In this document: positions 1 to 32,238 of the stretch, piece after piece
Layout of the letters: each line of letters opens with the position of its first letter
Numbering within the stretch: the stretch's first letter is position 1
Assembly (NCBI GenBank): GCA_015222055.1
Contig: JADFUR010000091.1
Coordinates: 1 to 32,238 of the forward strand
Reading direction: 5' to 3'
Source: Bacteroidota bacterium
GTDB lineage: Bacteria > Bacteroidota > Bacteroidia > Bacteroidales > B39-G9
DNA length: 32,238 nt
Position numbers and translations under genes: made by a program
Notes under the pieces: generated by a model
Database searches by the model: none
What the model was told of the DNA's origin: nothing
Seen by the model: the letters and a program-made list of their open reading frames with translations, nothing else

Positions 1-286
1 GAGATATCAATTTTTTCTTGTTTAGATTAACTAAAATTTATGCTTGAAATTTTGTCACTCCACAACTTTTGTACTTGACCCCTATTTCTTTAATTGTTGG
101 ATTTTTTGCGTTTGAAAACTGCAAAATTTCTTTAAGGTCGGAGGGGGAGGATTAAAGTTTGTGTTTGTTGTTTTTTTTATTTTTTTTGAAAAAGTAAAAT
201 TGAGAGTGAGAGGTTTGTGTTATTAGGGCTTATTTAAAAAAAAGTGTTGCTAAACATTTATGCAATTATTTATAGTTGTATCTTTT
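1..286. other. Left-end non-coding stretch
   Basis: I see no convincing gene here. The stretch is AT-rich with long T runs (around 170-190), and it holds one copy of a 28-bp repeat at 244-271 that recurs at 2158-2185. Its beginning could be the tail of a gene outside the window, but no reading frame shows recognisable protein. Confidence 0.5.
244..271 (+). repeat. 28-bp direct repeat, copy 1
   Basis: The sequence begins GTGTTGCTAAACATTTATG and continues to an ATTATTT end. It matches 2158-2185 with a single C/T difference. The two copies lie in the same orientation and enclose the broken gene at 287-1193 and the CPBP protease gene. It could be the boundary of a transferred block or a dispersed intergenic repeat. 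It does not fit the consensus of an integron attC site. Confidence 0.7.
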
Positions 287-1193
287 TTATTCATATAATT
301 CTACTTCAATTTGGATTAAATAATAAGGATTAAAATCTGAATTTTTTATCCAACCTTGTTCTTGCGAATAATGGTCCCAACTTTGAATGTCGAGAGAGCT
401 CTTTTTTGTCAAAGTAAATCCGACACTTAATGAATTTAATCGTTGTTTTACTATATCATGTTTAATGTAAGCGTATTCTTTATAATATTTTGCTGATAGT
501 GCTTGAACAGCAACTAAGATGCCATTCTCTGGAAAGTCAAAGTTGAAATTTGATAAATCAATTTCAACCCAATGATTTCTTTTAGGTTCTAATGAAGCAA
601 TTATTGTTTCTTTAGTTATTTCATTTACAAAAGGATATCCACCTTCATATAGTCTTAACCTAAATGGTCTAAATTTCCAATTATTCTCCCAAAAGTCATG
701 CATATATATTCTCACGCTTGATATTTTACCTTTTATACCCTTATTGGGGATATACAATGCCTTTTGATAATTAAATCCGACCTGTGCAGATTGTATTGTA
801 AAGATATTTCTATTACCTAATTTTACTGTTTTTACATTCTTAGGTTTTATAACTACTTCTTTTATTTTATAAATCTCCGGTTTTAAAATAAACTCCTCAT
901 TTTTTTTTAAGTATATACAAGGTGCTATTTTTAATTTATAACCGATACAAGAAAAAATTATTGAGTCTGATTTTGAAAAATTAGGGTATTGGATCTCAAC
1001 CATTCCAGTTTTATCTGTCATAAATAAATAAATAAACTCCCAATTTAGTTTTTACTTGAAGGTGAACAAATTCAATTCCTTAGTTTTGTTCGTTAAGTAC
1101 ACTGCCTTTCCAAAGGAACAAATTATTATTCTGAGCAATAGAATTAAATAAAACACATAGAAATAATAATAGTATAAAACCAAATTTTTTCAT
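287..1193 (-). pseudogene. Broken exported protein with carboxypeptidase-regulatory-like domain
   Basis: The open part (1021 down to 287, 244 codons) starts inside a domain. It opens with the end of a CarboxypepD_reg-like fold (DKTGMVEIQYPNF, then SIIFSCIGYK, then a lysine-rich EVVIKP end), as seen in Bacteroidota surface proteins. The missing N-terminus is upstream in another frame. An ATG at 1193 gives a signal peptide (MKKFGFILLLFLCVLFNSIAQ) and then LFLWKGSVLNEQN. That reading meets TAA at 1082-1080, resumes as GIEFVHLQVKTKLGVYLF, and leaves frame at a run of TTTA units (about 1036-1022). Removing one four-base unit restores the frame into the downstream part. The gene therefore carries a nonsense codon and a slippage-type frameshift. 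The C-terminal 180 residues are not recognised; they look like a beta-rich domain. It may be a true pseudogene, a phase-variable locus or assembly error. Confidence 0.75.
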
Positions 1194-1213
1194 TATTCAT
1201 TAATTATGTGCTG

Positions 1214-2014
1214 CTATTTATTAATTTTCAAACTATTAAATTCTTTTCTTAATAAGAAAACAGCAACAATTGACATTATTATTGCTCCAAAAGTAATTAG
1301 AATCAAGTTTGTAAAACCACCATACAATTCTGTTAGTGATTCATTCATCATTTTTTCTGCGCCCACAAAATGCATCCATGTAAAAGCAAATAGATTATTT
1401 ACAGAATGAATCAATATTGATAGTGTTAACTTTCTTGTTCTGTAATAAATCCAACCTGAAAACAGACTAAATATTAAAGCACCAATAAATTGCCATGGAT
1501 TTAAATGAAGAAATCCAAAAAGAACACTTGATATAATAATTGATTTAGTTGGAGAATATCTTTGTAAAAATCCATTTAGAATAATTCCTCTAAAAATTAA
1601 TTCTTCCAGTATAGGTGCTGCAATAACAATTGCTATAAAAGAAAAGACTCCATTTCCAGATTCAAGAAATATCTTTTTCATAAACTCAGGCATGGGTAAT
1701 GAATTAACAATAGGTGAAATTATTCCTATCTGAATTGCAATTATTGAAATAGAAACCAATATCATTATCTTAATAGAACTAAGACTAAAATTATATTGAT
1801 TAATCCCTGTTCTTTTGTTTCTTATCAAATGAGCAATTCCAAAAGTAACTCCCATTGCTAATAGATAATAAACTAAAAAAGAAATTTCCCTTCCTATCAC
1901 ATTGTTTAATATAATAAGTACGGGAATAAACAATAGCATTGAAAGTATCGCTATTCCAACAATTCCCCAACTTTGTCCTACATTGGGATAAGAAATTTCT
2001 TTTTTTTCAATCAT
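1214..2014 (-). CDS. CPBP family intramembrane metalloprotease
   Basis: This is a multi-pass membrane protein of the CPBP (CAAX prenyl protease/bacteriocin-processing, Abi) family. All three signature motifs are visible in the C-terminal half: EELIFRG (the glutamate pair and arginine), FGFLHLNP (metal-ligand histidine), and HSVNN (second histidine). At least six hydrophobic segments surround them. In bacteria these proteins act in the inner membrane on small peptides or self-immunity, but the substrate here is unknown. I prefer the ATG at 2014 because the protein then begins MIEKKEISYPNVGQSWG just before the first membrane span, as in relatives. An ATG at 2056 in the same frame would add 14 residues. 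It lies immediately upstream of the broken gene on the same strand, inside the block bounded by the 28-bp repeats. Confidence 0.9.
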   Translation of the reverse strand: MIEKKEISYPNVGQSWGIVGIAILSMLLFIPVLIILNNVIGREISFLVYYLLAMGVTFGIAHLIRNKRTGINQYNFSLSSIKIMILVSISIIAIQIGIISPIVNSLPMPEFMKKIFLESGNGVFSFIAIVIAAPILEELIFRGIILNGFLQRYSPTKSIIISSVLFGFLHLNPWQFIGALIFSLFSGWIYYRTRKLTLSILIHSVNNLFAFTWMHFVGAEKMMNESLTELYGGFTNLILITFGAIIMSIVAVFLLRKEFNSLKINK

Positions 2015-2157
2015 AACTGTTTTTTTTAATTTGCTCTTTGGTTGCACATCGCACATCAATAAGACGCACTGTGTCCAATTAAATTTTTAATTACACCCCC
2101 TAAATTTACCACTAAAAAAATAATTTTTAAATACTTAAGTGTTTTATTAAAGGAAAT

Positions 2158-2185
2158 GTGTTGCTAAACATTTATGTAATTATTT
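2158..2185 (+). repeat. 28-bp direct repeat, copy 2
   Basis: This is the same sequence as 244-271 with one substitution, in the same orientation and 1914 bp away. Just after each copy there is a short related T-rich stretch containing GTATCTTTTTTAT or GCATCTTTTTTTAT, so the shared block may be longer but diverged. Confidence 0.7.
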
Positions 2186-2230
2186 GCATGTGTAGTTTTT
2201 TGTATGTGTAATTTTTGCATCTTTTTTTAT

Positions 2231-2253
2231 GGATTAAGTTTGTAACTTAATCC
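2231..2253. repeat. Perfect hairpin, 10-bp arms
   Basis: The arms are GGATTAAGTT and AACTTAATCC with a TGT loop. No T run follows on either strand, so it is not a standard terminator. Its GGATT...AATCC ends resemble those of the inverted repeats at 4992-5023 and 24447-24509, so it may belong to a loose family of intergenic palindromes. Confidence 0.65.
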
Positions 2254-2411
2254 TGTTAAGCAAAAATAGAATGTGGGAGGATCTATTTTTTTTGGCTGTT
2301 TTCCAATATAAAAATATTAAAAAAATGGATAGAATCCAATGATAAAATTAAATTAAAGACAATTTTAGTAGAGGATTCAACATTAATTTATTATACAAAG
2401 TTTTTTTCGAA

Positions 2412-3713
2412 TTATTTCATCATCTCAATTTCAAAAATAATTGTCTGAGATATTTCGCTTATTGATTTATTCTCAATATTAATTGCAATATCGCAGGTTT
2501 GTGCATAAAGGGGAAGTCTTTTTTTGTATATTTTTTCTATGTTGGTTAAACTGTTATCATTAATTAATGGTCGGCTATTGTCGGTTATTCTTTTAATTGA
2601 TGTTTCAATACTTGAAAATAACCAAACAACTAAAAATTTTTTTTTAAGCAGTTTAATATTTTCATTATCAATAATTATTCCGCCACCGCAAGAGAGAACA
2701 ATTTTATTTTTATTCAAAAAGTTTTTTAGTGTTTCCTTTTCTTTCGTTCTGAAATAATCTTCACCTTTAGTTTTAAAAATATTTGTTATTGACTGGTTTT
2801 CGTTTTTTTCAATAATTTGGTCAGTATCAATAAATTCATAGTTTAACTCATTAGCTAGATTTTTGGCAATGCTTGTTTTTCCAACTCCCATAAAACCAAT
2901 AATTGCTATTTTGTTAAAATTTATTTTTTTTGTTTTGTCGGATAATAATTTTTTGGCAATTTCATTATTAAGCTGTTTGTCGAAAAAATGATGATATGCA
3001 GGAATTGCCTGATTAATAAGTATTTCTTCGCCTTTGATGAGAGTACATCCAATTTTTTGAGCAGCCTCAGTAAACGATGATTTTTTATACACCATATCAA
3101 TTAAAACCTGATTTTTATTTAAAAGTTTATCAAAGGGAATTTCAATATTTACAGGCAGACAATTAACGATTATTTCAGCTTTAACAATATTTGCTTCGAG
3201 CTTTTCAAATGAATCGTAACTACAATTAAATTCCGTGCTTAAAAGTTTAGCTTTTATTATTGTTCTGTTAACAATAGTAACTTTTGCATTTTTTGTTGTT
3301 AATGCGTAAACAACAGCTCGGGCAGCACCGCCGGCACCAATCACAAGGCATTGTTTATTTGCTATTTCAATATTTTTGTTTTTCAGACTGTTAATAATGC
3401 TTATGAAATCAGTATTAAATCCTGATATTTTTCCGTTTTTGTTAACTACTGTGTTAACAGCATTTATTTTTTTTGCATCTATGTGAGTGTAATCAATAAG
3501 TTGAATAATATTGGTTTTGCAAGGTGCTGTAACACTCATTCCTGAAAGCTTAAGTGTTTTAAAAGATTGAATAGCTTCTTGAGCATTGCTTGCAGCTAAG
3601 CGAAAATATATATTTGGAACATTTTCATTCGCAAAAATATTATTAAAAATATCAGGACTTTTGCTGTGAAGAATAGGCTTACCAGTTACGGCAAATAATT
3701 TATAATCAGTCAT
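2412..3713 (-). CDS. aroE/aroK: Bifunctional shikimate dehydrogenase / shikimate kinase
   Basis: Two shikimate-pathway enzymes are fused in one 433-residue chain. Residues 1-255 are AroE (3-dehydroshikimate to shikimate with NADPH). They contain the SKSP substrate loop at 17-20, catalytic Lys66 in SVTAPCK, Asp102 in GFNTD, and the nucleotide motif GAGGA (126-130) followed by NR (149-150). Residues about 264-433 are AroK (shikimate to shikimate 3-phosphate with ATP). They contain the Walker A motif GFMGVGKT (273-280), DTD (296-298), R322 in YFRTKE, the CGGG loop (342-345) and the lid with SRPL. Both halves look catalytically complete. The start overlaps the end of aroD by 8 bp, so the two are surely translated from one message. 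In most bacteria these are separate genes. The linker is short and the motif SVTAPCK differs slightly from the usual NVTxPxK. Confidence 0.95.
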   Translation of the reverse strand: MTDYKLFAVTGKPILHSKSPDIFNNIFANENVPNIYFRLAASNAQEAIQSFKTLKLSGMSVTAPCKTNIIQLIDYTHIDAKKINAVNTVVNKNGKISGFNTDFISIINSLKNKNIEIANKQCLVIGAGGAARAVVYALTTKNAKVTIVNRTIIKAKLLSTEFNCSYDSFEKLEANIVKAEIIVNCLPVNIEIPFDKLLNKNQVLIDMVYKKSSFTEAAQKIGCTLIKGEEILINQAIPAYHHFFDKQLNNEIAKKLLSDKTKKINFNKIAIIGFMGVGKTSIAKNLANELNYEFIDTDQIIEKNENQSITNIFKTKGEDYFRTKEKETLKNFLNKNKIVLSCGGGIIIDNENIKLLKKKFLVVWLFSSIETSIKRITDNSRPLINDNSLTNIEKIYKKRLPLYAQTCDIAINIENKSISEISQTIIFEIEMMK

Positions 3714-4362
3714 TTTTGTTTTTTAAGTCTTCCATTTTCTTAAAAAGATTCAATAATGTTGTTTTATCAATTTGTCCGGGAGCAGTTTCTTCGTATTCGT
3801 TGAGTGACGCATAAGTAAATGGTGCTCCTAAGGACAAACCGGCAATGCGAGTTACTTTTCCTTTTTCTCCCATGCCAATTGAGATAATATTTTTGAAATT
3901 ATTGTAAAGTGAAAAAATCGTCGAATTATCCAAAATATCATTTACAAAGCAGGCAACTTTTACAATATCAGGTTTGTAAGTATAACATTTATCGACAATA
4001 GTATTGATAAAATTTTCGCTCGGAGTTTCTTTAAAATTATGATATGATATTATTATTTTACGATTTTTGTTTTTAACATGAAAAATAACTTCATTAATGA
4101 AATCGACGGAATTATTAATATCAACATCAATATAATAAGCACCCGAATCAATTGCTGTTTTCAAAGCAATAAGTCTCTCATCATCAGTAATATTAAGTTT
4201 TTTGCGATAAGTGGCAATAAGCTTGCAATCTTGCGAAAACAATTCATTAATCTCATCTTTTGTGAGTTCCATTTTATCTAAACGTAGCTCTACAAAATTT
4301 TCATTGTTGATAATTTTTTTGACTTCTTCAAATTTTTTGTTTCCAATACTTATGCAAATCAT
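3706..4362 (-). CDS. aroD: Type I 3-dehydroquinate dehydratase
   Basis: This enzyme dehydrates 3-dehydroquinate to 3-dehydroshikimate, the step just before AroE. The type I (Schiff-base) signature is clear: ELRLD (25-29), catalytic His108 in SYHN, Schiff-base Lys135 in DIVKVA, and the C-terminal substrate-binding run from MGEKGKVTRI to TYAS and APGQ (about 164-197). At 218 residues it is near the family's usual 220-250. It is the first gene of a two-gene operon, overlapping the aroE-aroK fusion by 8 bp, so dehydroquinate dehydratase, shikimate dehydrogenase and shikimate kinase are made together. It diverges from the DUF1573 gene across a 121-bp AT-rich gap. Confidence 0.95.
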   Translation of the reverse strand: MICISIGNKKFEEVKKIINNENFVELRLDKMELTKDEINELFSQDCKLIATYRKKLNITDDERLIALKTAIDSGAYYIDVDINNSVDFINEVIFHVKNKNRKIIISYHNFKETPSENFINTIVDKCYTYKPDIVKVACFVNDILDNSTIFSLYNNFKNIISIGMGEKGKVTRIAGLSLGAPFTYASLNEYEETAPGQIDKTTLLNLFKKMEDLKNKND

Positions 4363-4463
4363 TTTTTATTTTCTTTATTTGTAAAAGAATTAGTAATATG
4401 TAAAAAGTAAATATAATTAAAAATGTTTTTATTAAACATATTATTTAATTAAAATAATTAATT

Positions 4464-4471
4464 TAGATTTG
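4464..4471 (+). promoter_or_regulatory. Possible Bacteroidota -7 element
   Basis: TAGATTTG fits the Bacteroidota -7 consensus TAnnTTTG and lies 12 bp before the ATG of the DUF1573 gene, which would give a very short leader. I could not find a convincing TTG -33 element at 17-23 bp upstream, so the call is weak. Confidence 0.35.
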
Positions 4472-4483
4472 TAAAAAGAAGAA

Positions 4484-4969
4484 ATGAAGAAAATATTATT
4501 ATCAGTATCAATAATTTTATCGATCTTATCCTTAAAAGCACAAACAGAAGAAAAAGTAATTGTTGACAAACGGGCTCCAGAAATTACTTTTGAACAAGAG
4601 ACTTATGATTTTGGGATAATAAGAAAAGGCAGTAAAGCAACAGTTGATTTCATTTTTAAAAACACAGGCAAAAAACCTTTGGTTTTAACAAATGTAAGAT
4701 CATCGTGTGGTTGCACAGTTCCTACATGGCCAAAAGATCCAATTAAAAGAAAAAAATCAGGAGTAATAAGTGTTAAATATAACAGTAATATAGTTGGGAA
4801 TTTTTCGAAAACCATTACCGTTTATACAAATGCCTTAGAATCTCCAATTAGGTTAAGAATTAAAGGAACAGTAGAAGCAAATTCGCAAAAAGCTGTAAAA
4901 TCAAAAAAAGGTTCGTTTAAAAAGAAACAAATGAGAAACACAAAACTTAATGTTCCTCAGGAGAATTAG
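4484..4969 (+). CDS. Exported DUF1573 domain protein
   Basis: This is a 161-residue secreted or periplasmic protein of the DUF1573 (Ig-like) family, common in Bacteroidota and of unknown function. A signal peptide covers about residues 1-19 (MKKILLSVSIILSILSLKA, cleavage before QT). The DUF1573 core follows: ITFEQETYDFGIIRKG, then DFIFKNTGKKPL, RSSCGCTVP with the conserved SCGCT motif, and a final strand ending LRIKGTVEA (about 126). The last 30 residues are rich in lysine and probably disordered. It stands between the divergent aro operon and the aminotransferase gene, from which it is separated by a 100-bp gap with an inverted repeat, so it is probably its own transcript. Confidence 0.9.
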   Translation: MKKILLSVSIILSILSLKAQTEEKVIVDKRAPEITFEQETYDFGIIRKGSKATVDFIFKNTGKKPLVLTNVRSSCGCTVPTWPKDPIKRKKSGVISVKYNSNIVGNFSKTITVYTNALESPIRLRIKGTVEANSQKAVKSKKGSFKKKQMRNTKLNVPQEN

Positions 4970-4991
4970 GAAATAAGAATTTTGAGTTACA

Positions 4992-5023
4992 AATCCGTAA
5001 CCACGAATTAGTGATTACGGATT
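4992..5023. repeat. Imperfect inverted repeat between genes
   Basis: AATCCGTAA at 4992-5000 pairs with TTACGGATT at 5015-5023. The inner bases CAC/GTG extend the stem across one mismatch, leaving a GAATTA loop. No T run follows, so it is not a typical terminator. It begins about 20 bp after the DUF1573 stop and may still protect the 3' end. The surrounding bases are built from related words (ATTA, GTGATTACGGATTAC). Confidence 0.6.
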
Positions 5024-5069
5024 ACTAAATAATAATCACAAATTAATAATTAACCATTAATAAAAAATT

Positions 5070-6269
5070 ATGCCACAAATTTCAGAACGAGGAAAATTAA
5101 TGCCTTCTTCACCAATTAGGAAATTGGTTCCTTATGCAGAAGAAGCGAAAAGAAAAGGTGTGAAAGTTTATCATTTGAATATTGGACAACCAGATATCAA
5201 AACACCTGTAAAAGCTATAGAAGCAGTTAAAAATATTGATGACAAAGTTATTAAATACAGTCATTCAGCTGGAAACGAAACTTACAGAAGAAAACTTACC
5301 AATTATTATCAAAATTTAGATATCAATATTGATCATAATGATATGATAATAACTACAGGTGGTTCTGAAGCTATTTCTTTTGCTCTTTTATCTTGTTTAA
5401 ATCCAGGTGATGAAATTATTATACCTGAACCATTTTATGCTAATTATAATGGTTTTGCTGTTTCTGCAGGTGTTGTTGTAAAACCCATTACTGCTAAAAT
5501 TGAAAATAATTTTGCACTTCCTTCAGTTAATGAGTTTGAAAAATTAATAACTCCAAAAACTAAAGCAATAGTTATTTGTAATCCAAACAATCCAACTGGT
5601 TATTTATATTCAAAAGAAGAGCTTGAAGAATTAAGAGATGTAGTTAAGAAACACGATTTATATTTAATTTCTGATGAGGTTTATCGTGAGTTTTGTTACG
5701 ATGGAAACAAACATTTTTCAGCAATGAACCTTGAAGGAATTGAAAACAATGTAATATTAATTGATTCTGTTTCAAAACGCTATAGTGCTTGCGGCGTTAG
5801 AATAGGTGTGATGATAACAAAAAATAAAGAAATTATTAGCACAGCAATGAAATTTGCCCAAGCTCGTTTGTGTCCTCCTTATTTGGGTCAGGTATTGGCC
5901 GAAGCTGCAATAGATACTACTGACGAGTATTTTGAAGAAGTATATAATGAGTATATCGAGCGAAGAAATTTCATGGTTAATGCTTTAAATAAAATGGAAG
6001 GTGTTGTTTGTCCAATGCCTAAAGGGGCTTTTTATACTGTTACTAAATTACCAATTGACGATAGTGATAAGTTTTGCAAATGGATGTTAACGGATTTTAC
6101 TTACAAAAATCAAACGGTTATGTTAGCTCCTGCAACAGGTTTTTACTCAACCAAAGGTCTTGGTAAAAACGAAGTGCGTGTTGCATATGTTTTAAAAATT
6201 GAAGATTTAAAAAAAGCAATGGAAGTTTTAGAACAGGCATTAGAAGAATATCCGGGAAGAACGGTTTAG
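5070..6269 (+). CDS. Class I/II PLP-dependent aminotransferase
   Basis: This is a fold-type I aminotransferase of the aspartate-aminotransferase superfamily, 399 residues, which is normal length. Visible landmarks are NIGQPD (37-42), TTGGSEA (95-101) for phosphate contact, NPNNPTG (171-177), SDEVY (201-205, Asp202 to the pyridine nitrogen), the PLP Lys236 in DSVSKRY, Arg244 in GVRIG, and the C-terminal arginine in NEVRVAYVL. The sequence SVSKRYSACG with an early MPSSPIRKL start is typical of a Bacteroidota group annotated as aspartate or aromatic aminotransferases. The amino-acid specificity cannot be fixed from sequence. The aromatic-precursor genes just upstream make an aromatic role tempting, but they are on the other strand. 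Transcription should stop at the hairpin at 6291-6326. Confidence 0.93.
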   Translation: MPQISERGKLMPSSPIRKLVPYAEEAKRKGVKVYHLNIGQPDIKTPVKAIEAVKNIDDKVIKYSHSAGNETYRRKLTNYYQNLDINIDHNDMIITTGGSEAISFALLSCLNPGDEIIIPEPFYANYNGFAVSAGVVVKPITAKIENNFALPSVNEFEKLITPKTKAIVICNPNNPTGYLYSKEELEELRDVVKKHDLYLISDEVYREFCYDGNKHFSAMNLEGIENNVILIDSVSKRYSACGVRIGVMITKNKEIISTAMKFAQARLCPPYLGQVLAEAAIDTTDEYFEEVYNEYIERRNFMVNALNKMEGVVCPMPKGAFYTVTKLPIDDSDKFCKWMLTDFTYKNQTVMLAPATGFYSTKGLGKNEVRVAYVLKIEDLKKAMEVLEQALEEYPGRTV

Positions 6270-6290
6270 AATATAATATTAGTTAATTGA

Positions 6291-6326
6291 AAAATGACAT
6301 ATCATATAGGTATGTCATTCTTTTTT
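6291..6326. terminator. Bidirectional intrinsic terminator
   Basis: AATGACATA (6293-6301) and TATGTCATT (6311-6319) form a 9-bp stem with a 9-base loop. On the plus strand it is followed by C and six Ts; on the minus strand it is followed by five Ts. It sits between the convergent aminotransferase (ends 6269) and nucleotidyltransferase (ends 6329) genes, so it can serve both. Confidence 0.8.
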
Positions 6327-6328
6327 AA

Positions 6329-7054
6329 CTAAATTTGATTAATACATTTACTTGCTTCAAGCAGTTTATTCCTATCGCCAACATCAAACCATAAAGACTT
6401 ATCGTGATTAAATGCCATAATTTTATTAGTGGCTGCAAGTTTAAGATAAACATCAACTATTGAAAATTTACCTTTCTCATTTATTTGTTTAAATATTTCA
6501 GGATTAATTACATGAATACCGCTAAAAGCAAACGGTGTAAGTTTAAAATTTGTTTCTTTTGCTATTTTAATTTCGTTAGTTTTAGTGTTTTTCCAAGCAC
6601 AAAGTGACTTGTCTTCATCAAATAAAAAGTAACGCGATGAGTTTCTGTTTCTAACAGCCAGAGTGGCAATAGCATCAGACTTAATATGTTTGTTATACAT
6701 TTCTGATAAATTAATATCTGAAATTACATCAACATTATGAACCAAAAAAGCTTTGTTGTCGTTAAAAAACCAGCTAGCTTTTTTTAGTCCGCCGCCAGTG
6801 TCAAGAATAGCACCACTTTCGTCAGAAATAGTAATATTAGTATTGAAATTATTGTTTTTTTTCAAAAAATCAATAATCATATCTGAAAAATGATGCACAT
6901 TGATAATTATATCATTAAAGCCAAAAAATTTCAATCTGTTTATAACGATTTCGAGCAGTGTTGTGCCATTAATTTCAACCAGAGCTTTTGGTTTGTTATT
7001 TGTTAAAGGTTGAAGTCGTGTGCCAAAACCTGCGGCAAAAATCATCGCTTTCAT
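6329..7054 (-). CDS. Sugar-1-phosphate nucleotidyltransferase (MurU/RmlA type)
   Basis: This is a 241-residue NTP_transferase protein that would join a sugar 1-phosphate to a nucleotide. The N-terminal loop MIFAAGFGTRLQPLT followed by NKPKALVEI (about 4-27) binds the nucleotide and magnesium. HNVDVISD (about 110-117) supplies the second acidic site, and DVGDRNKL near the C-terminus is the usual closing motif. Length and motifs resemble MurU (MurNAc-1-phosphate uridylyltransferase) and HddC-like enzymes. The upstream neighbour on the same strand has an AmgK-like kinase domain, and AmgK and MurU form a known cell-wall sugar salvage pair, so that role is a reasonable inference. The gap to that gene is 154 bp and contains a paired palindrome, so cotranscription is not certain. 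Confidence 0.88.
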   Translation of the reverse strand: MKAMIFAAGFGTRLQPLTNNKPKALVEINGTTLLEIVINRLKFFGFNDIIINVHHFSDMIIDFLKKNNNFNTNITISDESGAILDTGGGLKKASWFFNDNKAFLVHNVDVISDINLSEMYNKHIKSDAIATLAVRNRNSSRYFLFDEDKSLCAWKNTKTNEIKIAKETNFKLTPFAFSGIHVINPEIFKQINEKGKFSIVDVYLKLAATNKIMAFNHDKSLWFDVGDRNKLLEASKCINQI

Positions 7055-7100
7055 TATTTTTTAGTTATTTCTAAATTTAAATTTCAAACACCCTAACTGA

Positions 7101-7193
7101 CTATAATTAAGTGAAACCTGGCAGGTTTGTTTTATAACTATCACAGGGATTTCTCATATTCTTGTCAATTAATTATAGAAACCTGCCAGGTTT
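7101..7193. repeat. Paired AAACCTG palindromes forming a larger inverted repeat
   Basis: AAACCTGGCAGGTTT (7114-7128) and AAACCTGCCAGGTTT (7179-7193) are each near-perfect palindromes and are exact reverse complements of each other. CTATAATTAA (7101-7110) is also repeated in reverse as TTAATTATAG (7169-7178). The element can fold as two small hairpins or one long one. It lies between the kinase-RapZ gene and the nucleotidyltransferase gene. It resembles the AAACCTGNCAGGTTT intergenic palindromes that I recall from other Bacteroidota. Confidence 0.75.
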
Positions 7194-7208
7194 ATTTAAT
7201 TCGTAACT

Positions 7209-8654
7209 TTAAACTCCCAACCCCCAACTATCTATAACCGTATGATGAAGAACAACATTTACATTATATTTATTCTCAATATGTTTTGCAAGATTTTCAG
7301 CACAAAAAACCGAACGATGTTGCCCACCTGTACAGCCAAAATTAATCATCAGATTTAAAAAATTTCTTTCTATATATTTGTCAACCGACGAATCGACAAT
7401 AGAATAAACGTCATCTAAGAAATTGAATATTTTTTTATCTTTTTTAAAGAAATCAATTACTTGTTTGTCTTTTCCTGTTAGTTGTTTATATTCATCATAT
7501 CTACCGGGATTAGAATTTGCACGACAGTCAAAAACAAAGCCACCGCCGTTTCCTGAAATATCAATAGGAATGCCATTTTTGTATGAAAAACTTGTAATTG
7601 TAACTGTAAGTTTGTCTGACTTTTTAATATCTTGTTTAAAGGTAAGCTCTTTTGAATTTACTATTTGATTAAGTACATTATTCAAGGCAGGTAATTGAAC
7701 AGGTATATTAATTTTTTTCAACACATGTTTAAGGTTTTCAATAGCAAATGGAATACTTTGAATGAAATATGATTTTTTTTCGTAAAAACCTCTGTAACCA
7801 TAAGCTCCTAGTACTTGAATAATTCTAATTAGAACATACGCATTATAAAATTTAACAAATTCTTTTTCGTTAATATTTATTATGGTTTTTGTTTTGCAAA
7901 TATAATAATTAAGCAACTCGTCTCTAATATTTTGAGGTAAATCGGCTTTAGCCTGATATAGCAAGGAAGCTAAATCGTATTGTAACGCACCTTTTCTACC
8001 TCCCTGATAATCAATAAAATAAGCGGAATTATTATAGAGCATTATATTTCGAGATTGAAAATCGCGATACATAAAGTAATTGCAGTCTGTTGTAAGCAAA
8101 TAGTCAGCAAGATTATTAAAATCGTCTTCAAGTTCCTGCTCATCAAAATTGATTTTTGCTAATTTCAAGAAATAATATTTAAAATAGTTCAAATCCCAAA
8201 TAATTGATTGCTTGTCGAATGATTCCCGAGGATAACAAACTTTGTAATTAATGTTTTTGGAAGCAGTAATCTGAAATTTTATTAGTTGGTCTATAACATC
8301 TTTGTAAGTAATTAAAATTTGATTTTCTGTTGTTCCTTTTTCGTGAATAAAATTAAAGAGAGTGTAATCGCCAAGATCCTGAATTAAATAAATGTTGTTA
8401 GATAAATCTGCATCGTAAATTTGAGGAACATTTAATTTGTTGTTTAAAAAGCTCTTAGAGAAATCAATAAATGCAATATTTTCTTTTTTATTAATATTAA
8501 AAACACCAATAGCAGTTTTATTTTCACTAGTTATTCTATAATATATTCGGTTTGAGCCCGATTGTGGTAATTTGTATGAACTGATTGATTTTTCACCTGC
8601 CCATTTTGTAAATAATGAGATTAAACCAGATAGGTGTCTATTAGTGCTTATCAT
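7209..8654 (-). CDS. Sugar kinase-like phosphotransferase fused to RapZ C-terminal domain
   Basis: The protein has 481 residues. Residues about 15-330 are an APH/AmgK-like kinase: a GSNRIYYRI nucleotide loop (33-41), catalytic loop YRDFQSRN (196-203, Asp198 and Asn203), and metal-binding FIDYQGG (213-219, Asp215). The usual histidine before the catalytic Asp is a Tyr-Arg pair. Residues about 346-481 match the C-terminal domain of RapZ: GGFVFDCRANSNPGR, YDEYKQLTGKD, and the loop GCTGGQHRSV (440-449). In E. coli this domain senses glucosamine 6-phosphate; RapZ's own N-terminal P-loop kinase domain is absent here. AmgK phosphorylates MurNAc or GlcNAc at C1, feeding MurU, whose likely counterpart lies downstream. 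I infer an amino-sugar kinase under metabolite control, or a sensor. The start at 8654 is preceded by TAAATTTG (8666-8673, minus strand), a possible -7 element. Confidence 0.88.
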   Translation of the reverse strand: MISTNRHLSGLISLFTKWAGEKSISSYKLPQSGSNRIYYRITSENKTAIGVFNINKKENIAFIDFSKSFLNNKLNVPQIYDADLSNNIYLIQDLGDYTLFNFIHEKGTTENQILITYKDVIDQLIKFQITASKNINYKVCYPRESFDKQSIIWDLNYFKYYFLKLAKINFDEQELEDDFNNLADYLLTTDCNYFMYRDFQSRNIMLYNNSAYFIDYQGGRKGALQYDLASLLYQAKADLPQNIRDELLNYYICKTKTIININEKEFVKFYNAYVLIRIIQVLGAYGYRGFYEKKSYFIQSIPFAIENLKHVLKKINIPVQLPALNNVLNQIVNSKELTFKQDIKKSDKLTVTITSFSYKNGIPIDISGNGGGFVFDCRANSNPGRYDEYKQLTGKDKQVIDFFKKDKKIFNFLDDVYSIVDSSVDKYIERNFLNLMINFGCTGGQHRSVFCAENLAKHIENKYNVNVVLHHTVIDSWGLGV

Positions 8655-8761
8655 ATTTTTTTACACAAATTTAATTAATTTTTTCAACTAGTTTACGTAT
8701 ATTTACTTAATTATTAATTGGTGATTGGTGTAGGGTGATTCGTAATTATTAATTATTATAC

Positions 8762-11700
8762 ATGAAGAAGTTATTTTTATTATTTTTATTTATTACAATA
8801 TTTTTTGTTTCGTATGTAAATGCACAGAGGCAAAATTTGCAATTTGATCAAATTACTAATAAAAGCGGTAGATCGTTAGGCTTTATTACCGGTATAGTTC
8901 AAGATAGTCAGGGCTTTATGTGGTTTTCAACACGTAGTGGATTATTTCGCTACGATGGCTACGATTATAAATTATTTAAAAAAAACCCAAAAGATTCTAC
9001 TTCATTACCTCACAATGATATTGCAAATATTTATTATGATAAATCTGGCATTTTATGGTTACTTCATTACGACCAATATTTTCCTTTTAAGGATGAAAAA
9101 ATAAATTTTGAGTATGATACAATCACAAAACAGCATTTCGATTTACAAGCAAAAATTATTGAAGATAATCATAATAACCTTTGGATTGGTCCCAGCCCAA
9201 AAGGATTACTGAAATATAATAAAACAAGCAAACAGTCGGAATATTTTATAAAATCTTTAGCTCAATATTCACCACAATCATTGTCTTATATTGATTCTTT
9301 TATTGTTTCAAAAACCGCTTCATGCAAGCTAATTGAGATGGGAAATAATGTAGACACAACTGATACTTTTGAATTAAAAGAAGATAAAGATATATTAGTT
9401 GTTTCGGCAGGCGAAGCAGATAATAGCACTTTGTACGATTACGGTTTTATAAGCCAAAACAAAGATACTCTTTGGCAAATGAGCTATAAAAAACTTAAAT
9501 ATGCAGGTGGTTCAACAAAGAATAAAATTCAATTTGATTTAATAAAATTGAAAAAAGGTAAATATAAATTAAACTATAAATCAGATAATTCAAATTCATC
9601 AGAGAAATGGGATGGAGCAGCTCCAGATAAAATTAATTTTTATGGGATACAATTATTTTGTTTGTCGTCAAGTCAAAAGGAATATTTAAAACAAAATGTT
9701 ATTAAAGATTATTACCCCAAAAATTATATTTCTTCAAATTCAATAAAAGATTTTTTAATTGATAACACAGGCAGTTTTTGCTTTCTTTCTGATAAAGGAA
9801 TTAGCAAATATGTAGCTGGAAAAAATACTTTTGTTAATTATAATATAGATTATTGTGAGTTATTCAACTGTGACTTTGATAGTCCCTATTTAGTGTTTTT
9901 TCAAGATAAAGATAATGATTTCTGGATTGGTACGAATAACGGATTAATTAAGTATAATCAGGAAAAAAATATTTTTCGGGTATTTAAAAATACTAAAACA
10001 AAATCTGTTTTGACAAGCAACTCAATTTACACTATTTATCAAGACAATGATGGTGATATTTGGGTTGGAACGGATAAAGGATTAAATATTTATGATAAGA
10101 AGAAAGATGTATTTTATAAATATACAGCAGATAATGATAACAGATTGTATGACAATAAAATAATTAAGTTTTATGATGACATTTCAAGTAACTTATGGGT
10201 AGCTACTTTTGAAGGACTTAATAGATTAAAAAAATCACGTTTTAAACATTATAATCTTGATATTGAGAGATATGCTAAGTACCCTGTTTGTATTGATAAG
10301 AAAAAAACAATTTGGTATCGTGGGAATGATAATAATCTTTTGAGTTATAATCTAAAATCAAAAATAATAAGGAAGTTTCCAATTAGTAAGAATTATTTTA
10401 ATTATGACAATATTTTTAATGTTAGAGATTATTTTTTTAATGATATTTTTGAGGACAGCCAATTTAATTTATGGATTTCACTTGATAACAGGTTAATTAA
10501 TTTTAACAGGATATCTAAAAGAGTAACCGATAGCGTGAAAATTAATGCTGTAATAGTGAACGAAGACAGCATTAAAAATAAGATTTGTACAATAGAAGAA
10601 GATTTATATAACAACCTATGGCTGTTTTCGTTAAATGGAATATATCATTATAATAGAATAAAGCATAAATTGACTGATTTTGTTAGTTTTAATCTTAAAT
10701 ATGAAGATATTTTTGAAGTAGATAAAAAGTTTATCAAGTTTGTTCTTTTAACTAAGAAGGGAGACTTTTTAATTAGAACAACTAATGGAATTTATAAATT
10801 TAATCCCAAGCAAAAAAAGATAAAACTGCTTCTTAAGTTCGACGAAGAGATAAAATCAACATCCTTAACTGAAGGGAATATTTATCAAGCTTACAACGGA
10901 AATATTTGGATTGCTGCTTTGCCAAATTTATATGAGTTTGACAAGAATTTAAAACTTCATACATACAAGGTTAATGATTCTCCTGATTTGGGATTTTGTA
11001 ATATTTATCAAGATAAAGACAGCTTAATTTGGATATACACTAACAATGGACTTTTTAAATTTATTAAAAAAAATCAGGAATTTATTCATTATTCAATCGA
11101 TGATGGCTTAGTTGATAATAGCATAAACGGAATGATTGATGACGGCCGTAATAATTTGTGGATTACAAGTTTAAAAGGCTTAACCAAATTTGAGAAAAGC
11201 GATGAAAAATGTGTTAATTTTTTTCGTGCTTCTGATTTTATGTCTTATTATTTTTTAGGCAATCCCGCTAGATTTAAATCGCCAAAAGGGGAAGTTATTT
11301 TATTTACAAACAAAGGTTTTTTAAGCTTTTTCCCAGATAGCATCAATTATAAGAAACCAAATATTGTTGTCGATAATTTTACTTTATTTGGGAAAGAATA
11401 TAAGTTTGATAGTTTAATATATCAAAAGAAAAATATCAAATTAAAATTTAATCAGAATTTTCTGGCCTTTGAATTTTCTGCTTTAGATTATACAGATCCG
11501 TCAAAAAACAAATATTCGTATTTTCTTGAGGGATTAGATGTTAAGTGGACACACTGTGATGCAAACAATCGCAAAGCAACATATACAGGTTTGCAACCGG
11601 GAGATTATGTGTTTAGACTAAAAGGTTCAAATAGCGATAATGTTTGGAATGATGAAGTAACAAAAATATGCGTTATTATTACCCCACCATGGTGGAGAAC

Positions 11701-12622
11701 AACAGTAGCTTATATTCTTTATTTTCTCATAGCATTATTCGCATTATATATGTTTATTCATATTAGAGAAAAGAAATTGATTAAAGAGAAAATGATTCTT
11801 GAGCAAAAAGTTGTGGAACGTACCGCTGAAGTTGTAAAACAAAGAGACCAAATTTCTGAACAAAAAAAAAGTATAACAGATAGTATTCAATATGCAAGTA
11901 GAATTCAAAGGGCCTTATTGCCCTCTAAAGAATATAGAGACGAAATATTACCCGAGCATTTTATTTTATTCCGACCACGCGATATTGTAAGTGGCGATTA
12001 TTATTGGATGAAGCAGAAAAACGGCAAAACAATTGTTGTTGCTGCAGACTGCACCGGACATGGTGTGCCCGGAGCTTTTATGAGTATGCTAGGTGTTGCT
12101 TTCTTAAACGAAATTGCTAACAGAGATGATGTTAATGATGCAAATGAAATATTGAACAGTTTGCGTAACCATGTAATTAAAGCTTTGCACCAAACAGGCA
12201 AAGAAGGTGAATCAAAAGACGGAATGGATATTGCACTGTGTGTTATTGACGCTGATAGAAAAAAAATGCAATTTGCTGGTGCATACAACCCTTTATATCT
12301 TATCAGAAATAATGAATTAATACAGGTTAAAGCCGATCGTATGCCAATTGGATTTTATTTTAAAGAAGCAAACGATTTTAAAAACAATGAAGTTGAGTTA
12401 GAGAAAGATGATAAATTATATATTTTTTCTGATGGATTTGCCGATCAGTTTGGAGGAGAAACAGGTAGGAAATTTATGTCTAAGAAATTTAAACAATTGC
12501 TCACAGAGATTAATAACAAGCCAATGAGCGAACAACATGATATTTTAGATTCGACAATTGACAATTGGAGAGGTGATATTGAACAAATAGATGATATAAT
12601 AATTATTGGTTTAAAAATATAA
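8762..12622 (+). CDS. Propeller-type membrane sensor with SpoIIE phosphatase output
   Basis: The protein has 1286 residues. A signal peptide (1-21, ending NAQ) is followed by an extracytoplasmic two-component-regulator propeller with repeats such as NSIYTIYQDNDGDIWVGT and DKGLNIYDKK, up to about residue 860. A Y_Y_Y domain follows (about 895-970, ending LQPGDYVFRLKGSN), then one transmembrane segment (about 980-1002), a coiled coil (about 1003-1050) with SITDSIQYASRIQRALLP, and a SpoIIE/PP2C-type Ser/Thr phosphatase domain to the end. Phosphatase motifs are SGDYYW, DCTGHGVPGAFMSMLG (near 1095), FAGAYNPLYLI, and FSDGFADQFGG. Residues about 178-315 do not look like propeller blades and may be an inserted ligand-binding domain (with GEADNS, DYGFI, a GG turn, and SDNSNSSEKWDGAAPDK). 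It probably couples an external signal to dephosphorylation of an anti-sigma antagonist or similar partner. No such partner gene is adjacent. Confidence 0.92.
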   Translation: MKKLFLLFLFITIFFVSYVNAQRQNLQFDQITNKSGRSLGFITGIVQDSQGFMWFSTRSGLFRYDGYDYKLFKKNPKDSTSLPHNDIANIYYDKSGILWLLHYDQYFPFKDEKINFEYDTITKQHFDLQAKIIEDNHNNLWIGPSPKGLLKYNKTSKQSEYFIKSLAQYSPQSLSYIDSFIVSKTASCKLIEMGNNVDTTDTFELKEDKDILVVSAGEADNSTLYDYGFISQNKDTLWQMSYKKLKYAGGSTKNKIQFDLIKLKKGKYKLNYKSDNSNSSEKWDGAAPDKINFYGIQLFCLSSSQKEYLKQNVIKDYYPKNYISSNSIKDFLIDNTGSFCFLSDKGISKYVAGKNTFVNYNIDYCELFNCDFDSPYLVFFQDKDNDFWIGTNNGLIKYNQEKNIFRVFKNTKTKSVLTSNSIYTIYQDNDGDIWVGTDKGLNIYDKKKDVFYKYTADNDNRLYDNKIIKFYDDISSNLWVATFEGLNRLKKSRFKHYNLDIERYAKYPVCIDKKKTIWYRGNDNNLLSYNLKSKIIRKFPISKNYFNYDNIFNVRDYFFNDIFEDSQFNLWISLDNRLINFNRISKRVTDSVKINAVIVNEDSIKNKICTIEEDLYNNLWLFSLNGIYHYNRIKHKLTDFVSFNLKYEDIFEVDKKFIKFVLLTKKGDFLIRTTNGIYKFNPKQKKIKLLLKFDEEIKSTSLTEGNIYQAYNGNIWIAALPNLYEFDKNLKLHTYKVNDSPDLGFCNIYQDKDSLIWIYTNNGLFKFIKKNQEFIHYSIDDGLVDNSINGMIDDGRNNLWITSLKGLTKFEKSDEKCVNFFRASDFMSYYFLGNPARFKSPKGEVILFTNKGFLSFFPDSINYKKPNIVVDNFTLFGKEYKFDSLIYQKKNIKLKFNQNFLAFEFSALDYTDPSKNKYSYFLEGLDVKWTHCDANNRKATYTGLQPGDYVFRLKGSNSDNVWNDEVTKICVIITPPWWRTTVAYILYFLIALFALYMFIHIREKKLIKEKMILEQKVVERTAEVVKQRDQISEQKKSITDSIQYASRIQRALLPSKEYRDEILPEHFILFRPRDIVSGDYYWMKQKNGKTIVVAADCTGHGVPGAFMSMLGVAFLNEIANRDDVNDANEILNSLRNHVIKALHQTGKEGESKDGMDIALCVIDADRKKMQFAGAYNPLYLIRNNELIQVKADRMPIGFYFKEANDFKNNEVELEKDDKLYIFSDGFADQFGGETGRKFMSKKFKQLLTEINNKPMSEQHDILDSTIDNWRGDIEQIDDIIIIGLKI

Positions 12623-12663
12623 TTTTCTTTAATTGATTACTTAACATTTTTTTGAAAAATTTG

Positions 12664-13182
12664 TTATTCAATAAGCTTATTGTCTCGTCTGAAAATATTC
12701 AAAATTCGTTCATCGTTACGATTATCTGGAATATTTGTGCCTTGAATTTGTCCTCCTAATCGAACTCGTAACTCATTAAACAGAATTATTGGATCAATTA
12801 CTACCCAATTACAACTCGCTGATGAATACCCCGGCCAAAAATACCCGGTATATATCAAATTGTTATTTGCCTTTATTGCAAAAGCCACTCCGGAAACAGG
12901 AAATTCCATATTTTTAATTGATTGTTCCATATTTTCCGATATTTTAAAAATATAATTTTCCGAATCGTAAGATACAAAGTCCGAATATCTAATTAATGGG
13001 TTTTCATTTGTGATAACAGTAGATGAATCAATTTGTGCTGTGTTCTCAACGGTTTCGAATGATTTCAAGAGATATAAGTCCACATTACCTGAAATAAGAT
13101 TCGAATCTTCATCTTTATCACAAGCAATAAATACTAAAGAAAAGACTGAAATTAGTGCAAAAAGAATGATCTGTTTTTTCAT
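12664..13182 (-). CDS. Small lipoprotein of unknown function
   Basis: The protein has 172 residues. A lipoprotein signal (1-20) ends in the lipobox LVFIAC with Cys21. The residues after it, CDKDEDS, are acidic and match the type of surface-export signal described for Bacteroidota lipoproteins (Lys plus Asp/Glu), so the mature protein may be exposed on the outer surface. The rest (for example VSGVAFAIKANNNLIYTGYFWPGYSSASCNWVVIDP) reads as a compact beta-sheet domain. I recognise no family. It converges with the SpoIIE gene across 41 bp and diverges from the transglutaminase-like gene. Confidence 0.75.
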   Translation of the reverse strand: MKKQIILFALISVFSLVFIACDKDEDSNLISGNVDLYLLKSFETVENTAQIDSSTVITNENPLIRYSDFVSYDSENYIFKISENMEQSIKNMEFPVSGVAFAIKANNNLIYTGYFWPGYSSASCNWVVIDPIILFNELRVRLGGQIQGTNIPDNRNDERILNIFRRDNKLIE

Positions 13183-13435
13183 ATCAATAATAATTATGTT
13201 TTTATTATGAATAGACGCATAAGACTGATTTCTGGTTGCGTAATTAGGTTTTGATGAAAAGGCAAAAATATAAAATCTATTAATTTCGAATTTATAATGA
13301 ATAGAAATATGCGATATTATCCAATTATTTCAATTTATTATTAGTAAAAATTATTTAGCAAAAACAAAATAATATCGTAAATTGCATTTATAAAAAAAAA
13401 ATGCTTTAATAATTTATTACTAAAATTTTTAATCC

Positions 13436-16072
13436 ATGAAAACAAATTCTAACTTATTGTATCTTTTGTTGTTAGGCTTAATAATCCAATTTTTTTCTAT
13501 GCCCGCCTATTCTCAAACTTATGAGGAGTACTTAAAACAACAAAAAAAAGAATTTGCTGATTACAAGCAAAAAGAAAAAGAAAATTTTACAAAATTTGTA
13601 AAAGAACGCGATGAGTATATTCAAAAATTAGATAAGGAATACTCAGACTATCTAAAACAGGAATGGAAAAAATACGATTTGTTTATTAATAAAAAACCAC
13701 CAGAAAAACCTAAGCCTGTTGCAAAACCAGTTTATAAAGCCGATCAAGCAGCAAAAGTTGTAAATACTGTTAAACTTGAAAAGCCGGTAGTAAAACCTAA
13801 AGTACAAGTTGCTCCAAAGTTACCGATTGTTCAAAAGAGCGAAGCCGAAAAGTTCCCAACACGACATAAACAATTTCGTTTTTATGGTGAAAATGTAGCC
13901 TTTGACTATGACCAAAAATTTATTAGCACTTTCCCTTCAAACATATCTGAGCAACTTATTAGTGAGAATTGGGATAAGATGTCAAAAATTAATTATAATC
14001 ACTTAATTAACAAAATGTTGCAATATAAAACAGATATGAACCTAAACGATTGGGGATATTATTTGTTGATTAAAAAGGCTGCAAATCAGATTTCTCCCGG
14101 CTCAAAAAATGCAGCAACATTTATTGAATGGTTCTTATTAATTAAATCAAATTACAAAGCAAGACTCGCATACAAAAATACTTCTCTCTATCTTTTATTA
14201 CCTTCAGTAAATAATATTTATGGAGTGTCATTTTTTACTTTTAACAACGTAAAGTTTTATTTAATTGACGCAAAACAAAAAGATGTTTTTACTTATAAGA
14301 AAGATTTCCCTGAAGCAAATATTATTATGGATTTAGATATTAACAGTCCAATTAATACTGCTGAGAATATTAGAGAGAAAAGTTTAAATTTCAACTATCT
14401 GGGTGAAGACCATACAATTAAAGTGAAATATAATCAAAATTCAATTGATTTTTATAAAGATTATCCTTTGTCAGATATAAAAGTATATTTTGATGCTGCT
14501 GTATCAACAATTACGAAAGAGACATTAGCAGAGCAATTGCTACCGTTAATAAAAGATAAATCAGAAAACGAAGCGGTTAGTCTTTTATTAAATTTTGTAC
14601 AAACAGCCTTTGCCTATAAAACAGACCAACAACAGTTTGGTAAAGAAAAATTTTATTTTCCTGATGAACTGTTTTATTATCCATATTCTGATTGTGAAGA
14701 CCGCTCTGTTTTATTCTCATATCTTGTAAGACAATTGTTAGATATGGATGTTATTGGACTAAATTATCCCGGGCATATGTCAACGGCTGTGAAATTTAGT
14801 GAAAAAGTTGAAGGCGATTATGTAGACTATAAAGGGCAAAAATATATTATTTGCGATGCTACTTATATTAATGCTCCAATAGGAAGAGTAATGCCACAGT
14901 TTAAAGATGTTGCAGCCAAAGTAGTTGTGTTAAATAATCATAAGAATTTAGCTGAGAAGAAAAGAAAAATTTGGGATTTAGTTTACAAAGCTGGAGGAAA
15001 TCATGGTAGCAATGGACAGGATATTGTGTTTGACAAAGAAGGAAACGCATATGTAACAGGTTACTTTAATGGCGAAGCAAGCTTTGGGACTCATAACTTA
15101 AAATCAACAAACAATACTAACGATATTTTTATTGCTAAATATGACAATAAAGAAAATGTTGCTTTTGCTTATAAAGTTGGCGGAAAAGGAAATGACATTG
15201 CCTATGGTATTGAATTAGCTAACGATAAGTATTTTTATGTAACAGGCTCGTTTAATAAAGATATTAAATTTGGAAGTCATATTTTGAAAGTTAAAAATTT
15301 TGGCGATGTATTTATTGCAAAACTTAGTGCTAAAGGAGGTTTAAAATGGGTTAGTCAGGCTGGCATTGAAGCATTAGACAGTGTTAATAATATGTTTATG
15401 GCAAGTTTTACATCTGATGGCAAGCGAATTTCTTATAAGGTGTATAGCGAATCTGAGAATTTTAATAATTATGGAGTTTCAATTGATTCTTTAGGAAATT
15501 CTTATGTAACAGGTTCGCTTACAGCTACAACTGGACTTAGTGTGAGCAACTTGGCTTTTAATGACTATACTGCATTTAATCCTGTGGCAAGTTTAAAAAC
15601 TGAAAATGATAAGTTAATTGCTAATAAGTATAACAAGTCAATTGCTGGTTTGTTTGCAGTTATTCACTTAATTAATAATAGTGGAATATCTCTACCCGGA
15701 AAAATGGCTCAAGATGCTCTAAATAAATACAACCCCAGTTTTAAGAAAGCATCTCCAAATATATACAGCAATATTGGAAGAGTGCAGTTTCTAAAAAATT
15801 CTCAGGGAGTTGTTACTATTCGTACAGATAATAGTAAAGCTGTTTATTTCGATGCCGTTAAAATTAGTAATAATTCAAAATTTAAAGTTTCAGCCTATAA
15901 TAGCGGTAATGCAGTAATCAATATATTATCAGGCATAAGTGTTGGAAAAGCTATTATTTGGTATGATTTGAACTTTATTAAATTATTAAAAGACAGTGGT
16001 GATGTTGTTTTTGATTATGACAGTGACCATACTCAGAAAAAAGTAAACATTGGTCGTGATATTTTAAAATAA
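13436..16072 (+). CDS. Large exported protein with transglutaminase-like and SBBP propeller domains
   Basis: The protein has 878 residues. A signal peptide (1-26, ending PAYSQ) is followed by a highly charged Lys/Glu/Gln coiled coil (28-90), then a Pro/Lys/Val linker (87-135). A globular region follows that includes a transglutaminase-like cysteine-peptidase fold. Its apparent triad is Cys420 in SDCEDRSVLF, His447 in PGHMST and Asp474 in IICDATY. Residues about 515-700 carry SBBP-type beta-propeller repeats (GQDIVFDKEGNAYVTGYF, NDIFIAKYD, FYVTGSFNKDIKFG, DVFIAKL, SVTG-like SYVTGS). The C-terminal 170 residues are unrecognised. In the family, bacterial transglutaminase-like domains cut or crosslink peptides, but activity here is inferred only from the triad. 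The function may be on the cell envelope. A strong terminator follows at 16111-16148. Confidence 0.85.
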   Translation: MKTNSNLLYLLLLGLIIQFFSMPAYSQTYEEYLKQQKKEFADYKQKEKENFTKFVKERDEYIQKLDKEYSDYLKQEWKKYDLFINKKPPEKPKPVAKPVYKADQAAKVVNTVKLEKPVVKPKVQVAPKLPIVQKSEAEKFPTRHKQFRFYGENVAFDYDQKFISTFPSNISEQLISENWDKMSKINYNHLINKMLQYKTDMNLNDWGYYLLIKKAANQISPGSKNAATFIEWFLLIKSNYKARLAYKNTSLYLLLPSVNNIYGVSFFTFNNVKFYLIDAKQKDVFTYKKDFPEANIIMDLDINSPINTAENIREKSLNFNYLGEDHTIKVKYNQNSIDFYKDYPLSDIKVYFDAAVSTITKETLAEQLLPLIKDKSENEAVSLLLNFVQTAFAYKTDQQQFGKEKFYFPDELFYYPYSDCEDRSVLFSYLVRQLLDMDVIGLNYPGHMSTAVKFSEKVEGDYVDYKGQKYIICDATYINAPIGRVMPQFKDVAAKVVVLNNHKNLAEKKRKIWDLVYKAGGNHGSNGQDIVFDKEGNAYVTGYFNGEASFGTHNLKSTNNTNDIFIAKYDNKENVAFAYKVGGKGNDIAYGIELANDKYFYVTGSFNKDIKFGSHILKVKNFGDVFIAKLSAKGGLKWVSQAGIEALDSVNNMFMASFTSDGKRISYKVYSESENFNNYGVSIDSLGNSYVTGSLTATTGLSVSNLAFNDYTAFNPVASLKTENDKLIANKYNKSIAGLFAVIHLINNSGISLPGKMAQDALNKYNPSFKKASPNIYSNIGRVQFLKNSQGVVTIRTDNSKAVYFDAVKISNNSKFKVSAYNSGNAVINILSGISVGKAIIWYDLNFIKLLKDSGDVVFDYDSDHTQKKVNIGRDILK

Positions 16073-16101
16073 CAAATATTAGTCTGTAGTATTGAACATT
16101 G

Positions 16102-16273
16102 ATTACTTTAAAAAAGGTAAATAGAAATATCTATTTACCTTTTTTTTTATAATTTTATATAAAATATGATTCCATTAACATTAAAAGACTTAGATTTTTT
16201 TTAAAATTGGTTTACTCAATATGTAAACAGTTTTAATTCAGATGATGAAGTTTTACAAAAGAATATTGATATT
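16102..16273 (+). repeat. 172-bp duplication, copy A (degenerate)
   Basis: This stretch matches 17064-17235 at roughly nine positions in ten by eye, offset 962 bp. Each copy contains the terminator hairpin, the leader ATAATTTTATATAAAAT and the first 36 codons of the HD-domain gene. Copy A ends exactly at ATTGATATT, where similarity to copy B stops. Copy B leads into the intact gene. Confidence 0.9.
16111..16148 (+). terminator. Intrinsic terminator of the transglutaminase-like gene
   Basis: AGGTAAATAG (16115-16124) pairs perfectly with CTATTTACCT (16131-16140) around a six-base loop and is followed by eight Ts. The A run before the stem extends pairing into the T run. The same hairpin, slightly diverged, recurs at 17073-17105 as part of a 172-bp duplication. 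Confidence 0.85.
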
Positions 16274-16318
16274 TAGGATTTATCAAAAGGGATATATCTG
16301 ATAAAACTAAAAAGATTG
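16166..16318 (+). pseudogene. Dead 5' copy of the HD gene joined to a sorting-domain-like fragment
   Basis: The reading starts MIPLTLKDLDFF, meets TAA where the intact gene has a tyrosine codon (TAT), continues NWFTQYVNSF to QKNIDI, meets TAG, and then reads DLSKGIYLIKLKRL before a stop at 16318. The last piece is unrelated to the HD gene. It has the shape of the end of a type IX secretion sorting domain (the common form is a Leu/Ser-Lys-Gly-Ile-Tyr-Leu-Ile-Lys run). The join falls at GAATATTGATATT, a word that could fit both parents (Ile-Asp-Ile precedes the Asp-Leu in such domains), so recombination at short homology is plausible. Confidence 0.7.
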
Positions 16319-16386
16319 TAAAGGAATACCGTTTTTATAAAATCAATTCATTAATTTAAAAATCGTAAAATGCAACTTCTCTTTTT

Positions 16387-16866
16387 TTGGTGTCGCATTT
16401 TGCGACACCAAGTTGGGGCGGTAGAAGAAAACTACCGTATGCTTTTACGGAGCATGGAATACTTATGCTAGCAAATGTACTTAAAAGTGAAAGAGCAATA
16501 AAAATGAGTATCCTAATTATTGAAGTTTTTGTAAAAATTCGGGAAATGTTACTAACTCATAAAGATGTTTTATTAAGACTTGAGAAAATTGAACAAACTA
16601 TTACAGAACATGATAGTAATATTTATGAAATTTTTGAGTACCTAAAACAATTAGAACAAGCCAAACAAGAGCAATTAAATCAGAAGAATAGAAAAAAAAT
16701 TGGGTTTAAAATCATGAAAATTCGTAATATCCGTTGCACCGCTTGGAGCGGTTCCACGGTAGTGTCCGTGCAACGGCTTTTTTGCCGTGGAACGGGTTGG
16801 AACGATATCCGTTGCTGTGTCGAACTTTTTTATCTTTTAAAGATCAAATTAATAAATTATAAATAA
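16387..16866 (+). pseudogene. ORF6N-domain protein remnant (C-terminal part)
   Basis: WGGRRKLPYAFTEHGILMLA, then SERAIKMSILIIEVFVKIREMLL, and a coiled coil with LRLEKIEQTITEHDSNIYEIFEYLKQL are diagnostic of the second half of ORF6N/KilA-N-type phage-like DNA-binding proteins in Bacteroidota. The N-terminal DNA-binding half is missing. The frame opens only at 16369 after a stop, has no ATG before the conserved part, and could start only at TTG 16387. The family's normal end (KKIGFK, about 16710) is not followed by a stop, and the frame runs on into a GC-rich repeat. A hairpin GGTGTCGCA-TTT-TGCGACACC (16389-16409) lies at the broken front edge. It is probably a dead gene fragment from a mobile element. 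Confidence 0.8.
16727..16815. repeat. GC-rich element with interleaved inverted repeats
   Basis: CCGTTGCAC (16731-16739) pairs with GTGCAACGG (16768-16776), and GTTCCACGG (16751-16759) pairs with CCGTGGAAC (16785-16793). The order is A-B-A'-B', so the stems are either alternatives or form a pseudoknot. The whole is bounded by the direct repeat ATATCCGTTGC at 16727-16737 and 16805-16815. Its GC content is far above the surrounding sequence, which suggests a dispersed or transferred element. Confidence 0.75.
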
Positions 16867-17063
16867 GTTAGTTGTAAATTTGATCCAAAATATATACAAA
16901 TCGTTAATTGACTGAAATTTGAAATTAAAAAATTAAAATTTTGCTACAAGAAGAATTCTTTTATAATTTCAAGTTCCAAATTTCAATTAGTCTGGAATAT
17001 TAGAGAATAATTGAAAGAAGTTAACTATTATTATTTGATTTATAAAAATCATAAATATTTTTT

Positions 17064-17235
17064 ATTACTTTACAAAGGCAAATAGAACTATCTATTTACC
17101 TTTTTCATATATAATTTTATATAAAATATGGTTCCATTAACATTAAAAGACTTAGCTTTTTATAAAAATTGGTTTACTCAATATGTAAACAGTTTTAGTT
17201 CTGAGGATAAGGTTTTACAAAAGAATATTGATATT
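17064..17235 (+). repeat. 172-bp duplication, copy B (intact gene end)
   Basis: This is the partner of 16102-16273. It contains the hairpin AGGCAAATAG/CTATTTACC (one mismatch) followed by five Ts, then the leader and first 36 codons of the intact HD gene. The hairpin now has no gene directly upstream, which supports its being carried along by the duplication. Confidence 0.9.
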
Positions 17236-17946
17236 AAAAAAATTCATACTTATAATGTTTGCAAAGCAATAATTGAAATTGGGAAAAGCATTAATCTTAC
17301 ACAAAATGATTTATATTTGGCTGAGCTTATTGCTTTGTTTCATGATATAGGACGTTTCGAACAGTTTGCACGATATCGTACTTTTGTAGATAGTAAATCG
17401 GAAAATCATGCTATTCTTGGTATTAATGTGTTAAGAGAAAAAGAAGTATTTAAAAATTTAAAAGATTCTACTTCCGATTTTATTTTGCGTTGCATATTAT
17501 ATCACAATAAACTTGATTTGCCAAAAAATGAGTCAGAGAAATGTCTGTTATTTACTAAACTCATTCGTGATGCAGATAAAAGTGATATTTTTCGTGTAGT
17601 TACAGAATATTATTCACGTCCTGAAAAAGAAAAAAATCCTGCAATTGAACTTGATTTACCCGATAGTGATGAGGTATCTGAAAAAGTGTTAAATGATTTA
17701 ATGCATGGGCGATTGGCAAAACTTGAAGATTTAAAAGCAACTAATGATTTTAAACTCTTGCAAATTGGTTGGGTATTTGACATTAATTTTATGCATACTT
17801 ACAAAATTATTGATGAGAATAAATATTTAAAAATTATTTTCGATTATTTACCTAATAATAACAGAATTAATGAACTGCAAAATGCTATAAATGAGTTCGT
17901 TTCTTTACAATTCGAAAAAAAAGACAATAAATTTGTTGTATTATAG
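17128..17946 (+). CDS. HD-domain phosphohydrolase
   Basis: The 272-residue protein has an HD metal-dependent phosphohydrolase domain at about 36-160. Candidate metal ligands are His40, His72-Asp73 in LFHDIGRFEQF, His94 in ENHAILG, His126 in LYHNK, and Asp148 in IRDADKSD. The number of histidines suggests a two-metal or larger centre. Relatives with HDIGRFEQF are widespread unnamed proteins in bacteria and may act on nucleotides or cyclic dinucleotides; the substrate is not known. The start ATG is inside the duplicated 172-bp segment, so the gene's promoter region may have been rearranged. A lipoprotein gene follows 54 bp downstream and may be cotranscribed. Confidence 0.88.
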   Translation: MVPLTLKDLAFYKNWFTQYVNSFSSEDKVLQKNIDIKKIHTYNVCKAIIEIGKSINLTQNDLYLAELIALFHDIGRFEQFARYRTFVDSKSENHAILGINVLREKEVFKNLKDSTSDFILRCILYHNKLDLPKNESEKCLLFTKLIRDADKSDIFRVVTEYYSRPEKEKNPAIELDLPDSDEVSEKVLNDLMHGRLAKLEDLKATNDFKLLQIGWVFDINFMHTYKIIDENKYLKIIFDYLPNNNRINELQNAINEFVSLQFEKKDNKFVVL

Positions 17947-18000
17947 TTTCTAATGATATAAAAAAGAAATATTGTTGATAATCTATTTAAATTAAAAATC

Positions 18001-18849
18001 ATGAAGAAGCTATTTTTTATTATTCCTATTATCTTATTAATTTCGTGTAACCAACAGAAAGTTGAACAACTGCAAGTGAAAAATGACAGTCTTGCTGTAG
18101 CTTCTCAGCAGAAAGATTCTTTAATTACTGATTTTGTTAAGTCCTTAAATGATATTTCCGATAATCTCGACCAGATAAAGGAGAAAGAAAAGATTATTGC
18201 TTTAAACACTCAAAGAAATGTAGAGTTAAATAAGAATGTGAAAGATAAAATTTCAGATGATGTAAAGTCAATTTATGATATGATGATTAGAAATAAAAAT
18301 TTAATTGCATCATTAAGTAAAAAATTAAAAACCTCGAATCTTAAAATGAAACAATTTCAAATTATGATTGAACGCTTAAAAAAAGATTTGCAACAGAAAG
18401 ACGCTGAGATAAAAGTTTTACGAAATAAACTATCTGGACTAAATATCGAAATTGACAGTTTAAATTTAGCTATTGATACTTTGTTTTTTCAAAACACTCA
18501 AAAGACTAAAGTTATTGTAGAGCAAAAGAATGAATTAAATACTGCATATTATGTTTTTGGTACTGACAAGGAATTGAAGGAACAGAAAATTATTTCAAAA
18601 AAAGGTGGATTTGTAGGAATAGGAGGAGTGCGAAAACTTATGCATGATTTTAATAAAGATTATTTTACTAAAATAGATATTTCAGAAACAAAAACTATTG
18701 AAATATTTATGAGAAAAGCGAAAATAATAACCAATCATCCTTCAGATTCATATAAGATTTATGGTGAAGAAAAAGTTGACAGTTTGGTAATTATTAATTC
18801 CAAAAAATTCTGGAGCGTATCAAAATACCTTGTGATTAAAGTTAAATAG
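18001..18849 (+). CDS. Coiled-coil lipoprotein
   Basis: The 282-residue protein has a short lipoprotein signal ending LISC (Cys16), followed by a long charged coiled coil (about 20-180, with heptads such as LKKDLQQKDAEIKVLRNKL and IDSLNLAIDTL). The C-terminal domain contains YYVFGTDKELKEQKII, KKGGFVGIGGVRKL, DFNKDYFTKIDI, and HPSDSYKIYGEE. I have seen this pattern in many Bacteroidota envelope proteins that databases sometimes label as Cbp1-type collagen-binding adhesins. I would not assert adhesion from sequence. It probably sits in the outer membrane facing the periplasm or surface. Confidence 0.82.
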   Translation: MKKLFFIIPIILLISCNQQKVEQLQVKNDSLAVASQQKDSLITDFVKSLNDISDNLDQIKEKEKIIALNTQRNVELNKNVKDKISDDVKSIYDMMIRNKNLIASLSKKLKTSNLKMKQFQIMIERLKKDLQQKDAEIKVLRNKLSGLNIEIDSLNLAIDTLFFQNTQKTKVIVEQKNELNTAYYVFGTDKELKEQKIISKKGGFVGIGGVRKLMHDFNKDYFTKIDISETKTIEIFMRKAKIITNHPSDSYKIYGEEKVDSLVIINSKKFWSVSKYLVIKVK

Positions 18850-18868
18850 TATCTGTACAAAAATTAGC

Positions 18869-18950
18869 ATTATTCGTCATTGTGAGGAGAAACGACGAAG
18901 CAATCCATTGATTTACAGATTGCTTCACTTTGTTCGCAATGACGAATAAT
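18869..18950. repeat. Palindromic intergenic repeat (CGTCATTG...CAATGACG type)
   Basis: ATTATTCGTCATTG (18869-18882) pairs perfectly with CAATGACGAATAAT (18937-18950), and GAAGCAATC (18897-18905) pairs with GATTGCTTC (18918-18926) inside it. The wording (CGTCATTGTGAGG, ACGACGAAGCAATC) matches a palindromic repeat seen between genes in many unrelated bacteria. It lies between the convergent lipoprotein and FAH genes and may also act as a terminator for both. Confidence 0.85.
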
Positions 18951-19031
18951 AATAAATGACTTAGTTTTCGTTCAAGTACTATATATTAAAAAAAGTAAGC
19001 GTTTCTTAGTTGTCATACAAACATTAAATAA

Positions 19032-19643
19032 TTATTTTACAAGAAAATCGAGCATAATTTTATCTTCGATTGATGCTTGAAGTCGGTCGTTAATTTTCAC
19101 AGAACCAACACCTGAGGGGGTTCCTGTGAAAATTAAATCGCCCATTTTAAGGGTGAAAAATTTTGACACATGAGCAATAATCTCCTCAAAAGAAAAAATC
19201 ATTTCTTTGGTGTTAGACTTTTGTATAGTTTTATTGTTTAAATTCAATTCGAAATTAATTCCATTAATATTTTTAAATTCCGATTTGTTTATAAATTTAC
19301 TTATTGGAGCTGAACCATCAAAAGCTTTTGCTTTTTCCCATGGCAAACCGTTTTTTATTGCATTTTGTTGTATGTCGCGAGCGGTAAAGTCAATACCAAT
19401 TGCGATTTCATCGTAGTAACGTGGGGCAAATTTAGCTTGAATATTTTTCCCCAGTTTGCAAATTTTTATTACAATTTCTGTCTCATATTCTATTCTGTTT
19501 GAAAAATCAGGATAGTAAAAAGGATGATTGTTTCTAATTAATGCTGTTTCAGGTTTTAAAAAAAATAAAGGTTCTTTTGGTTTCTCATTCTTAAATTCAT
19601 TAATATGGTCAACATAATTTCGACCTATGCAGATTATTTTCAT
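19032..19643 (-). CDS. Fumarylacetoacetate hydrolase (FAH) family enzyme
   Basis: The 203-residue protein is the compact form of the FAH fold, as in YcgM and FAHD1 (acylpyruvate hydrolases or oxaloacetate decarboxylases). It shows MKIICIGRNYVDH at the start, metal ligands Glu54 and Glu56 in EYETEI and Asp85 in GIDFTARD, Lys106 in KAFDGSAP, and the closing motif DLIFTGTPSGVG (about 169-180). It should cleave a C-C bond in a beta-diketo acid such as acylpyruvate in the cytoplasm. The precise substrate is not determined. No catabolic partner genes are nearby. It is transcribed alone or after the gene pair to its right; 196 bp separate it from the YiiX-like gene. Confidence 0.9.
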   Translation of the reverse strand: MKIICIGRNYVDHINEFKNEKPKEPLFFLKPETALIRNNHPFYYPDFSNRIEYETEIVIKICKLGKNIQAKFAPRYYDEIAIGIDFTARDIQQNAIKNGLPWEKAKAFDGSAPISKFINKSEFKNINGINFELNLNNKTIQKSNTKEMIFSFEEIIAHVSKFFTLKMGDLIFTGTPSGVGSVKINDRLQASIEDKIMLDFLVK

Positions 19644-19839
19644 TTTTTTTATTTTGATTAAAACGTCAAAAATACAAAAATATTAAAAAGTTTATACTTT
19701 CACGCTCGAACTGTCTTGATTTCTTTTTTGTGCAACTTTATATTATAAACAATTCAGCAACCAATAATCAATATTCAACAATCAATGACTAAATACCCCA
19801 GAAACTTTAAACTTTAAATTTTAAACTTTATACTTTCTA

Positions 19840-20532
19840 CTAATTAACCCATCCCGAAGGATAGCCATAAACATGAACAATGTCAATTGCATTCGAGCGA
19901 GATATGCTTCCCGGATTAATTCCTAGTTTACTTTCAGGAATTTCAACTTGTAGTTTTTTATAATATTCTTCCCAGGCACTAAAGGTTTTGTTTGTTTCTG
20001 GGTCTTTAAAAGTCATGGGGTATAGTTTAAATATTGGTTCGTTATTGTATGAAAATATTTCATAAATAAGTTCAGAACAATAATAAGTGCTATCATCCAT
20101 AATATAAATATCATCGTAGGGTTTGCCTATTAATTTAGTGGCTTTTGCAATTGCAGAGTTTATGCTATTAAAATATTTTGGTGTAATTCTGCCTACAACT
20201 ACTTTAGGTTTATTTTTTGAATTAAAGCTACGATTTAAGAATGTGTCAATAGGAGTAAGGCTCACCCCTTTTGAGATTGCTTCAATAACACACAAAATAT
20301 TTTTATTATTTTCGACTACAAGGCCAACGTGAGAAAAATTTGCTCCTTTATAACCTTTGGTTACTTTCTCAATTGCATTGCATAATGAGCCACAGTCGAG
20401 ATCTTGAAACAATATATCTCCTTGTTTTAGTTTAAAGTTCTTTGAGCTAATATCATTGTTAGAACAAGAAACTAAAATTGAGACAACAACTAAAAATAAA
20501 AGGAAATGAATTTTTGAAAGATTGTTTTTCAC
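19840..20532 (-). CDS. YiiX/YebB-like NlpC/P60 cysteine hydrolase, lipoprotein
   Basis: This is a permuted NlpC/P60 (YiiX/YebB-like) cysteine hydrolase. The core starts KLKQGDILFQDLDCG, with catalytic His in NFSHVGLVV, a conserved Glu in VIEA, and the nucleophile Cys in STYYCSELIYE. Numbered from an in-frame TTG 18 bp upstream, these are residues 74, 90 and 158. I chose the GTG at 20532 because it gives a normal signal, MKNNLSKIHFLLFLVVVSILVSC, whose lipobox Cys (residue 23) follows directly. No ATG is available in frame before it. Relatives act on acyl or peptide bonds in the envelope; the substrate is unknown. It is the last of three minus-strand exported-protein genes, only 47 bp after the next. 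Confidence 0.85.
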   Translation of the reverse strand: MKNNLSKIHFLLFLVVVSILVSCSNNDISSKNFKLKQGDILFQDLDCGSLCNAIEKVTKGYKGANFSHVGLVVENNKNILCVIEAISKGVSLTPIDTFLNRSFNSKNKPKVVVGRITPKYFNSINSAIAKATKLIGKPYDDIYIMDDSTYYCSELIYEIFSYNNEPIFKLYPMTFKDPETNKTFSAWEEYYKKLQVEIPESKLGINPGSISRSNAIDIVHVYGYPSGWVN

Positions 20533-20579
20533 TCTTCTATGAATTAACAATTGAAAAAATATTTTTTGTAATTAATAAA

Positions 20580-21200
20580 TTACATTTTTTTAAATTTCGG
20601 TTTTTTTCTAGCAGCTTTGTGTCCTATTAAGATACTTGAACAACCGGCAATATCACCATCACCTTCGGGAACTATAATTTTAACAATTAAAACCTGAGTC
20701 TTCTTAATTTTTTTATCCCAAAAAGGCTTGCTGCTGTTTATGCTACTGTATATAGATTCTGTTTCAATATATTTTTTTGTTCCCCATATTGTATCATATA
20801 ATGTTTTTGATCCGTTTTCAATATAATCGCCCCATTCATCGAGAACTAATTCTCCATGTTCATCTTTTTGATATATAGGTACTTCTTCACTTGTAATTTG
20901 TTTAATAATTTTTTTTCGTTTTTTTATTTGTTTAATAATTTTAAGTTCAACTTGACCTAAAGTAGGATCGCAAGCTGCAAAAATTCTGTAATCTTGACCA
21001 GAATAAACAACAATTTTTAAATTTACAGTATCTCCCGGAGACAGTAATGAATAACTAGATTGTCCTCGATAATCATAATTGCCAAGATCTTTTTTGTCGT
21101 AAAATCTTTTTTTATCACATCTTTGTGAAAAAGAAGAACTTGAAATATTGAGTAAAAATATTGTTAAGAGAAATATTTTTAAAATTAATTTTGTTTTCAT
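20580..21200 (-). CDS. Exported protein of unknown function
   Basis: The 206-residue protein has a signal peptide (1-25, ending SSSFSQ). The mature part carries beta-strand patterns: YDYRGQSSYSLLSPGDTVNLK, VVYSGQDYRIFAACDPTLGQVE, a lysine-rich strand pair, and PEGDGDIAGCSSILIGHKAA before a basic tail. Bacteroidota genomes hold many short exported proteins with this SGQDYR...LG(Q/K)VEFKI layout, but I know no function. It is not a lipoprotein, because the Cys at 28 lacks a lipobox. It lies between the YiiX-like and the next lipoprotein gene on one strand, with gaps of 47 and 63 bp, which suggests a three-gene envelope operon. Confidence 0.75.
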   Translation of the reverse strand: MKTKLILKIFLLTIFLLNISSSSFSQRCDKKRFYDKKDLGNYDYRGQSSYSLLSPGDTVNLKIVVYSGQDYRIFAACDPTLGQVELKIIKQIKKRKKIIKQITSEEVPIYQKDEHGELVLDEWGDYIENGSKTLYDTIWGTKKYIETESIYSSINSSKPFWDKKIKKTQVLIVKIIVPEGDGDIAGCSSILIGHKAARKKPKFKKM

Positions 21201-21263
21201 TTTTTTTAATTTTATTCCCGTTTATACGGAATTGAACAATAAAATATTATTCTAGATTAGTTA

Positions 21264-22088
21264 TTATTTAACAAATTCATTTCTTATTTGTTTTATTTTA
21301 TTAGCAATTTCTGTAAATTGTTCTTGAGTGATAATTACATCGGTATTATCATAAAGTTTATCGAAAGATGTTTCAAGCTCGGTTAGTTTATCTAACAATT
21401 GTTGAGTGTTTTTGTCTCTATGGAGTGATTGAAATGAGCCAATTAAATTTTCTAATAATAATTGCTGTTCAGCTATTCTGATAACAATTTTGTTTTCCGC
21501 AGAAAATTTTTCAACTGAATTAACAGCTATATGTAAACTCTCGAGCCAACCGCCGGCTAATATTATTGATAATTTTTTATTTTCTCCAAGGTCTTCAAGA
21601 TAAGTACAAGCATCCCAGTAGGCATCCATTGTTATTTGATATAATGAATCTGTTTTATATTGATTTTTTTCAATTCGTTTTACTATTATTTCATTAAAAC
21701 CTTCGTTTAAGCCTAAGTCTTCTCCTAAGTTTTTGGTTGTTTTAAAATAAACAAAAGTCTCTTGAGGCTTTCCAAAAACTGTGCAATAAGCTAAATCTGA
21801 AGCATAAATACCGAAATTTATTAATTTACTAAAATTGGTATAATAGTTAGTCGAATTTTCCGGTGAGTTTAATACACTTTTTTGATATTGAGCATTGTTA
21901 TCATATAAAAAGACAAATAACTCTACGGGCGATGGTAATTTAAAAATAGTTTTTTTATTATTTGTCTGCTCTGAAATAGACTTGTCTTTGTTTTTCTTTT
22001 TTTCTGAGTTTTCATTAACACAAGAACTAATAATTACTAGTCCAATTAAAAGAAGAAAAATTCTGCTTAATTTTAATATCTGTTTCAT
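21264..22088 (-). CDS. Lipoprotein of unknown function, mostly helical
   Basis: The 274-residue protein has a lipoprotein signal ending VIISSC (Cys23), followed by a Lys/Asn/Glu-rich linker and a largely helical domain. Recognisable stretches include PSPVELFVFLYDN, INFGIYASDLAYCTVFGKPQ, LGEDLGLNEGFNE, and SIILAGGWLESLHIA. I recognise it as a conserved Bacteroidota hypothetical of the type that has IYASDLAY and GGWLESL motifs, without a known role. It is first in the probable operon of three envelope proteins (22088 to 19840). It diverges from the symporter gene across 218 AT-rich bases. Confidence 0.75.
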   Translation of the reverse strand: MKQILKLSRIFLLLIGLVIISSCVNENSEKKKNKDKSISEQTNNKKTIFKLPSPVELFVFLYDNNAQYQKSVLNSPENSTNYYTNFSKLINFGIYASDLAYCTVFGKPQETFVYFKTTKNLGEDLGLNEGFNEIIVKRIEKNQYKTDSLYQITMDAYWDACTYLEDLGENKKLSIILAGGWLESLHIAVNSVEKFSAENKIVIRIAEQQLLLENLIGSFQSLHRDKNTQQLLDKLTELETSFDKLYDNTDVIITQEQFTEIANKIKQIRNEFVK

Positions 22089-22247
22089 ATTTTAATATGT
22101 TTTATCATTTAAAAACAAATTTACTAAATTTAATTACTTTAAAAAAAATATTTGTTTGTTGTGTTAAAAAATATTTGAAAAACAACAGCAACAAAATAAA
22201 ATTTTACATTAAGTATGTATATTTTTTTAAATTTTCGTTATTTTATA

Positions 22248-22277
22248 TTGATAAAAATCAATAATATCTTACTTTCG
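22248..22277 (+). promoter_or_regulatory. Promoter candidate of the symporter gene
   Basis: TTG at 22248-22250 and TACTTTCG at 22270-22277 are 19 bp apart, which fits the Bacteroidota arrangement (TTG, 17-23 bp, TAnnTTTG) with one mismatch in the -7 box. The ATG is 29 bp downstream, leaving a short leader. Confidence 0.55.
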
Positions 22278-22306
22278 TAAAAATGAATTTATAAAGAAAA
22301 TAACAA

Positions 22307-24106
22307 ATGGAAATAATTGATTGGATAATTATAATAATTTATTTTATAATTAGCTTAGGAATAGGTTTTTATATGTTCAAAAGGGCGAGCAAAAGCACCA
22401 CGGATTTTTTTATAAGCGGTAGAAAATTACCTTGGTATATTGCAGGAACAAGCATGGTAGCAACAACCTTTGCCGCCGACACTCCTTTAGCTATTACTGA
22501 GTTGGTTGCACAAAATGGTATTGCAGGCAATTGGTTGTGGTGGAATATGCTGTTTGGCGGTATGTTAACAGTTTTCTTTTTTGCTCGTTTATGGCGACGT
22601 GCAGGTATAATGACCGACTGTGAATTTGTAGATATTCGTTACTCTGGTAAAGTGGCAAATTTTTTACGCGGTTTTAGAAGTATATATATTGGCGTATTTA
22701 TGAATGTTATTGTTATGGCATGGGTTAATCTGGCTATGGTTAAAATTCTAAAGGTTATGTTTCCCGAATTAACAGTTTTTGGACTTGCCGAATTTTCAAT
22801 TTTAGGATTACAATTTTCTCCGCATTTATTAGTCGTTGCTGGTTTAATGGTTTTTATTGCATTCTATTCTTCTTTGTCAGGAATGTGGGGTATTTCATTT
22901 ACCGATACTTTTCAGTTTGTTGTTGCCATGGCAGGTTGTATTATTCTTGCAATTTTTGCTGTTAATCATGCCGATATTGGAGGTGTTGCAGGTTTAAAAG
23001 AAAAATTACCCGAATGGGTATTTAATTATGTTCCTGACTTTGGGAAATCAAGTGGTGATTATTCCCAATCAGGAGGATTATTAAAAATGGGAGTTACTGC
23101 ATTTGTGGCTTATTTAGGTGTTCAATGGTGGGCAAGTTGGTATCCGGGAGCTGAACCGGGGGGCGGAGGATATGTTGCTCAAAGAATGATGTCGGCTAAA
23201 AATGAAAAACATTCTTTGCTGGCAACTTTATGGTTTCAAATTGCACATTTTGCTTTGCGTCCATGGCCATGGATTATTGTTGCATTAGTTGCTTTGGTTT
23301 TATATCCAAACGAACCCGATAAAGGTGCTACTTATGTTATGGTAATTAGAGATATTATGCCCGCAGGTTTATTAGGATTATTAATGGCGGCTTTTTTTGC
23401 TGCATATATGTCAACAATTGCTTCTCAAACGGTTTGGGGTACTTCATATATTATTAATGATTTATATCGTCCATTTGTTAAGCCTAATGCCGACGAGAAA
23501 TTTTATGTTAAGGTATCAAGAATTACTACTATTTTATTAATAATTCTCTCATTAATTGTTACCACTCAATTTGACCAAATTAGCGATGCATGGAAATTTA
23601 TTCTCTCGTGTAGCGGTGGAATTGGTTTAGTATTGATTTTTAGATGGTTCTGGTGGAGAATTAATGCATGGTCTGAAATTTCTGCAATGATTGCTCCATA
23701 TTTTATTTATCCTATTTTAAAATATAAATATAATATGCCTTTCGAAGAAAGCCTTATTATTATTGTTGTTTGGTCAACTATTGTTTGGATTACCGTTACA
23801 TTTTTAACAAAACCCACAAAAGAAGAAAAATTAAAAGAATTTTATAAAAAAGTACATACAGGAGGTATAGGTTGGAGACATATATCGAAAGATATGCCTG
23901 ATGTAAAAGGAGATACGGGATATCTGTATTTATTCATTAATTGGATTGCCGGTTGTATAATGGTTATGTCTTGTTTGTTTGGTATTGGTAACATAATTTT
24001 TGGTGAGTTTATCACAGGTTTCATTTGTATAGGAATAGCAATTGTTGCCGGAGCTATTATTTATTATAATCTTTCAAAAATTGGATGGAAAAAAGTTATT
24101 GACTAA
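22307..24106 (+). CDS. Sodium/solute symporter (SSS) family transporter
   Basis: The 599-residue polytopic inner-membrane protein is of the SSS family. Family hallmarks in the N-terminal third are DFFISGRKLPWYIAGTSMVA followed by ADTPLAITELV. Further on are SSLSGMWGISFTDTFQFVVAM, a Gly-rich GGGGYVAQRMMSAKNEKHSL loop, and GLLMAAFFAAYMSTIASQT (the region around the sodium site). I estimate 13-15 membrane spans. The substrate (sugar, amino acid, organic acid) cannot be read from sequence. Codon 1 is an ATG with a promoter candidate just upstream. The acylphosphatase gene follows after 36 bp and is probably cotranscribed, though no functional tie is known. Confidence 0.95.
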   Translation: MEIIDWIIIIIYFIISLGIGFYMFKRASKSTTDFFISGRKLPWYIAGTSMVATTFAADTPLAITELVAQNGIAGNWLWWNMLFGGMLTVFFFARLWRRAGIMTDCEFVDIRYSGKVANFLRGFRSIYIGVFMNVIVMAWVNLAMVKILKVMFPELTVFGLAEFSILGLQFSPHLLVVAGLMVFIAFYSSLSGMWGISFTDTFQFVVAMAGCIILAIFAVNHADIGGVAGLKEKLPEWVFNYVPDFGKSSGDYSQSGGLLKMGVTAFVAYLGVQWWASWYPGAEPGGGGYVAQRMMSAKNEKHSLLATLWFQIAHFALRPWPWIIVALVALVLYPNEPDKGATYVMVIRDIMPAGLLGLLMAAFFAAYMSTIASQTVWGTSYIINDLYRPFVKPNADEKFYVKVSRITTILLIILSLIVTTQFDQISDAWKFILSCSGGIGLVLIFRWFWWRINAWSEISAMIAPYFIYPILKYKYNMPFEESLIIIVVWSTIVWITVTFLTKPTKEEKLKEFYKKVHTGGIGWRHISKDMPDVKGDTGYLYLFINWIAGCIMVMSCLFGIGNIIFGEFITGFICIGIAIVAGAIIYYNLSKIGWKKVID

Positions 24107-24142
24107 TTAGCTGAGTTTTATTTTTAACTAATTAATATTATT

Positions 24143-24427
24143 ATGAGCAATAATATTAAAAATAAGCATGTAAAGATTATTGTTTCGGGAAGAGTTCAGG
24201 GAGTTGGTTTTAGGTATCAAACATATCAGGAAGCTATTAAAAATAATGTTTTCGGATTTGTAAAAAATCAACTTGACAGAAGTGTATTAATTGAAGCCGA
24301 AGGTGATGAGTGTAATGTAGATATGTTTATTGAATGGTGTAAATATGGACCTTCTTTTTCCAGGATTGATAATATTAAAGTTGTTGATTTGCCTTTTGAG
24401 AATCTTGATAAGTTTATTATTAAGTAG
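24143..24427 (+). CDS. acyP: Acylphosphatase
   Basis: The 94-residue enzyme hydrolyses carboxyl-phosphate bonds such as in acetyl phosphate or 1,3-bisphosphoglycerate. The whole family signature is present: GRVQGVGFRYQT with catalytic Arg24, then GFVKNQLD with catalytic Asn42, and a typical EAEGDE strand. The usual glycine after VKNxxD is Arg46. Normal length is 90-100 residues. It is cytoplasmic. It follows the symporter by 36 bp. Confidence 0.95.
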   Translation: MSNNIKNKHVKIIVSGRVQGVGFRYQTYQEAIKNNVFGFVKNQLDRSVLIEAEGDECNVDMFIEWCKYGPSFSRIDNIKVVDLPFENLDKFIIK

Positions 24428-24446
24428 GAAAACCTTCCACTGCTCT

Positions 24447-24509
24447 TTCGGATTTGTAATCTGAAAGTCTTAATATTCAACTTGTTAGTTCGGGATTACA
24501 AATTCCGAA
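24447..24509. repeat. Long inverted repeat between convergent genes
   Basis: TTCGGATTTGTAATC (24447-24461) pairs with GATTACAAATTCCGAA (24494-24509) with one bulged A. The flanking CTGCTCT and ACAGCAA extend the match weakly. The loop is 32 bases. It lies between the acylphosphatase and exonuclease genes. No T run follows, so it is better read as a palindromic repeat that could also serve as a 3' boundary. Confidence 0.75.
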
Positions 24510-24522
24510 CAGCAATAGTTAA

Positions 24523-25047
24523 TTATTTATTGTTATTAATTATTTTATCTGTGCCACGGCAATTAAAAAAAAGTTTTGCACAAGCACGAGCATCAGAAAG
24601 TGCTTCGTGATGTTGTAACTTAATATTATCAACGGCACAACATTCGTTAAGTTTGCCTGATGGGTATTTATTATTTGCCCTACATAGTTTCATTGTGCAT
24701 TCCCAACGGTCGGAGAGTTTGAGTTCAGAATAATTAAGGTCATTTAAAGCCATTGTTTTTTGCAATACACTTCTGTCAAAGGATTCGTTATGGGCAACTA
24801 CAATTTTACCTTGCAAACGTTTTTTTATTTCGGGATAGATTTTTTTAAATTCGGGTGCATTTTGTGTGTCTTCTTCGGTAATTCCATGCACTTGAACGTT
24901 GTGCCAATTATATTCGTTGTTTGGTGGTTTTATAAGAGTGTAATATTCATCTGTTATTATACCGTTTTCAACACTTACAATACCAACTGCACAGGCTGAA
25001 TTTCTACTACCGGTTGCTGTCTCAAAGTCTATTGATGCGAATGTCAT
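24523..25047 (-). CDS. DnaQ-like 3'-5' exonuclease (DEDDh)
   Basis: The 174-residue protein is a stand-alone DEDDh exonuclease of the DnaQ (RNase T/Pol III epsilon) superfamily. The five catalytic residues are Asp7 and Glu9 in SIDFETA, Asp91 in AHNESFD, His147 and Asp152 in HHEALSDA. Conserved HGITEED (54-60) and a C-terminal region follow the usual fold, with no BRCT or helicase part. It probably trims DNA or RNA 3' ends; the cellular substrate is unknown. It lies downstream of the WbqC gene on the same strand, with 60 bp between. Confidence 0.92.
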   Translation of the reverse strand: MTFASIDFETATGSRNSACAVGIVSVENGIITDEYYTLIKPPNNEYNWHNVQVHGITEEDTQNAPEFKKIYPEIKKRLQGKIVVAHNESFDRSVLQKTMALNDLNYSELKLSDRWECTMKLCRANNKYPSGKLNECCAVDNIKLQHHEALSDARACAKLFFNCRGTDKIINNNK

Positions 25048-25107
25048 AATGTGTGTAATTTTTGTTTAGATAGTTTAAACTCTTAATGTGTAATAATATC
25101 AATAACT

Positions 25108-25740
25108 TTAAATTGTACTTTTATTTAAGATATCATAGGCATTAGTACCCTCATTAAAAAGTAAATCAATAATGCTAAGGTTAGGAATAAATCCGTGTTT
25201 CTCGGCAAAAACCTGGTAGTATTCAACCATAGTAAATTCATCATCGGGTTTTGAAAGTCTTTTTTTAGGATTTATGATTTCTCTAAAATCCTTAATATCG
25301 CAATTTTTATTATATGAATTTGTGTAAGTAAGGCTTGTGTCAATTTCAAGCAAGTTTAAAACAACTTGTTGAATTTCCCGATTAAAATCAATTAAGAAAT
25401 TGAACTTTTTTTTATAAAATTTAACAAAATCATCAACAAAATATTCATAAAAAGGAGACGAGCCATAGGCAGATTTAATAGCTTTCCAATGATTTTTCTG
25501 CCAATTTTTTTCGTAAGATATTTTAATATCTTTAATTAATATTTTTGGACTTATGTCTTTTTTTATTGGAATACTTAAAGTTTGCAAACCATTAGCACCA
25601 TAAATATTACATCTGTTCCTGAATGATTGCTTTACATAGTTTTCGTGTAACTCAACAATTGAGTTATCATATTTCAATAATTTTGAATAATATTGAATAG
25701 GAGCTAAGTATGCTGTTGAAAGAATTACAGAGTTTTGCAT
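25108..25740 (-). CDS. WbqC family protein
   Basis: The 210-residue protein matches the WbqC family (first seen in O-antigen clusters). Typical features are the start SVILSTAYLAPIQYYSKLL, KQSFRNRCNIYGANGLQTLSIPI, NWQKNHWKAIKSAYGSSPFYEYF, and YYQVFAEKHGFIPNLSIIDLLFNEG near the end. The biochemical activity of the family is not settled; suggestions centre on sugar modification. I start at the ATG at 25740; an upstream TTG would add seven residues within the flank of the terminator at 25766-25797. No polysaccharide cluster is nearby, so it is a stray copy or acts elsewhere. Confidence 0.88.
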   Translation of the reverse strand: MQNSVILSTAYLAPIQYYSKLLKYDNSIVELHENYVKQSFRNRCNIYGANGLQTLSIPIKKDISPKILIKDIKISYEKNWQKNHWKAIKSAYGSSPFYEYFVDDFVKFYKKKFNFLIDFNREIQQVVLNLLEIDTSLTYTNSYNKNCDIKDFREIINPKKRLSKPDDEFTMVEYYQVFAEKHGFIPNLSIIDLLFNEGTNAYDILNKSTI

Positions 25741-25765
25741 GTTAAAAAATATATTTTGCAATAAT

Positions 25766-25797
25766 AAAAAAAAGCTTTGCTAATGCAAAGCTTTTTT
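25766..25797 (-). terminator. Intrinsic terminator of gdhA
   Basis: GCTTTGC and GCAAAGC form the GC core of the stem around a four-base loop (TAAT on the plus strand), flanked by A and T runs that extend it. Read on the minus strand it ends in eight Ts, 19 bp after the gdhA stop. On the plus strand it ends in six Ts and could also act in reverse. Confidence 0.88.
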
Positions 25798-25815
25798 GAA
25801 CTAAGTATTTTTTTA

Positions 25816-27180
<1,365 letters not shown>

Positions 27181-27233
27181 TTAGATTTAAAGTTATTATC
27201 TGTACTAAAATAATATTTTTTTTTTAATTATCA

Positions 27234-27265
27234 ATCAAAAACATGTTTAATAATATGTTTTTGAT
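27234..27265. promoter_or_regulatory. Inverted repeat upstream of gdhA
   Basis: ATCAAAAACAT (27234-27244) and ATGTTTTTGAT (27255-27265) are perfect 11-bp arms around a 10-base loop. It sits 66-97 bp before the gdhA start and has no gene ending beside it, so it is more likely a regulator-binding site or leader hairpin than a terminator. Confidence 0.55.
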
Positions 27266-27475
27266 TTTCTCAGTGTTAACTATCTTACTTACAGCGTGAA
27301 ATTTGAGTTTTTAACGGCTGGAAAAAAAACGGTAATTTTTTGGAAATGTAAAATTTTTATTTTTAAATATCGAAAATAATATTAATTTTATTGAGACTAT
27401 CAAAATAATATTGATGATAATAATTTTAACATTATGCCTAAATTGTTGAATGTTATCTGTTATATATAATAAATC

Positions 27476-27505
27476 TAACAAAGTAAAATATAATTTAACA
27501 AAGTA
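27476..27505 (+). promoter_or_regulatory. Two TAACAAAGTA direct repeats
   Basis: TAACAAAGTA occurs at 27476-27485 and again at 27496-27505, exactly 20 bp apart, about two helical turns. They end 50 bp before the ATG of the PPDK-like gene. Such spacing suits a dimeric regulator, but the AT-rich context makes chance possible. Confidence 0.4.
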
Positions 27506-27555
27506 CATTTTGTATATTTACTGTTTTTTGATTGTGGTTTAAAAAATTCATTTTT

Positions 27556-30500
27556 ATGGAGATCAATAATAATATTGATTATAAAAAATTGTTTGTTGAA
27601 AGAAATGAACGGCTAAAGGAATTAGCATGTATTAATAAAACGAATAAAATTATTTCACAAGGTAAACCAATAGAAGAGACGCTCCAGCAAATATGTTTAA
27701 TTTTACCAAAAGCATGGCAATATCCTGATTTTACTGTAGTGAAAATTGATTATGACGGAAAGAAATTTTTCAGTAAGAATTTTAAGAAAACAAAATGGCT
27801 TCAAAGTCAAAAATTTGAAACCGTAGATAATATTGAGGGAGAAATAAAAGTTTATTACACCAAAGATTTTGAAAAAAGTTATGAAGGCCCGTTTTTAAAA
27901 GAAGAGAGAGACCTGATAAATAATTTGGCAATAATTATTTTAAATTATATTAATTCTCTGCATGCAAAACTGCTTGTTGAAGAAGCAAGAAGGCACGGTA
28001 AGAAAGAAAAGCAGGAAAAAGAAGATATAAAAGCGAATATAAGCAGCAGAAAATTGCTTCAAATGTTTCTTAACAGATATAATGCAAACAGAGATATTTT
28101 TCACGATTTGATGTCGTTTAAAGTAAAGGAAATTCTTTTAGTAGCTACTTTGTACGATGCATATACTTTAGAAAAAGAAGGAAGGTTTACCGAAAGTATT
28201 CTTGGTGAATATTATCAGTTGAATCTAACTTCTGTACCACGAATTACAGGAGTTACAACTTTTGAAGAAGCAAAAAAACAGTTAAAAAGCAAGCATTTCG
28301 ACCTTATAATAATTATGGTAGGTAACGATAAAAATAAACCTGCTGTTGTAAGTAAGAAACTTAAAAATATTTTTCCATACATCCCTATATATCTGTTGTT
28401 GAATAATAATATGGAAATAGATTACTTTAGAGATAAATTAATCTCAATTGACAGAATTTTTGTGTGGAACGGCGATTCAACCGTGTTTTTTGCAATGGTA
28501 AAACTGCTCGAAGACAAAGTAAATATTGAAAATGACACTAAAATTGGATATGTAAAAGTTATTCTTTTAGTTGAAGATTCAGAGAAATATTACTCTCGTT
28601 ATTTGCCTATTCTCTATTCGAGCGTGATGGAGCAAACGCAAAGACTGATTGAAGATGTTAGCACCGACGATTTATATAAAGTGTTAAGACTGAGGGCAAG
28701 ACCTAAAATTTTATTAGCAACTGATTATGAAGATGCTATTGAAATTTTTAATAATTATTCAGACAATATGCTTTGTTTGATATCTGATGTGAAATTTAAA
28801 AAGAATGGTAAATTAGACGAAAAAGCCGGCTTCTCTCTGGTAAATTATGCAAGAAGTATTTACCGTGATTTACCAATAATAATACAATCCTCAGATCCGG
28901 AAAATGCAGTAGCAGCAAGTGAATTGAAATCAATATTTATTAACAAAAATTCCGATTATTTAATTCAGAATATTAAGAGTTTTATTGAACGCTATCTTGG
29001 TTTTGGAAATTTTATTTACAAAGATGCCAATGGAGCTAAAATCGCAGTAGCAAGAAATCTTAAAGAGTTTGAAGATTTAATTGGCAAAATACCTGCCGAA
29101 TCGCTGCTTTATCACGGAAAAAGAAACCATTTCTCATTATGGTTAATGGCTCGTGGTGAGATAAAAATTGCCAAGATGATTAATCCGGTCAGTATTACTG
29201 ATTTTAAGACTATTGATGAATTTAGGCATTTTATGAATTATGTTATTAAAACTTATCGTAACGAAGAGAATATTGGCAAAGTAATAAATTTTGAAAAAAG
29301 AGAAATTCTTGAAGAAACAAATGTTGTTAGTTTGGGCGATGGTGCTCTTGGTGGAAAGGGGAGAGGACTTGCTTTTGTTAACACTTTAATTTATAATTTT
29401 AATTTTTCTGAGCTTATTCCAAAAATAAATATTAGAACTCCGGCAACCTTGATTATTGGTACTCATGAATTCGATTTTTTTATGGAGATTAATCATCTTA
29501 AAGAGAAAGTTTATAAAGAAAATGATTATGATAAGATTAAAAATTTATTTTTAGATGGGGAATTTTCTTACGATTTAACAAAAAAATTAAAGGTGCTTGT
29601 CGAAACCATGAAAGACCCTATTGCTGTGCGTTCGTCAAGCTTGTTTGAAGATTCTACCATGCAACCTTTTTCAGGAATTTATTCAACTTTTATGTTGCCA
29701 AATAATCATACCGACATAAAAGTGCGTTATAAGCAGATTTGCGATGCCATTAAATTGGTTTATGCTTCAATGTTTTCTAGCTCAGCACGTTTATATTTCG
29801 AAGCTGTTAATTATAAGATTGAAGAAGAAAAAATGGCTGTTGTAATACAAGAAGTTGTCGGCAATAAATACGATAGTTGTTATTATCCGCATATAAGCGG
29901 AACAGCTCAGTCGCATAATTTTTATCCTGTTTCGCATATGAAACCCGAAGATGGATTTGCTGTATCTGCCGTCGGGCTTGGCAAATATGTTGTTGAAGGG
30001 GATAAAACATACAGATATTCACCAAAATTTCCGAAACTGGATATTATTTCTCCTAAAGATTTATTAAAAAGTACTCAAGTAGATTTGTATGCTGTTAATA
30101 TGGCTAATCAGGATATTAATTTGCTAAAAGATGGCGAAGAGGCTGGTCTTAAAAAAATTGACCTTATAGAAGCAGAAAAACACGGAACATTAAATCATTG
30201 TGTGTCTGTGTATAATATTGATAACGATACTACTGAGCCGGGTTTAGATACTTACGGTCCGCGAATTGTTAATTTTGCCGATATTCTGAAATACGATTAT
30301 ATCCCATTGGCAGATACAATTGATGTGCTTCTTGATGTGGTGAAAGAAGCTCTAGGATGCGATTGTGAGATTGAATACGCTGTTGATTTAAACAAGACGG
30401 AGAATAATCTGCCATCGTTTTATTTGCTGCAAATAAAGCCTCTTATTGGCAACGAAGGAGATTACGCCATTAATCTTGATAAGATAAAAAAAGAAAAAGT

Positions 30501-31002
30501 TATTCTCTTTGCAGAGAAGAGCATGGGAAACGGAAAACTTGACGATATTCAGGATGTGATTTTTGTCGATAACCATAAGTTTGACAAGATGAAAACACAG
30601 GAAATGGCTGATGAGATTGATCTTTTGAACAAAAAGATGGTTAAAGAAAAGAAGAAATATATTTTGATAGGACCCGGCAGATGGGGAAGTCGCGATAGGT
30701 TTATTGGTATTCCGGTTATTTGGACCAACATCTCGAATGCTAAAGTTATTGTTGAACTTAGCATTAAAGATTTCCCTTTAGATGCTTCGCTCGGCTCTCA
30801 TTTTTTTCATAATGTTACCTCAATGAATGTTGGCTATTTCTCAATATCTCACTCATCGGCAACCGAATTTATTGATTGGTCAGTGCTAAACAAACAAAAA
30901 GTTATAGAGACAACAAAATTTTTTAAACATATACGTTTCGAAAAACCAATTTCTGTTGTTATGGATGGCAAGAAACGAATTTCTATGATTAAGTTTGAAT
31001 AG
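27556..31002 (+). CDS. PPDK/PEP-synthase-like ATP-grasp protein with receiver domains
   Basis: The protein has 1148 residues counted from the ATG at 27556; the frame opens earlier at a TTG, which I reject. The N-terminal 140 residues resemble a sensor domain found in front of histidine kinases (ERNERLKELACINK, LPKAWQYPDFTVVKID, YEGPFLKEERDLI). Next is a degenerate receiver-like fold (about 188-325) lacking the phospho-Asp. A second receiver-like fold (about 331-490) has its full set: Glu340-Asp341, Asp411 in LISDVKF, Ser445 and Lys464. From about 595 it has a PEP/pyruvate-binding ATP-grasp domain (DGALGGKGRGLAFVN, PIAVRSSSLFEDS, QPFSGIYSTF, VIQEVVG). The phospho-histidine swivel and TIM barrel of true PPDK are absent. 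The C-terminal region (about 1010-1148) has IGPGRWGSRDRFIGIPVIW, SLGSHFFHNVTSMN. It may phosphorylate an unknown target under receiver control. It stands alone. Confidence 0.85.
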   Translation: MEINNNIDYKKLFVERNERLKELACINKTNKIISQGKPIEETLQQICLILPKAWQYPDFTVVKIDYDGKKFFSKNFKKTKWLQSQKFETVDNIEGEIKVYYTKDFEKSYEGPFLKEERDLINNLAIIILNYINSLHAKLLVEEARRHGKKEKQEKEDIKANISSRKLLQMFLNRYNANRDIFHDLMSFKVKEILLVATLYDAYTLEKEGRFTESILGEYYQLNLTSVPRITGVTTFEEAKKQLKSKHFDLIIIMVGNDKNKPAVVSKKLKNIFPYIPIYLLLNNNMEIDYFRDKLISIDRIFVWNGDSTVFFAMVKLLEDKVNIENDTKIGYVKVILLVEDSEKYYSRYLPILYSSVMEQTQRLIEDVSTDDLYKVLRLRARPKILLATDYEDAIEIFNNYSDNMLCLISDVKFKKNGKLDEKAGFSLVNYARSIYRDLPIIIQSSDPENAVAASELKSIFINKNSDYLIQNIKSFIERYLGFGNFIYKDANGAKIAVARNLKEFEDLIGKIPAESLLYHGKRNHFSLWLMARGEIKIAKMINPVSITDFKTIDEFRHFMNYVIKTYRNEENIGKVINFEKREILEETNVVSLGDGALGGKGRGLAFVNTLIYNFNFSELIPKINIRTPATLIIGTHEFDFFMEINHLKEKVYKENDYDKIKNLFLDGEFSYDLTKKLKVLVETMKDPIAVRSSSLFEDSTMQPFSGIYSTFMLPNNHTDIKVRYKQICDAIKLVYASMFSSSARLYFEAVNYKIEEEKMAVVIQEVVGNKYDSCYYPHISGTAQSHNFYPVSHMKPEDGFAVSAVGLGKYVVEGDKTYRYSPKFPKLDIISPKDLLKSTQVDLYAVNMANQDINLLKDGEEAGLKKIDLIEAEKHGTLNHCVSVYNIDNDTTEPGLDTYGPRIVNFADILKYDYIPLADTIDVLLDVVKEALGCDCEIEYAVDLNKTENNLPSFYLLQIKPLIGNEGDYAINLDKIKKEKVILFAEKSMGNGKLDDIQDVIFVDNHKFDKMKTQEMADEIDLLNKKMVKEKKKYILIGPGRWGSRDRFIGIPVIWTNISNAKVIVELSIKDFPLDASLGSHFFHNVTSMNVGYFSISHSSATEFIDWSVLNKQKVIETTKFFKHIRFEKPISVVMDGKKRISMIKFE

Positions 31003-31028
31003 CGGTTTTTAACCGTTAACTGCATTAT

Positions 31029-31057
31029 CCGATAAGCGGGTTTTAACCGCTAATCGG
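31029..31057. repeat. REP-like hairpin, copy 1
   Basis: CCGATAAGCGG and CCGCTAATCGG are 11-bp arms with one central mismatch and a seven-base loop (GTTTTAA). The same unit recurs at 31267-31295 and 32136-32163. Confidence 0.85.
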
Positions 31058-31146
31058 AAAGTGGAACTGCTAATCGTAGTTTTAATTACCGTTATTTTTG
31101 TTTTCGACGAACTTACAACTTCACCGAGCGAGGGTTTGTTGTATAA

Positions 31147-31300
31147 ACTCGCTTAGCGGATTGTTATTTTAATACTTATAGATAATAAAACACGTTTAAT
31201 CAATTTTAATAAAGACAGCTAATTTTAAGAATCCGCTTAGCGGTTATTAACCGTTAACAGCGTTATCCGATAAGCGGATTTTAACCGCTAATCGGAAAGT
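31147..31300 (+). repeat. Direct repeat left of RAYT (partner at 31987-32163)
   Basis: The left copy runs from the CGCTTAGCGGATTGTTA word through ACGTTTAATCAATTTTAATAAA and GCTAATTT, to AATCCGCTTAGCGGTTATTA and the hairpin at 31267-31295. The right copy has the same order with small indels and about 25 extra bases before the hairpin. The RAYT gene lies between them. Confidence 0.8.
31267..31295. repeat. REP-like hairpin, copy 2
   Basis: This is the same hairpin as 31029-31057, with an A in place of G as the first loop base. It is followed by further half-sites (CCGTTAATCGG and AACAGCTAATAGG) up to 31333, just past the 3' end of the transposase gene. Confidence 0.85.
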
Positions 31301-31339
31301 GAACCGTTAATCGGAAATGGAACAGCTAATAGGATGCAG

Positions 31340-31930
31340 TTACCATATATATTTCAATTTTTTATCATCAATAATATTATAAGATTGTTGTATAAAATTA
31401 TCTTTATCGTAATTTATTATCTCATAAGCCAAATTTTTATTAACGAATTTACCATTTCTTAAATTGGCATAAGCGTGGAACGATGAAAATTCCCAATCTT
31501 CAAGTCTTTCTACCAAATTAGCAGCATGTGGGTTTTGATGAATATAGTAAAAACAATTTATCGCATAATTTTCATTCCTTTTTGTATCATTCAAACAAAT
31601 AGCTTTTGTATTGTGTGCAAATAATTTCCCCTTTCTATGTTGCTGATTATTTATGGCTTGCGTGTATGAGCTTAACAATGTTCCAATATTTTTTGAAAGA
31701 ACCATATAATTGTTCATATGTGGCTTATTTATAGTGGCAATACTCAAATTGTTTGCTCTTACAAGAAAATGAAAATGGTTTGGCATTAAACACCATGCTA
31801 ATATATCACAAACAGGGAAAATAAGATTATTTATTTTTTCCAAGAAGAATAAATAATTGTCTCTCGAATAGAAAACAGTTTCGTTACTTCTATTGTAAAT
31901 ATGATATAATTTTCCACTTTCAAAATTCAT
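31340..31930 (-). CDS. REP-associated tyrosine transposase (RAYT)
   Basis: The 196-residue protein is a single-domain Y1 HUH enzyme of the TnpA_REP/RAYT group. It starts with GKLYHIYNRSN, has the metal-binding HUH motif in MPNHFHFLV (His52 and His54), and the nucleophile Tyr129 in CFYYIHQNPHAANLV. It ends with the characteristic EDWEFSSFHAYANL. RAYTs cut single-stranded DNA at palindromic REP sequences and are thought to have spread them. The gene is flanked on both sides by copies of a strong palindrome (31029, 31267, 32136) and CGCTTAGCGG words, the expected layout. The frame is intact with both active-site motifs, so it could be functional. It has no terminal inverted repeats of a classical insertion sequence. 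Confidence 0.93.
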   Translation of the reverse strand: MNFESGKLYHIYNRSNETVFYSRDNYLFFLEKINNLIFPVCDILAWCLMPNHFHFLVRANNLSIATINKPHMNNYMVLSKNIGTLLSSYTQAINNQQHRKGKLFAHNTKAICLNDTKRNENYAINCFYYIHQNPHAANLVERLEDWEFSSFHAYANLRNGKFVNKNLAYEIINYDKDNFIQQSYNIIDDKKLKYIW

Positions 31931-31986
31931 AATATTAATTTTATGATTGGTTTTTTTTAGCCCGCTTAGCAGTTATTATGGTGTTT

Positions 31987-32163
31987 AAACCCGCTTAGCG
32001 GATTGTTATATTGAAACACGTAGATAAAAAATCACGTTTAATCAATTTTAATAAAAATAGCTAATTTAAAGAATCCGCTTAGCGGTTATTACCGGTTTTA
32101 TCTGCTTATAGGTTTTTAACCATTAACTGCGTTATCCGATAAGCGGGTTTTAACCGCTAATCG
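31987..32163 (+). repeat. Direct repeat right of RAYT (partner at 31147-31300)
   Basis: It has the same succession of words as the left copy (CGCTTAGCGGATTGTTA, ATCACGTTTAATCAATTTTA, AGCTAATTTAAAGAATCCGC, TTAGCGGTTATTA), with about 25 extra bases (CCGGTTTTATCTGCTTATAG region) before the hairpin. Confidence 0.8.
32136..32163. repeat. REP-like hairpin, copy 3
   Basis: CCGATAAGCGG and CCGCTAATCG form the same hairpin as the two left copies, ending in TAATCGT rather than TAATCGG. Confidence 0.85.
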
Positions 32164-32238
32164 TAATTTTTAACTACGTATTTTAATAGCATATTTTGTT
32201 TGATAAATAAAAAAAATTGTAATCACGACTTATTAATC

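Follow-up and report, generated by a model that had tools for sequence, protein, structure and literature searches.

The locus raises the question of what a PPDK-like protein with a predicted sensor and two receivers might act upon, the window being the whole analysed stretch of 32,238 nucleotides of DNA from a Bacteroidota bacterium. Glutamate dehydrogenase (GDH), for which a gene lies beside it, is a main gateway for ammonia and glutamate in the Bacteroidales, including gut species, and we know of no dedicated post-translational controller of GDH in this order.

Gene layout, sensor and receivers

The gene was placed at 27556..31002 (+) from ATG 27556, with an in-frame TTG at 27532 upstream as an alternative start according to the ORF coordinates, and the open frame of 1148 aa proved intact, as the earlier note had described it. 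From the N- to the C-terminus, the chain is composed of a sensor, a pseudo-receiver, a complete receiver, a linker, a PPDK-type ATP-grasp domain and a C-terminal domain; conservation is given below as counts in columns of a family alignment of 182 sequences. The N-terminal sensor domain (residues 1-140; 27556..27975, +) was assigned as a predicted alpha/beta domain with pLDDT blocks mostly about 90, and in structure comparison with the predicted model, residues 15..147 were aligned with DosP 255..386 (Z 13.2), which we take to be the GAF-like part of that protein. This domain is present as tandem copies in some relatives.

Both receivers were predicted to adopt receiver folds in a structure prediction, a check that the earlier note had suggested for this region. 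The two-receiver protein 3luf covers model residues 190..483 (Z 13.9, 222 residues, rmsd 8.5); among the matches listed, those to single receivers fall at about residues 332-487 and score Z 12.9-16.5. The pseudo-receiver REC1 (residues 190-331; 28123..28548, +) had been called degenerate, and the alignment agrees: the position that we assign to the acceptor is M or T in 177/182 instead of Asp, and the one that we assign to the Lys is W in 182/182. Receivers lacking Asp are treated in passages of PMC4395418. In the complete receiver REC2 (residues 332-483; 28549..29004, +), delimited by matches to receiver structures and by conservation, all the usual residues reported previously are present and kept through the family (E340, E in 182/182; D341, D in 175/182; D411, D in 182/182; S445, S or T in 182/182; K464, K in 181/182). 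REC2 accordingly carries the acidic pair, acceptor Asp, Ser/Thr and Lys expected of a response regulator with enzymatic output, with Asp411 (codon 28786..28788, +) as the candidate phospho-acceptor. The protein looks signal-controlled, as had been proposed.

The linker (residues 484-580; 29005..29295, +) is conserved and DUF5752-like by a weak match below the Pfam cut-off, reaching 23.4 bits versus 23 once neighbouring pieces were summed; H520 (178/182), W529 and R533 (180/182 each) and N524 (150/182) are kept. Pfam gave no match in the 1148-aa protein to HisKA or HATPase_c, the classical histidine kinase domains, or to the FHA domain.

ATP-grasp and C-terminal domains

The PPDK-type ATP-grasp domain (residues 589-964; 29320..30447, +) was recognised by Pfam PPDK_N at 597-964 (E 6.5e-36), by RPH and PEPS structures and by invariant residues. 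Six ATP-grasp positions were examined, of which five, including K601, R692, E940 and Q959, are invariant in 182/182 and the sixth is K or R; this part of the first description was confirmed. Foldseek of the whole model gave rifampin phosphotransferase (RPH) as the top match, and the NCBIfam model of the full-length enzyme (RIF_Ptrans_rph) scored 19.8 bits (cut-off 999). The chain ends past the C-terminal domain, no PEP/pyruvate-binding barrel was found, and no Pfam match to the PEP-utilizers or PEP barrel family was obtained up to E 10 in the 1148-aa protein, in line with the reported absence of the barrel. The caution that database labels would mislead is borne out by a Parabacteroides distasonis relative, which carries the uninformative label 'PEP/pyruvate-binding domain-containing protein'.

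The C-terminal domain (residues 968-1148; 30457..30999, +) was modelled with pLDDT 89. When the C-terminal 186 residues were modelled alone and compared by VIA with the chains ranked highest by Foldseek (997 aligned), the six best matches were phospho-His domains of PPDK and RPH. The best one, the phospho-His swivel domain 2fm4, gave Z 6.9, and H1082 lies at the expected helix start of the modelled domain, the VIA scores here being Z 6-7, a range under 8 in which, by the tool's own caution, a match may mean just a common arrangement. The whole-protein model was aligned over 589..1148 with PEP synthase 10..466 and over 576..1148 with PPDK 6..510, these being the first and last aligned residues only. 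Where TSHAA would be usual, the family has GSHFF or GTHFF, in which His1082 (codon 30799..30801, +; GSHFF) is the candidate phosphorylated His; it is H in all 181 rows of the 182-row alignment that reach the position, and all 15 relatives examined from the 580-aa and about 1060-aa classes keep it as well. The GPGRWGSRDRF region singled out in the earlier note is real and highly conserved across the family.

Other searches gave a different picture. Foldseek of the C-terminal model returned 0/404 matches at E <= 0.001, PF00391 (the phospho-His domain) had no Pfam match in the 1148-aa protein, and no useful match came from hhalign of a 49-row C-terminal alignment against seven His domains of the PPDK type taken from near genomes. 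When a 199-row profile of residues 589-1148 was compared with PPDK, 106 rows being in use once filtered, the ATP-grasp part was matched (P 2e-4, probability 45) and no confident alignment ran through the C-terminal domain. The C-terminal domain is probably a His swivel that, judged by its model, has diverged beyond sequence recognition. The claim that there is no phospho-His domain is probably wrong, in view of the best VIA matches and the His offered by GSHFF; as for the hidden domain of this kind that had been named as evidence against the original reading, the model suggests it, and Foldseek, Pfam and the profiles do not support it.

Association with glutamate dehydrogenase genes

The divergent neighbour, an NADP-type GDH and the proposed partner, is encoded at 25816..27168 (-) and matched NCBIfam PRK09414 with 758 bits (cut-off 536); by ORF coordinates, the intergenic region between the two genes spans 27169..27531. 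Neither the adjoining GDH gene nor the conserved neighbourhood appears in the earlier note. In the assembly itself (98.6% complete), family genes and GDH genes number two each, and each GDH adjoins one family gene. A sample of the phylum contained 51 receiver-bearing family places, of which 44 are no more than 5 kb away from a PF00208 (GDH) match, with a median gap of 194 bp; by our rough estimate, chance would account for about 1% of places (about 3 GDH genes x 14 kb / 3.7 Mb). The other 7/51 have no listed GDH match nearby. Among the 80 best-scoring named loci, GDH was found in 42, KorA/B in 17 and either in 54; neither was found in 26, many of which have short flanks, and of the 34 loci whose flanks reach 4 kb or more in both directions, 11 likewise show neither GDH nor KorAB.

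Alternating GDH/family arrays occur at L144, L145, L150-L152, L154 and L158, and in 7 loci the genes run GDH-A, long form, short form, GDH-B. For 71 adjacent GDH/family pairs, the correlation of distances was highest with the true partners (r 0.309, exceeded by 0/500 within-locus swaps of partners; 0.126 when all two-pair loci were swapped), although adjacency and co-divergence can also come from simple co-inheritance. No paper on a GDH-linked receiver/PPDK protein was found in the open-licence literature searched.

Possible mechanism, precedents and alternatives

Domain order, conserved residues, a predicted fold like that of phospho-His domains (with a moderate score) and gene linkage are the observed basis of the reading that we prefer, with a confidence a little short of even: the protein would be a PPDK-derived, self-phosphorylating regulator of the glutamate/2-oxoglutarate node, in which H1082 is charged from ATP and relays to Asp411 for the control of a partner GDH or KorAB. 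The ATP-grasp domain would transfer the beta-phosphate of ATP to His1082 on the C-terminal swivel, yielding AMP, and the swivel, having no PEP barrel to serve, would then phosphorylate REC2 at Asp411. This phosphorelay may be gated by the sensor and pseudo-receiver, and the phosphorylation state of the protein would set binding or modulation of the adjoining GDH; certain genomes may have a KorAB-type 2-oxoacid:ferredoxin oxidoreductase as the partner instead. The phosphotransfer, its direction and its effect on GDH are what we infer from this basis, and the acceptor, formerly left unnamed, may be narrowed to internal Asp411 and to GDH and KorAB as partner enzymes, the leading candidates.

GDH is among the targets of GarA/OdhI, an FHA-domain protein, which works with the Ser/Thr kinase PknG. 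As far as the passages on this actinobacterial system describe it, the resemblance lies in a dedicated binding protein through which enzymes of glutamate and 2-oxoglutarate are controlled in a phosphorylation-linked manner, and the difference in the FHA domain, which Pfam did not match here. Hybrid histidine kinases likewise unite a sensor, a His and a receiver in a single chain, whereas the kinase part here would be of the PPDK type. It is conceivable, and more tentative than the regulator reading itself, that the protein is a one-chain signalling device in which a PPDK-type ATP-grasp/phospho-His engine replaces the HisKA/HATPase kinase, feeds the receiver that it carries itself and serves, with each gene, one particular GDH or 2-oxoacid:ferredoxin oxidoreductase; such a device, if real, would correspond in this group to the control that GarA/OdhI exert on the glutamate node.

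The nearest experimentally studied precedent is VadK (Rv1127c), which passages of PMC12636432 and PMC13400623 describe as a PPDK-derived histidine kinase of mycobacteria with an ATP-grasp and a His domain and no PEP domain, autophosphorylating on His422 and co-purified with enzymes encoded beside it. If the C-terminal domain is a swivel, the VadK-type layout (ATP-grasp, then His domain, no barrel) would fit, and the gene similarly adjoins metabolic enzymes, the GDHs, which it may serve. In those passages VadK has the two domains only and acts on the methylcitrate cycle, whereas a sensor and two receivers are added here and the putative His domain has diverged so far as to be recognised by predicted fold only. 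REC-PPDK fusions are already catalogued in passages of PMC5847659 that list architecture and give no function or GDH link; from those architecture descriptions, they are probably the same family or close to it. RPH (5hv1, 5hv3) shares the ATP-grasp fold, being closest by Foldseek, and probably a phospho-His domain; it differs in having no receivers and in possessing, according to passages of PMC4844700, a rifampin-binding domain.

Several other readings were weighed against a self-phosphorylating regulator. That the protein is a true PEP synthase or PPDK is suggested by its PPDK_N domain and by database labels, and is highly improbable given that no PEP barrel was found, the TSHAA motif is missing and the genome encodes a separate PPDK of 908 aa with that motif; the earlier view that this is no glycolytic enzyme holds by its appearance. 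The same GDH linkage would also be expected of a kinase that covalently modifies GDH, with the phosphoryl group passing from His1082 straight to a GDH residue and the receiver serving as an on/off input from an ordinary histidine kinase. The complete receiver would suit outside kinases, and we consider this unlikely, since VadK, the nearest studied case, is proposed in the passages of PMC13400623 to act by binding.

Equally improbable in our estimate is a receiver-controlled small-molecule phosphotransferase resembling RPH, which we take to lack a PEP barrel itself, with a substrate from glutamate or 2-oxoacid metabolism bound at linker 484-580. The first rank of RPH when the whole model was searched by Foldseek and the strong conservation of linker residues speak for it; relatives of 580 aa, some of which also adjoin GDH, consist of the ATP-grasp and C-terminal domains only, and since they have neither linker nor receivers, a regulator fits better than an enzyme requiring a substrate domain. 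Less probable again is a C-terminal domain of another kind than phospho-His, in a protein that would be an ATP-binding energy-charge sensor acting on GDH by binding alone: the lack of sequence similarity to PEP-utilizers, the modest Z and the absence of a Foldseek match for the C-terminal model agree with this, but a mere sensor need not keep five of six ATP-grasp positions (182/182) and H1082 (181/181).

As the pairing with GDH genes is common in distant families of the phylum, and the protein combines a receiver with a candidate carrier His and a complete ATP site of the PPDK type, the proposed control of GDH by a self-phosphorylating regulator is directly testable. This reading could explain proteins now labelled only PEP/pyruvate-binding and, if true, would together with VadK make PPDK-derived kinases seem a recurring class of metabolic regulators.

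A vesicle screen with 'phosphoenolpyruvate synthase' and GDH mutants (PMC12096838) was set aside, these being separate genes in the passages concerned. No viral relative was confirmed among 44 pattern matches. The plasmid collection gave 18 records, 15 from Deinococcus, of which the 12 listed are short, weak matches in the ATP-grasp domain, and 3 from Bacteroidales, which cover at least 80% of the query and include a Prevotella record 1.77 Mb long.

Domain architecture and the C-terminal domain

The open frame at 27556-31002 (+) encodes 1148 residues, and a Pfam search matched a PPDK_N ATP-grasp domain at residues 597-964 (E 6.5e-36); fragments of DUF5752, TrkA_N and OKR_DC_1_N were below the cut-off, and the NCBIfam models for PEP synthase and rifampin phosphotransferase scored far under theirs. 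The protein was modelled by AlphaFold2 with 49 sequences (mean pLDDT 84, pTM 0.68), and conservation was counted by column in 182 aligned family sequences. In structure comparison of the full model, the N-terminal domain gave one listed match (DosP 255..386, Z 13.2), 3luf was placed on residues 190..483 (Z 13.9, rmsd 8.5), indicating two receivers, and single receivers matched about residues 332-487 (Z 12.9-16.5 among the matches listed). The acceptor and Lys columns of receiver 1, assigned by our reading of the strands, contained M or T in 177/182 sequences, without an acceptor Asp, and Trp in 182/182, respectively; receiver 2 was complete by residue conservation in the 182-row alignment. In some relatives the N-terminal sensor was found in tandem copies, with up to four matched stretches per protein (e.g., loci L089, L116, L120 and L122).

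The ATP domain of rifampin phosphotransferase (5hv6) matched model residues 574..964 (Z 23.4). K601, R692, E938, E940 and Q959 were unchanged in all 182 sequences, and position 961 was occupied by K (103 sequences) or R (79); these positions are presumably equivalent to PPDK K22, R92, E323, Q335 and R337, the equivalence of K601, E940 and Q959 being aided by profile alignment with PPDK. The best match of the full model was PEP synthase 2ols (Z 26.3, 357 residues, 4.5 Å), with model 589 to 1148 aligned to 10 to 466, and PPDK 1dik was aligned at 6 to 510 with model 576 to 1148 (end residues of each alignment only).

The C-terminal region had been described in the earlier note as novel and devoid of a His swivel. 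When it was modelled by itself (186 residues, pLDDT 89), each of the six top matches in structure comparison (VIA) was instead a phospho-His domain: 2fm4, which is the PPDK phosphoryl carrier domain on its own (Z 6.9, 113 residues, 3.5 Å), 5jvn (Z 6.6), 1vbg and 5lu4 (Z 6.3 each), 5fbu of rifampin phosphotransferase (Z 6.3) and 1vbh (Z 6.2). Pyruvate kinase and DRTGG (5.9-6.1) and two further PPDKs (5.7) followed, and LD-carboxypeptidase (5.4) and chaperonins (at most 5.2) were lower. The elements of the model run two strands, helix, strand, short helix, strand, helix, strand and terminal hairpin, an order that we take to be parallel to that of the PPDK phospho-His domain. The helix at model residues 119-127, starting at S1081-H1082 (GSHFF), would be the counterpart of the PPDK helix starting at the TSHAA His, and H1082 was present in 181/181 rows extending that far and in all 15 of the 580-aa and about 1060-aa relatives that were examined. 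Counting against a phospho-His domain, all Z scores of this model were below 8; Foldseek of the model returned no significant match, and profile comparison with PPDK His domains gave no support. On the predicted fold, the C-terminal domain is nevertheless probably a phospho-His domain. Given an ATP site together with a probable carrier His, phosphorylation of the His from the beta-phosphate of ATP is the likely chemistry; a PEP barrel to discharge the phospho-His is absent from the ORF.

Linkage to glutamate dehydrogenase and KorAB

An NADP-type glutamate dehydrogenase (GDH) gene (25816-27168, minus strand) adjoins the ORF. Each of the two GDH matches of the assembly lies beside one of its two family genes; the second family member (994 aa, 39% identical) is without the N-terminal sensor. 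Of the 51 receiver-bearing family places in the phylum sample, 44 (33/40 genomes) had a listed GDH match no more than 5 kb away, at a median gap of 194 bp, and the other 7 had none listed within that distance. Arrays with alternating GDH and family genes exist, and the divergent arrangement of the window is shared by gdhA and the family gene of Parabacteroides distasonis. Among the best-scoring 80 named loci, GDH was found in 42, 2-oxoacid:ferredoxin oxidoreductase subunits (KorA/B) in 17, either in 54 and neither in 26; for the 34 of these flanked on each side by 4 kb or more, the counts were GDH 17, KorA/B only 6 and neither 11. KorA/B were identified from one representative each (OAFO_sf above the cut-off; PorB_KorB slightly under, 234 vs 262 bits), and we infer that their substrate is 2-oxoglutarate. 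Other repeated neighbours were GltA/NfnB-like, NfnA-like and NuoE/F-like genes, which together with KorA/B suggest a connection with the balance of ferredoxin and NAD(P)H. In the flanks of L061-L140, KorA or KorB lay within 400 bp of a family gene in 17/80 loci.

The order GDH-A, long form, short form, GDH-B was found in seven loci (L078, L094, L096, L102, L106, L111 and L117), an extra ORF separating the two forms in L096. Family and GDH distances over 71 adjacent pairs correlated most highly with the actual partners (r 0.309). Random swaps inside the 12 two-pair loci gave a mean r of 0.247 (0/500 exceeding 0.309), swapping all 12 gave 0.126, and 500 unrestricted permutations gave at most 0.084. 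This comparison of sequences shows that family-GDH pairs move and diverge as units; the correlation does not prove contact.

A third GDH type (428 aa) was adjoined by a 580-aa form, consisting of the ATP-grasp and C-terminal domains only, and/or an about 1060-aa form, which in both proteins scanned (L172 and L178) carried a C-terminal NTP_transf_2 nucleotidyltransferase domain after PPDK_N. The ATP-grasp and C-terminal domains therefore constitute the shared core of these GDH-linked forms; the presence of a nucleotidyltransferase in a GDH cluster could point to covalent modification of GDH. The about 1060-aa relatives adjoin the 428-aa GDH in most of L172 (2808-7723), L173-L177, L179 and L180, and in L172-L177 a 580-aa PPDK_N protein lies at, or a few bases from, their start.

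Proposed mechanism and published precedents

Our best reading of the observed anatomy, conservation, predicted fold and linkage is an autophosphorylating PPDK-derived regulator of the glutamate/2-oxoglutarate node, for which we infer both phosphotransfer and regulation: the phosphoryl group would be relayed from H1082 to D411 of receiver 2, and the output would act on the cognate GDH or KorAB. REC-PPDK fusions have been catalogued as a 'Bacteroides-like combination' (PMC5847659), and PPDK is among the output domains of Asp-less receivers (PMC4395418). VadK is a tested PPDK-derived His kinase that co-purifies with enzymes of adjoining genes (PMC12636432, PMC13400623), and in a Desulfovibrio nitrate-fitness table a gene of the PPDK-type ATP-grasp/mobile-domain kind is listed consecutively with a histidine kinase and an NtrX-type regulator (PMC4001038). 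No link between such a protein and GDH was found in the literature consulted.

Distribution and other genes

At E <= 1e-20, the family was found in 55/60 genomes of the relatives list and 50/296 of the phylum sample (own genome counted in both), named carriers including Marinifilum, Labilibaculum, Carboxylicivirga, Mariniphaga, Mangrovibacterium, Parabacteroides, Phocaeicola and Prevotella. Another PPDK-type protein of the own genome (L191, G000:C102:50191-50439; open frame 1380 aa) has a phospho-His domain with TSHAA at its very C-terminus, not followed by a PEP barrel, and a glyceraldehyde-3-phosphate dehydrogenase-like gene was recognized by eye downstream.

In the window, the region 6329-8654 (-) encodes a nucleotidyltransferase alongside a protein bearing a C-terminal domain of the RapZ type, and such a pair is also near the family gene of P. 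distasonis (L192, 13035-15199). A small protein at 31340-31930 (-) had no Pfam match (E <= 1e-5) and contains NHFHFLVR, a motif known from REP-associated transposases. A 1286-aa protein at 8762-12622 (+) carries two-component propeller repeats, Y_Y_Y and a SpoIIE phosphatase domain.
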